A stretch of DNA of 64,000 nt. It comes from Opitutales bacterium. Its GTDB lineage: Bacteria; Verrucomicrobiota; Verrucomicrobiia; Opitutales; Opitutaceae. A program made the translations under genes and the position numbers. The stretch lies in the NCBI GenBank assembly GCA_018700525.1, contig JABITN010000171.1, forward strand, positions 33,411-97,410. The letters are read 5' to 3'. Below are positions 1 through 64,000 of the stretch, piece after piece; position 1 is the stretch's first letter, and each line of letters begins with the position of its first letter. Below the pieces are notes generated by a model. The model was not told the DNA's origin and made no database searches. It was given only the letters and a program-made list of their open reading frames with translations.

Positions 1-1167
1 ACTATCAACAGCCCCGCCACCAGCCTCGCTAACTGGGAGGCCGTGATGTACCACGAATTCTGCCACACAATAACGCTCACTCTCACACGCAATCGCATGC
101 CTCGTTGGCTAAGCGAAGGCATCTCCGTTTACGAAGAACGCGAACGTAACGGAGCTTGGGGACAGATGATGACCGTTGACTACCGCGATCGCATCCTTGA
201 CGGCCGTATGCAGGCAATCAGCGAGATGAGCGCCGCCTTCCTCAAAGCCCAAACCAGCGACGATACCCAATTCGCCTACTATCAATCCTACCTAGTCGTC
301 GAATACCTATTCCAAACTTACGGAATCGAAGCCATGCGAGCCGTTCTGCTTTCCCTCGGCGAAGGCGAGACAATGAACGATGCCCTCGCCACGCATGTCG
401 CTCCGCTTGACGAACTCGACGAACGATTCCTAGAAATGGCCCGCTCGAAAGCCAACACTCTCGGCGGAAGCTACTCCCTCCAACGCGCCGAAGCTGTGCT
501 TGAAATGGCCGTCGAACTGATTACTCCGGAACCAAACTACTTTAAAGCGATCGAGACCATCCAACCATTGATCGAAGCTGAAGATTGGACAGCCGCCCGC
601 GATGCCCTGGAACCCATCGTCAAAAAGTCAGGCTACTTAGCTGGCGCCGAAAACGCTCATTCGCTTTTGGCCCACATTTACCGGCAACTCGACGATGTAG
701 ATAACGAACGCGACACCCTAACGCTCATCGCCACCCAAGAAGGCAACCGCATCGAACCGGTAGACCGACTTCTCGAAATCGCCATCGAACAAGATGACCC
801 ACCAGCCATCGTGCGATGGGCCAACGCATCCATCGCGATCAAACCGATGGCTATCGAACCCTGGCGAGCCCTCTTCACGACTCATGCCCGTTTTCAATAC
901 GAGGCTTCAGCGATCGAAACCGGAAACATCCTGCTCGAACTCGACCCGCCCGATATCGCAATGGTCCATTATCACCTCGCCCGTCAATACGAACGTAAAG
1001 ATCCCAAAACCGCCCGGCGCCATACGCTCATGGCCTTGGAAGAAGCGCCTCGATTTAGACTCGCTTACGAACTGCTAAACGCCCTAAAAAAACGTCAAAA
1101 CAATCGGAATTCGTCCGCGACGCCATCCAGACTCGACGATGCCATACATGAAGCTACCCGTCTATAA
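1..1167 (+). CDS. MA-type zinc metalloprotease with TPR-like C-terminus (5' partial)
   Basis: The reading frame is open from base 1, so the start lies outside the window; a GTG and an ATG at 43 and 46 are internal. The visible part is 388 residues. A gluzincin motif HEFCH sits at residues 18-22 of this fragment, followed by RWLSEGISVYEE, whose Glu would be the third zinc ligand. This pattern is typical of peptidase MA-like domains. The C-terminal half is helical and repetitive like tetratricopeptide repeats. The product is probably a secreted or membrane-attached protease, but the N-terminal signal cannot be seen. The 3' end overlaps the DUF4159 gene, which suggests translational coupling. 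Substrate unknown. Confidence 0.8.
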   Translation, partial: TINSPATSLANWEAVMYHEFCHTITLTLTRNRMPRWLSEGISVYEERERNGAWGQMMTVDYRDRILDGRMQAISEMSAAFLKAQTSDDTQFAYYQSYLVVEYLFQTYGIEAMRAVLLSLGEGETMNDALATHVAPLDELDERFLEMARSKANTLGGSYSLQRAEAVLEMAVELITPEPNYFKAIETIQPLIEAEDWTAARDALEPIVKKSGYLAGAENAHSLLAHIYRQLDDVDNERDTLTLIATQEGNRIEPVDRLLEIAIEQDDPPAIVRWANASIAIKPMAIEPWRALFTTHARFQYEASAIETGNILLELDPPDIAMVHYHLARQYERKDPKTARRHTLMALEEAPRFRLAYELLNALKKRQNNRNSSATPSRLDDAIHEATRL

Positions 1168-2008
1168 TTTACCGTTTATCGCAGCCGCCATATGTTTGCT
1201 GCCCTTGAGCTTTAGTCAACGCCACCAAAGCTACGACAACCGTGCCGGCGTGCCGGAATGGCAGGTTGATTCCGAATTCAAACAAGACGTATTTACATTC
1301 GCTCGGGTAAAATACACGTCCACTCGCGGAGGCGGCGGTCATGGAGGTTGGGGCTACGGCCGACGAGGAGGGCGAGGCGGCGGTGGTTGGCAAACCGATT
1401 ACCCTGACGCCGAACTCAACTTCGCCTACCGACTCCAGCAGATGACGAGCCTTAAGGTCAATCCAGACTCTACCGTCGTAGAACTTACCCAGCCCGATCT
1501 TTTCAACTACCCCTTTCTCTATATCGTCGAACCGGGACGACTCATATTCCTCGAAGAAGAAGTAACCGCTTTGCGCGAATACTTACTCAATGGCGGATTC
1601 CTCATGGTCGACGATTTCTGGGGAGACAGTGAGTATGATAATTTTCACTACGAAATCAGTCGTGTCTTTCCAGAACGCGAACCTGTCGAAATCCCCATCG
1701 AACATCCGATATTCCACATGGTTTTCGATCTCGAAGAAAAACCGCAAGTCCCCAGCGCAGGTCACGCAATCGGAGCGCGTAGAGCCGGTTACGGCACCGT
1801 CAGCAATCAAGGCCCCGGAACCGAAGAAGTACACTACAAAGCAATCTTCGACGATAACGGACGCATCATGTGTATCATTTGCCACAATACCGATCTCGGC
1901 GACGGCTGGGAACGCGAAGGCGAAGACGAGTGGTACTTCCGCGAATTCGCCGAAAAGAAAGCCTACCAAATGGGCATCAACATAATCTTCTACGCCCTAA
2001 CCCACTGA
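1148..2008 (+). CDS. DUF4159 domain secreted protein
   Basis: A protein of about 286 residues with an N-terminal hydrophobic segment (LPFIAAAICLLPLSF) that reads as a signal peptide or anchor. A Gly/Arg-rich stretch at about residues 60-80 precedes the DUF4159 domain, recognised by DAELNFAYRLQQMTSLKVNP and the segment LLNGGFLMVDDFWG. DUF4159 proteins have a GATase-like fold and usually accompany MoxR/DUF58/VWA genes, as here; their function is not established. I prefer the ATG at 1148 because the signal peptide then begins MKLPVYN. An ATG at 1139 is equally in frame. Both starts lie inside the 3' end of the preceding gene. About 195 bases separate this gene from moxR. Confidence 0.85.
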   Translation: MKLPVYNLPFIAAAICLLPLSFSQRHQSYDNRAGVPEWQVDSEFKQDVFTFARVKYTSTRGGGGHGGWGYGRRGGRGGGGWQTDYPDAELNFAYRLQQMTSLKVNPDSTVVELTQPDLFNYPFLYIVEPGRLIFLEEEVTALREYLLNGGFLMVDDFWGDSEYDNFHYEISRVFPEREPVEIPIEHPIFHMVFDLEEKPQVPSAGHAIGARRAGYGTVSNQGPGTEEVHYKAIFDDNGRIMCIICHNTDLGDGWEREGEDEWYFREFAEKKAYQMGINIIFYALTH

Positions 2009-2204
2009 AACCACAATTCATCGAAATAATTTTAGAGACTGTCTAAAACGCCCGTACGTTAAAATTTTCAAAATCCAGACTTATTCAACAATCATCTTAG
2101 GAAAATAAATAACCTAGCCGAGATTTCAGAGGCTCCCTTTTTCATCAGCAGGTCTCAACATAATCTTCCACGCAACCCCATTTCATAATTCACACTTTAA
2201 ACAA

Positions 2205-3200
2205 ATGTCCTTACTAGAATCCACCGAAGAGCAAGAAGCCGTATTCAATCGCCTCCAAGAAGGCCGCAAAAAAGTGGAGGCCGAGCTCAGCAAGGCCGTC
2301 ATCGGCCAAAAAGCCGTCGTTGAACAGATCATGCTAGCCCTCATATCCGGTGGCCATTGCCTCATCACCGGCGCTCCAGGACTAGCGAAAACGCTCCTCG
2401 TTAAATCCGTAGCGAAAGTCTTCCATTTAGATTTTCAGCGTATCCAATTCACGCCCGACCTCATGCCAGCCGACATCACCGGCACGGAGATCTTCACCGA
2501 TACGCCCGAAGGACGGAAACTCGTATTTGCCAAGGGGCCCATTTTCACAAACCTACTGCTCGCCGACGAAATAAACCGTACCCCTCCCAAAACCCAATCC
2601 GCTTTACTGGAAGCGATGCAGGAACACCAGGTCACGGCTGCCGGAGCCACCCATACGCTTTCCGAACCGTTCTTCGTTCTGGCCACCCAGAACCCAGTCG
2701 AAATGGAAGGTACCTACCCGCTTCCCGAAGCTCAACTCGATCGCTTCCTGTTCAATGTCCTCATCGACTACCTGCCCGAGGGCGACGAAATCGAAGTAGT
2801 CAAACAAACGACCGCCAAAGATCACGACCCGATAGAATCCATTTTCTCCGCCGAGGACGCTATCGGATTCCAATCGCTCGTCCGCAAAGTACCTGTTTCA
2901 GACGAAGTCGTTAAGTTCGCCGTCCAACTCACAGCCGCAACCCGGCCCAGTGATCCCAACGCTCCGGACTTCATTAAAGAATGGATCAGTTGGGGAGCCG
3001 GTACCCGCGCCGCGCAAGGCCTCGTCCTAGCGAGCAAAGCCCTAGCCCTCTGGAACTCCCGAGCCCATGTCACCAAAGAAGACATCATCAGCCTCGCTCA
3101 CGTAATCCTACGCCACCGCATCCTCCTCAATTACCGAGCCGAAGCCGAAGGCGAAACCGTCGAAACCGTCATCGACAAACTCTTAGAAGCGAAATCCTAA
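2205..3200 (+). CDS. MoxR-family AAA+ ATPase
   Basis: 331 residues, the normal length for MoxR ATPases. Walker A is GAPGLAKT at residues 56-63, Walker B lies in LLADEINRTPPKTQ, and the sensor region reads ATQNPVEMEGTYPLPEAQLDRF. MoxR proteins are cytoplasmic AAA+ chaperones thought to activate VWA-domain partners, often with metal ions. The following DUF58 and VWA genes (gap 23 bases, then 4-base overlaps) are the expected partners. The ATG at 2205 is the first in-frame start and is preceded by AT-rich sequence that may hold the operon promoter, though no clear box was identified. Confidence 0.95.
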   Translation: MSLLESTEEQEAVFNRLQEGRKKVEAELSKAVIGQKAVVEQIMLALISGGHCLITGAPGLAKTLLVKSVAKVFHLDFQRIQFTPDLMPADITGTEIFTDTPEGRKLVFAKGPIFTNLLLADEINRTPPKTQSALLEAMQEHQVTAAGATHTLSEPFFVLATQNPVEMEGTYPLPEAQLDRFLFNVLIDYLPEGDEIEVVKQTTAKDHDPIESIFSAEDAIGFQSLVRKVPVSDEVVKFAVQLTAATRPSDPNAPDFIKEWISWGAGTRAAQGLVLASKALALWNSRAHVTKEDIISLAHVILRHRILLNYRAEAEGETVETVIDKLLEAKS

Positions 3201-3223
3201 AAACCTAATTCTTAATTCGCCAA

Positions 3224-4132
3224 ATGCCCACCGCATCCAACACCGGCATAGACCCCCATGTCTTGCTCGCGATTCGCGATCTAGAGCTTCGTGCCCGTGT
3301 CGTGGTAGAAGGCCTTTGGTCAGGATTACACCGCAGTCCCTTGCAAGGGTTCTCGGTCGAATTCACCGAATACCGCCAGTACACCCAAGGCGACGATCTG
3401 CGCTACCTGGATTGGAAACTCCTCGCCCGCACTGATCGGGAATTCATCAAGAAATTCGAAGACGAAACCAATCTTCGCTGCATGATCCTATTCGACGCAA
3501 GCCGCTCGATGCAATTCGGATCGGACGGCGTATCCAAAGCCGAATACGCACGAACTTTAGCAGCAACCTTCGCCTATTTCCTGCTTAAACAACGCGATGT
3601 CGTCGGCCTCGCTCTTTTCGATAGCGAACTGCGCGAATACCTACCCGCTCGGTGGCGACCCGGACAATTTCGTCGGCTCCTAGCTCTACTCGGCAAAAAA
3701 TCCGATGGGGATGAAACCAATCTAGGCAAAGCGCTAGAACAAGCTGCCCATCTGAACTCTAAACGAAGCCTAATTCTCGTTCTTTCCGATTTCCTCTCCT
3801 CCCCCGATTCTTGGAAACGCTCTCTTGGCCAACTTGTCGCCGCAGGTCACGATGTTCGTGCCCTTCAAGTTCTCGACTCTGCGGAGCTTGATCTCGACTT
3901 TGGCAAAGCTGCCCAATGGGAAGATCTCGAAACCGGTAATCGCCTTTACATTGATCCCTCCGAAGCGCGCAGCGCTTACAAGGAAAGCTTCGAAGCCCAT
4001 CAAACTCTCGTTCAACAGGCTCTCGAAGAACGCGGGGTTAAGCACCTAGTTGCTCCAACGAACAAACCGCTAGACTTCGTATTGATCGATCTCCTCCGAA
4101 GCCAACCTTTAACCGGAAGGGTGGCTCAATGA
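3224..4132 (+). CDS. DUF58 domain protein
   Basis: 302 residues. The signature YTQGDDLRYLDWKLLARTD lies near residues 53-71 and is diagnostic for DUF58. A VWA-like metal-site motif DASRSM follows at about residue 90. DUF58 proteins are the usual partners of MoxR ATPases and are thought to present a VWA-like surface that the ATPase remodels. There is no obvious transmembrane segment, so it probably acts at the cytoplasmic face. Its stop codon overlaps the start of the next gene by 4 bases (ATGA), indicating translational coupling. Confidence 0.93.
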   Translation: MPTASNTGIDPHVLLAIRDLELRARVVVEGLWSGLHRSPLQGFSVEFTEYRQYTQGDDLRYLDWKLLARTDREFIKKFEDETNLRCMILFDASRSMQFGSDGVSKAEYARTLAATFAYFLLKQRDVVGLALFDSELREYLPARWRPGQFRRLLALLGKKSDGDETNLGKALEQAAHLNSKRSLILVLSDFLSSPDSWKRSLGQLVAAGHDVRALQVLDSAELDLDFGKAAQWEDLETGNRLYIDPSEARSAYKESFEAHQTLVQQALEERGVKHLVAPTNKPLDFVLIDLLRSQPLTGRVAQ

Positions 4133-6192
4133 ATGTCCTATCTCCATGGTTCCTAGCCGGAGCAGCGCTTATAGTTGGGCCGATTCTCTTCCACCTTATA
4201 AAACGGGCCACAAAGGATCGAATACGTTTCAGCGCGACCCAATTCCTCAAAGAATCGCCTCCAAAGCTTCAACGCAAAAGTCACATCCAAAACCCTTGGC
4301 TACTTCTCCTGCGCTGCTTTATCATCGCACTCTTAGCATTTGCCTTCGCTCGTCCGTTTCTAGACTCGAACATCCCGATTACTCCATCCGTTTCGCCTCC
4401 AAACGCCCTAGTCATCGTACTCGATACCAGTGCCAGTATGCGTCGAGAAGGTGCTTGGCAAACTGCTATTCAACGAACCATCGATCAAATCGAGAACCTG
4501 GAAAGCCAAGATCGACTTTCCATAATTTCAGCATCCAACACTGCTCGCCCGCTTATCTCTTTCGACCGTTGGAAAGAATGGCCTCCCAATGAACGAACAA
4601 CCCTAACTGCCAACCTGCTCAATGCTCTCGAACCAAGTTGGCAATCAACTCGCTTAGACGAGGCTCTCGGCCTAGCCCTAGCCGAACTGGAGCAATTAAC
4701 CGACAACTCCGAGACCGACGCCAACAAACGAATTCTCGTCGTATCCGATTTCCAAAAATCCTCTAAAATCGCAGGTATCGCCGGACGCAAATGGCCCAAA
4801 GATTCGATTCTCGAATTGGCGAGCATTCAAGGTGCTCAACCAGGAAACACCGGACTCCGCTGGCTCGGTTGGACAGGCGATGAATCCGCCAAGCGTTCGA
4901 TGCGAATCGGAATCCAAAGCTCTGGTCAACTCGAAGCGACCGAACACACCCTATCGCTTTTCGATGCTCGCTCGGGAATCGCTCTTTCCGAACCAATCAC
5001 TGTGTATTCAAGTCCCGGCGACGACCGAATGCTCCTTCTTGATATTCCAAAAGATGCCGAAGGACCGTTCAAAGTCGAGCTGACTGGTGACGCCGAACCG
5101 TTCGACAACACACTATTCGTTACGCAGGAAGCTCCGCGCAGTATTTCCCTCAATTATTACGGTCTCGAGGAAAACGCCGACAACCCCAAGCAGGCCGCCT
5201 TCTACCTTAAACGAGCGACAGCCGGTTGGAGCGACCCTCTCGTGACATTCGACATCAGTTCGAAATCAACGAATTTGCCCATCCCATCCTCCAATGTAAT
5301 TGTCATCGACTCCGAGCTTGACCGCGCCTCAGCCGAAGCCGTCCGGTCGCGAATCGAATCGGGATCCAATGCCCTAATGCTAATCTCCGACCCGAGCCGC
5401 ATCGAGTCTCTCGGCACATTGCTAAACGAAACCGACTGGTCCACCAGCGCATCCGATCGGGACGATTCCCGGCTTGGCTCAATCGATTTCCAGCATCCAG
5501 CCTTTGTCTTGTTCGCCGATCCTCGATTCAGCGACTTCTCACGTATTCGATTCTGGCATACGTTCGCCGCCAATTATCCCGATGAAACGATAGCATCCGT
5601 CATTGCTAGCTACGATGATGGAGCTCCTGCCCTAATTGAAGCCACTCTCGGAGAAGGAACCCTCACCGCCTGGGTCGGAGATTGGGCTCCACAAAAAAGC
5701 CAATGGGCTCTCTCCACCAAATTCGTTCCCTGGCTCCAACGCCTCTTCGAACAGGCAGTGGGTGGTCCCGATCAACCGAATATGGCCGAGATGGATGAAG
5801 TAGCGACGATATTAGCAAGCAACCAATCTCAATGGAAAGCGATCGAGACGAACGCTTTTAGCAACGCCAATCCAACCGAGCCTGGCCTCTATCGTTTGCA
5901 AACCAATCGAGCCGAACGTTGGGTAGCGCTCAATACGCCTATCGAAGAGAGCGAATGGGATACGCACCCCATAGAAGACTGGGAAAAGCTCGGCACTCCT
6001 TTAGACAACCCTTTTGCAAAACCTGAAACAACGGATACAGATGAATCCGATAGTCGTTTCGAAAACTCCATCGAACTGGAAAGCCAACAGCAACTCTGGA
6101 GATGGATGATTATAGCAGTCGCCGCAATGCTCGCAATTGAGAGCCTCATCGCTAAACGCCTGCAAACAAGAAAGGATGGGATAGCAGCATGA
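4129..6192 (+). CDS. BatA/VWA-domain membrane protein
   Basis: 687 residues. The first 80 residues match the BatA N-terminal module: a membrane helix near residues 5-24, the basic FSATQFLKESPP region, and a second helix (LLLLRCFIIALLAFAFARPF). A VWA domain follows with the metal-site motif VLDTSASM at about residues 100-107. The middle is beta-rich and extracytoplasmic in appearance. A C-terminal helix near residues 655-675 ends in a basic tail. It is expected to sit in the cytoplasmic membrane and work with MoxR and DUF58. Four-base overlaps at both ends support one operon. The family is linked to stress or envelope homeostasis, but the precise role is unknown. Confidence 0.88.
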   Translation: MNVLSPWFLAGAALIVGPILFHLIKRATKDRIRFSATQFLKESPPKLQRKSHIQNPWLLLLRCFIIALLAFAFARPFLDSNIPITPSVSPPNALVIVLDTSASMRREGAWQTAIQRTIDQIENLESQDRLSIISASNTARPLISFDRWKEWPPNERTTLTANLLNALEPSWQSTRLDEALGLALAELEQLTDNSETDANKRILVVSDFQKSSKIAGIAGRKWPKDSILELASIQGAQPGNTGLRWLGWTGDESAKRSMRIGIQSSGQLEATEHTLSLFDARSGIALSEPITVYSSPGDDRMLLLDIPKDAEGPFKVELTGDAEPFDNTLFVTQEAPRSISLNYYGLEENADNPKQAAFYLKRATAGWSDPLVTFDISSKSTNLPIPSSNVIVIDSELDRASAEAVRSRIESGSNALMLISDPSRIESLGTLLNETDWSTSASDRDDSRLGSIDFQHPAFVLFADPRFSDFSRIRFWHTFAANYPDETIASVIASYDDGAPALIEATLGEGTLTAWVGDWAPQKSQWALSTKFVPWLQRLFEQAVGGPDQPNMAEMDEVATILASNQSQWKAIETNAFSNANPTEPGLYRLQTNRAERWVALNTPIEESEWDTHPIEDWEKLGTPLDNPFAKPETTDTDESDSRFENSIELESQQQLWRWMIIAVAAMLAIESLIAKRLQTRKDGIAA

Positions 6193-9100
6193 CACCGGAA
6201 GAACCGCCCAATTCGACACCAAAACCTTCAAATGTAGAACCACGTCTCAAAGGCGAAATTCACGAAGTCGCCAAACACCTCCGTTCGATAAGCTTGATGA
6301 AGCGGCAAACGAGGCGCTGGCTTATAGCAAGTGCCATCGGATTAGTCTTCATAACGATCAGCTTCTTCGTACCCATAGCCGGACAATTCTTAATCGTCTT
6401 GATGCTGGCCTTAGTTACCGGCGTCCTCTTCCTGAATCGCCGAGCAGCCAGCCGAACAAACTTAGACTACCCTGCGGCTGCTTTAACGATCGAAACGAGT
6501 CACCCCTCCCTCCAACAAGCCCTCTCCACCGCCATCGAGCAAGGCGAAGATGGCAATCGCCTAGATTTCCTCCAACAAAAACTCATCGACCAAGTTCTCC
6601 TCCATCCTTCGCGATTGAAATGGCACAAGGTCGGTCAAATTCGACGCAAACACGCGCAAACACGAAACCTCGTCGCCACGCTACCACTCTGGCTCCTTCT
6701 TTTGGGCGCGTTCTTTTTGAATACTCCGAATTCCCCAATCACACTGTCCGGATCCTATCAGCGAGTTCCTATATCAATCATCGTTAACCCAGGCCACACC
6801 GAAGCGGAACGCGGCTCGACCGTGGTAATCACCGCTCGCTTCGCAGGCGAAGCCCTTCCTAAAGAAATTTCGCTCGTCGCCCTTTACCCGGATGGTACTA
6901 GCCTCAGCAAACCTATGGGACAAAGCTTGTCCGATCCTGTATTTGTTCACTCTATACAAAAGATCGACTCCAATTTACGCTACCAGGTCGAATATGACGG
7001 ACAAGAATCCGATTCATATCGGATCGAAATCTTCGACCTGCCCGCATTAATTCAAGCGGACGCGACCCTCGATTTTCCTGAGTACACGAACTGGCCCGAT
7101 AGATTCATTGAAGATACGCGTCGCGTCAGCGCCGTCGAGGGCTCTCAGCTTTCATATTCGTTTACGACCAACAAGCCCCTCGAAAGTGCCACCCTCGTAG
7201 ATCGTGACGGAGCAACGCTCCCACTAACGCCAGCGAACCCCGAACGCACCCGCTTCGAAACGACCCTCACTGTCACCGAGACGCTACGTTACGCTCTCCA
7301 CCTTGCTGACGACAAAGGCCGTACCAATCCCTTTCCACCCGATATCCGCATCGAGGCTCTTCTCAATAAACGACCGGATCTGAAAATCGAATTCCCCAAG
7401 GGCGATCAGCGTGTATCTCCTATAGAAGAGGTCGCCCTGGAAGCTGCTGCTAGCGATGATTTCGGCCTCGTCGATTTCGGCCTTGCCTACAGCATCGGCA
7501 CCGAGCCTCCCGTCTATCTCTCGAAGCTGTCTCAATCAGTCGTTGCCCTGGAAACCGTATTCGAGGAAATGCTTTCCCTGGAAGAACAATCCCTTGAAGT
7601 CGATGATTTACTTTCCTGGTGGGCCTGGGCCGATGACTATGGACCCGACGGCTCTACGCGACGTTCCACGAGCGACCTGTACTTCGCTGAGGTCCGGTCC
7701 CTAGATGAAATCTTTCGCGAAAACGAAAGCGGCGGCGGAGAAGGCCCCCCTTCTGGTCAAGACGAGCAGAATGAAGAGCTCATCGAAATGCAACGCCAGA
7801 TAGCTATCGCTATTTGGAAACTAAAGCAACGCGGACAGAGAGATTCGAATTTCCTCGACTACACTCAGGTAATCAATGAATCGCAGCAAGAGATTCGCGG
7901 CAATCTCGAAGAGCTCAAAGCTAAGCTTGAAGCAGAACGCGAACAAAACGCCGCCGAGCTAGCTGGAACGCTCATGGATCGTGTAATCAAGAATTTGGAC
8001 ACTGCTCTTGAAGACGAATCTGATGACACATTAGAACTCGCCTGGTCCAGCGCCCAAGGAGCTACTCAAGCGCTTCTGCGTATGCAGCCCAAAGAGTTCA
8101 ACGTATCCAAATCGCAACAACCCGGCGGTGGAGGGGGAGGAGGACAATCTCGCAATCAACGCCAGCTCGATCAGCTTGATTTCCGTCAAGAGGAAAACCG
8201 CTACGAAACTGCGAGCCAAGCCCAAGAGATGACCTCGCCAGAGCAAAAAGAGCAACTCCAAGTTTTGAGCAAACTCAGCGAACTCGCTCGCCGGCAAGAG
8301 GACATGAATAAACGCCTCCAAGAACTGCAAACCGCCATCGCAGCCGCCAAAGACGAAGAAGAGCGCGATAAGATTCGCCGCGAACTCAAACGTCTCGAAG
8401 AAGAGCAACGTCAAATGGTGGCCGATGTCGATGAAACGCGACAACGCATGGATCGGCTTCAATCAAACGAATCCAATCGCGAATCCCGCGAACGGCTTGA
8501 TCAAACCCGCGAGGAAATGCGTCAACTCAGCGAAGAACTCGAAGCCGGCGACGTATCGCAAGCCCTCGCTACTGGTTCCCGCGCTCAAGAAAACCTGGAA
8601 GAGCTCAGAGAAGAATTCCGAAACGAAACCTCCAGCCAATTTGGCGAACAACTTCGCGACGCTCGGAAAACCGCTCGCGACATGGCCGAAAAGCAACGTT
8701 CGATCGCCGAAGCCTTGGATGCCATCGATCAAAACCAAGGTCGCCGTCTCGACAATTCCGAAGAACGCGACGCCATCACTCAAGACCTGCGCAAACAGCA
8801 AGCCGACCTCGAAAACTTTCTTGAGCAATTACGCGAAGTCACCGAAGCCTCCGAATTCAGCGAACAGCGCCTGCACCGCGAACTCTACGATGTGCTGCGC
8901 AAGCAAAGTCAAAGCGACATTGACCAACGACTCCAATCCAGCTCTGACATGCTCTCGCAAGGCTTCGTCGAGCAAACCCAAGATCTTCAGCCCGGACTGC
9001 AAAAAGCGTTCGATGAATTAGAAAGCAATGTCGAGCAAGCAGCGAACAGCGTTCTTGGCGACGAAGAGTCAATGCTCCGATTCGCTCAAGACGAACTGAA

Positions 9101-9980
9101 CGAACTTTCAAACGACCTCCAAGCCAATCGTGAAGGCTCAGAAACCGGTTCACAAAGAACTCCAGGTTCAGAGGAAAATGGCCGTAGTCAAAATGCAGCG
9201 ACGCCCAACGATAATTCCGAGCAATCCCTCGCGAACGCAAATTCGCCAGGTCAACAACCAGGACAGGGCCAGCAACCTGGACAGAATCTCGGCGAAGGCA
9301 GGGAACCTTCAAACTCCGGTCAACCCGGAGGCAATGGACAGGAACCGGGATCCGAATCACTCGCCCAACAATCCAATGGCCAGGGGCAATCAGCCGGACA
9401 AGGCGAACAGCCCGGTCAGGGCCAAGGCCAGCAACCCGGGCAAGAACAGGGTCAGCAGCCTGGGCAAGGTCAAGGCCAAGGGTCCGACAGTGAAATAGCT
9501 CAAAGCCCCGGCCAAAGGCAATCACCTGGTAGCGCCCAAGTTGGCGGCGGCGGTTCATCCGGAGGGGGCAATGGTGCCGAAAATCTTGCGACAAGCCTCG
9601 ACAATTTCCTACGCGATTTCTCGGGCGACCCAAACCAGCCCGGCCAATCCCCCATTACCGGTCGCGGTTTCGGCGAATGGTCGGAACGATTGCGTACCGT
9701 CGAAGAACTCGTCGACCAGCCCTACATTCGCCAACGCCTTTCCCAAGCCCGCGAACAAGCTGAACGAATGCGAGCGGAATTCAAACGCCACGGAACTGCA
9801 CCTCAATGGGGTGTCGTAGACGAAGGAATCATCGCCCCGCTCAATGACGCGAGAACGTGGGTTCGCCAAGAACTCGTGCGCCACGAAAACCCAAATGCTT
9901 TGCAACCCATCGATCGCAACCCGGTTCCTCGCGCCTACCAGGAATCCGTCAGAAAATACTATGAATCGCTCGGAGAATAA
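6189..9980 (+). CDS. Giant DUF4175-like coiled-coil membrane protein
   Basis: 1263 residues. Two hydrophobic segments lie near residues 44-87 and one near 158-177. An extracytoplasmic beta-rich region of Ig-like character spans about 190-500. A very long charged coiled coil follows (about 515-1000, rich in Glu, Gln and Arg), then a low-complexity Gly/Gln/Pro stretch (about 1017-1120), and a short conserved-looking helical C-terminus (EWSERLRTVEELVDQPYIRQ). Long proteins of this kind in MoxR/BatA operons of Planctomycetes and Verrucomicrobia are often labelled DUF4175. It overlaps the upstream gene by 4 bases. It may be a membrane-anchored scaffold; no catalytic motif is visible. Confidence 0.8.
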   Translation: MTPEEPPNSTPKPSNVEPRLKGEIHEVAKHLRSISLMKRQTRRWLIASAIGLVFITISFFVPIAGQFLIVLMLALVTGVLFLNRRAASRTNLDYPAAALTIETSHPSLQQALSTAIEQGEDGNRLDFLQQKLIDQVLLHPSRLKWHKVGQIRRKHAQTRNLVATLPLWLLLLGAFFLNTPNSPITLSGSYQRVPISIIVNPGHTEAERGSTVVITARFAGEALPKEISLVALYPDGTSLSKPMGQSLSDPVFVHSIQKIDSNLRYQVEYDGQESDSYRIEIFDLPALIQADATLDFPEYTNWPDRFIEDTRRVSAVEGSQLSYSFTTNKPLESATLVDRDGATLPLTPANPERTRFETTLTVTETLRYALHLADDKGRTNPFPPDIRIEALLNKRPDLKIEFPKGDQRVSPIEEVALEAAASDDFGLVDFGLAYSIGTEPPVYLSKLSQSVVALETVFEEMLSLEEQSLEVDDLLSWWAWADDYGPDGSTRRSTSDLYFAEVRSLDEIFRENESGGGEGPPSGQDEQNEELIEMQRQIAIAIWKLKQRGQRDSNFLDYTQVINESQQEIRGNLEELKAKLEAEREQNAAELAGTLMDRVIKNLDTALEDESDDTLELAWSSAQGATQALLRMQPKEFNVSKSQQPGGGGGGGQSRNQRQLDQLDFRQEENRYETASQAQEMTSPEQKEQLQVLSKLSELARRQEDMNKRLQELQTAIAAAKDEEERDKIRRELKRLEEEQRQMVADVDETRQRMDRLQSNESNRESRERLDQTREEMRQLSEELEAGDVSQALATGSRAQENLEELREEFRNETSSQFGEQLRDARKTARDMAEKQRSIAEALDAIDQNQGRRLDNSEERDAITQDLRKQQADLENFLEQLREVTEASEFSEQRLHRELYDVLRKQSQSDIDQRLQSSSDMLSQGFVEQTQDLQPGLQKAFDELESNVEQAANSVLGDEESMLRFAQDELNELSNDLQANREGSETGSQRTPGSEENGRSQNAATPNDNSEQSLANANSPGQQPGQGQQPGQNLGEGREPSNSGQPGGNGQEPGSESLAQQSNGQGQSAGQGEQPGQGQGQQPGQEQGQQPGQGQGQGSDSEIAQSPGQRQSPGSAQVGGGGSSGGGNGAENLATSLDNFLRDFSGDPNQPGQSPITGRGFGEWSERLRTVEELVDQPYIRQRLSQAREQAERMRAEFKRHGTAPQWGVVDEGIIAPLNDARTWVRQELVRHENPNALQPIDRNPVPRAYQESVRKYYESLGE
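9241..9545 (+). repeat. Low-complexity Gln/Pro/Gly-coding repeat
   Basis: Inside the DUF4175-like gene, short imperfect units encoding QPGQGQ-type peptides are repeated many times. The DNA units vary at third positions, which suggests selection on the peptide composition rather than a recent slippage event. The encoded segment is expected to be disordered and acts as a linker between the coiled coil and the C-terminal helical part. It is a coding repeat and not a CRISPR array. Confidence 0.85.
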
Positions 9981-10016
9981 AATCCAACTCCCGTTCAACA
10001 AAGAAAAGCTCTCCGC

Positions 10017-12398
10017 ATGCTAGGCACCCTAACGTTCAATGCTGAAAACTGGTGGTGGGTCGTGCTCTTGAGCGGGCTCCTTCTATTGCCGATTTCCTAC
10101 TTCGCTTGGAAAAGCGAAGGACGACTCGTCAAAGGATACATATGGGGATTCATCTTACGCGCTCTTGGAATCGTCTTGCTTTTACTCTGCCTCCTCGATC
10201 CTCACTGGACTGGAGAACGTCCAGCCAAAGGAGCGAACATAGTGGCAGTCGTCGCCGACAACAGCCAAGGCCTCCAATTGATCGATTCAAACCAAACGGA
10301 AAGTCGCGGTCAATTACTGAAAGACAAACTCGCCGGTGCCGAAGCAGACTGGCTCGCTACCCTCGGCGAAGACTATCAAACGCGCTCCTATCGATTCGAT
10401 CGCGATCTACGACGGGTTACCGATTTCGGCAGTCTGGATTTCTCCGGCGACCGAAGTAATCTTTCGCAGGCCCTCACTCAACTCAATGAACGCTTCGATG
10501 GACTGCCCCTCGGGGGCATTCTACTGTTCACCGATGGCATCGCAACTGATTCTGACGCAATTGAAACGCTGAACTTAGACAACCTCCCACCAATCTACCC
10601 AGTCATAGTTGGCGACTCCGAACCCTTGCCCGATCTTAGTATTGATCGTATAGATATTAGGCAAACTGCCTTCGACGACGCACCCGTATCGCTCAGTGTA
10701 TCCCTTTCCTCAAACGCCCTACCCACTCAAAGCGCTCGAGTCGCGATCACACCCATTCAGATCGAAGGCGATATTTCACTCATCGAAGACGACCCCGATA
10801 CCCCGCGCCCGCAAACGATTCGAACACGAAGCGAAGGCTCCAATCACTCGCTAGCCTTCGATTGGCGCCCAGCCAAGACGGGGATTCAATTTTTCGACGT
10901 ATCCACAGAACCAGCGCAAGGCGTGGAGCAAGAAGCCACAAAATCGAACAATCGCCGACTTTTCATGGTAGACGGCGGCCAAGAAGTCTTTCGGATTCTC
11001 TACGTAACCGGTCGCCCGAACTGGGAATACAAATTCCTCAACCGCGCGCTCTACGACGACCATCAACTCCAAATGAGCGGACTCATTCGCGTCGCCCGGC
11101 GAGAACCCAAATTTGAATTCAAGGGACGTGCCGGAGAATCCAGTAACCCACTCTATCGAGGATTCGACAAAGCCGACGAGGAAGCCGAAGAATACGACCA
11201 ACCGGTACTTATCCGAGTCAACACCCGCAATGCCGAAGAACTAGCCGACGGATTTCCCGACGATGCCGAAGAGCTTTTCGAATACGACGCGCTTATCCTC
11301 GATGATCTCGAAGCCGACTTTTTCAGTTTCAATCAACAAACGCTCATTCGACGATTCGTCTCTGAACGCGGCGGAGGGCTCCTCGCTCTCGGCGGCGCCG
11401 ATGCCCTCGACCACGGTGGCTACGACGACACGCCTATTGCCGCCACGCTCCCTATCTACCTCGACAAACAGTTCCAAAGAGCCAACAGCGAAAACCTCCA
11501 ATGGAAACTCACTCGCGAAGGCTGGGTCGAGCCATGGACGCGCGTTAGGTCGATTGAAACCGAGGAACAAGTGCGGCTCAACGAAATGCCTCCGTTCAGC
11601 GTTCTCAACACTATCCCTCGCATCAAACCCGGCGCCCGTGTTCTTGCAGAAGTCGAAAATCTTCTCGGCGACCGCTACCCAAGCCTAATCGCTCACAATT
11701 TTGGTTCCGGCAAAGTTGCCTGCGTCGCCGTAGGCGATCTCTGGAGATGGGGCATGCGTGGACCCGCTGAGCAAGAAGATCTCGCCAAACTCTGGCGACA
11801 GATCGCTCGATGGCTCGTTACCGACGTCGCTATGCCCGTGGAAATCGAAGCCCACCAAAATGGCGAAGGCGTCGAGCTTATCGTCGAAGCTCGTGACGAA
11901 GCCTACAAAGCTCTGGAAATCGGCCGAGCACGGATCAGTATCCAGCGCGTCGATTTAGACCCAGCTGAAATGGCCAACTACACAGGGTTCAAGGAAGTCG
12001 ATCTCTATGCGGATCCCGTTACCAATGCTTCCGGCCGTTTTGCCGCGAATTTTTCCTCTACCGACGAAGGAGCCTACATCGCCAAGGTTGAAGTATTGGG
12101 CCCCGAAGGTGAAGTTGTCGGAACTGCTGAAACGGGCTGGGTCAACGAACCCTTGGCCAATGAATTTCAATCCCTATCGCCGCAAACCGATCTTCTCGAA
12201 TCGATCGCCGCTAAAACCAAAGGCCGAATCATCCGGTGGGACGAACTCGATTCCCTTACCGAACTATTCGACAAACGTAGTGCTCCGATAACCGAAACCT
12301 GGTCGTATCCGCTTTGGCACAACGGTTGGCTCTTTATCGCAGCCCTTTCCTGTTTCCTCGCCGAATGGGCCCTCCGCAGAAAGCGAGGTCTCGCATGA
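10017..12398 (+). CDS. VWA/GATase-like membrane protein of the MoxR operon
   Basis: 793 residues. Two N-terminal helices (about residues 8-28 and 40-62) precede a periplasmic VWA-like region (GGILLFTDGIATDS) and a GATase1-like module (ILYVTGRPNWEYKFLNRAL, then ERGGGLLALGGADA). At the position where a glutamine amidotransferase would carry its nucleophile the sequence is GGADAL, so the GATase-like domain looks non-catalytic, as is usual for this family. A last helix lies near the C-terminus (WLFIAALSCFLAEWAL). The gene starts 36 bases after the DUF4175-like gene and overlaps the next by 4 bases. It probably forms part of the same membrane complex. Confidence 0.85.
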   Translation: MLGTLTFNAENWWWVVLLSGLLLLPISYFAWKSEGRLVKGYIWGFILRALGIVLLLLCLLDPHWTGERPAKGANIVAVVADNSQGLQLIDSNQTESRGQLLKDKLAGAEADWLATLGEDYQTRSYRFDRDLRRVTDFGSLDFSGDRSNLSQALTQLNERFDGLPLGGILLFTDGIATDSDAIETLNLDNLPPIYPVIVGDSEPLPDLSIDRIDIRQTAFDDAPVSLSVSLSSNALPTQSARVAITPIQIEGDISLIEDDPDTPRPQTIRTRSEGSNHSLAFDWRPAKTGIQFFDVSTEPAQGVEQEATKSNNRRLFMVDGGQEVFRILYVTGRPNWEYKFLNRALYDDHQLQMSGLIRVARREPKFEFKGRAGESSNPLYRGFDKADEEAEEYDQPVLIRVNTRNAEELADGFPDDAEELFEYDALILDDLEADFFSFNQQTLIRRFVSERGGGLLALGGADALDHGGYDDTPIAATLPIYLDKQFQRANSENLQWKLTREGWVEPWTRVRSIETEEQVRLNEMPPFSVLNTIPRIKPGARVLAEVENLLGDRYPSLIAHNFGSGKVACVAVGDLWRWGMRGPAEQEDLAKLWRQIARWLVTDVAMPVEIEAHQNGEGVELIVEARDEAYKALEIGRARISIQRVDLDPAEMANYTGFKEVDLYADPVTNASGRFAANFSSTDEGAYIAKVEVLGPEGEVVGTAETGWVNEPLANEFQSLSPQTDLLESIAAKTKGRIIRWDELDSLTELFDKRSAPITETWSYPLWHNGWLFIAALSCFLAEWALRRKRGLA

Positions 12399-13387
12399 AA
12401 ATGACAAATAACCTCACTCGAGTACTTTTCGCAACCGCGCTCGCTGCCACTTCCTGCTTCTTTATTTATGCAGCTGATCAAAACGTACCCGATCACGAGT
12501 TGCTTCTCATCGTCGGTAGCCCGGGCGAACCGAAATACAAAGAAGGCTTTCACTCCGCAGCCGAAGCATGGATACGGGCGGCCAACTCTACCAATGCTCG
12601 CCTAAAAGTCGTCGGCTTGGAAGACGGCGACGATTCCGATCACGACAAAATTGAAAACTGGATAAACGATCTCGAAGCCAAATCGCCCGTCCCCGCTTGG
12701 ATCGTCTACATCGGGCACGGAACTCACACGCAAAAACGCACTTCTCTCAATTTGAACGGCCCCGATCTCACCGCAACCGATATGGCTTTCTGGCTCGATC
12801 GACTTGAGAGAACCTTTATCTTCATTCATGGGGGCTCCGCATCCGCACCTTTTATCAACAAGCTCTCCAAACCCAACCGTATCCTAATGACCGCTACACG
12901 CAGCGGCGAAGAGCTCAACTACGCCCGTTTCGGCGAACGCTTCGCCATGGTTATCGAATCACGCGACGGCGATGCAAATCAGGACGGGCAAGTTTCCTTG
13001 CTCGAAGCTTTCGTCGCAACCGCCCGTTCAGTCGAAAGCTTCTACGAAGAAAATAAACGTCTAGCCTCCGAGCATGCTCTTATCGATGACAACGGTGACA
13101 GCACCGGTACTCCCGCCGACTGGTTTCGCGGAGAACGTCTCATAAAGACTCCCAAAGACGATCGCTCGCCCGACGGCTTTCGCTCCCGTCAAATAGCCTT
13201 CATCGCCTCGGAGCAAGAAAGCCTCCTTTCCCCAGATCAGCGCCAAAAACGTAACCAACTCGAATTAGAACTCGAACACCACCGAGCTAAAAAATCGAAA
13301 CTAGACGAAGCCGCCTACTACGACCAACTCGAAGCTATTCTCTTAAAACTCTCCAAGATCTACCTGGCAACAGACAGAGATTCCTAG
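12395..13387 (+). CDS. Secreted caspase/legumain-like protein, apparent pseudoenzyme
   Basis: 330 residues starting at the ATG that overlaps the preceding stop (ATGA). An N-terminal signal-like segment (ARVLFATALAATSCFFIYA type) precedes a caspase-hemoglobinase-like fold: YIGHGTHTQ carries the expected His, and the block IFIHGGSASAPFI is where clan CD proteases place the catalytic Cys. Here that block has Ser/Ala and no Cys. The segment RILMTATRSGEELNYARFGE is typical of C13-like sequences. A DGDANQDGQVS motif resembles an EF-hand-like calcium loop. It is the last gene of the operon. It is probably a non-proteolytic binding protein; family assignment is from fold motifs only. Confidence 0.7.
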   Translation: MKMTNNLTRVLFATALAATSCFFIYAADQNVPDHELLLIVGSPGEPKYKEGFHSAAEAWIRAANSTNARLKVVGLEDGDDSDHDKIENWINDLEAKSPVPAWIVYIGHGTHTQKRTSLNLNGPDLTATDMAFWLDRLERTFIFIHGGSASAPFINKLSKPNRILMTATRSGEELNYARFGERFAMVIESRDGDANQDGQVSLLEAFVATARSVESFYEENKRLASEHALIDDNGDSTGTPADWFRGERLIKTPKDDRSPDGFRSRQIAFIASEQESLLSPDQRQKRNQLELELEHHRAKKSKLDEAAYYDQLEAILLKLSKIYLATDRDS

Positions 13388-13440
13388 CAACCAAAGGGTA
13401 GCGAAACGGTTCCCCACCGGCAAATCGTCATTTCCGATAA

Positions 13441-13485
13441 ACCTCCCCTCCGAATCAAATCGGAACAATTGAATGTCCTATCAAC
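13441..13485 (+). repeat. Left copy of imperfect direct repeat flanking the PHP gene
   Basis: Bases 13441-13471 match 14949-14979 at 29 of 31 positions (core CAAATCGGAA). A further identical 10-mer TCCTATCAAC lies at 13476-13485 and again at 15005-15014. The two copies bracket the AT-rich lipoprotein gene and may mark the edges of an inserted or duplicated segment. Confidence 0.75.
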
Positions 13486-13530
13486 AAGGTTGCGATTTCA
13501 TATTCAATTAAATTTCATGATAATGTTAAG

Positions 13531-14661
13531 ATGAAATACACATACGCTCTCCTTTTTATATTAAGCATTGGCTTATTTTCTATTAGCTGTAGCACCAACC
13601 GGGACGTCCCCGCAACAAAATGGTATCGAGGTAACACACACACCCATACCTCAGCACTTCGCGTCCACGCCAAAACAAGCCCTAAAGATGTCACCGCGTG
13701 GTATCACAAACGTGATTACAACTTCTTAATATTGAGTGAACACGACCTTTTTATCGACCCTAAAAAAGTGGAGATGCCTAAAGATAAACGTGATGATTTT
13801 ATCCTGATCCCAGGCATTGAATTGTCCGAAGAATTGCACGGTACTTGCATGAATGTTCTCGATAAAGTTAAAAAAATAAGTGGTAAAGGGAAAACCAATA
13901 AACAAATCATCCAATCACAAGTTGACCGTACCTTAGCCATAGGCGGGCAATTCATCCATAATCACCCCAACTGGTTATCGAAAGTCAAAAAAGAAGATAT
14001 TGAAGGCATTAAAAACCTCACGCTGTTTGAGCACTACAACGGCACCATGTCTGTAGAACAAACTTTCGGCAGCGATGAATTCGAAAGCACACAAGTTATT
14101 TGGGACTACCTCCTAGGCAAGGGCGATGTCATGTACGCCGTTGCCGCAGATGATGCTCACTCCCACGAACCCGGCTCAGATGCGCCAGGCAGAGGCTGGG
14201 TCATGGTCAATGCTCAAAAAGCAAAAGAACTCACGCCCAAAGCCATCACCGATGCAATGTTACATGGCGAATTTTATGCAAGTAGCGGTGTCTTTCTTGA
14301 TAACTGCGATTTTGATAATGGCACCTACCGTGTAGTCATTAATAAGGAAGCAACGATTAAAGAACTCGCAAATTTAGCCCAAGTACGCGGCAAGCCGATC
14401 AAAAACGGAAAAGCTGGCTTTCGTATTGAATGGATCGAAAAAAACGGAAAAGTATTCAAGACAACCACAGCCCTTAGCTCTTTTTTGAAAGCCAAAAAAG
14501 ATCAAATCTATATTCGTCCTCGCATCGTTTACACGCGAAAAAATCTAACATTTGGTTGGGAAGAGTATTTCGCCTGGGGGCAGCCTCAATTCATGGATGG
14601 CCGAACTATAAAGTCTAACCATACACACGGTCTTGCAAGCAAGATCGCTCATACTCACTAA
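13531..14661 (+). CDS. PHP-domain lipoprotein
   Basis: 376 residues. The N-terminus (YALLFILSIGLFSISCS) ends in a lipobox-like Cys at about residue 20, so a lipoprotein is likely. The body begins with YRGNTHTHTSALR and continues with ILSEHDLFID and HNHPNW, the metal-binding motifs of PHP-type phosphoesterases, with a later AADDAHSHE block. PHP-domain hydrolases act on phosphate esters or nucleotides; the substrate here is not predictable. The gene is visibly richer in A and T (many AAA, ATT and TTA codons) than its neighbours. It is monocistronic and flanked by a direct repeat. Both points suggest recent acquisition. Confidence 0.85.
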   Translation: MKYTYALLFILSIGLFSISCSTNRDVPATKWYRGNTHTHTSALRVHAKTSPKDVTAWYHKRDYNFLILSEHDLFIDPKKVEMPKDKRDDFILIPGIELSEELHGTCMNVLDKVKKISGKGKTNKQIIQSQVDRTLAIGGQFIHNHPNWLSKVKKEDIEGIKNLTLFEHYNGTMSVEQTFGSDEFESTQVIWDYLLGKGDVMYAVAADDAHSHEPGSDAPGRGWVMVNAQKAKELTPKAITDAMLHGEFYASSGVFLDNCDFDNGTYRVVINKEATIKELANLAQVRGKPIKNGKAGFRIEWIEKNGKVFKTTTALSSFLKAKKDQIYIRPRIVYTRKNLTFGWEEYFAWGQPQFMDGRTIKSNHTHGLASKIAHTH

Positions 14662-15009
14662 AAAATAAATGAGAATAAGTAAAAAAGTAATTCCTTGTGT
14701 TTAAAAATCAATCGGGGGTTAATCATCATATTGGCATGAAATATAGTTTTTCTATGTGAATAGGACACCAGCGTCAAAAGTCTAGAGCAGCGTTAATTCT
14801 GAGTTGTGAGCCTTACTTTCAAGTAATAAAAACGACTTTTGTCGAAGGCATATAATAATACATTATTCGGGAAGAAGGACTTTTTAGGTGCGGGCTTTAT
14901 AAACGTCGATTCGTCTTTTATCGCTTGGTCGATGGTAAACTCAAGCCAACCTCCCCTCCCAATCAAATCGGAAAAATTGTACCGAGCGAAGAGACACATT
15001 CAATTCCTA
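14662..15009. other. Intergenic gap between PHP gene and DUF4202 gene
   Basis: About 350 bases, AT-rich in the left half. The right end carries the second copy of the direct repeat. Short frames here (for example 14793-14999 minus) show no recognisable family. No terminator hairpin is obvious. Confidence 0.6.
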
Positions 15010-15014
15010 TCAAC
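14949..15014 (+). repeat. Right copy of imperfect direct repeat flanking the PHP gene
   Basis: The 31-base core at 14949-14979 matches 13441-13471 with two mismatches. The shared 10-mer at 15005-15014 is displaced by about 20 extra bases relative to the left copy. It ends at the 3' end of the DUF4202 gene. Confidence 0.75.
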
Positions 15015-15648
15015 CCGCCAAAGCCAGCCCTACCAACCGAGATTCTTCCTCTCCCAAGTCCAACGCTAAAGTAGCCTTTTGGCCCCGTTCGCTCATCTTA
15101 CCCCAGGTTTTGCGGAGAATGGATATCATTTTCTCTTCGCTCGTCTTAAGGCGAAATTCCGAGAACTGAACTTCGAGGAAAACCAAACATAAGGCGTCTT
15201 CCATTGTTTGGGCATCGGGATTCGATTTCAGATTCTCCTTCAAGTTGATCGACCGAACGTGATCGATCGTTGCCGAATCATATCCCGCATCTTCTAATAC
15301 CTCTGCCGCGACAGTTGCATGGTAACGCTTCAAACCCGAACGCCATTTCAGATATCCCGTTCTACCCATCGGAAAATCGCTCCGGGGCATTTTCCATCGA
15401 CCAACATGCTGAGCTCGAGCCGCTAGCAACAATGACTCCGATGCATCGTTATCGAGCGAAAGCGTTTTCGCAAACAAGAGCCGACTGAAGTAAAGCTCGT
15501 ACCCAATATCCCGCCCTTCGTCAGCCACACGTTTAGGATCATCGTCATTTAAGAAGTCGATCGATCGGATCGCTTTCCGGAACCGAGTGGCCTCTGCCAT
15601 TCGATTTGCCGCGTTCTCAATTCGCTCTAAGTCCATTTCGGAAATCAT
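15010..15648 (-). CDS. DUF4202 family protein
   Basis: 212 residues. The blocks LLAARAQHVGRWKMPRSDFP and MGRTGYLKWRSGLKRYHA are characteristic of DUF4202, a widespread alpha-helical, HD-like family of unknown function. Length fits the family. The first Met gives MISEMDLERIE; a second Met four codons later is an equally plausible start. The gene is transcribed towards the PHP gene and stands alone. Its stop lies within the 10-mer shared with the direct repeat. No signal peptide, so cytoplasmic. Confidence 0.85.
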   Translation of the reverse strand: MISEMDLERIENAANRMAEATRFRKAIRSIDFLNDDDPKRVADEGRDIGYELYFSRLLFAKTLSLDNDASESLLLAARAQHVGRWKMPRSDFPMGRTGYLKWRSGLKRYHATVAAEVLEDAGYDSATIDHVRSINLKENLKSNPDAQTMEDALCLVFLEVQFSEFRLKTSEEKMISILRKTWGKMSERGQKATLALDLGEEESRLVGLALAG

Positions 15649-15960
15649 AAACCCAACCTAAGCACTTTGAACCCAGAGTAAAGAACCGGAATTGGCAAAA
15701 GCTAATCGATCTAATATTGATGCCCCTCTGAATATACTGAAGTTAGCGACCGATCTCCGAGCGGCCACCTCAAGAAGTTCCTTGCAGATAAAGCCGCTAG
15801 GAGGTCGACCGCTACCAAATTCGAACACACCCTAAGCCAATCCCCCACGCTTTATTCAAAGCTTTCCAACGCAAAACGGTCTTTCCTTTTCCGAGCCTTC
15901 AATTAAAAATAATTTTAAATTTTACGCTGTTTCACGTAAGCCTTAACACATCGCAGATCT
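15649..15960. other. Intergenic gap with REP-like inverted repeat
   Basis: About 310 bases between two divergent loci. The only structure seen is the inverted repeat at 15742-15816. AT-rich bases near 15900-15935 could be the old promoter of the phoD pseudogene, but no clear boxes were found. Confidence 0.55.
15742..15816. repeat. Imperfect inverted repeat, REP-like
   Basis: The left arm (15742-15766, beginning GTTAGCGACCGATCTCC) pairs imperfectly with the right arm (15792-15816, whose complement begins GGTAGCGGTCGACCTCC). Sixteen of the central twenty positions agree, with a loop of about 25 bases. It resembles repeated extragenic palindromes; no gene overlaps it. Confidence 0.6.
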
Positions 15961-17319
15961 ATGCTGTTCCGTTCCAAAATTTCTTTACCCCTACTCACCT
16001 TAATGGTGCCCCCACTCGCCTTGAATGCTAGCCAACTAATGCAAGGTCCGATGGTAGGAGCGATCGACTCCAATGGCGCTACGATTTGGGCCCGTGTCGC
16101 TGGCGAGAAGGCATTGAGGATCCGCTACAGCGAGCGCCCTAGTTTCAGCGAATCGAAAAACAACTGCTCCTGTGAAGGCTTCAGCTCAAAACGACTATTG
16201 CGTATTCACGAAAATCGAAGGTTTAGAACCGAATTCCTACTACTACTATCAAGTTCTACTTGATGGAGAACCCCTTGCCGACAATCGCGAAAACAAAGGT
16301 TACCCGATCCTCACCCCTCCAACTCCCGAAACCCTAGCGAAGTTTTCTATCGGATTCGGATCTGGTGCTGGCGCTGACCGCGATGGACTACAGGCGATCT
16401 GTCTTCAAGTGCAAAACGCCCGCCCCCATGCCTTCTTTTGAGTTGGAGAAAACGAAGTAGTTTCTAAACTCGCTCCTGAGTTCCAGGCCGAAGCCTACCG
16501 CAGCCAACGAAGCGTTCCATTCCTGCAACCCCTCCTAAGTTCCATTCCCCAACTCGCAACCTGGGATGCCCCAAGCATCTCTTCCGAAACCAGCCGCAAA
16601 GAATCACTCGGGATTTTCCAACGCTACTGGGCGAACCCTTCCAACGGAACCAAAGAGGCTAATGGCACCTACTTCACCTATAGTTACAGCGGCGTAGATT
16701 TCATTTTTATCGATACCTACACTTACCGCGACGAAATCGAGCAATCGACAATTCTCGGCGAGATCCAAATGGCTTGGCTGCAAGATGCGCTCAGCCAAAG
16801 CTCCGCAAAGTTCAAAGTATTGCTCAGCGGAAGCAGCTGGACCGATCGTTCTATCACAAAAAAGAATACTTGGACCGCCTATTCCGAAGATCGCAATGGG
16901 CTATTCCATTATATCCGTGCAAAAATTAAATCGAAGGCGTTGTGCTATTGTCCGGCGACGATGATGAAGCTGAAATCAAAGCGATTCTGATGTCACGAGA
17001 AGGCGGATACGACTTATACGAACTTGTTGGTAGCCCACTGGCTCAAGAGCCGACTCCCGACTACACTGAAGACAATGAATCGATCATCGCAATCGAAGAG
17101 CCTTATACCGACACGATGAATTTCGGAAGGCTCACTTTCGATATGTCCGAAGCCGACGCCAAAGTTTCGCTTAAAGTGATCAATGTCTTCGGCGAAAGCG
17201 TCTTCCCTGATTTTGAACTGAGAGCAAGCGAACTCTCGAATAGAAAAGCATCCTGGAAAAATAAAGTACCGAAGGAGGCCGTCGCTCACATAGAGGCCAG
17301 AACCGCTTCAGCGCTCTAA
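15961..17319 (+). pseudogene. Decayed PhoD-like alkaline phosphatase/phosphodiesterase
   Basis: The pieces read as one PhoD-type protein with a signal peptide: QGPMVGAIDSNGATIWARV opens the family's N-terminal domain and GLEPNSYYYYQVLLDGEP follows in another frame. A TGA at 16439 interrupts that frame, which then resumes with VGENEVVSKLAPEF and the metal-domain block GVDFIFIDTYTYRD. A second frameshift near 16930-16945 returns to the first frame (VLLSGDDDEAEIKAI) up to the stop at 17319. At least two frameshifts plus one nonsense codon mean no functional product. The remaining similarity across the full length suggests relatively recent inactivation. PhoD enzymes are secreted calcium/iron phosphodiesterases for phosphate scavenging. 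Confidence 0.85.
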
Positions 17320-17447
17320 TATTCAAACCTGCCACGACAAAACAATACGTTGGAGCAATCTGCCAGCATCGAAGACAGACAGTACGTCTGCCGAGCATGA
17401 TAAGTTGGTGATTGCCAAGGTCAGAGCGAGGCGCAACAACGAGGACC

Positions 17448-17915
17448 ATGACTCAGGTCCGACACCCATTGTTGTCCCTCTTGTTGTTCTGTGCCTTGCC
17501 GATCATCACAGCTTGCAACCAAGACACTCAAACCGCCGCCACTAGCGAAAACAGCCTGCCCATTATCGACTTCGGCCACGCTCAAGTAGAGGTCGAGCTC
17601 GCGATCGATCGAAACACACAGGCCAAAGGGCTCATGTACCGCAAGGAAATGGCAGAAGACCATGGAATGCTCTTCATCTTCGACCAGCCCAAAGAAATGT
17701 CATTCTGGATGCGCAATACGCACCTCCCGTTGGATATTGGGTATCTCACCGCTGACGGCGTCCTACGCGAAGTCTACCCGCTTTATCCTCACGACGAAAC
17801 CTCCAGAAAATCAATACGCACCGACCTGAAATTCGCCCTCGAGGTTAATCAAGGCTGGTTCGCTAGACACAACGTAAAGCCGGGCGACGCTTTCGATTTA
17901 GAAGCATTGCGCTAA
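17448..17915 (+). CDS. DUF192 family lipoprotein
   Basis: 155 residues from the ATG at 17448, preceded by GAGG at 17441-17444 as a ribosome binding site; an upstream TTG at 17412 would add 12 unlikely residues. The N-terminus (LLSLLLFCALPIITAC) ends in a lipobox Cys. The DUF192 core is clear: QAKGLMYRKEM, GMLFIFDQPKEMSFWMRNT and LPLDIGYLTADGVLREVY. DUF192 proteins are small secreted or membrane-attached proteins of unknown function with a compact beta fold. The gene stands alone just after the phoD pseudogene. Confidence 0.9.
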   Translation: MTQVRHPLLSLLLFCALPIITACNQDTQTAATSENSLPIIDFGHAQVEVELAIDRNTQAKGLMYRKEMAEDHGMLFIFDQPKEMSFWMRNTHLPLDIGYLTADGVLREVYPLYPHDETSRKSIRTDLKFALEVNQGWFARHNVKPGDAFDLEALR

Positions 17916-18124
17916 AAATTGGAATCAATTTTCTAGCACTGCTTTAGCGATTGCTTAAAACGCTTTCCGAACGGGAAAATTGTCTACGCTGTTGAACCCC
18001 CGGTGCTGAATCATTAAGATGTAAATCGTCTACGTTAGCGGGTCGTGTCACACTCGCTACGGATTCGATTGATTCGACAAATAGGAATAAGTCTCCAAAA
18101 TCATTTTCGAATCGAGTCTCATTC

Positions 18125-18497
18125 ATGGATCGCCCACCAACCCCAGTCATACATATTTGGGCCATTACTAGCGCTTTGGCTCTGATACCGCTTGCATTCG
18201 CAAAGGTCGCAGAACTCCCGACGTCGGCTCTAACGTTCCTCGAAGACCATTGTCTCGATTGTGACGATTCGTCCGAACAAAAAGGTGACTTGGATCTAGA
18301 GAGCCTCGGCTTCGACCGACAACATGCCGATTCTAATTTCGGGCGGCAGCTTCAAACACGGACAGCACATCGCATTCGATCGCGACCGGAACTACCCTTT
18401 GCCAAACCTGTTCGTCAGCATGCTGCAACAAATGGGAATCGAGACAGAAAAATTCGCCACATCCACTGGCACTCTCCGTGGATTGGATTTTGCATAA
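18125..18497 (+). pseudogene. Fusion remnant of PSD1-type cytochrome gene and DUF1552 gene
   Basis: The first part (18125 to about 18320) encodes a signal peptide and the start of a planctomycete-type cytochrome domain, ALTFLEDHCLDCDDSSEQKG, where the expected CxxCH heme motif reads CLDCD. The second part, in another frame from 18324 to the TAA at 18495, encodes the C-terminal end of a DUF1552 protein: [40 protein letters not shown] and [14 protein letters not shown]. In Planctomycetes and Verrucomicrobia a DUF1592-type cytochrome gene and a DUF1552 gene are usually adjacent, so one large deletion joining gene 1's 5' end to gene 2's 3' end explains this. No functional product is expected. Confidence 0.8.
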
Positions 18498-18625
18498 GCG
18501 GCAATCGAACTCTTGTTCACGGCACTCCTCGGTAGGCACGATTAGCCACTCGCAAATCGTGCCGATTCCTTATCGTCTTCGAATTGAATACTCATTCTTA
18601 ACTACATCGACCAATCGACCTCGCT

Positions 18626-19399
18626 ATGCCTTCTCAATCCTTTCGTTTCGCCATTCTCGCCTTATCCTTTGCTCTCGCGACCTCCAACGTCTTGGCAACG
18701 AGCAAAACCGCTCTGAAACCCTTGCTAGCCCAGCCCGACGCCATCGTATTGGAAAGCTCATTTTCAAAACCCGCTCCGCTTGCTAAAGGTGTTTGGCAGC
18801 AACGCCAACACACACGCTGGGCGATCAAAGACGGCATCCTGCTCGGTATCCCTTCTACCGACGAATACCAGAAGTCCCGAGGAGATCACCAAGGATTCGA
18901 GCCACGCGTCAGCGTTCCCGCTACGCCCGCCGAATGCATCGCTCAGTTTTCCGTTCGATTCTCGGGTGGCGAGGAAACACCCATCGCTCCCTTCGTCGAA
19001 ATCGGTCATCATGTAGCGCGTGTCAAATTCAGCGAAAACGGCGTATTTCTGATAGCGGATGGTGAATCCGTCAAAGTAGCCGAGGCCAAAAACTTCAAAT
19101 ACATTCAGGGGAAATGGTACCACATTCTCGCCGAACTGAAAAGCGATGAATTCGTCATGCAATTCACAGACGGCCCCACTCTCTACGCAAGACACCCATC
19201 ATTCGCCAAACCAGTAAAAAGCGGCGGCAACGGACTTGGTATCACTGGACCCAAGGGCGGAACTGTCGAAATCGATAACCTCACTCTCTGGAGCATTAAG
19301 CCCAAAGAACGCTCTACTTGGGCCAAGACACGCTCTGCGTTTCCTCATTTCAAACCCGTCATTCTGAAGAAAAAAAAGCCAGCTAAAGCGACGCAATAA
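18626..19399 (+). CDS. Secreted jelly-roll (DUF1080-like) protein
   Basis: 257 residues with an N-terminal signal peptide (FAILALSFALATSNVLA). The body is beta-rich, with WQQRQHTRWAIKDGILLGIP, then FVEIGHHVARVKFSENGVF and GNGLGITGPKGGTVEIDNL. This pattern is seen in concanavalin-like or DUF1080/3-keto-glycoside hydrolase-like folds. A lysine-rich C-terminus (ILKKKKPAKATQ) closes it. It probably acts in the periplasm or outside the cell on a carbohydrate, but no catalytic residue can be assigned. It follows the DUF1552 remnant; related secreted proteins often accompany such genes. Confidence 0.7.
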   Translation: MPSQSFRFAILALSFALATSNVLATSKTALKPLLAQPDAIVLESSFSKPAPLAKGVWQQRQHTRWAIKDGILLGIPSTDEYQKSRGDHQGFEPRVSVPATPAECIAQFSVRFSGGEETPIAPFVEIGHHVARVKFSENGVFLIADGESVKVAEAKNFKYIQGKWYHILAELKSDEFVMQFTDGPTLYARHPSFAKPVKSGGNGLGITGPKGGTVEIDNLTLWSIKPKERSTWAKTRSAFPHFKPVILKKKKPAKATQ

Positions 19400-19949
19400 T
19401 TCAGTATCTATTCAATTTCGATGTAGGGCTGGCACTTGTGCCACGCAGTGTAGTTAGAGAATTTTTTGTATCGCGGCACGGCGCAAGCGCCGGCCCTAAA
19501 CTGCCTTATTTAACTGTCTCGCAGAGAATTTGATAACCACTGACGATTTAACCCAGTTCAAAAGCATCAGCGTTCATCAGTGTCCTCAGCGGTCAAAAAA
19601 ATCTAGTGTACTGTTTTCCAGCCACTCACTACACCAGTACGACAAATCAAAAGAGCCTCATTTCTTTCCCCGAATGGCACGCCAGAATTATCATTACCGC
19701 TTAAGCACCTTGACAAGCGGGTCGATACACATACTCGTTTTAGCAGCTCAATGAACTTTAGCGTCCTGTATTTCCTACGACTTACGAATTTTGACAGCCT
19801 CCTACTCGGTTAGGAAGGACTGTCGGACGCAATTTCTATTCTCGTGCTTTTCTGATTGTTTGCGAGAAATCGGCCATAAGCCACGATAAAGCTTTTGTAT
19901 TGCGTCAACAGGTTCGCCTAACTTTCGTTACTTTCAACCCGATACAAAC
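19400..19949. other. Intergenic region upstream of leuA
   Basis: About 550 bases. It holds the palindromic repeat at 19423-19498. The remainder contains short frames with no recognised family. I looked for a leucine leader peptide or T-box ahead of leuA and did not find one. Confidence 0.6.
19423..19498. repeat. Palindromic intergenic repeat, copy A
   Basis: It begins GTAGGGCTGGCACTTGTGCC and ends ATCGCGGCACGG...CCGGCCCTA, so the ends form an inverted repeat. A second member of the same family lies at 43965-44051 with matching ends and the shared ATCGCGGCACGG block. Likely a mobile or regulatory extragenic palindrome. Confidence 0.75.
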
Positions 19950-21617
19950 ATGCAAAAATCGCCTATAACCAAATATCGTCCTCATCCGGCCATCGAATTG
20001 CCGAACAGGCAATGGCCAGATCGCGTCATCGACACTGCTCCCATCTGGTGCAGCGTCGATCTACGAGATGGTAACCAGGCGCTCGCAATTCCAATGAGCG
20101 TCGAAGAGAAGGTCGAAATGTTCAATACACTGGTCAAAATCGGATTTAAGGAAATCGAAGTCGGCTTTCCCTCCGCATCGGATACGGAGTTCGCATTCTT
20201 ACGTCGTCTCGTATCGGACAATTTGATACCCAATGACGTAACTATCCAAGTACTCGTACAATGCCGTGAACACTTGATTCGCCGTACATTCGAATCTATA
20301 GAAGGCATCAAGAACGCCATCGTACACATCTACAATTCGACAAATCCGCTTCAACGTAAAGTGGTCTTCGGCAAAGACAAAAAAGAGATCAGAGAAATCG
20401 CTGTAGCAGGCGCGCAATTGGTCAAAAAGTTGACTCCTAGCCTTCCCGGAACGAATGTTCGCCTCGAATACTCGCCAGAAAGTTTCAGCGACACCGAATT
20501 GGAATTCTCACTCGAATGCTGTGAAGCTGTATCCGATGTTTGGGAACCTACTCCAGAGAATAAAATTATTTTAAATTTGCCCGCTACCGTCGAGCTATTC
20601 ACGCCCAACGTACACGCCGACCAGATAGAATGGTTCTGCCGCAACCTTGCGCGTCGCGATAGCTCGACAATCAGCTTGCATACCCACAACGACCGAGGCA
20701 CCGGCGTCGCGGCAACCGAGCTTAGCCTCATGGCTGGAGCTGATCGCGTAGAAGGCACGCTTTTTGGAAATGGCGAACGTACCGGAAACCTGGACATCGT
20801 AACGGTCGCCCTCAACATGTACACGCAAGGGGTTCATCCCGAATTGGATTTTTCGGACTTGAACGGTATCCGCGACATGTACGAGCGCACGACCCGCATG
20901 GAAGTCCATCCGCGCTGGCCCTACTCGGGCGATCTAGTATTCACCGCCTTCTCAGGCTCTCATCAGGACGCCATCAAAAAAGGCTTTGCACAGCAACCGA
21001 CCGAAGATAGAGACCTCTGGCAAGTTCCTTACTTACCGATCGATCCGGCAGATATGGGCCGCAGCTATCGAGCGATCATCCGTATCAATTCCCAATCCGG
21101 TAAAGGCGGCGTCGCCTACATAATGGAAAAAGAGTACGGCTACCAATTACCTAAAGAGATGCACAAGGAATTTGGGAAATCGGTGAACCGAGTAGCTGAC
21201 AAAACAGGCGCGGAAATAACACCCGAAGGCGTCTACACGTGTTTTCAAAACGAATACATCGACATCAAGGAACCGATCGAATTGATCGAATTCCGAAGCG
21301 AACGCATCGACGAGCGCACGGTTGAAGTATGGGTCGTCATTTCCCACAACGGAACGAATAAGAATCTGAGAGGAACGGGCAACGGACCTATCGCTGCCTT
21401 TTTCAACGCTCTGAAAGAAATTGAAATCGAAGATTTCGAGCTACTCGCATACAGCGAACACTCGCTTGGTCGAGGCGCCGACTCCAAAGCGGTATCCTAT
21501 ATCCAACTAAAGAATACCGTCACAAGCACGGTTTGCTTTGGCGCCGGTATCGACACCAATATATCGCTAGCATCGATCCGAGGCGTCATCAGCGCTCTCA
21601 ATCGATTGATGAAATGA
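19950..21617 (+). CDS. leuA: 2-isopropylmalate synthase
   Basis: 555 residues, the length of the LeuA type 2 group. It condenses 2-oxoisovalerate and acetyl-CoA to 2-isopropylmalate, the first committed step of leucine synthesis, in the cytoplasm. The catalytic barrel shows CSVDLRDGNQAL (metal and substrate site) near residue 31 and STISLHTHNDRGTGVAATEL with the metal-binding histidines. The C-terminal third is a regulatory LeuA dimer domain (GRGADSKAVSYIQLKN), normally the site of leucine feedback inhibition. It stands alone, with a strong palindrome immediately downstream that may terminate it. Confidence 0.96.
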   Translation: MQKSPITKYRPHPAIELPNRQWPDRVIDTAPIWCSVDLRDGNQALAIPMSVEEKVEMFNTLVKIGFKEIEVGFPSASDTEFAFLRRLVSDNLIPNDVTIQVLVQCREHLIRRTFESIEGIKNAIVHIYNSTNPLQRKVVFGKDKKEIREIAVAGAQLVKKLTPSLPGTNVRLEYSPESFSDTELEFSLECCEAVSDVWEPTPENKIILNLPATVELFTPNVHADQIEWFCRNLARRDSSTISLHTHNDRGTGVAATELSLMAGADRVEGTLFGNGERTGNLDIVTVALNMYTQGVHPELDFSDLNGIRDMYERTTRMEVHPRWPYSGDLVFTAFSGSHQDAIKKGFAQQPTEDRDLWQVPYLPIDPADMGRSYRAIIRINSQSGKGGVAYIMEKEYGYQLPKEMHKEFGKSVNRVADKTGAEITPEGVYTCFQNEYIDIKEPIELIEFRSERIDERTVEVWVVISHNGTNKNLRGTGNGPIAAFFNALKEIEIEDFELLAYSEHSLGRGADSKAVSYIQLKNTVTSTVCFGAGIDTNISLASIRGVISALNRLMK

Positions 21618-21623
21618 TCGAAT

Positions 21624-21686
21624 CTGTAGGAGCGGGTTTATCCCGCGATAACGCTAGTGGATCGCGGGATAAAACCGCTCCTACAG
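21624..21686. terminator. Near-perfect 26-bp palindrome, REP-like, possible bidirectional terminator
   Basis: Arms at 21624-21649 and 21661-21686 pair at 25 of 26 positions around an 11-base loop; each arm starts CTGTAGGAGCGG and continues to CCCGCGAT. It sits between convergent leuA and the HugZ-like gene, where a bidirectional terminator would be useful, and a T-run (ATTTTG) follows. The motif resembles the GTAGGAGCGG extragenic palindromes known from Pseudomonas. Confidence 0.75.
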
Positions 21687-21688
21687 GA

Positions 21689-22213
21689 CTATTTTGCACG
21701 GTGACCGCCACCACCGACGTAATCGATTTCCTTCAAGCCTGGTCCGAAGACTTCATAAGACCGACCGAAGCCAAGGACAAGCCTGCCTTCAATCGGGTTT
21801 AGTTGAAAAAGGTCGAAGTCAACATACGACTTAAGCGAGCTCATGATTTCTCCATGTCGTTCTTCCATCGCTGCGATTCCCTCCAGCCAAACCTCCGAGT
21901 CACGCTCCAGTACCTTGGCTTCGCAATCGATTGTTAGGCGCTTTCGAGCGAAAAGGTTCTCCGCGACTGACTCGTCTTCGATTAACATCACGCTCGCCTT
22001 TCCGGAGCGACGGATCTGCGAAGTATGCTTTGCCATTGAGCTGATGTATACGTGACACCGTCGTTCTGCATCTACGTAAACCGGAGCGTAACTGGACAAC
22101 GGGTCCCCTTTAGAACTAACGGAGCCGAGAACTGCCGACTTCACTGTCCCGATCAAAGACTCCATTTCTTCTAACGCTTTTTTAAATTCTTCCATAATAA
22201 GGTTCTTCTCCAC
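21689..22213 (-). CDS. HugZ-like FMN/heme-binding split-barrel protein
   Basis: About 174 residues. LIGTVKSAVLGSVSSKGDP and SYAPVYVDAERRCHVYISSM followed by HTSQIRRSGKASVMLIEDE mark the pyridoxamine-phosphate-oxidase-like split barrel of the HugZ/HutZ group, whose members bind or degrade heme. The C-terminal GGGGHRAK resembles the heme-contacting tail of that group. It is the last of three minus-strand genes, starting 4 bases after the methyltransferase stop. Start could be residue 1 (MEKNLIM) or the internal Met at residue 7. The heme function is inferred from family membership. Confidence 0.8.
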   Translation of the reverse strand: MEKNLIMEEFKKALEEMESLIGTVKSAVLGSVSSKGDPLSSYAPVYVDAERRCHVYISSMAKHTSQIRRSGKASVMLIEDESVAENLFARKRLTIDCEAKVLERDSEVWLEGIAAMEERHGEIMSSLKSYVDFDLFQLNPIEGRLVLGFGRSYEVFGPGLKEIDYVGGGGHRAK

Positions 22214-22216
22214 AAC

Positions 22217-23407
22217 TTACTGTACTCGGTCGCACTTGAGCAACAGTCGCTGCTCCGATGCATCTGTCGTTCCGATGGCAAACCAGTCACCGCCGTCGCC
22301 AAGCTTGAGTTTTCGCTTCAAGGCGTCGCTGGTTATACCCGCATTCCGAGCGAAGGTATTCGCTTTCCCATCAGGGAAAAGCGTCCGAGCGACTTTCGAT
22401 CGAATCTCCCCAGTATCCACTATTTCAAACACGCGTCCAGGAAACTGCTCACGCAGTTCGTCCGATGTATAAAATCGCGTTCTCGGGTGGAGCGCCGGCA
22501 AGCACATCGATTTTCCGAACGCCTTAAACGCGCCAGCTTTCATGATAGACGCATTGGGTTCGTACAAATAATGCCCGCATTTTACGAATTCTCCGACAAG
22601 AGCTTTTTCCTCGGATCGCAAAAATGTAAAACGATCCCAATGACCGCTGGATCGCTCATTAACACACGTTATTTTCGCTTCATCCTTATAAGCATCTTCG
22701 GCTACGCAAAAGGTTTCTTTGCATTCATTGGCAACCGAAATGACGTGAATTTCTCGAATACTGCGAAGCTCGCTTCTAATCGAATCGATATCCAATCCAG
22801 GCGATAGTTTAACAGCCACGCGTTTCGCTCGCTTTAGCAATTGCTCCCAAACCAGCGTAAGGTTCGGTTCGCATTCCGCCAATGCGGAAACTTTCAAATC
22901 CCGACCGTCTCGTCGGGCAGGATCAACGTATAGTAAATCCAATTCTCCATCGTACGTATCCAACCATTCAAAACCATCTCCCGTAATGGTCTCCACAATC
23001 GACGTTTTCCCAAGCACTTCGACATTCGCCGAGACGATCTCCGATAGTTCCGCAGATCTCTCGATATGAAAAACACGTTCGAATTTTTTGGAAAACGCAA
23101 GCGCATCGACGCCCAACCCGCCCGTCAAATCCGCCATGGTACCGCCTTCGAACAATCCCGCCTTATAGTCAGCGGCAGTTTCGGACGAGCATTGCTCCAA
23201 CGAAAGGCTTCCGGGGAAAACAACATCGTCGTTGCCATGCCAAGTCGGCAGCTTTTTCTGAATACGTTGGCGGGCTTTTACTTGCCGAGCGATAAACGCC
23301 ATCGGCAGATCCGAATACCGTTTCGACTGCAAGGCCAAGGTTTCCGGATTTTCATCGGCATGTTCGCGAATGAATGCTTTAATCTCAGGATTCAGCAAAC
23401 CCATCAA
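22217..23407 (-). CDS. Class I SAM methyltransferase with THUMP-like domain
   Basis: 396 residues. A helical N-terminal region precedes a Rossmann methyltransferase core: MADLTGGLGVDALAFSKKF is the SAM-binding loop, DLLYVDPARRDGRDLKVSAL contains the DPAR motif, and VAVKLSPGLDID follows. The C-terminal part (AGITSDALKRKLKLGDGGDW) matches the THUMP-like domain of predicted RNA methyltransferases. The substrate is unknown, probably a structured RNA. Its start overlaps the stop of the SDR gene by 4 bases, so the two are translationally coupled. Confidence 0.85.
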   Translation of the reverse strand: MMGLLNPEIKAFIREHADENPETLALQSKRYSDLPMAFIARQVKARQRIQKKLPTWHGNDDVVFPGSLSLEQCSSETAADYKAGLFEGGTMADLTGGLGVDALAFSKKFERVFHIERSAELSEIVSANVEVLGKTSIVETITGDGFEWLDTYDGELDLLYVDPARRDGRDLKVSALAECEPNLTLVWEQLLKRAKRVAVKLSPGLDIDSIRSELRSIREIHVISVANECKETFCVAEDAYKDEAKITCVNERSSGHWDRFTFLRSEEKALVGEFVKCGHYLYEPNASIMKAGAFKAFGKSMCLPALHPRTRFYTSDELREQFPGRVFEIVDTGEIRSKVARTLFPDGKANTFARNAGITSDALKRKLKLGDGGDWFAIGTTDASEQRLLLKCDRVQ

Positions 23408-24162
23408 TGAAACCCTGGGCTCACAGTAATTCCTCCATCCACGACCACCGTTTGACCTATCATGTAGCTATTCAGATCCGAAACCAAAAAAGCGGCAAAA
23501 CGAGCGATTTCAATTTCATCACCCATCCGCCCCATTGGAACGATTTCCGCAAGACTGCGGCGACGTTCCTCGCTCAACATCGACTTGGTCATATCGGTCA
23601 AAATAAACCCTGGAGCAATCGCATTTACTACAATTCCTTCGCGAGCTAACTCAAGGGCAACCGAACGCGTAATTCCCGCAAGTCCCGATTTCGTAGCCGT
23701 GTAGCAGTGACGATTGGGACGACCGATCACTCCGAACAATGAACTTACATTCAGGATACGCCCCTGCGTACAGGCGTTCTTCATAACCTTTGTCGCCGCA
23801 CGCATCAATTTCATGGGCGTGGTTAGATTCACTTCCATCACGCGATCCCAATCTTCGTCCAGTAATCCATCCACCGAATCGACCTGATTGATGCCGGCGT
23901 TGTTTACCAGGATATCAAGTTTCGGCAAATCCAAGATTCGAGCCTGACATTCAGCGACACTTTCGCGGCTCGTTGCATCCATCTGCCAATATTCCTTGGT
24001 TTCGCCAGAAGCCACATCACAAAATCGCTTCGTCCCCGTATAGATCACCCGCGCGCCCAGCTCACTCAACAGGTCGGCAATCGAGCGACCAATACCCCTG
24101 GAAGATCCAGTCACAAGGGCGGTTTTGTCGGTAAAATCTATTGAACAGCCTATAATATCCAT
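23404..24162 (-). CDS. SDR family oxidoreductase (FabG-like)
   Basis: 252 residues from the Met at 24162. The classical SDR features are all present: cofactor loop TGSSRGIG near residue 18, NNAGI, the catalytic Ser in ILNVSSLFG, YTATKSG with catalytic Tyr and Lys, and the end VVVDGGITVSPGFH. The closest named function would be 3-oxoacyl-ACP reductase, but many SDRs look like this and the substrate is unproven. The frame continues upstream to 24294; those 44 residues are not typical of the family, so the later Met is preferred. First gene of a three-gene minus-strand operon. Confidence 0.88.
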   Translation of the reverse strand: MDIIGCSIDFTDKTALVTGSSRGIGRSIADLLSELGARVIYTGTKRFCDVASGETKEYWQMDATSRESVAECQARILDLPKLDILVNNAGINQVDSVDGLLDEDWDRVMEVNLTTPMKLMRAATKVMKNACTQGRILNVSSLFGVIGRPNRHCYTATKSGLAGITRSVALELAREGIVVNAIAPGFILTDMTKSMLSEERRRSLAEIVPMGRMGDEIEIARFAAFLVSDLNSYMIGQTVVVDGGITVSPGFH

Positions 24163-24403
24163 TCGAGCAGTCTCACTGTCCGAGCCGAAAAGTGAATCAG
24201 AAAAACGAGAATTCGGGATTGCCGTACCAATTCTTATTGTGCCCGCGTGCAAATTCCACAGTCGACGTGTCAACAGAACTCGTAATCGCTCCACTCCCTA
24301 AGCGTTACATGTATCACCCATGATACGAGAACGGCATCCGGATAAACGTTGACCCCCGCCATTCAAGTTCGATCATCGAGGTTTCGCACCCTTTCCCAAC
24401 TTT

Positions 24404-25402
24404 ATGCGCGCGCTCAAACCAGTCGACAGTTACGATCCGCCACGAAACGCGACCAGACCCTCAAAACTGCTCGCTTGGGCAATCGCTGCAATAGGACTCG
24501 CGCTCGCAGCCAATGCCCATTCCTACCCGGAGCGTCCTATTAAGATAATCGTGCCGACCAATGCCGGAGGAGAAGTCGATACGCTCGTTCGAATATTCCA
24601 GCGGGCATTTCAGGAAAACGACCTGCTTCCAGTCAAAACGGTAGTCGTCAATATGCCCGGAGCCGGCGGCACTTTGGGAACGCGTAAAATCAAGGACTCG
24701 CGAGCTGATGGGTACACAATCGGCGTATGGACTCCCGGTATCGTTACATCGAAAGCGATGGGCATCGCCAAATACGACCACTCTTCCTTCGAGATCATCG
24801 GACGGACTGGTTATTCCGATCTTGGGTTTGGCGTAAACAGCGATTCCAAATTCAATTCCATTCAAGAGCTCATCGAACAATCCAAAGCCAATCCCAAATC
24901 ACTCCAAGTCGCCACGAATATAGGACTGCCCGTCCACTTAATTCCCTTAATGTTCGCCGAATCGGCAGGGACCGATTTCAAATTCATCCAGATTGGCGGA
25001 GGCTCCAAGCGGTTAAGTTCGATTCTCGGAGGACATACCGATATGGCGATGTTCTCGCTGCTCGCCTTCATCCAATACAAAGATGCTGGCATCAAACCGC
25101 TCGTGGTTCTTTCAGAACAACGAACGTCGCTATTTCCCGATGTTCCAACCGCTAAGGAGATCGGAGTCGATTTGGTAATGCAAGATACACGCATCTGGCT
25201 CGCTCCCAAAGGAACCCCTCCCGAACGTATCGAACTAATTGCGACAGCTCTACGCACGGCAATGGAATTACCGGAAGTAAAAAAGGAATTTAAAACGCTC
25301 GGGATCCATACCACTTTTGGCGATGCCGCCGAACTTCAGCCATTTCTTGACAATATGTTGGAGCGCGTCACTCCGCTCGTAGCCAAAGCCAGAGGACGAT
25401 AG
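24404..25402 (+). CDS. tctC: Tripartite tricarboxylate transporter substrate-binding protein (TctC/Bug)
   Basis: 332 residues. A signal peptide (LLAWAIAAIGLALAANAHS) follows a charged N-terminus of about 23 residues. The mature protein opens with YPERPIKIIVPTNAGGEVD, the hallmark of Bug/TctC periplasmic receptors, and has the later block DVPTAKEIGVDL. Bug proteins bind organic acids such as carboxylates and deliver them to TctAB. The adjacent tctB and tctA (gaps of about 13 bases) confirm the system. The real ligand cannot be read from sequence. Confidence 0.92.
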   Translation: MRALKPVDSYDPPRNATRPSKLLAWAIAAIGLALAANAHSYPERPIKIIVPTNAGGEVDTLVRIFQRAFQENDLLPVKTVVVNMPGAGGTLGTRKIKDSRADGYTIGVWTPGIVTSKAMGIAKYDHSSFEIIGRTGYSDLGFGVNSDSKFNSIQELIEQSKANPKSLQVATNIGLPVHLIPLMFAESAGTDFKFIQIGGGSKRLSSILGGHTDMAMFSLLAFIQYKDAGIKPLVVLSEQRTSLFPDVPTAKEIGVDLVMQDTRIWLAPKGTPPERIELIATALRTAMELPEVKKEFKTLGIHTTFGDAAELQPFLDNMLERVTPLVAKARGR

Positions 25403-25415
25403 TTCCGAATCGACT

Positions 25416-25892
25416 ATGCCCACCCGTTCCCAAAAACCAACATTAGATCTCTCCATTAGTGGAGTCCTAATCGCGCTTTCCGTATTCGTCCTTTGGGGAG
25501 TCAAAGAGATACCCCCACCCTTCTTCGACCCCATCGGCTCCGCAGCATTTCCGAAATATACCGCTTACATAATCATAGCCCTCGCGCTTGGCATTGCTCT
25601 ACGGGCCAGCTTCGCGCTTCGCAATACGGTTGCCCCCTCCAAGGAGTCTTTTCGAGAAGAACCTCTCCTCGCAGTTTCGGTCGTCGCGCTTTCCGCTCTC
25701 TACACGCTTTCCATGCAGTTGGAACTGTTGAGTTTTCGCTGGGCTACCATCGTATTCATTTTCCTCTTAAGCACCGCTTTATCGAAATTCGAAAAACGCG
25801 TAATGATCATCAGCGCGGTCATCGGCTTCGTCTTTGGGTTCGGCGGCCAGTATTTATTTACCGAAGTCTTCTACATCGATCTTCCACAGTAG
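25416..25892 (+). CDS. tctB: Tripartite tricarboxylate transporter small membrane subunit (TctB)
   Basis: 158 residues with about four hydrophobic segments (near residues 15-35, 48-68, 85-105 and a longer pair at 108-150). Sequence conservation in TctB is weak, so the call rests on size, topology and position between the binding protein and the large permease. It lies in the cytoplasmic membrane and forms the permease with TctA. The ATG at 25416 comes 13 bases after tctC. Confidence 0.85.
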   Translation: MPTRSQKPTLDLSISGVLIALSVFVLWGVKEIPPPFFDPIGSAAFPKYTAYIIIALALGIALRASFALRNTVAPSKESFREEPLLAVSVVALSALYTLSMQLELLSFRWATIVFIFLLSTALSKFEKRVMIISAVIGFVFGFGGQYLFTEVFYIDLPQ

Positions 25893-25905
25893 TCCGATAG
25901 CTAAT

Positions 25906-27411
25906 ATGGAAATCCTAAACGCCTTTCAATACGCACTATCTCCTTATCCCATGCTTTGGATCCTCATTGGCGTGGCGAGTGGGATATTCGTTGGCGCTAT
26001 CCCTGGACTGGGCGGCGGTATGCTCATGGCGCTTACAGTTCCGCTCACGTTTTCGATGGATAGCACCCACGCGATATTACTGCTGATGGGTATGCATGTC
26101 GGTTCCGTAAGCGGCGGGCTCATTAGCGCAACTTTGCTCAAAATGCCTGGTACGCCGTCGGCCATGATGACTACTCTCGACGGCTACCCCATGGCCCAAA
26201 AAGGACAACCCGGCAAGGCCCTCAGCCTGGGTATTGGAGCGTCGCTTTTCGGAGGTATCGTTTCGGGCATTTTCCTACTGGCGCTAGCTCCGCCACTATC
26301 GAGCTTTGCTCACAAGTTCGGACCGTGGGAATATTTTACAATGGTCCTAATGGCGCTGGTCCTCATCGCATCGATCACTCAAGGATCGATGCTCAAGGGG
26401 CTCATGGCCGCCACGCTCGGATTGCTGGCCGCGATGCCAGGGCTCAACGAATCCGACGGTCAGCTTCGATTGACCTACGGCTTCGAAGCAATGGACGACG
26501 GTTTCAATCTGCTTCCCGTTCTCTTAGGCATTTTCGTGATGAGCCAAATTATCAAGGACGCCCTGCAGATCAACAAAAAGGGCGTCAGTGTCGTCATGAA
26601 AAAGGGCGAACGCATTTTCCCGAAATTCCAAGAATGGAAAAAACACACCGTCAACATCCTGCGTTCTTCTTGCATCGGAACCTGGGTGGGAATCCTACCA
26701 GGGATTGGAGCCAGCATTTCTTCGATGGTCTCCTACGGCATTGCAAAAACTTTTAGCAAAACGCCCGAGAAATTCGGCACAGGCCACGAAGAAGGAATCG
26801 TCGCTGCAGAATCGGCCAACAACGCAAACGCAGGCGGTGCCCTCATCCCGCTCATAACCATCGGTATTCCAGGCGCGCCCGTCGACGCCATCCTACTGGG
26901 AGCGATGATCATGCATCAGATACAACCGGGACCCCTCTTGTTCGAAACCAATGGTCCCCTCGTTTGGTCGCTCATGACCGGATACTTGGTAGCGAACCTC
27001 GTCATGTTTCTCATCATGGTATTCTCGGCCCGCTTTTTGGCCAAGGTCGTCACGATCAACCGGGCTTACCTCATTCCCATCGTTTTCGCCTTCTGCCTGA
27101 TCGGCGCCTACGGTCCTTCCAACCGCATGTTCGATGTCTGGGTCGTCCTTGGTTTCGGCGTTCTCGGCTATTTCCTCGATCGAGCCAAATTCCCGCTCGG
27201 TCCCTTCGTAATCGGATACGTCTTGGCGGGAATCATGGAATCCGAACTGCGTTCAGGACTCCAAATGTCGGAAGGTTCATTCGCTCCGATGATCACTCGC
27301 CCCATAGCCGGGAGCTTCACTGTTATCGCGATCGCATTCCTCGCCTACTCTATTTATCAAGAATGGCGTTCGCGGACGCGCGTCAGTTCCGAGGACCTCT
27401 CCATTGATTAG
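25906..27411 (+). CDS. tctA: Tripartite tricarboxylate transporter large permease (TctA)
   Basis: 501 residues from the ATG at 25906, where the protein begins MEILNAFQYALSPYP; the frame extends back to 25834 inside tctB but those residues are not family-like. The conserved block GIFVGAIPGLGGGMLMALTV, the LKMPGTPSAMMTTLDGYPMA motif and the second IGTWVGILPGIGASI repeat are diagnostic for TctA. About twelve transmembrane helices. It is the conducting subunit of the secondary carboxylate transporter, driven by an ion gradient. Confidence 0.94.
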   Translation: MEILNAFQYALSPYPMLWILIGVASGIFVGAIPGLGGGMLMALTVPLTFSMDSTHAILLLMGMHVGSVSGGLISATLLKMPGTPSAMMTTLDGYPMAQKGQPGKALSLGIGASLFGGIVSGIFLLALAPPLSSFAHKFGPWEYFTMVLMALVLIASITQGSMLKGLMAATLGLLAAMPGLNESDGQLRLTYGFEAMDDGFNLLPVLLGIFVMSQIIKDALQINKKGVSVVMKKGERIFPKFQEWKKHTVNILRSSCIGTWVGILPGIGASISSMVSYGIAKTFSKTPEKFGTGHEEGIVAAESANNANAGGALIPLITIGIPGAPVDAILLGAMIMHQIQPGPLLFETNGPLVWSLMTGYLVANLVMFLIMVFSARFLAKVVTINRAYLIPIVFAFCLIGAYGPSNRMFDVWVVLGFGVLGYFLDRAKFPLGPFVIGYVLAGIMESELRSGLQMSEGSFAPMITRPIAGSFTVIAIAFLAYSIYQEWRSRTRVSSEDLSID

Positions 27412-27423
27412 AAACGCTAACGC

Positions 27424-27924
27424 GTGAATACGCTTCACATTATTGCCGGACTTCCCGCTTCGGGAAAAACCACCTACGGCCAAAGTCTCGCGAGGCGTTT
27501 GGACGCAGCGTTTCTGGATATCGACACGACCACCGAACCGATCGTCAAAGCGGGTTTACGATTGGCAGGACAAAATCCAGACGATCGAGATAGCCCACTT
27601 TTCAAAGAGACTTTCCGTATTCCAATCTACGATACTCTTTTTCAAATCGCCCAAGAAAACCTGCAGCATATCGACGTCGTGTTGGTCGGTCCGTTCACCT
27701 CGGAAATACAGAACCCCAATTGGCCGGAAGCGCTTAACGAACGGTTTCAAGTCCCCATCGAAGTCCACTACGTTCGGTGCCTACCCGAACAGCGGCGCCA
27801 GAGGATGCAGCAGCGAAACCAGGCCAGAGACGAAATGAAACTCGCCGATTGGGCTAAGCACCTCGCCTACTACCCAACCGAACTACGTCCAGCCTTCGAA
27901 CATCATTTCGTCGATTCCAGCTAA
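27424..27924 (+). CDS. Small P-loop kinase-like ATPase
   Basis: 166 residues starting at a GTG. A Walker A motif GLPASGKTT lies at residues 9-17. Then come LDIDTTTEPIVKAGL, VVLVGPFTSEIQNP, and a lid-like VRCLPEQRRQRMQQRNQARD. The fold is that of shikimate-kinase or zeta-toxin-like small kinases. It starts 12 bases after tctA, so it may be co-transcribed and could phosphorylate the imported compound. That link is inference from position only. Confidence 0.75.
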   Translation: MNTLHIIAGLPASGKTTYGQSLARRLDAAFLDIDTTTEPIVKAGLRLAGQNPDDRDSPLFKETFRIPIYDTLFQIAQENLQHIDVVLVGPFTSEIQNPNWPEALNERFQVPIEVHYVRCLPEQRRQRMQQRNQARDEMKLADWAKHLAYYPTELRPAFEHHFVDSS

Positions 27925-28095
27925 ACTGGCAGGGAGGCATCGTCGAGGCTACAACAGAGCCTAAATCAAAAACCAGGGTTCTGCGGCAGTCTCGGCAATG
28001 CTGCCTTACCCATCTCCAACGAAGGGCAAAGCGATTTTCGTAGACACGGGAGAGAGCCCGCGTAGCGTAGCGGCGTTAAATCAAGAGGATTTTCA

Positions 28096-29595
28096 ATGCC
28101 GCACGAACTACAGCCCAATATCGATCTCGAACGTTTCGAGGCTTTGTCCCTAGAAGGCAACCTCATCCCTGTCTATGCAGATATGATGGCGGATCTCGAA
28201 ACCCCGGTCACTGCGTACGCCAAGCTCAAATCCGAAAGTCCCGCTTTTTTACTCGAATCGATCGAAGGCGGCGAACGCCTCTCGCGCTACACTTTCATCG
28301 CTTGCCGACCGCGCAAGATCATCAAAAGCTTCTGGGAGACCACGTTTATCGAAGAGCAAGGTGAGCCGACCAAAGAAATCCCCACTCCCGAAGATCCGCT
28401 CACGCTGATTCAGGACGAAATCGATCGCTATCACCCTATCGACTTCCCCGAGCTACCTCCATTCACTGGCGGAGCGGTCGGGTATCTTTCCTACGAATAC
28501 ATTTCCCGCGTCGAAAACACCGTTCCTCGCGCAAATACCAACTGCCATAGTTCGCCGCTTACTTACTACATGCTAGCCGATTCGATGGTCATCTTCGATC
28601 GGGCGAAACAAATCATCCGCCTTTTGGTCAATGCACGCCTCGACGCCTACGATTCTCCCAAAGCCGCGTACGAAGCCGCTCTCGCGGAATTACAGAGTCT
28701 TAAAGCAACGCTCGATTCGCCGAACATCGTAAGCCCAGCCTCCCTCGTCCCGCAGTCGGATATCAATATCCCCGACGGCAATTTCGTCAAAGAGGACTTC
28801 GAAGCGATGGTCGAGCAGTCTAAGGAGTACATTCGAGCCGGCGATATTTTCCAAGTCGTACTGAGCCAACGCTTCGAAAAGGATTTCGAGAAAAGTCCCC
28901 TCGATCTCTACCGAGCCCTTCGCACGGTAAATCCATCACCCTACATGTTTCTCCTCGAAGCAGATGGATTCTCCATCATCGGCGCCTCGCCTGAAGTTCA
29001 CGTGAAGCTAACGGGCGACCAAGTGGAAATTCGCCCAATCGCAGGAACGCGCCATCGCGGCAAAACCGAAGCCGAGGATCTCGCTCTTGAAAAAGACCTG
29101 CTCGCCGACGAAAAGGAAAAAGCCGAGCACCTGATGTTAATCGACCTCGCTCGAAACGACATCGGTCGCGTTTGCCAATACGGCTCCGTCCACGTCCCCG
29201 ACTACATGATTGTCGAGCGCTACTCGCACGTCATGCATATCGTTTCGCAGGTTGAAGGCCTAATTCGTCCTGACCAAAATGGGTTCGATTTGATGCGAGC
29301 AACCTTTCCCGCTGGTACCGTCAGCGGCGCTCCGAAGATCCGCGCCATGCAGATCATTTCCGAAAGCGAACCCGATCAACGCGAATTCTATTCCGGCGCT
29401 CTCGGCTACTTCAGCTACAACGGTAATCTCGATTCCTGCATTACGCTTCGGACCGCCATGATAGCGGACAAAAAGGTAATCATCCAAGCCGGTGCTGGCA
29501 TCGTAGCTGATTCCGTCCCGGAAGCCGAATACCAAGAAACGATTTTCAAAGCCTCCGCTTTGTTCAAAGCCGTTTCTCTAGCCGAATCGTTTTAG
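28096..29595 (+). CDS. trpE: Anthranilate synthase component I
   Basis: 499 residues, normal for TrpE. It makes anthranilate from chorismate with ammonia supplied by the glutamine amidotransferase subunit, the first step of tryptophan synthesis. The tryptophan-feedback element is visible as PAFLLESIEGGERLSRYTFI near residues 49-68. The catalytic core shows SIIGASPEVHVKLTGDQVEI, RPIAGTRHRGKTEAED and FPAGTVSGAPKIRAMQI. No trpG follows here, so the partner subunit must be encoded elsewhere. An AAGAGGA ribosome binding site precedes the ATG. No leader peptide or attenuator was recognised in the 170-base upstream gap. Confidence 0.96.
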   Translation: MPHELQPNIDLERFEALSLEGNLIPVYADMMADLETPVTAYAKLKSESPAFLLESIEGGERLSRYTFIACRPRKIIKSFWETTFIEEQGEPTKEIPTPEDPLTLIQDEIDRYHPIDFPELPPFTGGAVGYLSYEYISRVENTVPRANTNCHSSPLTYYMLADSMVIFDRAKQIIRLLVNARLDAYDSPKAAYEAALAELQSLKATLDSPNIVSPASLVPQSDINIPDGNFVKEDFEAMVEQSKEYIRAGDIFQVVLSQRFEKDFEKSPLDLYRALRTVNPSPYMFLLEADGFSIIGASPEVHVKLTGDQVEIRPIAGTRHRGKTEAEDLALEKDLLADEKEKAEHLMLIDLARNDIGRVCQYGSVHVPDYMIVERYSHVMHIVSQVEGLIRPDQNGFDLMRATFPAGTVSGAPKIRAMQIISESEPDQREFYSGALGYFSYNGNLDSCITLRTAMIADKKVIIQAGAGIVADSVPEAEYQETIFKASALFKAVSLAESF

Positions 29596-29868
29596 GGTTC
29601 ACTCTGAAAACGCGGGCTCTGTGGCACGATTTTTAGCGGTTCGTTTATAAATCCGGCGTGAATGCCGCAAGGCTCTGCTATCTACTTGGCTTTAGGCTTT
29701 TGCAGCTTCCAACTCAGGATTAAACTCCTCCTCGTAAATCGGTTTTGCTGCCTAGCCTGCCCACCCCCTTTTAGAGGTTTCGAATCCAAATGAACTAATC
29801 GGAAACCTAAAGCGATTTGTTGGGGTCAAAGAAATCAGCAATCGAACACTCGAAGCCATTCTGAAGTT

Positions 29869-30771
29869 ATGAACGCGACAATCGACGGACCAACCGCGAC
29901 CGGCAATCGCTTCGCGGAAAACGGAATCATCCAGGATTCCGTCAGCGCCACCCCAATCGAAACGGGGATGCTTTCATTTTCAAAATCCGCTCCTCGTCCG
30001 GCGCCAGTCGACACGATGCAACGAAACTGCATCAAGCATTACTTGAATGAAATCGGCAAGATCCCGCTACTCACCAGAGAGCAGGAAATCACCTTAGCCA
30101 ACCGTATTAAGAATGGCGATCTCAAGGCACGGGAACTCATGATCAAATCCAACCTTCGTCTCGTTGTTAAGATCGCCTACAACTATCAGAGCAAAACGAT
30201 CCGCTTACCCATCCACCTCGTCGATAAAATCTCCAAGATCCACAAAATCGCCACCCAACTCACCGAAGAGTTCGGCCGCGAACCGAGCGACGAAGAACTC
30301 TCCGAGGTCCTCGATATGCCGGTCAATAAAATCGCTCACTTGAAATCGGTAAGCGCCCGACCTGCATCGCTCAACGTTCCAATCGGCGCCAATGGCAATC
30401 TAACCGAATTCGGCGAAATAGTGGGCGACGACAACGCGATCTCTCCCTACCAGCTCTTAAGCGAAAAATCCCTTCGAACCGATCTCTCGGAATTGATCTA
30501 TGATCTTGAAGACAGGGAAAGCTCAATAATAAAAATGCGTTTCGGAATCGAAGCCGATTCACCCCTCACTCTTGAAGAAATCGGAAGAATTTTCAGCATA
30601 ACGCGCGAGCAAGTCCGCCAAGTGCAAAACACAGCCCTTTCCAAATTGTGCCGTATCATGTCCCGCAACGAACGCCAACTGACCCTCGAAGAAGTCGAGC
30701 AAGTCAACCGCATGCAAGCTCGCATGAAAATTTTCAGGGAATACTACGAAGAAACGGCCCACGCCCGCTAG
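29869..30771 (+). CDS. SigA/RpoD-type sigma factor with in-frame loss of regions 2.2-2.4
   Basis: 300 residues. Region 1.2 and the start of region 2 are clear: CIKHYLNEIGKIPLLTREQE and MIKSNLRLVVKIAYNY. The next residues are QSKTIRLPIHLVDKISKI, which in the family follow region 2.4. The stretch expected between them, about 50 residues carrying the core-binding helix (ISEGNIGLM) and the -10-recognising segment (LSTYAAWWIKQ), is absent; the join is at Tyr106/Gln107 (base 30187) and keeps the frame. Region 3 (PASLNVPIG) and region 4 (ITREQVRQVQNTALSKL) remain, with region 4.2 diverged from the usual TRERIRQ. It cannot work as an ordinary sigma factor; it may be an inactive paralog or a modulator. 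Expected sequence is recalled from the family. Confidence 0.8.
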   Translation: MNATIDGPTATGNRFAENGIIQDSVSATPIETGMLSFSKSAPRPAPVDTMQRNCIKHYLNEIGKIPLLTREQEITLANRIKNGDLKARELMIKSNLRLVVKIAYNYQSKTIRLPIHLVDKISKIHKIATQLTEEFGREPSDEELSEVLDMPVNKIAHLKSVSARPASLNVPIGANGNLTEFGEIVGDDNAISPYQLLSEKSLRTDLSELIYDLEDRESSIIKMRFGIEADSPLTLEEIGRIFSITREQVRQVQNTALSKLCRIMSRNERQLTLEEVEQVNRMQARMKIFREYYEETAHAR

Positions 30772-31377
30772 CGAACATCGCTCCCAACGTTCATCTAAGC
30801 GCTTCGCTTCTGCGAACGTCGAGCTCTCGTGCGTATCGGGGAGATGTGTTAGCACTGGAGTGGTTATCATGCCGAGGCTTGAAAGTCGGGGCGCTTGCAA
30901 GCCGTTATCAGAAGCGACTGGTTCTGCCTCTTTTTACCTTTCAAATCTCATCATCCGAATTAGATCAAATTTCTCTAATGGATTCTCGCGAATAGAAGAA
31001 TCCTACTTGGTTGTCAGGTAGTACAAACGAAATCAATCTCGGATCATGTGGGCATCCTAAAAGTGTAATTCCAATAGCCATGCCAAGTTTTGCCTTATGT
31101 CCTTTGATGGATGAATTATTTTTTGCAGAGAAAGTAATTCTATGATTTTCAGATAACATGCATGTATTAAAACGCTTGCTGCCGTTTATCGCCGATTGCG
31201 TCAGTCTAGGTTTCCGAACGGGTGCCTTGCGTGAACAATCTAGCACTGCGAAGCCTGATTCCTAACCTGTATAATTCTTGTAAATCACGACTGAGGGGAT
31301 TCAGCGAAGATGCCTATCAGACGTGTAAAAGAGAGGAGAAATTCGCTCAGCAAAAATCCAAAATAAAGAGACAGGTT
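30772..31377. other. Long gap between sigma factor and receiver gene
   Basis: About 600 bases with no recognised gene. A minus-strand frame (30965-31246, 93 residues, ending DNQVGFFYSRESIREI) reads somewhat protein-like but matches no family I know, and its AT content is higher than the neighbours. It may be a remnant or chance. No RNA gene was seen. Confidence 0.5.
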
Positions 31378-32433
31378 TTGAACAAAAAAATTCTCATCGT
31401 CAGAAAAGAAGAGGATGACGCTATCGTGCTATCCTTTCTCTTGTCGGGAACCGGATACCGCACCAGCTCCCATTCCACAGCCCAAACAGCCCTTGATGCT
31501 GCCCGCTTAGAGCAATACGATTTGGCGATCATCGATTGTTCGATTGCTGAAAACCGTCGAGATCTGGACTTCGTTTCCAATCTTAAGGAAACCCAACCTA
31601 AGCTCCCGGTGTTTCTCCTTTCGGAAAATCATGAACTCGACGACGTCATCAGTTGTATTCGAGCAGGGGTTACGCAGATCATCGACGAACCAGAAAACTT
31701 GAAACGCATTTTCGAAGTGACGAACGATTTTTTCGGCAACGACAGCACCGACGGAGGAGATGTTACCTGGGAAGACATACTTGAAGTCGAACGAGCCCTG
31801 GGCACTCTTATCCGAAAGAAAGACGGCGATGTCGACAGCCCCGAAACCGTCGCTAAACGCCTAAGCGAAGAACTCGAACAAGCCCAATCGAAAATTGGCG
31901 AACTCGAGAAGTCGAATAGCTCTTTAAAAATGGCCAGAGACAAGTCGGAAGCGCTTGTCGCCGATATCAAGAATAGCGGCGATGGATCCGAAGTTGGATC
32001 AGCTGACTTCGTAGAACGCCAAACGCAGCTTAAAGAACGCGAACAGCGCTTGAAAGAGCACGAAGCCAAGATCGGAAAACAAAAAGCGGAAGCGGAAATC
32101 ATGTTCTCCGATCTGGAAGCCCGCCAACTCGAAATTGAAGAAAACGGGCACTCACCCAGCGAGGCCGAAGCTGCCGAGATACAAAAGGCCCTCGATTCCG
32201 CTCAATTGGAATGGAACGAGACCCGCCTCGACCTGGAAGCTCAGATCACCGATCTCAACCGCGAAGTAGAACGGGCCAAAGCGAACTCTAATGTTTCCCA
32301 AGAATTGAAGGAGGAGCTTCGCTCGCTTCAGCAATTGCTTCAACAAACCAACGAGGAAGTCGCCGAAAAGGATTTCATCCGCGACCAGAGAGCTAAAGAA
32401 ATCGAAAACCTCAAAGCGCCCACCTCGAAGTAG
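31378..32433 (+). CDS. Receiver-like domain with long coiled coil, 3'-truncated
   Basis: 351 residues if the TTG at 31378 is used, which gives the receiver-like opening NKKILIVRKEEDDAIVLSFL; an upstream GTG at 31222 is possible. Residues 1-120 resemble a two-component receiver: the acidic cluster KEEDD, a possible phospho-acceptor in DLAIIDCSI near residue 53, and LLSENHE. The conserved Lys before Pro is replaced (IIDEPEN), so phosphorylation signalling may be lost. From about residue 140 the protein is a charged coiled coil. It ends at a TAG (32431), after which coiled-coil coding continues in another frame, so this is a shortened form of an originally longer protein. Confidence 0.65.
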   Translation: MNKKILIVRKEEDDAIVLSFLLSGTGYRTSSHSTAQTALDAARLEQYDLAIIDCSIAENRRDLDFVSNLKETQPKLPVFLLSENHELDDVISCIRAGVTQIIDEPENLKRIFEVTNDFFGNDSTDGGDVTWEDILEVERALGTLIRKKDGDVDSPETVAKRLSEELEQAQSKIGELEKSNSSLKMARDKSEALVADIKNSGDGSEVGSADFVERQTQLKEREQRLKEHEAKIGKQKAEAEIMFSDLEARQLEIEENGHSPSEAEAAEIQKALDSAQLEWNETRLDLEAQITDLNREVERAKANSNVSQELKEELRSLQQLLQQTNEEVAEKDFIRDQRAKEIENLKAPTSK

Positions 32434-32995
32434 GCCAAGTCGCCGTTCAAACAATCGAGGACCTCGAAGAAAAGAAGCGAATGCTCGAGGTCGAATGTCT
32501 CAAGCCCCATTAAAAGAGCAACAAATTTGAAGAAGACAAACGAAACTTCGACGAAAAATTCGACGCTAGGCAACGCGAGATCGACGCCAATAAACGCTAT
32601 GCGGAAATTTCGCCTCGCGAACTCCAAAATCGCTTCAAGGAAGAGCAATTAACCCTCAAAGTAGACTCCGCTAAATTTAAAGATCAATCCCGCCAGTTTG
32701 AGCAAACCAAGCAGAACTTCGAAGAGCAGCTTGGGATGTTCGGGCCCTTCCAAGCCATCCGGAGCCTGCACCAGCTCTGACAACCCCTGAAAAGTAGCAA
32801 AGCGCTCCGACTGTAGTCGCTCCAACCGAAGTCGCTCTCAAGTTCGAGCCATGCGTCGCCCGCCAAGATGACACGCCACCGCCACCTTCGACCGACGACA
32901 AATTCCAACCGAAAACTTGGGATAGTCCGCCGAAGAAAAACCGCAAATGCAACCGAGGTCCCCTCCGTATCGGAGGCCGTCCTCCTATCGCCTAA
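32434..32995 (+). pseudogene. Frameshifted 3' remainder of the receiver/coiled-coil gene
   Basis: Shifting frame just before the TAG at 32431 continues the coiled coil (VAVQTIEDLEEKKRMLEVEC). A TAA at 32511 then interrupts it, and the same frame goes on with FEEDKRNFDEKFDARQREID to a TGA at 32778. A third frame carries a Pro-rich tail (TPPPPSTDDKFQPKTW) to a TAA at 32993, itself with an internal TAG near 32795. At least two frameshifts and two nonsense codons separate these pieces. The last bases overlap the stop of the convergent formylglycine-generating enzyme gene. Confidence 0.75.
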
Positions 32996-33996
32996 GCATC
33001 CATCGCCGTCCGGAAACCCATATTTCCGGTCGACGTATCCGGAGTATTCGAAGTCCTCGCCGCAACGCGATAGCGATTGCAATAGCTGTTGTGGCACAGA
33101 TACGACCCGCCTTTCATTACTTTCCGATCACCTCCGTCTGGACCTTGGGGATCGAGCCCATTGCGGCTCGCTGAATTTTCGGTCGCATACCAGTCGTGGC
33201 ACCACTCCCAAACATTACCCGCGACATTGTACATTCCGAATCCATTGGCCCGAAAAGACTTCACCGGCGCAGCACCGATGTAGCCGTCTTCCGCTGAATT
33301 CGAATTCGGAAACTGTCCCTGCCAAATATTGCAGCGATGCTTTCCTTCCGGGGTCAACTCGTCACCCCATGCGTAAAGTTTTTGCTCCAGACCCCCACGA
33401 GCCGCTTTCTCCCATTCCGCTTCGGTCGGAAGACGATGTCCCTTCCATTTGCAGTAAGCGACCGCATCATTCCAAGAAATATGAACGGCTGGATGGTCCA
33501 TTCGCTTCTTTATATTCGAACCTGAACCTTCCGGTTTTCTCCAATAAGCGCCCTCTATCCCGTACCACCACTCTAGGCCTTGGACGCTTTGAGGCTTCAA
33601 GCGCTTCAACACCGACTTCGAAAGCAAAATTCGAAAAACGTAGGTCCAACCAAATCGTTCGGCTTCGGTGACAAAACCCGTGTCGTCGATAAATTCCCCA
33701 AACTCGCGATTCGTTACGCAACATTTGGAAATCCAATACGACCTGAGGTTTACCTCCCTGACCGGCTTCTCGCCGTCCGCATCCCAGCCTTCCTCGCTAT
33801 CCGTTCCCATCAGGAACGCTCCGGAATCGACCAACACCATCTCCGAATGGTCTCCGTAATGGGAAGCGCGTTTCGACAAAGCCTCGTCTACGCTCTTCGC
33901 CTCTCCACCGCAACAAGGAGCCGGAGCTGGATTTGTTGGCATGCAACAACTTTTCTTTTCTTCTGAGGGCATAACGGAAACGGACTCAGCAGTCAT
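32992..33996 (-). CDS. Formylglycine-generating enzyme (sulfatase-maturing, SUMF1/FGE family)
   Basis: 334 residues. FGE oxidises a Cys in the CxPxR motif of sulfatases to formylglycine. The family blocks are present: DSGAFLMGTDSEEGWDADGE, PTEAEWEKAARGGLEQKLYA and GNVWEWCHDWY. The copper-binding active-site pair is intact as SYLCHNSYC, Cys301 and Cys306, followed by RYRVAARTSNTPDTSTGNMG. This marks a real FGE rather than a generic SUMF1-domain protein. The N-terminus has two Cys pairs (KSCCMP and APCCGG) and no classical signal peptide. The two sulfatases in this window have matching FGly motifs and are likely clients. Confidence 0.92.
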   Translation of the reverse strand: MTAESVSVMPSEEKKSCCMPTNPAPAPCCGGEAKSVDEALSKRASHYGDHSEMVLVDSGAFLMGTDSEEGWDADGEKPVREVNLRSYWISKCCVTNREFGEFIDDTGFVTEAERFGWTYVFRILLSKSVLKRLKPQSVQGLEWWYGIEGAYWRKPEGSGSNIKKRMDHPAVHISWNDAVAYCKWKGHRLPTEAEWEKAARGGLEQKLYAWGDELTPEGKHRCNIWQGQFPNSNSAEDGYIGAAPVKSFRANGFGMYNVAGNVWEWCHDWYATENSASRNGLDPQGPDGGDRKVMKGGSYLCHNSYCNRYRVAARTSNTPDTSTGNMGFRTAMDA

Positions 33997-34312
33997 GATC
34001 GACTTGCATGAGGTCGCATGTCAATAATCCTCCCGATTTGGATACAAAAGTAGCAGTTTCGCACTAGCTGTGTCGGAGGAGCGGCCTGGTCATCTTAGGA
34101 GCTTTTTGATGAGTAACACCCCGACGTTGAAAACGTTTAAGACAGGGACCTAAATAAAGCATTCCCTGGGCAAACCCCGAGATATTTCAAAGGTAGCGAC
34201 GAAGCCCTTCGACAGGCTCGGGATCTGCGACAAGCTGCGAGGAATTTACCCAGAGGAAATAAAGATGTCTTTCGACAAGCTTTGAGCTATTTAACCAAAG
34301 CTGGAACAAACC
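33997..34312. other. Intergenic gap with CGACARGCT repeats
   Basis: About 315 bases. It contains three copies of CGACARGCT (34210-34218, 34228-34236, 34273-34281). The first lies in the frequently seen extragenic motif CCCTTCGACAGGCTCGGG. Nothing else was recognised. Confidence 0.55.
34210..34281 (+). repeat. Three short CGACARGCT direct repeats
   Basis: Nine-base units at 34210, 34228 and 34273, with spacing of 18 and 45 bases. They resemble pieces of extragenic palindromes rather than operators, but the function is unknown. Confidence 0.5.
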
Positions 34313-34783
34313 TCAAAGAGGGAGCGATTCGTTTTCGTTTACTTGATCGATCATTCTGGAGTTTTCGCCTAGAACGCCATGAGCCGACGATGAATTGGAT
34401 GCGTTGCGAAACAGTTCGCGGTTCAGATTCCAAATTCCCAACTTTGCCGCTCTAGCTTCGTCTTCAGCCGTCAAGATCGAGTTCATCAATCCAATTCCGC
34501 GAGACTCGAAGCGGGCAAATCCTTTTCGAAGCATGAGTTCGTTTAGCGAATCTCCGCCCAATACCTGCAGATCGACATACATAACCCATCCCACCTCTTT
34601 TAAGACCGCCATCCGGAATTGACCGTCTCTCGCAATTCCGTCGATAAGCTCGAAAGCATCCTTCAACGCTCTTTCGTCTCCGGGAGGAAATCCAATTCCT
34701 GCAAGGATAACACGCCAATTTCTCCCTTCGTAGCCTACCTCCAGGCTATTGCCGTCTATCACCTCTATTACCTGCACGTTCAC
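34313..34783 (-). CDS. SNase-fold (thermonuclease-like) protein
   Basis: 156 residues from a GTG; no ATG lies between it and the upstream stop. VQVIEVIDGNSLEVGYEG and NWRVILAGIGFPPGDERAL resemble the beta-barrel of staphylococcal nuclease-like domains, and ARAAKLGIWN is the typical end of the domain. Some catalytic positions (the Asp and Arg of the usual RLxGIDxPE) are replaced (AGIGFPP), so nuclease activity is doubtful. No signal peptide is visible, unlike most thermonucleases. It stands alone between the FGE gene and the IS3 relic. Confidence 0.7.
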   Translation of the reverse strand: MNVQVIEVIDGNSLEVGYEGRNWRVILAGIGFPPGDERALKDAFELIDGIARDGQFRMAVLKEVGWVMYVDLQVLGGDSLNELMLRKGFARFESRGIGLMNSILTAEDEARAAKLGIWNLNRELFRNASNSSSAHGVLGENSRMIDQVNENESLPL

Positions 34784-34903
34784 AATTCGATTGCCCAGTT
34801 TGGTCCATGGTAGCCTTTGCTAAACGCATTGAAGGTGCTGGTCGAGATTACGCGAACAGTGCCGCTTGAATAGTTAGTCTGGGCCTTTAGAAGGACCCAT
34901 ACA

Positions 34904-35616
34904 ATGAAAGGCAAAAGATACACTACAGAACAGAAGATCCGCGTTCTGCCCGAGGCGGCTGCATCGCAGCACGTTCGCCTACCGGGCGAAACAGCTGGAT
35001 GCCTGGCTCTCGAAGCTGAAGTCCGCGGTTCGTCGAGGCCCCTCCAACGGCCTTCCGACCAAGGCGACGCACCGCAATCACGTCTGGACTTGGGACTTCG
35101 TTCACGACACCACGATGTGCGGCGGAACGCTTCGCATGCTCAATATCCTCGACGAGTACACTCGGGAATGCCTATGCGTCCACGCGGATCGCCGGATCAA
35201 CGCCCGCAAGGTCAGGCGGATTACGTCCGCGTTGATCGAGCGCCATGGAGTGCCCGAGCACATCCGCAGCGACAACGGTTCGGAGTTCATCGAACGCGGG
35301 CTACGCCACTTGCTTGCCGAGAATAGGATCAAGACGCTCTACATAGAGCCGGTAAGCCCTTGGCAGAATGGATACGTGGAAAGCTTCAATGCTCGCTTCC
35401 GAGAGGAATGCCTTGACCGAGAGTATCTTTGGACTCTGACCGAGGCTCGAGTGGTAATCGAAGACTGACGATGGAAGTACAACAATATACGGCCCCATCG
35501 CTCGTTGGGCTACATTACTCCACTGGAGTTCTCCCAATAACTGCTGGAGGAAAGCTAACCAAACCAATGTCTGGCCTCCAGTCGGCCTACGGCTTCCTTG
35601 CGACCCGACATTGACA
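34904..35616 (+). pseudogene. IS3-family transposase relic (orfA 5' end joined to orfB)
   Basis: The first codons read MKGKRYTTEQKIRVL, the start of an IS3 OrfA. The sequence then jumps to the middle of OrfB (frame of 35115): AWLSKLKSAVRRGPSNGLPT, NHVWTWDFVHDTT, then the integrase core LNILDEYTREC, HIRSDNGSEFIE and PWQNGYVESFNARFREECLD with DDE-type residues. A TGA at 35466 interrupts the final block, which continues RWKYNNIRPHRSLGYITPLE in frame. Most of OrfA and the OrfB N-terminus are missing. Terminal inverted repeats could not be identified. The copy is inactive. Confidence 0.88.
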
Positions 35617-36101
35617 AACTATACAACATTAACCACATCCTCAATACGTCCAGACTAACGAAAGCAATGGCTCATTTTGGATAACTCGACCAGGACGGAG
35701 CTATAATAATAACGAAAATCACTTTTTTGCAAAATTTAAGAATCAATAGCCGAACTTTCCGACACCATTGTTATCGGTCTTAATCCGTGAATTTTTATAG
35801 CGTATCGTCTAGTATTCAGGTTTTTCGCACAAATAACAATATGACGCTATCCAATTCATCGCTCGCCGAACCGCCCACCTAAACTCCAATAAAGCCTTTC
35901 CCTTAAGCGCTATTCAGTACAACCAGTAATCCTAGGGGGCTGTTTTTCGAATGAACTCGAAATTATCCCTCTTGAATCGCGCAAATTTCCAAAAAGACTT
36001 GTGAAAAAGAAATGAAGGCATTTTCGTACTGACTCGCTCCATTCTCATTCCAGTGATCAAACTACTGGTTCAGCGATTTCTCCTTCAACTAGTCTCCTTT
36101 T
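35617..36101. other. Gap between IS3 relic and Mrp operon
   Basis: About 485 bases, AT-rich. No gene or structured repeat was recognised; the Mrp operon promoter should lie in the right half but no convincing boxes were found. Confidence 0.55.
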
Positions 36102-36596
36102 ATGTATCGGCTCAGCATTTTCCTACTCCTTTGCGGAATCTGGATAGTATTTTCGGGACAATTCGACGCCTTTCATCTTGCCCTTGGTGTTCTGTCTGCA
36201 GCTTTTATTACAGCGATCTCTTCGAGCTTCCTGTTCGTCGACCGATCAAAGGGATTCGGAGCCCGATTGAGGCAAATCACCCTGCTTCCGGGATTCCTCG
36301 TTTGGATGCTCTATCAGATCCTCCTTTCGAACATCCACATTCTTAAGCTAGCCTTCTCATCCGGCGAAATCCCGGAGGTCAAACCGTCTCTCGTTCGCAT
36401 CAAGACGAATCTGAAAACCGATTTCGGCAAATGGATGCTAGCCAACTCCATCACTCTTACCCCCGGAACCATTACGATCAGTATCGAAGGCGATGAATTG
36501 CTCATCCATTCTATCAGCAGCGAAACCACCGAAGGGGTTTTGGACGATTCCATGGAACGCAAGATCGCTCGAATCTTCGAACCGGAGAGCCAGTAA
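36102..36596 (+). CDS. mrpE: Mrp antiporter subunit E
   Basis: 164 residues with two or three N-terminal hydrophobic segments (residues 3-45 and about 62-82) and the conserved C-terminal block SLVRIKTNLKTDFGKWMLAN followed by SITLTPGTITISIEGDELLI. This is the MrpE/MnhE signature. The subunit sits in the cytoplasmic membrane as a peripheral part of the Mrp complex that exchanges sodium (or other monovalent cations) for protons. First gene of the operon; mrpF starts 4 bases later. Confidence 0.93.
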   Translation: MYRLSIFLLLCGIWIVFSGQFDAFHLALGVLSAAFITAISSSFLFVDRSKGFGARLRQITLLPGFLVWMLYQILLSNIHILKLAFSSGEIPEVKPSLVRIKTNLKTDFGKWMLANSITLTPGTITISIEGDELLIHSISSETTEGVLDDSMERKIARIFEPESQ

Positions 36597-36599
36597 ACG

Positions 36600-36905
36600 A
36601 TGGAAAACTTCTTCATTCTAACCGGAGTCGCGATCTTCGCCCTTATGCTCCCAATCCTTTATCGGATCATCGTTGGGCCAACCGCAATCGACCGAATCGT
36701 AGCCGTCAATATGATCGGAACCAAGACGATGGTCTTGCTCATTATCATCGGGATGCTTTTCAAGCGCGTGGATATGTTCGTCGATTTCGCACTCACCTAC
36801 GCTCTGCTAAACTTTATCGGTTCACTCGCGGCTGCTCGGTTCTTCGACCGCGTAAATCCTGACAAACAAATCGCCAACCTCGAAACCAAGGAGCAAGAGT
36901 CATGA
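36600..36905 (+). CDS. mrpF: Mrp antiporter subunit F
   Basis: 101 residues with three transmembrane helices. RIIVGPTAIDRIVAVNMIGT and FVDFALTYALLNFIGSLAAA are the conserved MrpF/MnhF motifs. Small membrane subunit of the antiporter. It overlaps mrpG by 4 bases. Confidence 0.93.
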   Translation: MENFFILTGVAIFALMLPILYRIIVGPTAIDRIVAVNMIGTKTMVLLIIIGMLFKRVDMFVDFALTYALLNFIGSLAAARFFDRVNPDKQIANLETKEQES

Positions 36906-37243
36906 TAATCGAAATCATCTGCATCGTTTTGGTGCTCAGCGGCCTCCTTTTTTTAGTCGGCGGAGCAATCGGCATTATCCGTTTTCCCGATTTCTACACC
37001 CGCATGCACGCGGCTGGTAAAGGTGATACGATGTCGGTATTTCTCATCCTTATTGGGGTCGCGATCTACCAACTAAACGACTTCTCAATCGCTAACCTCT
37101 TGGTCGCAGGCAAAATATTCTTCATCACGATCTTCATCATGTGGGCAGGTCCGACCAGTACGCATGCCCTTATAAAGGCCGGTATAGATGAAGGCCAAAA
37201 AGTTTGGACCCGCGAAGACAAGAAAGGAAAGCCCGACGCATGA
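36902..37243 (+). CDS. mrpG: Mrp antiporter subunit G
   Basis: 113 residues with three helices. FLVGGAIGIIRFPDFYTRMH and AAGKGDTMSV are the MrpG/MnhG signature; WAGPTSTHALIKAG closes the conserved part. It overlaps the next gene by 4 bases (ATGA). Confidence 0.94.
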   Translation: MIIEIICIVLVLSGLLFLVGGAIGIIRFPDFYTRMHAAGKGDTMSVFLILIGVAIYQLNDFSIANLLVAGKIFFITIFIMWAGPTSTHALIKAGIDEGQKVWTREDKKGKPDA

Positions 37244-37485
37244 TCTGGATATTCGATTCCATTATTCTAATTTTCTTGGTGGTCACGGCGATTATCTCAT
37301 TGCAGGTAAAAGACCTGCTTAGTGCTGCGATGATCTTTGGCGTTTACAGCTTTCTCATGTGCTTGCTTTGGGCAGGCATGGCGGCAGTCGATGTCGCTTT
37401 CACCGAAGCAGCGGTGGGCGCGGGCGTTAGCGCCGTATTCCTAATCGCTACTGTGCTGCGCACGTCAAGGAGGTCATCAGATTGA
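37240..37485 (+). CDS. Mrp subunit A C-terminal-like domain (DUF4040), MbhD-like
   Basis: 81 residues from the ATG at 37240, which overlaps the mrpG stop. It has three helices and the signature LQVKDLLSAAMIFGVYSFLM followed by AAVDVAFTEAAVGAGVSAV. This is the DUF4040 module that in long MrpA proteins lies near the C-terminus. Here it is a free-standing gene, as MbhD is in Mbh hydrogenase operons. An earlier in-frame start at 37204 would lie inside mrpG and is not needed. Confidence 0.9.
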   Translation: MIWIFDSIILIFLVVTAIISLQVKDLLSAAMIFGVYSFLMCLLWAGMAAVDVAFTEAAVGAGVSAVFLIATVLRTSRRSSD

Positions 37486-38234
37486 AAATTCTAGCACTTA
37501 TCGCCATAGCGCTAACAGGTTGGCTCTTAATGTCTGCTGTAAGCGATTTTCCAGATTGGGGCGACCCCCATTCTCCCGCCAATAGCTATCGCTTGTCCCA
37601 GGGGTATATTACGGAGACCTTTCCGGAAACCAGCGTTCCGAATATGGTGACTGCCGTACTCGCCGATTATCGTGGATACGATACGATGTTCGAGACCGTT
37701 GTTATCTTCACAGCCGGAATCGCAATCATCGCAATTCTCCGCCGCTACGGTCCGAAGGACAAAGTCGTGCCGGAACAAAAGCTCTATAAGAAGGAACCCG
37801 ATCTGATCGTGGAAACGACTTGTCGCTTGATGATCCCCATCATCCAACTATTCGCCCTCTACGTCGTCGCGCATGGGCACCATAGTCCAGGAGGCGGATT
37901 CCAGGGCGGCGTTATTTTCGGAGCGAGTTTCATTTTACTCGCCCTCGCTCGCGACTTGCAGGCCGCTCAGAAATGGGTGCCCGAAAACCGAATACTCAAC
38001 CTCGCAGGCATTGGAATTTTTATATACTCAGGATTCGGTTTTCTTTGTCTGCTACTTGGCAGCAACTTCCTTGACTACTCCATCCTCCACAAAGTGATGG
38101 GCGTCACACCGATCGAAGCACGCTCCCATAGCATGCTGGGAGTCGAAATAGGCGTGGCCTTCACCGTTGCCGCAATCATGTTCTCGATTTATTCCAACCT
38201 AGCCTCCAAAGGCGAAATGAAGGAGGGCCTCTAA
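37482..38234 (+). CDS. Fused MrpA''/MbhE-like and MrpB (MnhB) subunit
   Basis: 250 residues starting at a TTG that overlaps the previous stop. The N-terminal 90 residues (VLADYRGYDTMFETVVIFTA) match the MbhE/extreme MrpA C-terminal segment. The rest is an MnhB domain: IQLFALYVVAHGHHSPGGGF, then QGGVIFGASFILLALARD. About six helices. Many bacteria encode these as the end of mrpA plus mrpB; the fusion here joins them in one protein. Confidence 0.88.
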   Translation: MKILALIAIALTGWLLMSAVSDFPDWGDPHSPANSYRLSQGYITETFPETSVPNMVTAVLADYRGYDTMFETVVIFTAGIAIIAILRRYGPKDKVVPEQKLYKKEPDLIVETTCRLMIPIIQLFALYVVAHGHHSPGGGFQGGVIFGASFILLALARDLQAAQKWVPENRILNLAGIGIFIYSGFGFLCLLLGSNFLDYSILHKVMGVTPIEARSHSMLGVEIGVAFTVAAIMFSIYSNLASKGEMKEGL

Positions 38235-38239
38235 TTCAA

Positions 38240-38704
38240 ATGGAAATATTCGAAGCTATTTCAACGAAGATCAATTACTGGGTCTACATAGTAATCATGA
38301 TGATCGGACTCTACGCGATGATCGCGAAGAACAACATGATCAAGAAATTGATCGGCATGTCTATCTTCCAGACCGCGATCATCCTCTTCTACGTTTCCAT
38401 TGGAGTCAAAGAAGGAGCAACCATTCCGATCCTCTATCACGACCAAGTGCACGGAGCTCACGACGATCACCACGAAGCGGATACGTCTCACGGCGAAAAC
38501 GGAGTCGTGGAAAGCCACGCAACGGATATTCACATCAACCCAGACGAATTCACTAATCCGCTTGTTCACGTCCTCATGCTCACAGCAATCGTCGTTGGCG
38601 TCAGTACTCTCGGAGTCGGCCTCGCTATCACCCAGAAGCTACATCGAGAATACGGTTCGATCGAAGAACACGAAATCCTTGAATTAATCAAGTCCGGCAA
38701 ATGA
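38240..38704 (+). CDS. mrpC: Mrp antiporter subunit C (NuoK-like) with His-rich loop
   Basis: 154 residues against about 113 for usual MrpC. Three NuoK-like helices are present: the first with YWVYIVIMMIGLYAMIAKNN, the second LIGMSIFQTAIILFYVSIG, and the third with VLMLTAIVVGVSTLGVGLAI. Between helices two and three lies an insertion of about 40 residues rich in His, Asp and Glu (HGAHDDHHEADTSHGENG). The extra loop could bind metal ions or sense pH. The gene overlaps the next by 4 bases. Confidence 0.9.
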   Translation: MEIFEAISTKINYWVYIVIMMIGLYAMIAKNNMIKKLIGMSIFQTAIILFYVSIGVKEGATIPILYHDQVHGAHDDHHEADTSHGENGVVESHATDIHINPDEFTNPLVHVLMLTAIVVGVSTLGVGLAITQKLHREYGSIEEHEILELIKSGK

Positions 38705-40221
38705 TTGAACAGTCTCCTGCCTTAATTCTCCTCCCTCCTTTCCTTGTCGCCATTATCGTGGCATTGGTGGGCTTTCGCTACCAGAAGGTATGCTTTCCTC
38801 TCACGATTCTGAGCCTCGCAGGCTCGGTTGCGGCGAGCATCGTCACTTTGATGCGAGTCATCGAAAGTGGAACGATTCGCTACTTCATGGCGGGATGGGC
38901 TCCTCCGTTTGGAATCGAATTCCGCATAGACGGATTAAACGCCTTAGTGGCCGTAGCCGTTTCCAGCGTCGGATTGCTCGCTGCGATCTATTCGAAGAAT
39001 CGCGTTCCTGAGGAGACCTCAGACAAGGTTTCCCAGTACTACACGCTCTTCCTGCTGCTCTTAACAGGACTGCTCGGCATGGTGATTACCGGCGATGCGT
39101 TCAATCTTTACGTTATGCTAGAAGTGGCCGCCCTAACAAGCTATGCTCTCATTGCTATGGGCCCCAAGCGGGCTACGCTCGCAGCTTACAAGTATGTCAT
39201 CATGGGAACGATCGGAGCATCGTTCTACCTCTTAGGAGTCGGCTACCTTTACATTAAGACCGGTTCGCTGAATATGTTCGATATCCATGAGGTATTGAAG
39301 GCGAACGATCTCTTCGGATCTCCAGCGATTTTAGTCGCTTTCGTAATGATCACGGTCGGCGTTTGGATCAAGATGGCGTTCTTCCCTTTGCATGCGTGGT
39401 TACCGAACTCCTACGCTTACGCACCTACTACGAGTAGCGCCATACTCGGGCCACTTGTCACGAAGGTCATGATTTACGTCATGATCCGTCTCACTCTCAC
39501 TGTATTCGGAGTTGAATACACCTTTGTTCAGCTCGACTGGAGCAACATCGTCGTCTGGATGTCCGTTCTGGCGATTTTGGCTGGATCGATTTCCGCTCTC
39601 GCTCAGACCGATCTGCGAAAGATGCTCGCCTTCCTCATCATCGCAGAAGTCGGGTACATGGTCGGCGGCGTTTGGCTGGCTGACGAAACCGGCATGATTG
39701 GCGCGATTTACCACGTCATAGCCGATGCGTTCATGACGCTTTGCGTATTCCTTTTCGCTGGTATCCTTTTCGCCAAAACCGGCAAAAGAGACCTCTCGGC
39801 GATGGACGGCCAATTCAAAAAAATGCCGCTCACGCTTGTCGGTTTTCTAGTAGGAGCCTTCTCGCTCATCGGCATTCCGCCAACGGCTGGTTTTTTCAGC
39901 AAGTGGTACCTCATTCAAGGTGGCATCAATTCAGGACATTATGAATATGTGATAGCATTGCTCATATCGAGCCTGATCAACGCCGTCCTATTCTTCCGCA
40001 TGATTGAAATCGCATACTTCGGGGTAAAACCTGCGGAAGGTCACGATCATCATCAATCCGACGATCACGATACCGGACGATCCGAAGCTTCAGCATCGAT
40101 GCTGATTCCATTGCTTGTCACCGCGGCCCTACTTCTCCTTATCGGCATCTTCAATAAAGACATCGTCGTGATCATAACCGACTTCGTCTCTCCCTTTAAC
40201 ATAGCATCCGGCGCTCGCTAA
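38701..40221 (+). CDS. mrpD: Mrp antiporter subunit D-type (first copy)
   Basis: 506 residues and about fourteen helices, a NuoN/NuoM-related proton-conducting subunit. Key features: LYVMLEVAALTSYALIAMG with the conserved Glu, KYVIMGTIGASFYLLGVGYL, and MAFFPLHAWLPNSYAYAPTT with the conserved Lys/His region. The cytoplasmic C-terminus carries a His/Asp stretch (EGHDHHQSDDHDTG), similar in style to the MrpC loop. One of three D-type proteins in the operon. Confidence 0.92.
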   Translation: MIEQSPALILLPPFLVAIIVALVGFRYQKVCFPLTILSLAGSVAASIVTLMRVIESGTIRYFMAGWAPPFGIEFRIDGLNALVAVAVSSVGLLAAIYSKNRVPEETSDKVSQYYTLFLLLLTGLLGMVITGDAFNLYVMLEVAALTSYALIAMGPKRATLAAYKYVIMGTIGASFYLLGVGYLYIKTGSLNMFDIHEVLKANDLFGSPAILVAFVMITVGVWIKMAFFPLHAWLPNSYAYAPTTSSAILGPLVTKVMIYVMIRLTLTVFGVEYTFVQLDWSNIVVWMSVLAILAGSISALAQTDLRKMLAFLIIAEVGYMVGGVWLADETGMIGAIYHVIADAFMTLCVFLFAGILFAKTGKRDLSAMDGQFKKMPLTLVGFLVGAFSLIGIPPTAGFFSKWYLIQGGINSGHYEYVIALLISSLINAVLFFRMIEIAYFGVKPAEGHDHHQSDDHDTGRSEASASMLIPLLVTAALLLLIGIFNKDIVVIITDFVSPFNIASGAR

Positions 40222-40222
40222 T

Positions 40223-41713
40223 ATGTCACCGACGAACATCACCAGCTTCACTCCGGTCCTCGCCTGCATCGTTTCCCTCCTGGCGGTCCTTCCTATCATT
40301 TTGCTTAGGAGCAAACCGAATCTTCGGGAAGGCGCGACATTTGCGGCAGGAATCCTCAAATTTGGACTGGTCGTCTCCATGCTGCCGACGATTCTCGCCG
40401 GTACAACGATCTCGTATACGCTTTGGGAGATCGTCCCGAATTTGACAATCGGGTTTCGTGTCGATGGACTGGGAATGCTCTTTGCGTTGGTAGCCTCCTC
40501 TCTGTGGATCGTCACTTCGCTCTACTCGATCGGCTACATGCGCGGGCTTAAGGAACATTCGCAAACGCGTTTCTACTCCTTCTTCGCCGTTTCTCTATCG
40601 GCCACGATCGGCGTAGCATTTGCGGCCAACCTCTTCACCCTCTATCTCTTCTACGAAATGCTTTCGCTAGCGACCTATCCGCTGGTGACGCATCATCAAG
40701 ACAAGGAAGCGCGGACCGGCGGTCGTACCTATTTGACCCATCTGCTTACGACCTCGATTGGTTTCGTTTTGCCTGCTCTCATTTTCGTTTTCTTAAAAAC
40801 AGGCGGCAGCATGGAATTCGCAAGCAGTGGTTTCCTAAAAGGCTACATTGGCGAAACCGAGGCCCTAGTCCTCCTGCTTCTTTTCACCTTTGGATTCGCG
40901 AAATCCGGGCTCATGCCCTTCCACTCTTGGCTTCCCGGAGCCATGGTCGCTCCTACTCCGGTCAGCGCATTGCTTCATGCAGTGGCTGTGGTCAAGGTTG
41001 GCGTCTTTTGCATTTTGCGCGTCTACTCAGGAGTATTCGGAATTGACTTTCTAAAGGAACTGGACCTGGGAACCATTATTACCTGGATCGCTGCCTGCAC
41101 GATCATCGTCTCGTCTCTGATAGCTTTGTCGCAAGACAATCTAAAGAGACGATTGGCGTTTTCCACAATTGGTCAGCTTTCCTACATCATATTGGGAATG
41201 GCTTTGCTTACTCCCATGGGAGCTACCGGCAGCATGATGCATATTGCGATGCATGCGTTTGGAAAAATAACCTTGTTCTTTTGCGCTGGAGCAATCTTCG
41301 AGGCTACGGGAAAAAAGAATATAAGCCAAATGGTAGGAATCGGGAAACGCATGCCGATTACCATGATCGCTTTTTTTATTGGTTCGCTAAGCATCGTCGG
41401 CATTCCCCTCGCGGGAGGTTTCTGGAGCAAATTCCACTTGCTTTATGGAACCGTGCAGGAAGGGCAATACGCCATGCTGGCAGTGCTGCTGACTAGTTCG
41501 CTACTGAATGCCGCCTACTTCTTCCCGATCGTTTTCAAAGCGTTTTTCTGTAAACCTGGGGAATCTCAATTCGAAGACAAAGTAGAGGAAGCCCATCCGG
41601 CTGCAGTCGCCGCGCTTTCCTTTACTGCTCTAGCTACAGTCGTGTTCTTTTTCTATCCCGAACCTTTTTATTCATTGGCGGAAGCCGCAGCTAGCCAATT
41701 CACAAACTTTTGA
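40223..41713 (+). CDS. Mrp antiporter subunit D-type (second copy)
   Basis: 496 residues, about fourteen helices. SIGYMRGLKEHSQTRFYSFF, LYLFYEMLSLATYPLVTHHQ and SGLMPFHSWLPGAMVAPTPV show it to be a D/ND5-like proton-conducting subunit with intact conserved Glu and His. It is close to MrpD-like proteins rather than to the long MrpA. It follows the first D copy by one base. It probably supplies an additional cation or proton path. Confidence 0.9.
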   Translation: MSPTNITSFTPVLACIVSLLAVLPIILLRSKPNLREGATFAAGILKFGLVVSMLPTILAGTTISYTLWEIVPNLTIGFRVDGLGMLFALVASSLWIVTSLYSIGYMRGLKEHSQTRFYSFFAVSLSATIGVAFAANLFTLYLFYEMLSLATYPLVTHHQDKEARTGGRTYLTHLLTTSIGFVLPALIFVFLKTGGSMEFASSGFLKGYIGETEALVLLLLFTFGFAKSGLMPFHSWLPGAMVAPTPVSALLHAVAVVKVGVFCILRVYSGVFGIDFLKELDLGTIITWIAACTIIVSSLIALSQDNLKRRLAFSTIGQLSYIILGMALLTPMGATGSMMHIAMHAFGKITLFFCAGAIFEATGKKNISQMVGIGKRMPITMIAFFIGSLSIVGIPLAGGFWSKFHLLYGTVQEGQYAMLAVLLTSSLLNAAYFFPIVFKAFFCKPGESQFEDKVEEAHPAAVAALSFTALATVVFFFYPEPFYSLAEAAASQFTNF

Positions 41714-41724
41714 TTCCATTCATT

Positions 41725-41883
41725 ATGCATCAAGAAGAAGAACAAGAAATAAAGATACTTTCACATGAACCTTGGGCTGGTTTCAAAAAGGCTTTCATCA
41801 TCGTTTTCGCCCTACTTTCGATCTACCTATTGATCATATTGCTGTCCTCGCCAGACGGAGGAGCGGCCCACCTTCACCATTAA
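41725..41883 (+). CDS. Small single-helix membrane protein in the Mrp operon
   Basis: 52 residues. An acidic N-terminus (MHQEEEQEIKIL) precedes one transmembrane helix (AFIIVFALLSIYLLIILL, about residues 24-41) and a His-ending tail (AAHLHH). It starts 11 bases after the second D gene and ends 38 bases before the next small gene, so it is plausibly translated with them. No family was recognised. A structural role at the membrane arm is likely from position alone. Confidence 0.65.
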   Translation: MHQEEEQEIKILSHEPWAGFKKAFIIVFALLSIYLLIILLSSPDGGAAHLHH

Positions 41884-41921
41884 CCAGTTGCCCTCCGAAA
41901 ATTCTATTAACGCATTCAACA

Positions 41922-42173
41922 ATGAGCGATTCATCTCATAAGTCAAAAACCGCAAAAGCCATCATCGTAGGGCTATTCATTACCTGTGCCCTGGGAGCGT
42001 TGGTCGACCTTCTATTCCTATCCGATTCATTCGATAAACACGCTGCTTTCGAATGGGAAAATTGGCCTGGATTCTATGCGGTTTACGGATTCGTGGCCTG
42101 CGTTCTACTTGTATTAGTGTCAAAATACATCCTTCGCCCACTGGTAATGCGAGACGAGGACTACTATGAATAA
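41922..42173 (+). CDS. Small two-helix membrane protein in the Mrp operon
   Basis: 83 residues from the ATG at 41922. Two hydrophobic segments (AIIVGLFITCALGALVDLLF and YAVYGFVACVLLVLVSKYIL) flank a Phe/Asp/Trp-rich loop (DKHAAFEWENWPGF). A charged C-terminus (MRDEDYYE) follows. It overlaps the third D gene by 8 bases. Similar small proteins with a PGFYAxYGF-like motif occur next to D-type subunits in some Mrp-like clusters, but I cannot name the family. Confidence 0.75.
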   Translation: MSDSSHKSKTAKAIIVGLFITCALGALVDLLFLSDSFDKHAAFEWENWPGFYAVYGFVACVLLVLVSKYILRPLVMRDEDYYE

Positions 42174-43941
42174 TCCACTTCCTCCACAGTTGATTATCCT
42201 CATTGGAGGTTTGCTGATTCCACTTTTCAAAGGCAAACTGAGGTTAGTATACATGCTGGCTCTGCCATTATTCGCTTTTTTCAATTACCTAAAATTGGAA
42301 GAAGGCATTTATTGGACCTACTCTTTCCTTAGTTTCGACTTGGTTCTGGGTCGAGTGGATAAATTGAGTCTGATTTTTCTGAATGTATTTATCGTGATCA
42401 CCGTTATCGCGGTTATCTACAATAGCCACGTGAAGGGGAAAATGGAGCATTTCTCAGGTTTTCTCTACGCAGGCAGCGCGATGGGAGTGATTTTAGCTGG
42501 AGACTTGATTACATTTTTCATCTTCTGGGAACTCCTTACCGTTGGGGCAGCCTTCCTTATCCTCGTTCGAAAATCTTCCCGTTCGCTCGGGGCAGCGACA
42601 CGTTACTTATTGGTTCACGTGGTCGGGGGATTGGTCTTATTGGCAGGAATCGTTTTATATATCAATGAGAACGGATCAGCGGATTTCGGCCATATCGGAC
42701 TAAATGGCATTTCCAGTTACTTTATATTCTTTGGCTTCGGGGTAAATTGTGCCTGGCCGATTGTGCACTCCTGGCTATCCGACACCTATCCGGAATCCAC
42801 CGCGGGAGGGATTATATTTATGGCCACGTTTACCACGAAGGCCGCCATATACGCCCTGCTCAGAGGTTTCCCCGGAGAGCCATCCCTTGTTTGGATTGGA
42901 GTTGGCATGGCTACGTTTCCCATCTTCTACGCAGTTATTGAAAATGACCTTCGAAAAGTATTAGCCTACAGCTTGATCAATCAGGTAGGTTTCATGGTAG
43001 TTGGCATTGGTATCGGGACGGGCCTTTCGATGAATGGTTCGGCGGCTCACGTCTATAGCGACATTCTATTCAAGGGCCTCTTATTCATGTCCGTCGGTGC
43101 AGTGATGCATCAAACAGGCAAGGTCAAAGCAACCGAGCTAGGCGGCCTTTTCAAGAGTATGCCGTTTACTGGCACCTGTTGTATGATCGGGGCAGCGTCT
43201 ATATCCGCGTTTCCGCTCTTCAGTGGATTCGTCAGCAAATCCATTATCATGTCTTCGGCTGCGGAAGGAAATCGACCCATAGTATGGCTCGCATTGCTCT
43301 TCGCATCTGCTGGAGTTTTCCACCACGCAGGTATCAAGATTCCATTTTTCGCATTCTTCTCTCACGATTCGGGCATTCGCGTAAAAGAAGCGCCGATTAA
43401 TATGCGTATAGCCATGGGAATAACAGCGGTGGGGTGTATTGCCATTGGAATCTTTCCAGATCAAACGATCTACCCGCTACTGCCGTTCGAGGCTCCCGTC
43501 TACGAGCCCTATACGCTTGCCCATGTCACGGGCCAAACCTTGCTATTGTTGTTCTCCGCTCTCGCCTTTACCCTTCTCCTTTTGGGCGGTATTTATCCAG
43601 CTGAAATCCGTGCCATCAATATCGATTCCGATTGGATCTACCGCAAAGGAGGCAAGGCGTTCTACGCGGTCATGGACAAGAGCCTCAACTATATCAATGC
43701 CCTCGCCTACAAAAGCTTGATAGCGGGAGTAACGAACAATCTGTGCAAGATGGCCAAAGAAGGCCCGACCAGAGCGATGATTCTCATACTCACTCCAATC
43801 TGGGAAGTCTCCGGAGTCAGCGCCGAACAGCAGACCGACCTAAAGAAAAACCTCCGCAACCACGTAGAAAACGGCGTCTTCCCAATCGGAATCACCGCAT
43901 TCCTATCAGTCGTATTGCTCGGGATACTGTTCTTCTTTTAA
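42166..43941 (+). CDS. Mrp antiporter subunit D-type (third copy, diverged)
   Basis: 591 residues, about fourteen helices plus an extended C-terminus. ITFFIFWELLTVGAAFLILV has the conserved Glu of the antiporter-like family, and FGVNCAWPIVHSWLSDTYPE matches the HAWLPDAY-type motif. The N-terminus begins directly with hydrophobic residues (PPQLIILIGGLLIPLFKGKL). Compared with the other two D copies, the C-terminal 120 residues (from KSLNYINALAYK onward) are extra and include a last helix. It is the final gene of the operon. Confidence 0.88.
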   Translation: MNNPLPPQLIILIGGLLIPLFKGKLRLVYMLALPLFAFFNYLKLEEGIYWTYSFLSFDLVLGRVDKLSLIFLNVFIVITVIAVIYNSHVKGKMEHFSGFLYAGSAMGVILAGDLITFFIFWELLTVGAAFLILVRKSSRSLGAATRYLLVHVVGGLVLLAGIVLYINENGSADFGHIGLNGISSYFIFFGFGVNCAWPIVHSWLSDTYPESTAGGIIFMATFTTKAAIYALLRGFPGEPSLVWIGVGMATFPIFYAVIENDLRKVLAYSLINQVGFMVVGIGIGTGLSMNGSAAHVYSDILFKGLLFMSVGAVMHQTGKVKATELGGLFKSMPFTGTCCMIGAASISAFPLFSGFVSKSIIMSSAAEGNRPIVWLALLFASAGVFHHAGIKIPFFAFFSHDSGIRVKEAPINMRIAMGITAVGCIAIGIFPDQTIYPLLPFEAPVYEPYTLAHVTGQTLLLLFSALAFTLLLLGGIYPAEIRAINIDSDWIYRKGGKAFYAVMDKSLNYINALAYKSLIAGVTNNLCKMAKEGPTRAMILILTPIWEVSGVSAEQQTDLKKNLRNHVENGVFPIGITAFLSVVLLGILFFF

Positions 43942-43964
43942 AGGTTTAACACGCCGATTCAATC

Positions 43965-44051
43965 GTAGGGCTTGCGCTTGCGCCGCGTTGTCTGAGTTCA
44001 ATTTGCACCTTCCATCGCGGCACGGTCCACGCTGAGCGGGACCGGCCCTAC
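43965..44051. repeat. Palindromic intergenic repeat, copy B
   Basis: It begins GTAGGGCTTGCGCTTGCGCC, has the internal ATCGCGGCACGG block, and ends CCGGCCCTAC, giving an inverted repeat. It matches the family member at 19423-19498. Lying between the convergent Mrp and formate dehydrogenase operons, it could also serve as a shared terminator. Confidence 0.8.
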
Positions 44052-44059
44052 GTTAAAGT

Positions 44060-46780
44060 TTAAACCCGTGACACCACTTTCCGTGCTTTGCGGATACTGA
44101 CGCTTACGACTTTGTACTCGGGGCACATAGCTTCCGTGTCGTGGACATCGGATGTGAGATCGTTGACCATTACTTCCGGGAAATGGAAGGTCGTGCTTAG
44201 GACGCCCTGTTTGATCTCGTCGGAAACTTTGGCCTTTATATCGATCTTTCCGCGTTCCGATTCGACGCAGACGATATCCGTATCTTCGATACCATGTTCG
44301 GCGGCATCATCGGGATGAATGAATATTACATCTTCTGTAACAATCTCTACATTCGCGGTACGACGCGTTTGAGCGCCGCAATTGTAATGTTCTAGATTTC
44401 GATTCGTCGTAAGAATGTACGGGAAGCGATCCTGGAGGTTCACGATTTCTTCGCTTTCTTTGAAAGCATTGAAGGCAAACAATCCTTTGCCTCGTCGAAT
44501 GGTGCCTTGGTGAAGAATCTTCGTGTCCTGTCCATCGGCTGTTACCGGCCACTGCTTGCCGTTATCGCCAAGCTCTTCCCATTTGATTCCTGCGAAAAAT
44601 GGAACGATGCGTGATACTTCTTCGAGAACTTGAGCAGGGTCGTAATCCGGTTGATCCACTCCCATCCGGTTCATCATATCCACTACGATTTGCCCGTCTG
44701 GCTTCGTTCCTTCAAGCGGTTCGACCACTTGATTTACGCGCTGTACGCGTCTCTCACCGTTGGTGAACGTTCCGCTCTTTTCAAGGAAAGATGCTCCGGG
44801 TAGCACGACATCCGCAAGCTCAGCGGTTTTCGTCATGAAGAGTTCTTGGACAACCAATAGATCCGTCGAGCTCAATGCTCGGGCCACTTTTTTACTGTTC
44901 GGATCGGTCTGGACCACATCTTCGCCGATTATCCAAAGGGCTTTCAGTTTTCCTGCCAAAGCCGCATCAAACATTTCCGGAATCTTGTATCCGATTTCAG
45001 TTGGCATTTCCGTTCCGTAAAACCCTTCGTAACGACTGATCATCTCAGGATCCGTCACGTCTAAGTATCCAGCGCCCTGATGCGGTTGAACGCCCATATC
45101 AGCTAAACCTTGAACATTGTTCTGTCCGCGAAGCGGATTAACCCCTACTCCACGTCGACCGATGTTTCCGGTCAGCATAGCCAGATCCGCTATTTGCATA
45201 ACGGCGAAAGTCCCCTGCGAATGCTCGGTAACTCCAAGGCCATGAAAACTCATCGCGTTGCCGCCGCTCGCATAGGCTATGGCCGCGGCTTTTACCTCTT
45301 CGCGAGGAACGCCGCTTATCGATTCCATCTCGTCGATGTCGATATTCAGCAATGAATCCTTAAACTCTTCGTAACCTTCCGTCTGCTCGGCGATGAATCC
45401 ACTATCAACCAATCCTTCTTTGATGATGTAATGCATCATCATATTCAATACAGCCACGTTCGTTCCTGGACGAAGCTGCAAGTGATGAGTAGCATAAAGG
45501 GCCAATTCGGTCCTTCGCGGATCGATCACGATCGACGTTTTTCCGGATATCTCAAACTGCTTCAGCTTCGCACCCGTCACGGGGTGTGCTTCCGTTGCAT
45601 TTGCACCAATTACGAGAATCGCATCCGTATCCTTGATGTCGTCGATTGAGTTCGTCGCCGCTCCCGTACCTAGAGTACGCTGCATTCCCAAGGCCGTAGG
45701 GGAATGGCAAACACGGGCGCAACCATCGATATTGTTCGTTCCGACAATTGCTCGGAAAAATTTCTGCATGAGGTAGTTTTCCTCATTGGTGCAACGGGCT
45801 GACGAAATACCAGCCATGGAATCCGGTCCAAACTCCTCTTTGTATTGCGTTAGGCGCGATGCGATAAAATCGTAAGCCTCATCCCAGGTCGCTTCCTCGT
45901 GGACGCCGTTGCGCTTGATCAGAGGCGTACGAATACGATCTTCGTGATTATAGAACTTGAAAGCGAAACGCCCTTTCAAGCAGGTATGACCCTGGTTTAC
46001 CTCGGCATCGTAAGGAGCTTGAATTCCTTTAATTACGTCGCCCGATGTAGCCACATCTAAATTACAGCCAACGCCGCAATACGTGCAGACGGTGCGCGTC
46101 TTTTTCGTATTCGCAATCGACTTGGACTGGAAGACATCCGAGATGGCCGCCGTAGGACACGCCTGAGAACAGGCTCCACAGCTAACGCACGCACTTTCGT
46201 CGAAGCTTTGATCGAGTCCTTTGACTATACGGCTATCGAAGCCACGTCCCGCCATGCTCAATACAAACTGCCCCTGGACTTCGTCACAGGCACGGACGCA
46301 GCGGTAGCAATTGATACACTTGCTGAGGTCCGAGGTCATGTAGGGATGACTCAAATCCTTCTCTCGATCGAGATGGGTCTCGCCCTCTGGATAGCGTACT
46401 GAATTAATGCCGACCCGAGCCGCCACGGTCTGCAACTCGCAATTGCCATTCACTTCGCAGGTCAAGCAATCGAGCGGATGGTCGGTCAATACGAGCTCGA
46501 TGATGTTCTTGCGAAGGCGTTGGACGTTTTTGGAATCCGTGTAAATGTACTGCCCTTCCGCAACTGGCGTATGGCAAGACGCGAAGGTCTTGGCCGGACC
46601 GTTCTTCTCGAGCGCGACATCTACGCTGCAAACGCGGCAAGATCCGAATGGTTCAAGATTCGGAGCATCACACAATGTCGGAATCACATCCGAACCGAGC
46701 GCCCGACGGGCGAAGGTGATCATCGTCTCGCCCGCTTCGATTTCGTGGGGCTTGTTATTGAGGTAAGCTATCTTAGACAT
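44060..46780 (-). CDS. NAD-dependent formate dehydrogenase catalytic subunit (molybdopterin, Cys type)
   Basis: 906 residues. Domains in order: a NuoG-like [2Fe-2S] domain (PNLEPFGSCRVCSVDV), a His-Cys cluster region (HPLDCLTCEVNGNCELQ), two [4Fe-4S] clusters (CINCYRCVRACDEVQG and CVSCGACSQACPTAA), then the molybdopterin oxidoreductase core with its own cluster (CTYCGVGCNLDV). The active-site motif reads GCARVCHSPTALGMQ, so the molybdenum/tungsten ligand is Cys, not selenocysteine. It oxidises formate to carbon dioxide (or the reverse) and passes electrons to the NuoEF-like partner. It overlaps the upstream gene by 8 bases. Confidence 0.93.
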   Translation of the reverse strand: MSKIAYLNNKPHEIEAGETMITFARRALGSDVIPTLCDAPNLEPFGSCRVCSVDVALEKNGPAKTFASCHTPVAEGQYIYTDSKNVQRLRKNIIELVLTDHPLDCLTCEVNGNCELQTVAARVGINSVRYPEGETHLDREKDLSHPYMTSDLSKCINCYRCVRACDEVQGQFVLSMAGRGFDSRIVKGLDQSFDESACVSCGACSQACPTAAISDVFQSKSIANTKKTRTVCTYCGVGCNLDVATSGDVIKGIQAPYDAEVNQGHTCLKGRFAFKFYNHEDRIRTPLIKRNGVHEEATWDEAYDFIASRLTQYKEEFGPDSMAGISSARCTNEENYLMQKFFRAIVGTNNIDGCARVCHSPTALGMQRTLGTGAATNSIDDIKDTDAILVIGANATEAHPVTGAKLKQFEISGKTSIVIDPRRTELALYATHHLQLRPGTNVAVLNMMMHYIIKEGLVDSGFIAEQTEGYEEFKDSLLNIDIDEMESISGVPREEVKAAAIAYASGGNAMSFHGLGVTEHSQGTFAVMQIADLAMLTGNIGRRGVGVNPLRGQNNVQGLADMGVQPHQGAGYLDVTDPEMISRYEGFYGTEMPTEIGYKIPEMFDAALAGKLKALWIIGEDVVQTDPNSKKVARALSSTDLLVVQELFMTKTAELADVVLPGASFLEKSGTFTNGERRVQRVNQVVEPLEGTKPDGQIVVDMMNRMGVDQPDYDPAQVLEEVSRIVPFFAGIKWEELGDNGKQWPVTADGQDTKILHQGTIRRGKGLFAFNAFKESEEIVNLQDRFPYILTTNRNLEHYNCGAQTRRTANVEIVTEDVIFIHPDDAAEHGIEDTDIVCVESERGKIDIKAKVSDEIKQGVLSTTFHFPEVMVNDLTSDVHDTEAMCPEYKVVSVSIRKARKVVSRV

Positions 46781-48446
46781 GTGAACCCTCCTGGTTAAAG
46801 TATTGCTTCAGCTCTTCGCCGAAATACTGCAGCGCGTTTTTGACCGGTAACGGAATGCCGCCCCCGTGGGCGCAAAGCGATGCGGTTTCAAGTGTGTGCA
46901 AAAGGTCATCGAACAATTCCATATCGATTTTATAATTACCCGAATTCGCCGACTCGAGCATTTCATGAGCACGTTTCGTACCCAGACGACATGGAAAGCA
47001 CTTCCCGCAACTTTCCACTGCCGCAAATTCCATGAGTTTTTCCAAGTAAGTCATCATTGGGAACGATTCCGGAATACACACGACTGAAGCATGCCCGAGA
47101 AGAAAACCTCCCGAAGCGAACGACTCGAAATCGATGCTCAATTCGTCAATCTTGCTAACCGGAACGATTCCGCCCAATGGGCCGCCGATATGCAGCGCTT
47201 TGATTGGTTTAGTGAAGCCGCCGCCGAGATCGTTCACGACCGTTGAAAGCGACGTTCCCATTTCGACCTCGTAGATACCAGGGCGATTAAAATAACTATC
47301 CAAGCTAACGAGTTTCGTTCCGTTGGATTTTTCGGTTCCCAGCCTCGCGAACGCCGAGCCGCCATTTTGAATAACGTAAGGCACCGTTGCGAGCGTCTCT
47401 ACATTGTTTACGATGGTCGGTTTATTGAAGAGTCCCTTCTGAGCTGGGAATGGAGGCCTCACGCGCACTTCCGGGCGCTGGCCTTCTATGCTGCTGATCA
47501 ATGCGGTCTCTTCGCCGCAAATGTACGAACCCTGCCCTGGCACGATCTTGAAATCGAAATCAAAACCGGCCCCGTTCACATTCTCGCCAAGAAGTCCCGC
47601 GTCGCGGAAATCCTGAATCGCCGCCTCCACGATCGGAAAGGCCTCCGGATATTCCGCGCGAATGTAAAGCACGCCCCATTGGGCTTTCATGCAATAAGCG
47701 GCGATGATCATACCGGAAAGTACCGCATGCGGCCTTTCCTCGAGCAGGTAGCGATCAGAATACGCGCCAGGATCGCCTTCATCCGCGTTGCAAATAATGA
47801 ACTTGAGATTGCTTTCCGTATTTCGAGCGAACTCCCATTTCACTCCCATTGGAAACCCTGCTCCGCCGCGGCCACGAATGCCTGCCGCTTTCACATCGTC
47901 AAGCACGTCGCTCGAGTCTTTGGCCAAGGCCGTTTTGAGCAACGCCGCATAGGAATCCATACCAGGAAATTCCGTCATGAGCACCGACTCGCCTTGGCTA
48001 TGCATCGCGTAGCGATCGACATTCATCTCTTCGCCGCCCTCCAGGACTGCATCGAGCTGCCCTTCGCCTAAAGCGCTGTAGTTCTTTCCCGCAAAATGAA
48101 ACGCCCCATTCTCATGACAACGCCCGAGACACGTCATGTGACCGATTTCGTCGGGCTTAAACCGTGTCTTCAGCTCGTCAACCAAACCATCTTGAGTGCC
48201 TGCGCACAAACACGCTGAGCCATTGCAGACATATACCTTCTTGCCCTTATTTTCCGGTTTAAGGAAATCATAGAAGGTCGCCGTACCGTAGACGTTGGCC
48301 TTTCCAACGAGAAATTCCTCCGCGAGCCGCTCCATATCCTGCGGCGAAGGAGTGCCTTCTTCTGCCGCTGACGCGTCGCCGATCTTAGAAAACAGATTTT
48401 CCAGGACGCCTTTACGGCCGCCCAGTTCGCTTAAGTTCTTCGACAT
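46773..48446 (-). CDS. Formate dehydrogenase diaphorase subunit, NuoE-NuoF fusion
   Basis: 557 residues from the Met at 48446. The N-terminal 150 residues are a NuoE-like thioredoxin fold with [2Fe-2S] ligands in VCNGSACLCAG and CLGRCHENGAFHF. The remainder is NuoF-like: GRGGAGFPMGVKWEFA (NADH/FMN site), ICNADEGDPGAYSDRYLLEE, and the [4Fe-4S] motif SCGKCFPCRLGTKRAHEML with a later Cys (LCAHGG). It receives electrons from the catalytic subunit and reduces NAD, or the reverse. The frame extends 7 residues further upstream to 48467, which is less likely. Confidence 0.92.
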   Translation of the reverse strand: MSKNLSELGGRKGVLENLFSKIGDASAAEEGTPSPQDMERLAEEFLVGKANVYGTATFYDFLKPENKGKKVYVCNGSACLCAGTQDGLVDELKTRFKPDEIGHMTCLGRCHENGAFHFAGKNYSALGEGQLDAVLEGGEEMNVDRYAMHSQGESVLMTEFPGMDSYAALLKTALAKDSSDVLDDVKAAGIRGRGGAGFPMGVKWEFARNTESNLKFIICNADEGDPGAYSDRYLLEERPHAVLSGMIIAAYCMKAQWGVLYIRAEYPEAFPIVEAAIQDFRDAGLLGENVNGAGFDFDFKIVPGQGSYICGEETALISSIEGQRPEVRVRPPFPAQKGLFNKPTIVNNVETLATVPYVIQNGGSAFARLGTEKSNGTKLVSLDSYFNRPGIYEVEMGTSLSTVVNDLGGGFTKPIKALHIGGPLGGIVPVSKIDELSIDFESFASGGFLLGHASVVCIPESFPMMTYLEKLMEFAAVESCGKCFPCRLGTKRAHEMLESANSGNYKIDMELFDDLLHTLETASLCAHGGGIPLPVKNALQYFGEELKQYFNQEGSHV

Positions 48447-48517
48447 AACGGTGATATAAGAGAGCAAATCGTATTTTTTAAAGAATGAACTAACATAAAC
48501 CCCTCATTCGATCCCTT

Positions 48518-48547
48518 TTATACAAAGTTATATCCCAATTATACAAA
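48518..48547 (-). promoter_or_regulatory. Two TTTGTATAA boxes 21 bases apart upstream of the formate dehydrogenase operon
   Basis: On the minus strand the 9-mer TTTGTATAA occurs at 48547-48539 and again at 48526-48518, exactly two helical turns apart and 72-101 bases before the start codon. It could be a tandem operator, or one box could contain a -10 element. No experimental or family support. Confidence 0.3.
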
Positions 48548-48741
48548 ATGTCCAATTGAGAGCTTTCTTCGCCGATATCCACCAGCCAAATCGAATCCCG
48601 CTAAAAATCACGCTGCTCCGCCCTTCAGCTAAGCTCATGAACGCCGCCCCGCCCTAGCTACGCGAGGGACTCGCGTCGATGCCCTTCTTTTCGAATTTCG
48701 AGCCGCTACCCCCAAACCGCTTTTTCGTCCTCACGCATCAC

Positions 48742-50217
48742 TTAAAGCTCAAGCCACTTCTTGTAAGCATCGATCTTCAAAACCGGATCGTTGCTGGTTT
48801 TCATTTGATCCACCATCGAATCGGTCAGTTCTTTCCGAATCGCCGCGTAATTAGGATCCAATGCGTAATTCACTAACTCCTCGGGGTCTTTTTCCAAGTC
48901 GAACAACCACGGGTCATCCTCCGTCGAAAGCACTAGCTTGTAGCGGTCGCTAATAGCAGCGACCCAACGCGAATCGTATTCCGTCGATCGAATGTAAACG
49001 ATACGATCCGTATTCGCTTCAGCTTTCTTACTTCGAAATTCATCTGCAAGATCCACTCCGTGAGCTGCGGGCAAGGTTCCTTCGAATCCCATTAAGTTCA
49101 TCATCGTCGGACCAAAGTCGGTTGTAGTCATCGCCGAGCGAATAACTTTACTCGGTGCCACTGCTTTCGGATACTTTACGATAAACGCCACGCATGCGGA
49201 TGTTTCGTAAGGGAGCCCTTTGTTATGCAAACGGTGCTCGCCCATCAAGTCGCCGTGATCCGAGGTGAATACGACAATCGTATCTTTTTCGAGTTTGTTC
49301 TCTTTCAAAAAGCCCAGCAGTTTTCCTACGTTGTCATCGATTAATTGCACCATTCCAAAGTAATTAGCCATACTCTGCTGCTTCAGCGCCTGGGCCCAAA
49401 TGAAGTTACTCGATTTTTGAGAAACCCAAGCGGGCGTTTCCGATTCGCTTTTGAACATCGTAGCGGGCGAATCGAACTTGAGGTGATTGAAGCGCGTGTC
49501 ATAGGGAGCTCTTACCGTATTCGGACCATGGGGATCCGGCAGGCTCATCATTACGCAAAACGGTTTATCCTTGTTTGCTCGAATAAAGTCGATGGACCGA
49601 TCCATCAAAAAATCCGTCGCATAGCTCTTTTCATCCGCTCCATTCAAGCCATATGACGGCAGCCCCTTTTTATCGACCGCTCCAACCTTAGGCCCCTGAG
49701 GCGTATCCACAAAACGCTTATAGTGCCCTCTGTTATACATGTACGTATTATCTTCGAAACCAAATTTGCGCGCTGGAGCCCATCCCGGCTTAGCGTTTCC
49801 ATCCAAATGCCACTTCCCAACATAACTCGTCGCATACCCTTTTCCCTTCAAGACTTGAGCAAACGTTAGAACATCGTCATTCATCGGCATATTGTTTTGC
49901 GGCACCCCAGTCGCATACGGGTACAAACCACTTAAGAGTGACGCTCGCGAAGGTGCGCAGACGGGAGTCGCCGCGTAAAAGCTCGTCAAGAGCGTCCCTT
50001 CCTTCGCTAAAGAATCAATGTGCGGCGTATCCACTTTGACGCCCTCACCCCAAATAAACGACTCCGCATCGGATAGCTGGTCACGGTAGCACCCCAGAGT
50101 TCGAAAGTTGTGCTCATCCGTGTAGATAACCACCAAATTTGGCGTCTTCGCCGCAGCGGCCCATTGAACTGCCGAAAATAACGAAAGTAAAACCAGGGGT
50201 AGTCGTCGTTTGATCAT
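48742..50217 (-). CDS. Type I sulfatase (formylglycine-dependent)
   Basis: 491 residues from the Met at 50217, which begins a signal peptide (PLVLLSLFSAVQWAAA). The formylglycine motif is PVCAPSRASLLSG with Cys87. Metal-site residues appear in NLVVIYTDEHNF and in VVFTSDHGDLMGEH. YVGKWHLDG carries the usual Lys/His pair. It should hydrolyse a sulfate ester, probably of a polysaccharide, outside the cytoplasm. It is divergent from the SGNH/hydrolase fusion gene, with a gap of about 95 bases that may hold promoters for both. The frame extends 22 residues upstream. Confidence 0.93.
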   Translation of the reverse strand: MIKRRLPLVLLSLFSAVQWAAAAKTPNLVVIYTDEHNFRTLGCYRDQLSDAESFIWGEGVKVDTPHIDSLAKEGTLLTSFYAATPVCAPSRASLLSGLYPYATGVPQNNMPMNDDVLTFAQVLKGKGYATSYVGKWHLDGNAKPGWAPARKFGFEDNTYMYNRGHYKRFVDTPQGPKVGAVDKKGLPSYGLNGADEKSYATDFLMDRSIDFIRANKDKPFCVMMSLPDPHGPNTVRAPYDTRFNHLKFDSPATMFKSESETPAWVSQKSSNFIWAQALKQQSMANYFGMVQLIDDNVGKLLGFLKENKLEKDTIVVFTSDHGDLMGEHRLHNKGLPYETSACVAFIVKYPKAVAPSKVIRSAMTTTDFGPTMMNLMGFEGTLPAAHGVDLADEFRSKKAEANTDRIVYIRSTEYDSRWVAAISDRYKLVLSTEDDPWLFDLEKDPEELVNYALDPNYAAIRKELTDSMVDQMKTSNDPVLKIDAYKKWLEL

Positions 50218-50312
50218 ACAAAATAAATGCGACAAGCAAGAGACTAAGCCGAGAAAATTATCATCAAACCTGGCTATTGCCAAAACTCTCCCAATCCCTT
50301 CACCTCTACTCC

Positions 50313-51827
50313 ATGAATTCTCGTTTCTTTCCCCTCCATTTTATTGGGCTGTATTTGGTCTTCACTATCGCGGTCGCCAACGCCCAGGTACGCCCCACAT
50401 CCATCAGTCCCATTTCGAAAATGGAGCAATCCTGGTGGAAAGAGCGTCATATCGAAAAACTGGCCGAGGCCCAGGAGCGTGGCAACAAGGCACAACTTCT
50501 CTTTATCGGCGACTCAATAACTCACGGTTGGAACAAAGGTCTCTGGGCTGAAGCTTTAGGAAGATACGAACCATTCAATCTCGGCTTCAGCGGCGATCGG
50601 ACCGAACATGTTCTCTGGCGGATCCAAAACGGAGCTCTCGATAATCTCTCTCCAAAAGTAACTGTATTGATGATCGGGACGAACAATACCGGTCAAGGCG
50701 AAGGACAACCGGCGGACGAAACCATCCAGGGCATCGAAGCGATTATCGACGAGATCAACCAGCGTCTTCCAGATACAAAACTCATCGTGCACGCTGTTTT
50801 TCCGCGGGACCACAAAGCCGACGGCAGAAAACGATTAATCAACGATTCCATAAATCAAGCCCTACCGGATATCGCAGTCGCAAAGAACGCCGAGTTTCTA
50901 AACATCAATCATCTCTTTCTCGAAAAAGACGGCACGCTTCCACGCAACATCATGCCCGATTTCCTGCATCCAAACCAAGCAGGCTACGAACTCTGGGCCA
51001 AAGGTCTACAGTCCACACTTACCCATCATTTTGGTGCACCCCACAAAGCGATCGATCCCATTGAAATCTCGCTCTGGCCAAACAGCGTCCCCAACCCGCA
51101 CGATTCGAATCTTATCCAATCCAATGAAACCAGCGGAGGTGTAACCCGCATCACCAACGTAGCGAGCCCAAGTATCACTCTCTACAAATTAAATGGGCGG
51201 CGGCTCATACCCACCGTCCTAGTGTGCCCAGGCGGTGGATACAGCAAATTGGCATGGGACAAAGAAGGAACCGAAATAGCCAAATGGCTTAACTCCGTTG
51301 GCATAACAGCCGCAGTGCTCAAATACCGAACTCCCAATAACCGCGAAGGAGCTCTGCAAGACGCTCAACGAGCCTTTGGCCTTATCCGAAGTAAAGCGAC
51401 CGAGTGGAATCTCGATCCTAATCGAATCGGTATACTCGGCTTCTCTGCAGGCGGTCACTTAGCGGCTACATTGAGCCACAACTGGAAGACACGCGTCTAC
51501 CCCAAGACAGACCGGGCTGACTCAATCTCATGCCGTCCCGATTTCACAGTGCTGATCTATCCAGCCTTTCTCGGTGACAAAGACCTTAAGCTAACATCAG
51601 AAATAGACATTGGCCCAGAAACGCCTCCCGCATTCATCGCCCAAGCTCAGAATGATCGAAAACATATCCCCAGCGCCATCGCTTATTTCACCGCATTGTA
51701 CAAAGCCAACATCCCATCAGAAATTCATATTTTCCCTACAGGCGGCCATGGTTTCGGACTCCGGGACTCAGCCTACCCCGTCTCCAACTGGCACGAACTC
51801 TGCCGCGATTGGCTATTGAGACTTTAG
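50313..51827 (+). CDS. SGNH esterase fused to alpha/beta-hydrolase, secreted
   Basis: 504 residues with a signal peptide ending near residue 24. Domain 1 (about residues 30-245) is an SGNH/GDSL esterase: LLFIGDSITHGWN (Ser68), NLGFSGDRTEHVLWR, MIGTNNTGQGEG and PDFLHPNQAGYELW with the catalytic Asp/His. Domain 2 (about 250-504) is an alpha/beta-hydrolase: VCPGGGYSKLAWDKEG, the nucleophile elbow IGILGFSAGGHLAATLS, Asp in AQAQNDRK and His in FPTGGHGFGLR. Both catalytic sets look intact. It probably removes acyl groups from a polysaccharide, working alongside the neighbouring sulfatases. Confidence 0.92.
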   Translation: MNSRFFPLHFIGLYLVFTIAVANAQVRPTSISPISKMEQSWWKERHIEKLAEAQERGNKAQLLFIGDSITHGWNKGLWAEALGRYEPFNLGFSGDRTEHVLWRIQNGALDNLSPKVTVLMIGTNNTGQGEGQPADETIQGIEAIIDEINQRLPDTKLIVHAVFPRDHKADGRKRLINDSINQALPDIAVAKNAEFLNINHLFLEKDGTLPRNIMPDFLHPNQAGYELWAKGLQSTLTHHFGAPHKAIDPIEISLWPNSVPNPHDSNLIQSNETSGGVTRITNVASPSITLYKLNGRRLIPTVLVCPGGGYSKLAWDKEGTEIAKWLNSVGITAAVLKYRTPNNREGALQDAQRAFGLIRSKATEWNLDPNRIGILGFSAGGHLAATLSHNWKTRVYPKTDRADSISCRPDFTVLIYPAFLGDKDLKLTSEIDIGPETPPAFIAQAQNDRKHIPSAIAYFTALYKANIPSEIHIFPTGGHGFGLRDSAYPVSNWHELCRDWLLRL

Positions 51828-52167
51828 GCAACAGCTTAGTGGAATCAGTTTTTTAACAACGCTTCGCTTGTTGTTTCTACGAAGCAAATAGGTGCCCCTG
51901 CGGGCCAATAGGTCTCATCGTCTACGAAAACGCTTATCGAATAAGCCCTTTCGAGCTATCAATACTACGTTGCCAGGGTACTATAGTATACCGGAAAAGC
52001 AGAAAATGGGATATCCGTCATTCAAATACGACCGCCTATGAAGGGATGATTTCCGAGCTAGGTCACGTAAATTCATTTCACGCACCCTCGATCTTCAGCG
52101 ATGAACGATCCAACGAGATCGCTAGATCGCAAAAAAACAAACTCTATTTCTTTCGGACGCCGAAAGT
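51828..52167. other. Intergenic gap between convergent genes
   Basis: About 340 bases between the fusion esterase and the second sulfatase. No gene, repeat or clear terminator was recognised. Confidence 0.55.
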
Positions 52168-53724
52168 CTAAAACTTCAACTCTGCCTTTATTGCATCGAA
52201 TCCCGCAGGATCGAAAAGCGTCTTTCCTTCATTCATTTGATTCGGACCGGGCGTGCTCCTACCCTTTTCAACATAGCTTTTCAAGAGAGCGTACAGCTCT
52301 CGAGTTTTGTCCGGATTCGATTGATATACATTCTTCGTTTCAGATGGGTCTGTTTTCAAATTAAACAACTGTATCGGCGGGAGATCCATTTTCTTCGTAT
52401 CCGCTGGCCTTGGATAACTCCAACCGCCAGAACCTGGGCACAACGCCAATTTCCAATCCCCCTTCCGTATAGCAAAAGAGCCATTGATAGAATGATGAAT
52501 CGTAGCCTCGCGGACCTGGCCGGACTTGCCCTTCAACGCTGGGAGGAAACTCACGCTATCTTCGCCCGCATTCGCAGGCGTCTGAGCACTCGTAATTTCG
52601 GCGACCGTCGCGAACAAATCCGTCAGGCAAATAGTAGCGTCCGACTTCCCTGTTTTTCGAATTCCTTCCGGCCAATGAGCCACAAAAGGTACCCGGTGAC
52701 CAGCCTCGTAGATATCAGCTTTATGCCCACGGTACACAGCGCCCGGCTTGTGTCCGACTGCATCCAGTTCCTCGAAAACCGCCCGAGGAGAACAGCCATT
52801 GTCGCTCGTGAAAATTAACAGCGTGTTTTCAGCAACTCCATTGCGCTTCAACGCATCCATCACTTGACCGATATGCCAATCTACCTGCTGAACGAAATCG
52901 CCATATCCATTAGTACCGCTTTTTCCCTGAAACTCTTTCAATGGAAGGATCGGGGTGTGAGGACTCGGAAGCGGTAAATAGAGAAAGAATGGCTTTGCGG
53001 TTTTCGAGCGCTCGTCGATATAATCGATTGCGCGATTGACGAAATTCGGGGTCACCTGCAGATGCTCGAAATCCGCTCCAGTTGGACCTTCGCGCCAAAA
53101 CCCTTTGTAGTCTTTATTAATGGTAATCCGATTTGGAGCAGCGGTTACTTTTCCGTTTTCAACATATACATACGGATCCATATCGAGAGAGCCGCAATGT
53201 CCATAATAGTAATCGAATCCCAAAGCATCTGGTCCATTGGCAACGGGTTTCGAATAATCAATTAGGCGTTTGTTTTTCTTACCCACTCCCACGATGCCAT
53301 CGTTCGCCGCTCCTTCTTTGAATTGAAAATCCCAACCCAAATGCCACTTGCCGATCATCGCAGTGTGATAGCCCTGCCCTTTCATCAAATCGGCCACCGT
53401 GTAGCGCTCGGTATCAATCAGGTGGTCAGACGACCCGCCAAGCACTCCGCGCTTCAAACGGCTACGCCAGCTATAGCGCCCTGTAATCACTCCGTAACGC
53501 GTAGGCGTACAGACAGCTGATCCAGAATGCGCATCCGTAAACCGAATACCTTCCGAAGCAATACGGTCGAGGTGGGGCGTATTGATTTTTCCGTCCGCGT
53601 TATTGCAACTCAAGTCGCCATAGCCGAGGTCATCCGCCAGAATAAAAACGACATTGGGCTTCGCCGCGCTCAGATTCAAAGCGGCTCCTACTAGCCCCAA
53701 TAAGGTCAAAAGCATTGATTTCAT
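52168..53724 (-). CDS. Type I sulfatase (formylglycine-dependent), second
   Basis: 518 residues from the Met at 53724, giving a signal peptide (LLTLLGLVGAALNLSAA). The formylglycine motif is AVCTPTRYGVITGRYSWRSR with Cys72. Metal ligands lie in NVVFILADDLGYGDLSC and LLIFTSDNGCSPRAVF; MIGKWHLGWDF follows the family pattern. It resembles arylsulfatase A-like enzymes more than the first sulfatase does. Substrate is unknown but likely a sulfated glycan. It lies downstream of the damaged SGNH paralog on the same strand. Ten more in-frame residues upstream are possible. Confidence 0.93.
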   Translation of the reverse strand: MKSMLLTLLGLVGAALNLSAAKPNVVFILADDLGYGDLSCNNADGKINTPHLDRIASEGIRFTDAHSGSAVCTPTRYGVITGRYSWRSRLKRGVLGGSSDHLIDTERYTVADLMKGQGYHTAMIGKWHLGWDFQFKEGAANDGIVGVGKKNKRLIDYSKPVANGPDALGFDYYYGHCGSLDMDPYVYVENGKVTAAPNRITINKDYKGFWREGPTGADFEHLQVTPNFVNRAIDYIDERSKTAKPFFLYLPLPSPHTPILPLKEFQGKSGTNGYGDFVQQVDWHIGQVMDALKRNGVAENTLLIFTSDNGCSPRAVFEELDAVGHKPGAVYRGHKADIYEAGHRVPFVAHWPEGIRKTGKSDATICLTDLFATVAEITSAQTPANAGEDSVSFLPALKGKSGQVREATIHHSINGSFAIRKGDWKLALCPGSGGWSYPRPADTKKMDLPPIQLFNLKTDPSETKNVYQSNPDKTRELYALLKSYVEKGRSTPGPNQMNEGKTLFDPAGFDAIKAELKF

Positions 53725-53805
53725 GGTAACTCGCATCCGTTCACACAAACGCATTTTCCACTTTGGCCAAGCGTGAAACGAAAGAATCGCTCACGTTACC
53801 GCGCA

Positions 53806-54943
53806 TCAGTTGCCGTCAACTCTCAACAACCAATCGCGGCAAAGGTCTTTCCACCCGGCAACCGGATAAGCCGAAGGCCGTATCCTATAGCCATGACCAC
53901 CTGTTGGAAAGGTATGAAGTTCCGAAGAAATGTTAGCTTTCAATAAAGCCATATTATAAGCGATGGCGCTCGGGAAATAACGTTTATCATCCTGCGTTTG
54001 CACGATAAATGCAGGCGGAGCTCCAGAATCGAACTTGAAGTCGTCAACCATCTTGAAATTCGCATCGCCTATGTAAGCCGGATAAACCAACACCGTATAG
54101 GGGAGCTTTCTCACGAACTTCGCTGGTCTCGACAAGACTCAGGGTATGAGGGGAAGGCACCGCTTTGGGCCAAAGGGATATAACCCGAGGTTTCGCTGCT
54201 TTCTTCTCGCCAAAATAACGCGTAAGCGACGGAGCCAAACCTTCAGCCCACAGCTTATAACCCGCTTCATTCGGGTGCAGCAAATCGGGCATAATATTCC
54301 GGCGCAAGGTTCCGTCTCTTTCTAAAAAGAACCGATTGATATCCAAAAACTCCGCACCCTTTGCTTTTGCTACCGTTGGGAGAGCTTTGTTAATTTCATC
54401 ATTCACTAAACGCAAGCGATCGTCCGTTTTAGCTCCTCGAGGGAATACAGCGTGAAGAATAATTTTCGTTTTCGGCAAGCGTTCCTTGATCTCGTCTAAA
54501 ATCGCTTCAATCCCCCGAATCGTATCAGCCGCAGGCTGACCTTCGTCATGTCCGGTATTATTCGTTCCTATCATTAAAACCGTCACTTTCGGAGCCAGAT
54601 TCCGAAATGCTCCGTTCTCAATTCGCCATAATACATGCTCCGTGCGATCGCCGCTGAAGCCCAAATTAAACGCATTGCGCCGACCATAACGTTCAGCCCA
54701 CAATCCTTCCGCCCAGTAATGCGTAATCGAATCCCCTACGAAAAGCAGATCGACCTCCTCCCCCCGTTCTTTGGCCTCGGCAAGCTTTTCCTCCTGCCGC
54801 GGCATCCACCAATTGACTGCCCATTCAGCATCCTGCCGAATAGGCTTAAGCGAAGCCGGCAAGCCTCCCTGGCCCCAAGCCATAGGAAATAGTAAAAGAA
54901 GCGAAAAGATCAGGAAACGAGTCAAAGCAAACGAAGTATTCAC
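53806..54943 (-). pseudogene. Deletion-damaged paralog of the SGNH/alpha-beta-hydrolase fusion
   Basis: From the GTG at 54943 the frame gives a signal peptide (LTRFLIFSLLLLFPMAWGQ) and an intact SGNH domain with LLFVGDSITHYWAEGLW, NLGFSGDRTEHVLWR, MIGTNNTGHDEG and PDLLHPNEAGYKLW. Near 54120 the expected continuation after SLWPKAVPSPHTLSLVET is lost: about 130 residues of the hydrolase, including its nucleophile Ser, are missing. The end of the hydrolase (YTVLVYPAYIGD, FIVQTQDDKRYFPSA, HTFPTGGHGYRIR) resumes in another frame to 53806. The first frame ends at 54044 after about 30 residues of nonsense. A free SGNH esterase might still be made. Confidence 0.85.
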
Positions 54944-55095
54944 AATTTCAAAACAACCTATTGAAAACGCCGCCACTATTCCCTGCATCCGAAAAAGAGC
55001 AATCTCATAAGAAACACGCTCATTCAGAAGAACGCCTTCGAATCTTGCCATTTTGCCAATCTCCATCCTTCATTCCCTAAATCACGCTAATACCT

Positions 55096-55974
55096 ATGAA
55101 ACGTCGTCAATTTCTAAGAACCGCCCTTGCTTCATCATTAGCCTCGTCTGCCTCATTCCAGGCCTTGGCTCTAAGCAAAAACAATCGCTACCGCAAAGAA
55201 ATCGGAATTCAGCTTTATACGCTGCGTAACGAGCTCAAAGCGGACACGATCGGCACCATCAAGGCCGTCGCGCAGGCTGGCTACAAACAGGTAGAGCCCT
55301 ATGGTTTCCCTGATGCCGGACTCATGATCCAAGCCTCCAAAGACAATGGCATGGCCGTTAACTCTTCGCATTTCGCATGGGAATCGGTTACCGACCCAAA
55401 CAAGAAAGGAACCATACCATTCGCCAAAATTCTCGACGAAGCGAGAAAGGTAGGCCTGACTCACCTCGTAGTCCCCTACCTTCACGAGCACAATCGACAG
55501 GATCTCGATGACTACAAGCGTCTCGCTGAGAACTGCAACCGCGCGGCTCAGCTATCCAAACAAGCCGGCGTTCAACTCTCCTATCACAATCACGCATTCG
55601 AATTCCAACCGCAAGAAGGCGGCAAGATAGGCTACGACATCCTCATAAAGGAGTTCTCGCCCGAGATGAAATTCGAAATGGACGTCTTCTGGGTAGTCGT
55701 TGGCGGCGCAGACCCTGTGAAGCTCATAAAAAAGCTCAAAGGGCGCGTTTCTCAACTCCATCTCAAGGACGTCAAAAAAGGCATGGCCCTCCCGAATTTT
55801 GGAAGCATTCCCAAGGACGCTTTCAAGGAATTGGGCAATGGTTCGATCAATATGGAGCCGATCATCAACGCAGCCGACAAAGCGGGTGTGGCTCACTGCC
55901 ACGTGGAGCAGGACCAATCGCCGAATCCCATCAAAAGCATCCAGCAAAGCATCCAACATTTGGGCACGTTTTAA
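55096..55974 (+). CDS. Secreted sugar phosphate isomerase/epimerase-like TIM-barrel protein
   Basis: 292 residues. The N-terminus KRRQFLRTALASSLASSASF looks like a signal peptide with a twin-arginine-like RRQFL motif. The body is an AP-endonuclease-2-type TIM barrel: EIGIQLYTLRNELKADTIGT, YKQVEPYGFPDAG, LSYHNHAFEFQPQ with metal-type His, and HLKDVKKG. The end (HCHVEQDQSPNPIKSIQQSI) carries another conserved Glu/His set. Verrucomicrobia have many such exported proteins near glycan-degradation genes. Substrate unknown. Confidence 0.88.
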   Translation: MKRRQFLRTALASSLASSASFQALALSKNNRYRKEIGIQLYTLRNELKADTIGTIKAVAQAGYKQVEPYGFPDAGLMIQASKDNGMAVNSSHFAWESVTDPNKKGTIPFAKILDEARKVGLTHLVVPYLHEHNRQDLDDYKRLAENCNRAAQLSKQAGVQLSYHNHAFEFQPQEGGKIGYDILIKEFSPEMKFEMDVFWVVVGGADPVKLIKKLKGRVSQLHLKDVKKGMALPNFGSIPKDAFKELGNGSINMEPIINAADKAGVAHCHVEQDQSPNPIKSIQQSIQHLGTF

Positions 55975-56180
55975 ACGCATTGTATTCAAATCCGAACGCC
56001 TCAAAATCTCGTTTCATTTCAACCGATTCGAGCGTCGACCTGGACCTATACAGCGACCTCGGTATAAGTAGTCGACAAAGAATACATTAGTAAAAAACAC
56101 TAGCTTCGCCAAAACAGATCTCCAAGAAATCGCCGTTTTTATCCAATACATTCAATCAATAGTTTGCGAAAATTAATAGT

Positions 56181-56396
56181 GTGGAAACGGATGGCTCCAA
56201 CTCGAAAGACCCTCACGAGTTTGCAAAGCATTCAAGTCTCTATCGGGAATTCCTAGCAGAGAGAGAGGAAATCTTAAGGCATAAATGGCTCGAATCCGAA
56301 AGGTCGGGAAAAGATATCGGATTCGAAAGAGCCCTAATCGACTGGACGCGCAACCACAGAGATGCTTGGCGTGCCGAACGACGAACCGCCGGTTAA
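56181..56396 (+). CDS. Small conserved-type protein with SGKDIGFERALIDW motif
   Basis: 71 residues starting at a GTG. The core EILRHKWLESERSGKDIGFE and RALIDWTRNHRDAWRAERR resembles a motif I recall from short bacterial hypothetical proteins, in which a Trp, a DIGFE motif and a second Trp region are conserved. Mostly helical and charged, with no signal or membrane segment. No function is known. It stands alone between the isomerase and the ECF sigma gene. Confidence 0.65.
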   Translation: METDGSNSKDPHEFAKHSSLYREFLAEREEILRHKWLESERSGKDIGFERALIDWTRNHRDAWRAERRTAG

Positions 56397-56882
56397 TCCG
56401 AAGAGCAGATCCCGCAGCAGCGTCTTTAAGCAGAATTGTCACCCAGCGGGTTTGCTCGGTACCATGAGCAGTGCATTCAGGACCCGCTCCACCGTAAAAA
56501 GCCGAATTTCTGAGCACCATCGCAATCGAGTCGAAAGGTCGCTGGGGTTCCTCGCCCAAGCAATTGGAGATCTGCAGAAAGGCTCTTCGATTTGAGCCCT
56601 ATTTCATCGCAACGAATACAGTCTAAACGATATGGCGGGATAGATCGATAATTGGCTTTTTCGCCATCATACTTCCTCCGGAAGCGCTTCTTGATCATCT
56701 TTGTCCTTTGTCTAAAACCATAGGTCGCGGGTACGGAAAATTGGCATTTCAAAAAATCGTCGATTTATCCCAAAAATAGGGCTTGCGGCACCCTTACCGA
56801 TTTTCGACTTATTCAATATTTTTAACTTTTTCTGTAACATTTAATAGAGCTCGCATATATATGATGGAGCCCGCCTAATTTA
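56397..56882. other. Gap upstream of the ECF sigma operon
   Basis: About 485 bases. Frames on both strands (for example 56173-56559 minus) match no family I recognise. The right end is AT-rich and includes the candidate promoter at 56833-56861. Confidence 0.5.
56833..56861 (+). promoter_or_regulatory. Candidate promoter of the ECF sigma operon
   Basis: TGTAAC at 56833-56838 and a TATATA-rich element about 17 bases later lie about 20 bases before the TTG start. The -35 resembles some ECF-type boxes, which would fit autoregulation, but the -10 is unspecific. Confidence 0.25.
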
Positions 56883-57437
56883 TTGACTAAAAGAATCCTC
56901 CCACGCCCCTTGAACTCCAGCGCCCAACCAATCGATTTCTACGAAGAACTGCTCGGTCGGCTCCAACCCCGACTTTACGGCTATATTCTTTCGATAACCG
57001 CCAGCCCCACCGACGCCAAAGACGTCCTCCAAGAAAGCAACCAAGTCATCCTCGATAAAATAGGCGAATTCCAACACCCCGCGAAATTCGATGCCTGGGC
57101 ATACAAAGTAGCCTACTACCAAAGCCTTTCCTTTCTTCAAAAACGCAAACGCAGCAAATTAACGTTCAGTGATGATTTGCTCCAAAGCATCGCCGACGAA
57201 ACCGAAACTACCGACTCTCGTATCGAAGGCCAATTCACCCAACTAGAAGCCTGCCTAGGCCAACTTCAAGACCGCACTCGTGCAATTGTAAGCGACTACT
57301 ACTACCGCAACCTTTCAATTAAACAAATCGCGGAGGAACGAACCTTGAAAACCAATCACATAGCTCAAGTGCTTTTCCGAGCCCGCAAAGCCCTTTTTCA
57401 ATGCATGACCGCACAGGAGACTGACAACCATGAATGA
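56883..57437 (+). CDS. ECF-type RNA polymerase sigma factor
   Basis: 184 residues starting at a TTG. Region 2 is visible in YGYILSITASPTDAKDVLQE and FDAWAYKVAYYQSLSFLQKR; region 4 in LQDRTRAIVSDYYYRNLSIK and QIAEERTLKTNHIAQVLFRA. Sigma factors of this type in Planctomycetes and Verrucomicrobia precede anti-sigma and PSD1 genes. It overlaps the next gene by 8 bases, so it is translated together with the protein whose N-terminus is its likely anti-sigma partner. Confidence 0.9.
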   Translation: MTKRILPRPLNSSAQPIDFYEELLGRLQPRLYGYILSITASPTDAKDVLQESNQVILDKIGEFQHPAKFDAWAYKVAYYQSLSFLQKRKRSKLTFSDDLLQSIADETETTDSRIEGQFTQLEACLGQLQDRTRAIVSDYYYRNLSIKQIAEERTLKTNHIAQVLFRARKALFQCMTAQETDNHE

Positions 57438-60400
57438 ACTGCATCAATTAATCGCCCGAATGCTGGAAGATCAGCTTTCCACCGCTGACGCCGAGAGCCT
57501 CAAAACCCTTCTCGCCAACGATCCTGAAGCCCGTCGAATCTACACCGAGCAATGCCAATTGCACGCCCGCTTCGAAATGGACGCATCTCTCAAGGAAACT
57601 CTTGAGGCAGCCCCTCCAATCGATCTAGACGACGGCGAAAACTCCACCCCCGCCGAGCGTCCTAATTCTATCTTAAAACGCTTCCCCTCCTACGCCGGTA
57701 TCGTTGCAGCTTCAGCCGCGATTAGTTTCATAGGCGTCCTCACAGTCTTAAACTTCTCCTCCGAAACAATTCCACACAACCCAAGCGCATCAAAGACGGC
57801 TTTGCTCTCGCCACAAGAAGTTTACGAACAAGCCGATTTCCCAGAATCCGGAAACCTCAAACGGCCCCCAACGAACTTCGCGACAATCACTCCTAGCGCT
57901 GGCGAGAAAACCGTCAGCTTCAATCGCGACATACGGCGGATTTTCTCGGAAAATTGCTACAATTGCCATGGCCCCGACGCCAACTCACGCGAAGCCGAAC
58001 TCCGTCTCGACATTGAAGCCAACGCGTTCGCAGTGCACGGTGACTTCGATCCGGCAATCCAGCGCGGCGACCCGGAAAACAGCCCACTCTACAAGCGTAT
58101 TACCAGTACCCTTAAGAGCGACATCATGCCGCCGCCCAATTCGCACAAACTCTTGAGCGACGACCAAAAACAGAAAATTCGCCAATGGATTGAAGAAGGC
58201 GCCGAATGGGAGGCACACTGGGCGTTCCTACAACCTAAAAAACATCCAGCCCCCAGATCGGATTGGGGCAAAGGACCGATCGACTCATTCCTCTTCGAGG
58301 AGATGGAAAAAGCAGGCCTCCGTCCGAACCCAGAAGCAGACAAAGCCACCCTGGCCCGACGCTTAGCTCTCGATATAACAGGGCTGCCGCTTAATCCGCA
58401 AGAAGTAGACCGTTTCGTTGCAGATACTTCTCCAAACGCCTACGAAAACCTCGTCGACCGACTACTCGACAATCCGGCTTTCGGCGAGAACCAAGCTCGT
58501 TACTGGCTAGATGCAGCCCGCTATTCCGATACTCACGGCCTCCATCTCGATAACTACCGAGAAATCTGGCCGTACCGCGATTGGGTCATCGATGCTTTCA
58601 ACGACAACAAACCGTTCGACACATTCATCGTCGAACAACTCGCTGGCGACCTCCTTCCGAATCCAACCATCGAACAACGCGTGGCAACAGGATTCAATCG
58701 CTGCAATCCATCCACCAGCGAAGGCGGAGCCATCGATGACGAGTACCGGGCTATCTACGCCAAAGATCGCGTCGAAACGACCGCCACTGTTTTCCTCGGA
58801 CTCACCATGGGCTGCGCTTCATGCCATGACCATAAATTCGATCCACTCACCCAAACCGATTTCTACCAATTCTCGGCTTTCTTTAACAATATAGACGGCC
58901 CGATCATGGATGGAAACGCATACGATACAAAACCGGTTGCAGTCATGCCGCCACCAGAACACGAAACTGCCTGGGCAAAAATCCAACCAGAGTTCGAAGC
59001 TTTCGAAAAACGCTTCAACCTAATCAAGAAGGAACGAAAAGCTTCTTACCAATCATGGCTCGAATCAAGCGATCCTGAGTTTCCAGAAGATTTGGACATC
59101 CCTGCTTACAAACTAGCGCTTTCCAAAGAGAAATCGTCAAGAAAAGACGAGCAAATCAAGGGCGACGCTGAATTCGAAATGGGTGATTCGGTAGAGCTAC
59201 CAATCGAATTCAATCAACTTGACCCCAACGGAGCCTTCACCGTCGCCTTTACCTATAAAACGCCAACACTTAATCAAGGCGTCGTTCAGCCGATCGTTTC
59301 CAAATTTGACGGCGATCGTGGTTGGCGCATCTCTCTCGTTGGAGGCGACAATAGCCAACGTAATCGCTATCGCGTCAAATTCGAACTAATCAACTCCCTC
59401 AAAAGCGAAAGCCTCATTTCGCTCACAACTAAGAGTACACGTAGAGGCGGTCCTCCCACTCCTGGCAAATCAATCAAATTCTCCGTTTCATACGATGGTT
59501 CCGGCTTAGCATCGGGCATCACGATCACCTCGCCAAGCCGTCAAGCTATCGAGAAACGAATGGTGGTAGATAACCTTACCGGCAGCTGCCAAACCAATGC
59601 GCCACTACAATTCCACGAAGCCTACAGAAGCGAGGATGATGCCTCAGACAGTGGATTCGTTAGTCGACTGGATTTCTTCCCCTCTCATGTTCCAGCCTAC
59701 CTCTTTTCGCAAATCGCCAATTCTTCGACTTTGAAGAAAACTTTCGAGAAACCCGCAGACGAACGAAAGGAGCGGGAGAAAAACAACCTCGAAGCTTATT
59801 ACTTCGATATGATTGATCCGCAAACCAGCGAACTCAAAATCGAGTTAGCGTTATTGGAAAATCGATACAAATACATTTACGACCAGTCGAACCTATCTCT
59901 CATAATGAAAGAAAAAGACGAAGACGCCTTCGCCTTTATGCTTGAACGGGGAGAATACGATAAACAAGGCGACAAAGTATACCCTGAACTACCGGAAGCT
60001 CTCGGCTCCTTACCAGCAAATGCTCCGAGAAACCGAATGAGCCTCGCCCAGTGGCTTATCGATTCGAACAATCCGCTCACCGCCCGAGTGACCGTGAATC
60101 GTATCTGGCAAAACTTCTTTGGCATTGGACTGGTCAAAACATCCGAAGACTTCGGCGCAACTGGGGAAAATCCCTCTCACCCGGAGCTTCTCGATTGGCT
60201 TGCCATCAGTTTCCAGGAAAACGGTTGGGATATTAAAGCGTTCATCAAAAACCTCGTTACAACAGCTGCTTATCGTCAAGATTCCAAAATCGCCAAAGAC
60301 GCCCTGACAATCGATCCGGAAAACCGATTGCTAGCCCGTGGACCCCGGTACCGCCTTGATGGTGAAACCCTGCGAGACCAAGCCCTTTACGTTAGCGGAT

Positions 60401-60981
60401 CGCTCAGAGACGACCTCGGGGGACCACCCGTTAAGCCTTATCAGCCTGAAGGCATATGGGATGCCGTTGCCTATTCCGGCAGCAATACTCGCTACTACCA
60501 AGCCGATTCAGGCGACGCCCTCTATCGCCGTAGTCTATATACATTTTGGAAACGAACAGCACCGCCGCCAAACATGGTTGTGTTTGACGCACCATCACGC
60601 GAAAACTGTTCAGTCCGTCGTGACCGTACCAATACGCCTCTTCAAGCGCTAACGCTCATGAATGACCCGCAGTACGTCGAAGCTGCTCGCAATCTAGCAC
60701 AACGCGCCTTGAGCGAAAGCAAAGAGTCATCTGGCAAATCGATCACGACAATGTATCGACTAGCGCTCGGAATGAATCCGCCTAAGAAACATCGTGAAAT
60801 TCTGGAACGCTCGTATTCGAATTTTCATGAGTCGTTCAAGAAGACCCCATCGAATGCCAGTGACTTGATATCCCTGGGCGATTCGAAACCCAATTCTTCG
60901 GTCGATCCTGTAACCCTGGCTTCATTAACGATGGTCGCTAACCAGATCATGAATCTCGATAGCTTCATAAATAAGTACTAA
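57430..60981 (+). CDS. Anti-sigma-like domain fused to PSD1 cytochrome/DUF1549/LamG-like/DUF1553 protein
   Basis: 1183 residues. Residues 1-60 are helical and cytoplasmic (LIARMLEDQLSTADAESLKT), like FecR-type anti-sigma N-termini. A single helix follows (YAGIVAASAAISFIGVLTVL, about 90-110). Outside, a planctomycete cytochrome domain carries the heme motif NCYNCHGPDANSREAELRLD. Then come DUF1549 (DSFLFEEMEKAGLRPNPEAD, TGLPLNPQEVDRF), a jelly-roll insert (about 585-760), and DUF1553 (LAQWLIDSNNPLTARVTVNR, CSVRRDRTNTPLQALTLMND). The layout suggests a membrane-spanning protein that links an outer redox/ligand domain to sigma control inside. Confidence 0.9.
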   Translation: MNELHQLIARMLEDQLSTADAESLKTLLANDPEARRIYTEQCQLHARFEMDASLKETLEAAPPIDLDDGENSTPAERPNSILKRFPSYAGIVAASAAISFIGVLTVLNFSSETIPHNPSASKTALLSPQEVYEQADFPESGNLKRPPTNFATITPSAGEKTVSFNRDIRRIFSENCYNCHGPDANSREAELRLDIEANAFAVHGDFDPAIQRGDPENSPLYKRITSTLKSDIMPPPNSHKLLSDDQKQKIRQWIEEGAEWEAHWAFLQPKKHPAPRSDWGKGPIDSFLFEEMEKAGLRPNPEADKATLARRLALDITGLPLNPQEVDRFVADTSPNAYENLVDRLLDNPAFGENQARYWLDAARYSDTHGLHLDNYREIWPYRDWVIDAFNDNKPFDTFIVEQLAGDLLPNPTIEQRVATGFNRCNPSTSEGGAIDDEYRAIYAKDRVETTATVFLGLTMGCASCHDHKFDPLTQTDFYQFSAFFNNIDGPIMDGNAYDTKPVAVMPPPEHETAWAKIQPEFEAFEKRFNLIKKERKASYQSWLESSDPEFPEDLDIPAYKLALSKEKSSRKDEQIKGDAEFEMGDSVELPIEFNQLDPNGAFTVAFTYKTPTLNQGVVQPIVSKFDGDRGWRISLVGGDNSQRNRYRVKFELINSLKSESLISLTTKSTRRGGPPTPGKSIKFSVSYDGSGLASGITITSPSRQAIEKRMVVDNLTGSCQTNAPLQFHEAYRSEDDASDSGFVSRLDFFPSHVPAYLFSQIANSSTLKKTFEKPADERKEREKNNLEAYYFDMIDPQTSELKIELALLENRYKYIYDQSNLSLIMKEKDEDAFAFMLERGEYDKQGDKVYPELPEALGSLPANAPRNRMSLAQWLIDSNNPLTARVTVNRIWQNFFGIGLVKTSEDFGATGENPSHPELLDWLAISFQENGWDIKAFIKNLVTTAAYRQDSKIAKDALTIDPENRLLARGPRYRLDGETLRDQALYVSGSLRDDLGGPPVKPYQPEGIWDAVAYSGSNTRYYQADSGDALYRRSLYTFWKRTAPPPNMVVFDAPSRENCSVRRDRTNTPLQALTLMNDPQYVEAARNLAQRALSESKESSGKSITTMYRLALGMNPPKKHREILERSYSNFHESFKKTPSNASDLISLGDSKPNSSVDPVTLASLTMVANQIMNLDSFINKY

Positions 60982-61030
60982 AGAGCCTTAACGACTTCCC
61001 TTTTTTAAACCCCAATTATCAATCAATCCG

Positions 61031-62506
61031 ATGAATCCATTAGACCAATACGTTAACCTCGAAACACGTCGCCAATTTCTCGGCAAAGCGGCCAAGGGCC
61101 TGGGTATGGCCGCCATCTCTTCGATCGCAGGAGGGTCCGCCATTTCTAACGCTGCAACTGGCAATCCATTCTCGGGACTCGGCCCCGGAGCGCTTGGATC
61201 GTCCCACTTTCCCGCCAAGGCCAAGCGTGGGATCTACCTTTTCATGTCAGGTGCTCCTTCCCAGCTGGACATGTACGATTACAAACCGAAGATGAAGACG
61301 CTTTTCGATAAGGATTTGCCCGAGTCTATTCGCAATGGTCAGCGACTAACAACAATGACATCCGGCCAGTCGCGATTTCCAATAGCCCCATCCATCTACG
61401 ATTTCAAACAGTACGGGAAATCCGGAGCATGGATAAGCGAACTACTCCCGCACACAGCAAAAATCGTTGACGATATTGCCATCATAAAATCGATGTGGAC
61501 CGAGGCTATCAATCACGATCCGGCAATCACCTACATCCAAACTGGCAATCAAATCCCCGGTCGCCCAAGCCTCGGCGCTTGGCTCAGCTACGGTCTCGGC
61601 AGCTTAAACGACAATCTGCCTACTTTCGTCATTCTCAATTCCACTTGGACCGGTCGCAAGGAAGCTCAAGCTCTTTTCTCGCGACTCTGGGGTTCAGGTC
61701 CATTGCCTTCCCAGCACCAAGGCGTCGCTATGCGTTCGGACGGCGACCCGGTTCTCTATCTATCCGACCCTCACGGAGTAGACCGCTCGATGCGTCGCGA
61801 CATGCTCGATGGCGTCAACGAAATCAATAGCGAATTGTATGAAGAATTTGGGGACCCTGAAACGCATGCCCGCATTTCTCAGTATGAGATGGCCTTCCGT
61901 ATGCAAGCATCCGTTCCCGACCTAACAGACCTCTCGGACGAACCGGACTACATATTCGACTTGTACGGTCCCGACTCGAAGATCCCGGGAACGTTTGCCT
62001 ACAATTGCCTCATGGCACGTCGCCTTGCTGAAAAAGGCGTTCGGTTTTCTCAAATCTTCCACCGAGGATGGGACCAACACGGTGCATTGCCCAAGGATCT
62101 CCCAAATCAATGCAAAGATGTCGACCAAGCTTCCAACGCCCTCATAACCGATCTCAAACAACGAGGAATGTTCGACGACACCCTAGTCGTTTGGGGTGGA
62201 GAATTTGGTCGCACTATCTACTGTCAAGGTACGCTTACGGAAGAGAACTACGGACGCGACCATCACCCCCGCTGCTACACGATGTGGATGGCCGGAGCCG
62301 GAGTAAAGGGGGGTACCGTTTACGGCGAGACCGACGACTTCAGTTACAATATCACACAAGACCCTGTTCATATTCGCGATCTGAACGCGACGATTCTCAA
62401 TCGCTTCGGCATTGACCACAAGCAACTCAATTTCAAGCACCAAGGGCTCGATTTAACCCTCACAGGCGTCGAAGAAGCTCACGTTGTCAAAAGCATCCTA
62501 TCCTAG
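61031..62506 (+). CDS. DUF1501 domain exported protein
   Basis: 491 residues. The N-terminus ([20 protein letters not shown]) contains a twin-arginine motif, so Tat export is likely. The DUF1501 pattern is clear: [52 protein letters not shown] blocks, and [13 protein letters not shown] and [20 protein letters not shown] near the end. DUF1501 belongs to the alkaline-phosphatase-like superfamily (sulfatase-like) and is nearly always paired with a DUF1549/DUF1553 protein, as here. Enzyme activity is unproven. It starts 49 bases after the PSD1 gene. Confidence 0.93.
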
Positions 62507-62525
62507 CCCGACACACAATTCCTCC

Positions 62526-64000
62526 ATGCGAAAACGCTCCTTTCCCATACTGCTCACCATTTTTGGAAGCCTAGCTCTAATCTTCGCCGGCATTATTATT
62601 GCCAATCCCCTCGATGGTGAACCACGCAGCGATTTGCTCCAATTCTTCGGGCGATTTCATCCGACCGTATTGCACCTTCCAATCGCATTCATTCTTTTGT
62701 TAGCCGCGCTTGAAGCGAGAGTTTGCTTTAAACCGAATTCTTCGCTCTCACCAGCTATTCCACTCATTCTAAGTCTCTCCATCGTCTCGGTCCTCATTGC
62801 CGTTCTGACTGGTTTCCTACTCGCTTATGCAAGCGGCTCCAACGAACCACTTGTCATCGAACACATGCGAATGAGCATATTCCTAGCCATCGGCACACTG
62901 GCATTAGGTTCTCTAAAATTATTCTGGGAGAAAAGCATCGCGAAGAACACCTACCGCGTATTGCTATTCGTCAACCTCGGCCTTTTGGCTAGCTCTAGCC
63001 ATGACGGAGGCTCCCTAACGCATGGACGAGATTACCTAACCAAATACATGCCCGATACCCTTCGACCGATTTTTGGTTTAAGCGTAGATTCGAAAGAAGC
63101 AGCTGATTCCGCGGCAGATCTCATAGTATTTAAAGATCTAGTACAACCGATTATCGAACAAAATTGCCTAACCTGCCACAATCCCGACAAACAAAAAGGA
63201 GAGCTCAATCTTGAGACATACGCGGGTCATATCGAAGGTGGCGATATGGGACCATCTGTCGTCCCCAATGACCTAGACAACTCCGAACTAGTATTTAGAA
63301 TCACACTACCCGAAGACGACGAAGAATTTATGCCGACCGAAGGCAAACCTCCCCTCTCAATCGAAGAAGTCGCCTTCATTAGTTGGTGGATCGAAAACGG
63401 AGCATCCGATACCGCGACCGTAGCATCCTACGAGTCAATCCCTGCCGACATTGAACAGTACATCGTCAACGTATTCGACGCGATACTTACTCCAGAAGAA
63501 ATCGAGGCTCTGGAAACCGCTAGAGTCGACCTCTACGCCGCTCTGAATCAACTCAACGAAGAACTCGGCGTACTCATCACCCCAATTGAAACCCATGCCA
63601 CGAAATTCCGTATCGACACATTCTCGGCTCAAAAGAGCTTCGATCAAAAAATGCTAAAACGTCTCGAGCCATTTGCGGAATCGATTGTCGAAGCTGATTT
63701 CAGCAGTACCCAACTTTCCGATTCCGCCATCTCTACAATTTCTCAATTCAAAAATCTCCGCTCTCTAAATCTTAGTAAAACCCAGATCGAAGGCTCCACT
63801 CTCGCATCTCTAGCTAAGCTTGAAACCCTGGAATCCCTCAACCTCTACGGCACCCAAATCAATAGCGGGCAAATGGAACAACTTTCTCAGCTTACGCAAC
63901 TAAAACGCCTCTACCTCTTCCAGACTGAGCTCTACTCGAAAGATGCAATCGAACAAATACGAGCGGCACTTCCCGATTGCCAAATCGATTTGAACGATAA
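62526..64000 (+). CDS. Membrane cytochrome c domain protein with leucine-rich repeats (3' partial)
   Basis: The frame is open from the ATG at 62526 to the window end (491 full codons, no stop seen). The N-terminus has about five helices (GSLALIFAGIIIA, LHLPIAFILLLAALEA, PLILSLSIVSVLIAVLTGF and others), like a DUF2231-type membrane domain. A planctomycete-type cytochrome domain follows with heme motif NCLTCHNPDKQKGELNLETY and a possible axial Met in FMPTEGKPP. From about residue 385 leucine-rich repeats appear (LRSLNLSKTQIEGSTLASL, LESLNLYGTQINSGQM). It starts 20 bases after DUF1501 and is probably the next operon gene. Confidence 0.88.
   Translation, partial: MRKRSFPILLTIFGSLALIFAGIIIANPLDGEPRSDLLQFFGRFHPTVLHLPIAFILLLAALEARVCFKPNSSLSPAIPLILSLSIVSVLIAVLTGFLLAYASGSNEPLVIEHMRMSIFLAIGTLALGSLKLFWEKSIAKNTYRVLLFVNLGLLASSSHDGGSLTHGRDYLTKYMPDTLRPIFGLSVDSKEAADSAADLIVFKDLVQPIIEQNCLTCHNPDKQKGELNLETYAGHIEGGDMGPSVVPNDLDNSELVFRITLPEDDEEFMPTEGKPPLSIEEVAFISWWIENGASDTATVASYESIPADIEQYIVNVFDAILTPEEIEALETARVDLYAALNQLNEELGVLITPIETHATKFRIDTFSAQKSFDQKMLKRLEPFAESIVEADFSSTQLSDSAISTISQFKNLRSLNLSKTQIEGSTLASLAKLETLESLNLYGTQINSGQMEQLSQLTQLKRLYLFQTELYSKDAIEQIRAALPDCQIDLND

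Follow-up and report, generated by a model that had tools for sequence, protein, structure and literature searches.

The main hold of a sigma factor on the β' coiled coil is provided by its region 2.2. For a dispensable sigma factor such as that encoded by rpoS, loss-of-function alleles occur in enterobacteria. According to PMC2613000, the -10 element is recognized by region 2.4, and the -35 element is contacted by residues R584 and E585 of sigma70, while the beta flap positions region 4. In a section of PMC8103513, SigO is described as containing regions 3 and 4 and lacking region 2; a table in PMC10141391 assigns the domains of SigO-RsoA in another way. Among the papers listed for sigma factors of the Verrucomicrobia and for group 2 sigma factors, a query at the level of the phylum and not of the Opitutaceae, none is devoted to the gene described here according to its title. 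The gene resides in a stretch of 64,000 nucleotides, referred to as the window, from a genome of the Opitutaceae (G000) that is available as a draft of 268 contigs with a completeness of 96.47%. We propose that it very probably represents an accessory sigma factor gene of a kind that has been lost repeatedly, here in the form of a recent loss-of-function allele, and hence an early-stage pseudogene.

The sigma factor gene and its internal deletion

The plus strand of the window carries, at positions 29869..30771, a gene for an accessory RpoD-like sigma factor with an internal in-frame deletion. Its product of 300 aa (P0001) comprises regions 1.2/2.1, 3 and 4, with NLRLVVKIAYNY joined directly to QSKTIRLPIHLV. 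Alignment with the 353-aa ortholog of G003 revealed that 51 codons (153 nt) are absent at this join without a shift of the frame. The deletion junction is at 30184..30189 (plus strand), where 30186 is the last base before and 30187 the first base after the missing segment. At the protein level there is a single gap of 51 residues, located between AYNY and QSKT; the rest of the window protein is collinear with 353-aa sigma factors. Pfam domains PF00140, PF04539 and PF04545, representing regions 1.2, 3 and 4, were detected above cut-off, and no Pfam match was obtained in the window protein for region 2 (PF04542). The full-length relative P0005 contains all four Pfam regions. Since its region 2 (residues 91-160) overlaps the gap, most of this region is gone from the window protein; we take the lost stretch to be regions 2.2-2.4. 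Alignment and Pfam analysis thus bear out what the initial annotation had read from the window alone, namely that about 50 residues of the core-binding and -10-recognition segment are missing, that the join is at base 30187, and that the frame (300 open codons) is kept. As to the origin of the deletion, no long direct repeat that would suggest removal via flanking repeats was seen by eye at its two ends in G003.

The primary, SigA-type sigma factor of this genome is encoded by a separate gene, a 577-codon ORF on contig C240, which also answers whether an intact second sigA is present. Judged from sequence comparison, the window gene is a second, RpoD-like accessory sigma factor and not the primary one; its previous designation as "primary-type" is appropriate for the family, but not for the gene. 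Using a dividing line of E<=1e-40 that we set ourselves, we found a match in 44 of 57 genomes; within the family, 24 of the 26 other genera are represented among these, with synteny confirmed in part of the genomes only. In the loci compared, the sigma gene follows trpE. The left synteny anchor in the window is a trpE-like gene at 28096..29595 (plus strand; presumably trpE, as named from its sequence), and the right anchor is an FGE-sulfatase/SUMF1-like gene at 32992..33996 (minus strand). Neither of the two full-length forms tested reached an equivalog cut-off among the best 25 NCBIfam families.

The domain content of the window protein resembles that of SigO as given in the section of PMC8103513 cited above. 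This raises the question if the protein could be one half of a split sigma factor that obtains region 2 from another protein, like Bacillus subtilis SigO with RsoA. A possible source of region 2 would be an ORF of 106 codons on contig C103 of G000 that matches an ECF-type region 2, but has a stop inside the match. However, in G000 a full-length relative used as query otherwise matched SigA (C240) and, weakly, C115 and C135, none of which adjoins the gene. At the 20 of 23 region-2 places inspected, the ORFs had at least 178 codons, C103 excepted; region 4 was examined in C135 only. No region-2 partner protein was found in the draft genome (96.47% complete, with these 20 of 23 places inspected for ORF length), and we consider a split sigma factor highly improbable.

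A detached region-2 piece or a second full copy in G000 was likewise considered and dismissed, as none was seen in the draft beyond SigA and the weak matches. The 106-codon ORF (locus L040, positions 1369-1686 of C103, minus strand) directly precedes a helicase-like gene. On C135, locus L048 (665-1813) encodes an unusual sigma-like protein of 383 aa with region 2 at residues 183-238 and region 4 at residues 319-371, whose long N-terminal part gave no Pfam match; weak matches over the same query region were also seen in G003, G001 and G009.

Relatives with the same deletion and their substitutions

The protein search returned 7239 hits, 120 of which were listed and counted as relatives. Two of these 120 share the gap, and in the other 118 the region-2 domain is present. 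The two, P0002 and P0003, are the nearest kin of the window protein among the relatives listed, and both have a length of 300 aa. P0002 (99% identity, 24 members) derives from three contigs, the longest comprising 138613 bases versus 97410 for the contig of the window; as its source entry is blank, which is the case for proteins encoded by the window, the cluster could contain the window copy itself, with the representative differing from the window protein at three residues. For this reason P0003 (96% identity, 12 members, contig of 22320 bases) is the clean independent case. The proteins P0004-P0007 are full length (353 aa) and 80-81% identical to the window protein over shared columns. As indicated by the identical gap in the separate cluster P0003, the deletion predates the split from P0003; by parsimony, it would be younger than the split from the P0004-P0007 group. 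An assembly or sequencing error, which the initial annotation had offered on a par with other readings, might be suspected in view of a draft in 268 contigs and a P0002 cluster that may hold the very same copy. It is contradicted by the gap in P0003, which at 96% identity and on another contig must stem from another strain or species; as both assemblies would need to have erred identically, we rate such an error as extremely improbable.

The frame is open across 300 codons in all three sequences of the deletion clade (P0001, P0002 and P0003), which diverge by up to 4%. Thirteen columns vary among them, and at five of these (98, 112, 216, 246 and 248) the 118 full-length proteins all share one residue. 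When closely related full-length proteins were compared in 13 disjoint pairs, 7 of 138 differences fell on columns with at least 95% conservation, as opposed to 5 of 13 in the clade (Fisher p 0.0012). The latter fraction is near the neutral expectation for random placement (92 of 300 columns); when all 59 overlapping full-length pairs were considered, 14 of 858 differences were on conserved columns. Excluding P0002, whose changes could be sequence errors, left 3 of 11 (p 0.027), and the full-length pair P0004/P0006 alone also showed 3 of 11, so that the contrast with the clade is not absolute. At 81 near-fixed columns, the clade members depart at 5, 6 and 6 positions, whereas no departure at all is seen in 95 of the 118 full-length proteins, and none of them exceeds 4. 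Among the departures of the clade, D105N and V238I predate the deletion, since both are also found in full-length P0005 (V238I in P0006 and P0007 as well). Relative-rate counts from 24 overlapping comparisons lean toward relaxed constraint, with 20-26 versus 6-14 changes and chi2 values between 1.4 and 10.0.

Two dN/dS fits were performed with G000, G002, G003, G004 and G007, leaving out G001, G009, G018, G022 and G029. With branch times shared with trpE and a transporter gene, dN/dS of the sigma gene was 0.090 on the G000 branch versus 0.062, a difference that is not significant (2dL 1.55). The separate per-gene fit gave 0.32 versus 0.026 (2dL 7.0), but here the branches were saturated, and for the FGE-sulfatase gene the estimates on both terminal branches reached the limit set for the parameter (20.1); we therefore prefer the shared-branch fit, even though its result for the sigma gene is the weaker one. 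Three sequences of the deletion clade were found, with DNA from one of them, so that dN/dS spans the whole G000 branch. Because dN/dS is low over this entire branch, the deletion looks recent, which would have left little time for decay. The earlier argument that the readability of regions 3 and 4 speaks against random decay since the deletion loses most of its force on this account.

A protein with regions 3 and 4 but devoid of region 2 could also rival SigA in binding to the beta flap or to -35/extended -10 DNA, which would make it the natural modulator envisaged in the initial annotation. In this scenario, a one-step deletion would have created a dominant-negative decoy of the SigA holoenzyme, consisting of regions 3/4 only and kept by the clade; acting at the beta flap or on -35 DNA, it would silence the old regulon. 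The open frame kept in three sequences at up to 4% divergence, the low dN/dS on the branch and the scores of regions 3 and 4 above the Pfam cut-offs are compatible with such a role, as are the helices predicted by AlphaFold, with block pLDDT values that in regions 1.2/2.1, early 3 and 4 are mostly 81-94. On the other hand, the model, with a pTM of 0.31, pLDDT values below 50 at residues 108-110 and of 48-61 over residues 161-200, shows confident helices on either side of the join and no new compact whole. Moreover, residues fixed in the 118 full-length proteins are altered in each clade member (R248Q in the window protein, R246H in P0002, R216L in P0003), and in sister species the greater part of the gene is gone. 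Positions 246 and 248 lie in the -35 recognition helix and correspond to R584 and R586 of sigma70 according to our mapping, which follows the R-E-x-x-R spacing; the changes at these two positions make a decoy role less likely. A protein without regions 2.2-2.4 would, at best, keep a weak contact with the flap. With the open frame as the sole positive argument, and with residues needed for the role altered within the clade (R246H in P0002, R248Q in the window protein), we regard both the competition with SigA and the maintenance of a decoy by the clade as improbable.

Loss of the sigma gene and its neighbour in the genus

Comparison of the orthologous loci in sister species uncovered full-length open orthologs as well as differently broken remnants. 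Among the eleven genomes of the genus, six have an open full-length gene (G001, G002, G003, G004, G007 and G009), one has the in-frame deletion (G000), three contain only broken remnants in the same slot (G005, G008 and G010), and one, G006, was not judged, since it gave no match better than SigA, but trpE was not found there either. In G010, a piece of the first ~69 residues is left, with its frames shifted, and leads directly into the coil part of the neighbour gene, where stops are present; in a search of that 1520-base interval, the piece showed 62.7% identity to G002 along 51 residues (E 2.7e-16). The arrangement in G005 is the same, whereas G008 has retained 20 residues of region 2 fused to region 4, interrupted by stops. 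A tree built from four flanking genes joined G000 with G003, G008 with G001, and G005 plus G010 with G002, each with 100% support. The gene is thus open in a sister of every affected lineage, and no two of these lineages show the same lesion. We infer from this that the sigma gene has been lost independently at least three times in the genus.

The neighbour of the sigma gene, encoding a receiver-domain/coiled-coil protein, is a pseudogene in the window (31378..32992, plus strand), with homology in three frames and a stop inside the second piece. Its counterpart in G003 is open and encodes 565 aa with a receiver domain (PF00072); including G003, open genes of 525-573 aa were found in five genomes (also G002, G004, G007 and G009). 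In G005, G008 and G010 the gene is reduced to scraps, among them a tail-like one of 17 residues in G008 (E 0.002 to 0.03). A strict co-loss of the two genes was considered, but is not borne out by G001, in which the neighbour is broken and the sigma gene open. In several other genera (e.g. G011, G012 and G013), the sigma gene occurs without a neighbour homolog at E<=1e-5.

With shared branch times and five genomes, dN/dS of the neighbour gene was 0.25 on the G000 branch versus 0.074 (2dL 21.8), and the neighbour may have decayed first, with the deletion in the sigma gene as a recent event. The support for this order is weak, as open genes also evolved faster: the neighbour itself, although intact in G003, on the branch of that genome (0.194 versus 0.079, 2dL 10.7), and the open frame of the FGE-sulfatase gene (32992-33996) on the G000 branch (0.082 versus 0.028, 2dL 9.85).

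Further along the window, positions 34904-35560 harbour a broken transposase-like stretch. Its integrase core, presumably of the IS3 type, is readable in pieces by eye; a 140-codon frame in this stretch gave no Pfam hit. The genes flanking it are ~310 bases apart in G003 and ~1320 bases in the window.

Fate of the sigma factor and comparison with known systems

In line with an early-stage pseudogene, the window gene has lost an essential domain that its orthologs retain, and the deletion clade carries substitutions on otherwise fixed sites. The remnants of other deletions in sister species and the decayed neighbour, together with these changes within the clade, support the "dying paralog" that had been one of the initial suggestions. 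According to our proposal, an in-frame deletion removed 153 internal bases from the gene of a conserved RpoD-like accessory sigma factor, and its product, devoid of regions 2.2-2.4, is likely unable to act as a sigma factor. It would neither clamp onto the β' coiled coil nor recognize or melt the -10 element, and its former regulon would now be silent or served by SigA. The slot occupied by the sigma and receiver/coiled-coil genes would be dispensable in this genus and would have been erased by separate deletions, the window representing an early stage and G005, G008 and G010 later ones.

The genus would thus provide a case of parallel loss of a conserved accessory sigma factor with its stages still readable as open, gutted in frame or reduced to fused scraps. 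The pairs with and without the gene (G003/G000, G001/G008 and G002/G005+G010) offer natural comparisons for finding the regulon of this sigma factor. The case also serves as a warning that an open frame with recognizable domains need not encode a functional regulator.

Relative to the accessory (group 2-like) sigma factors of RpoD/SigA type in the Opitutaceae and elsewhere among the Verrucomicrobiota, the window gene is an ortholog by sequence and by its position after trpE; its product differs in lacking the 51 region-2 residues that its relatives (353 aa, P0004-P0007) retain. Like SigO, it is a sigma protein with region 4 and without region 2, but no RsoA-like partner was found here, and the state arose by deletion within a one-piece sigma factor. 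With the rpoS alleles of enterobacteria it has in common that a dispensable sigma factor is repeatedly lost. It concerns, however, another sigma factor in another phylum, and here the sister species still contain legible scraps of the gene from separate deletions.
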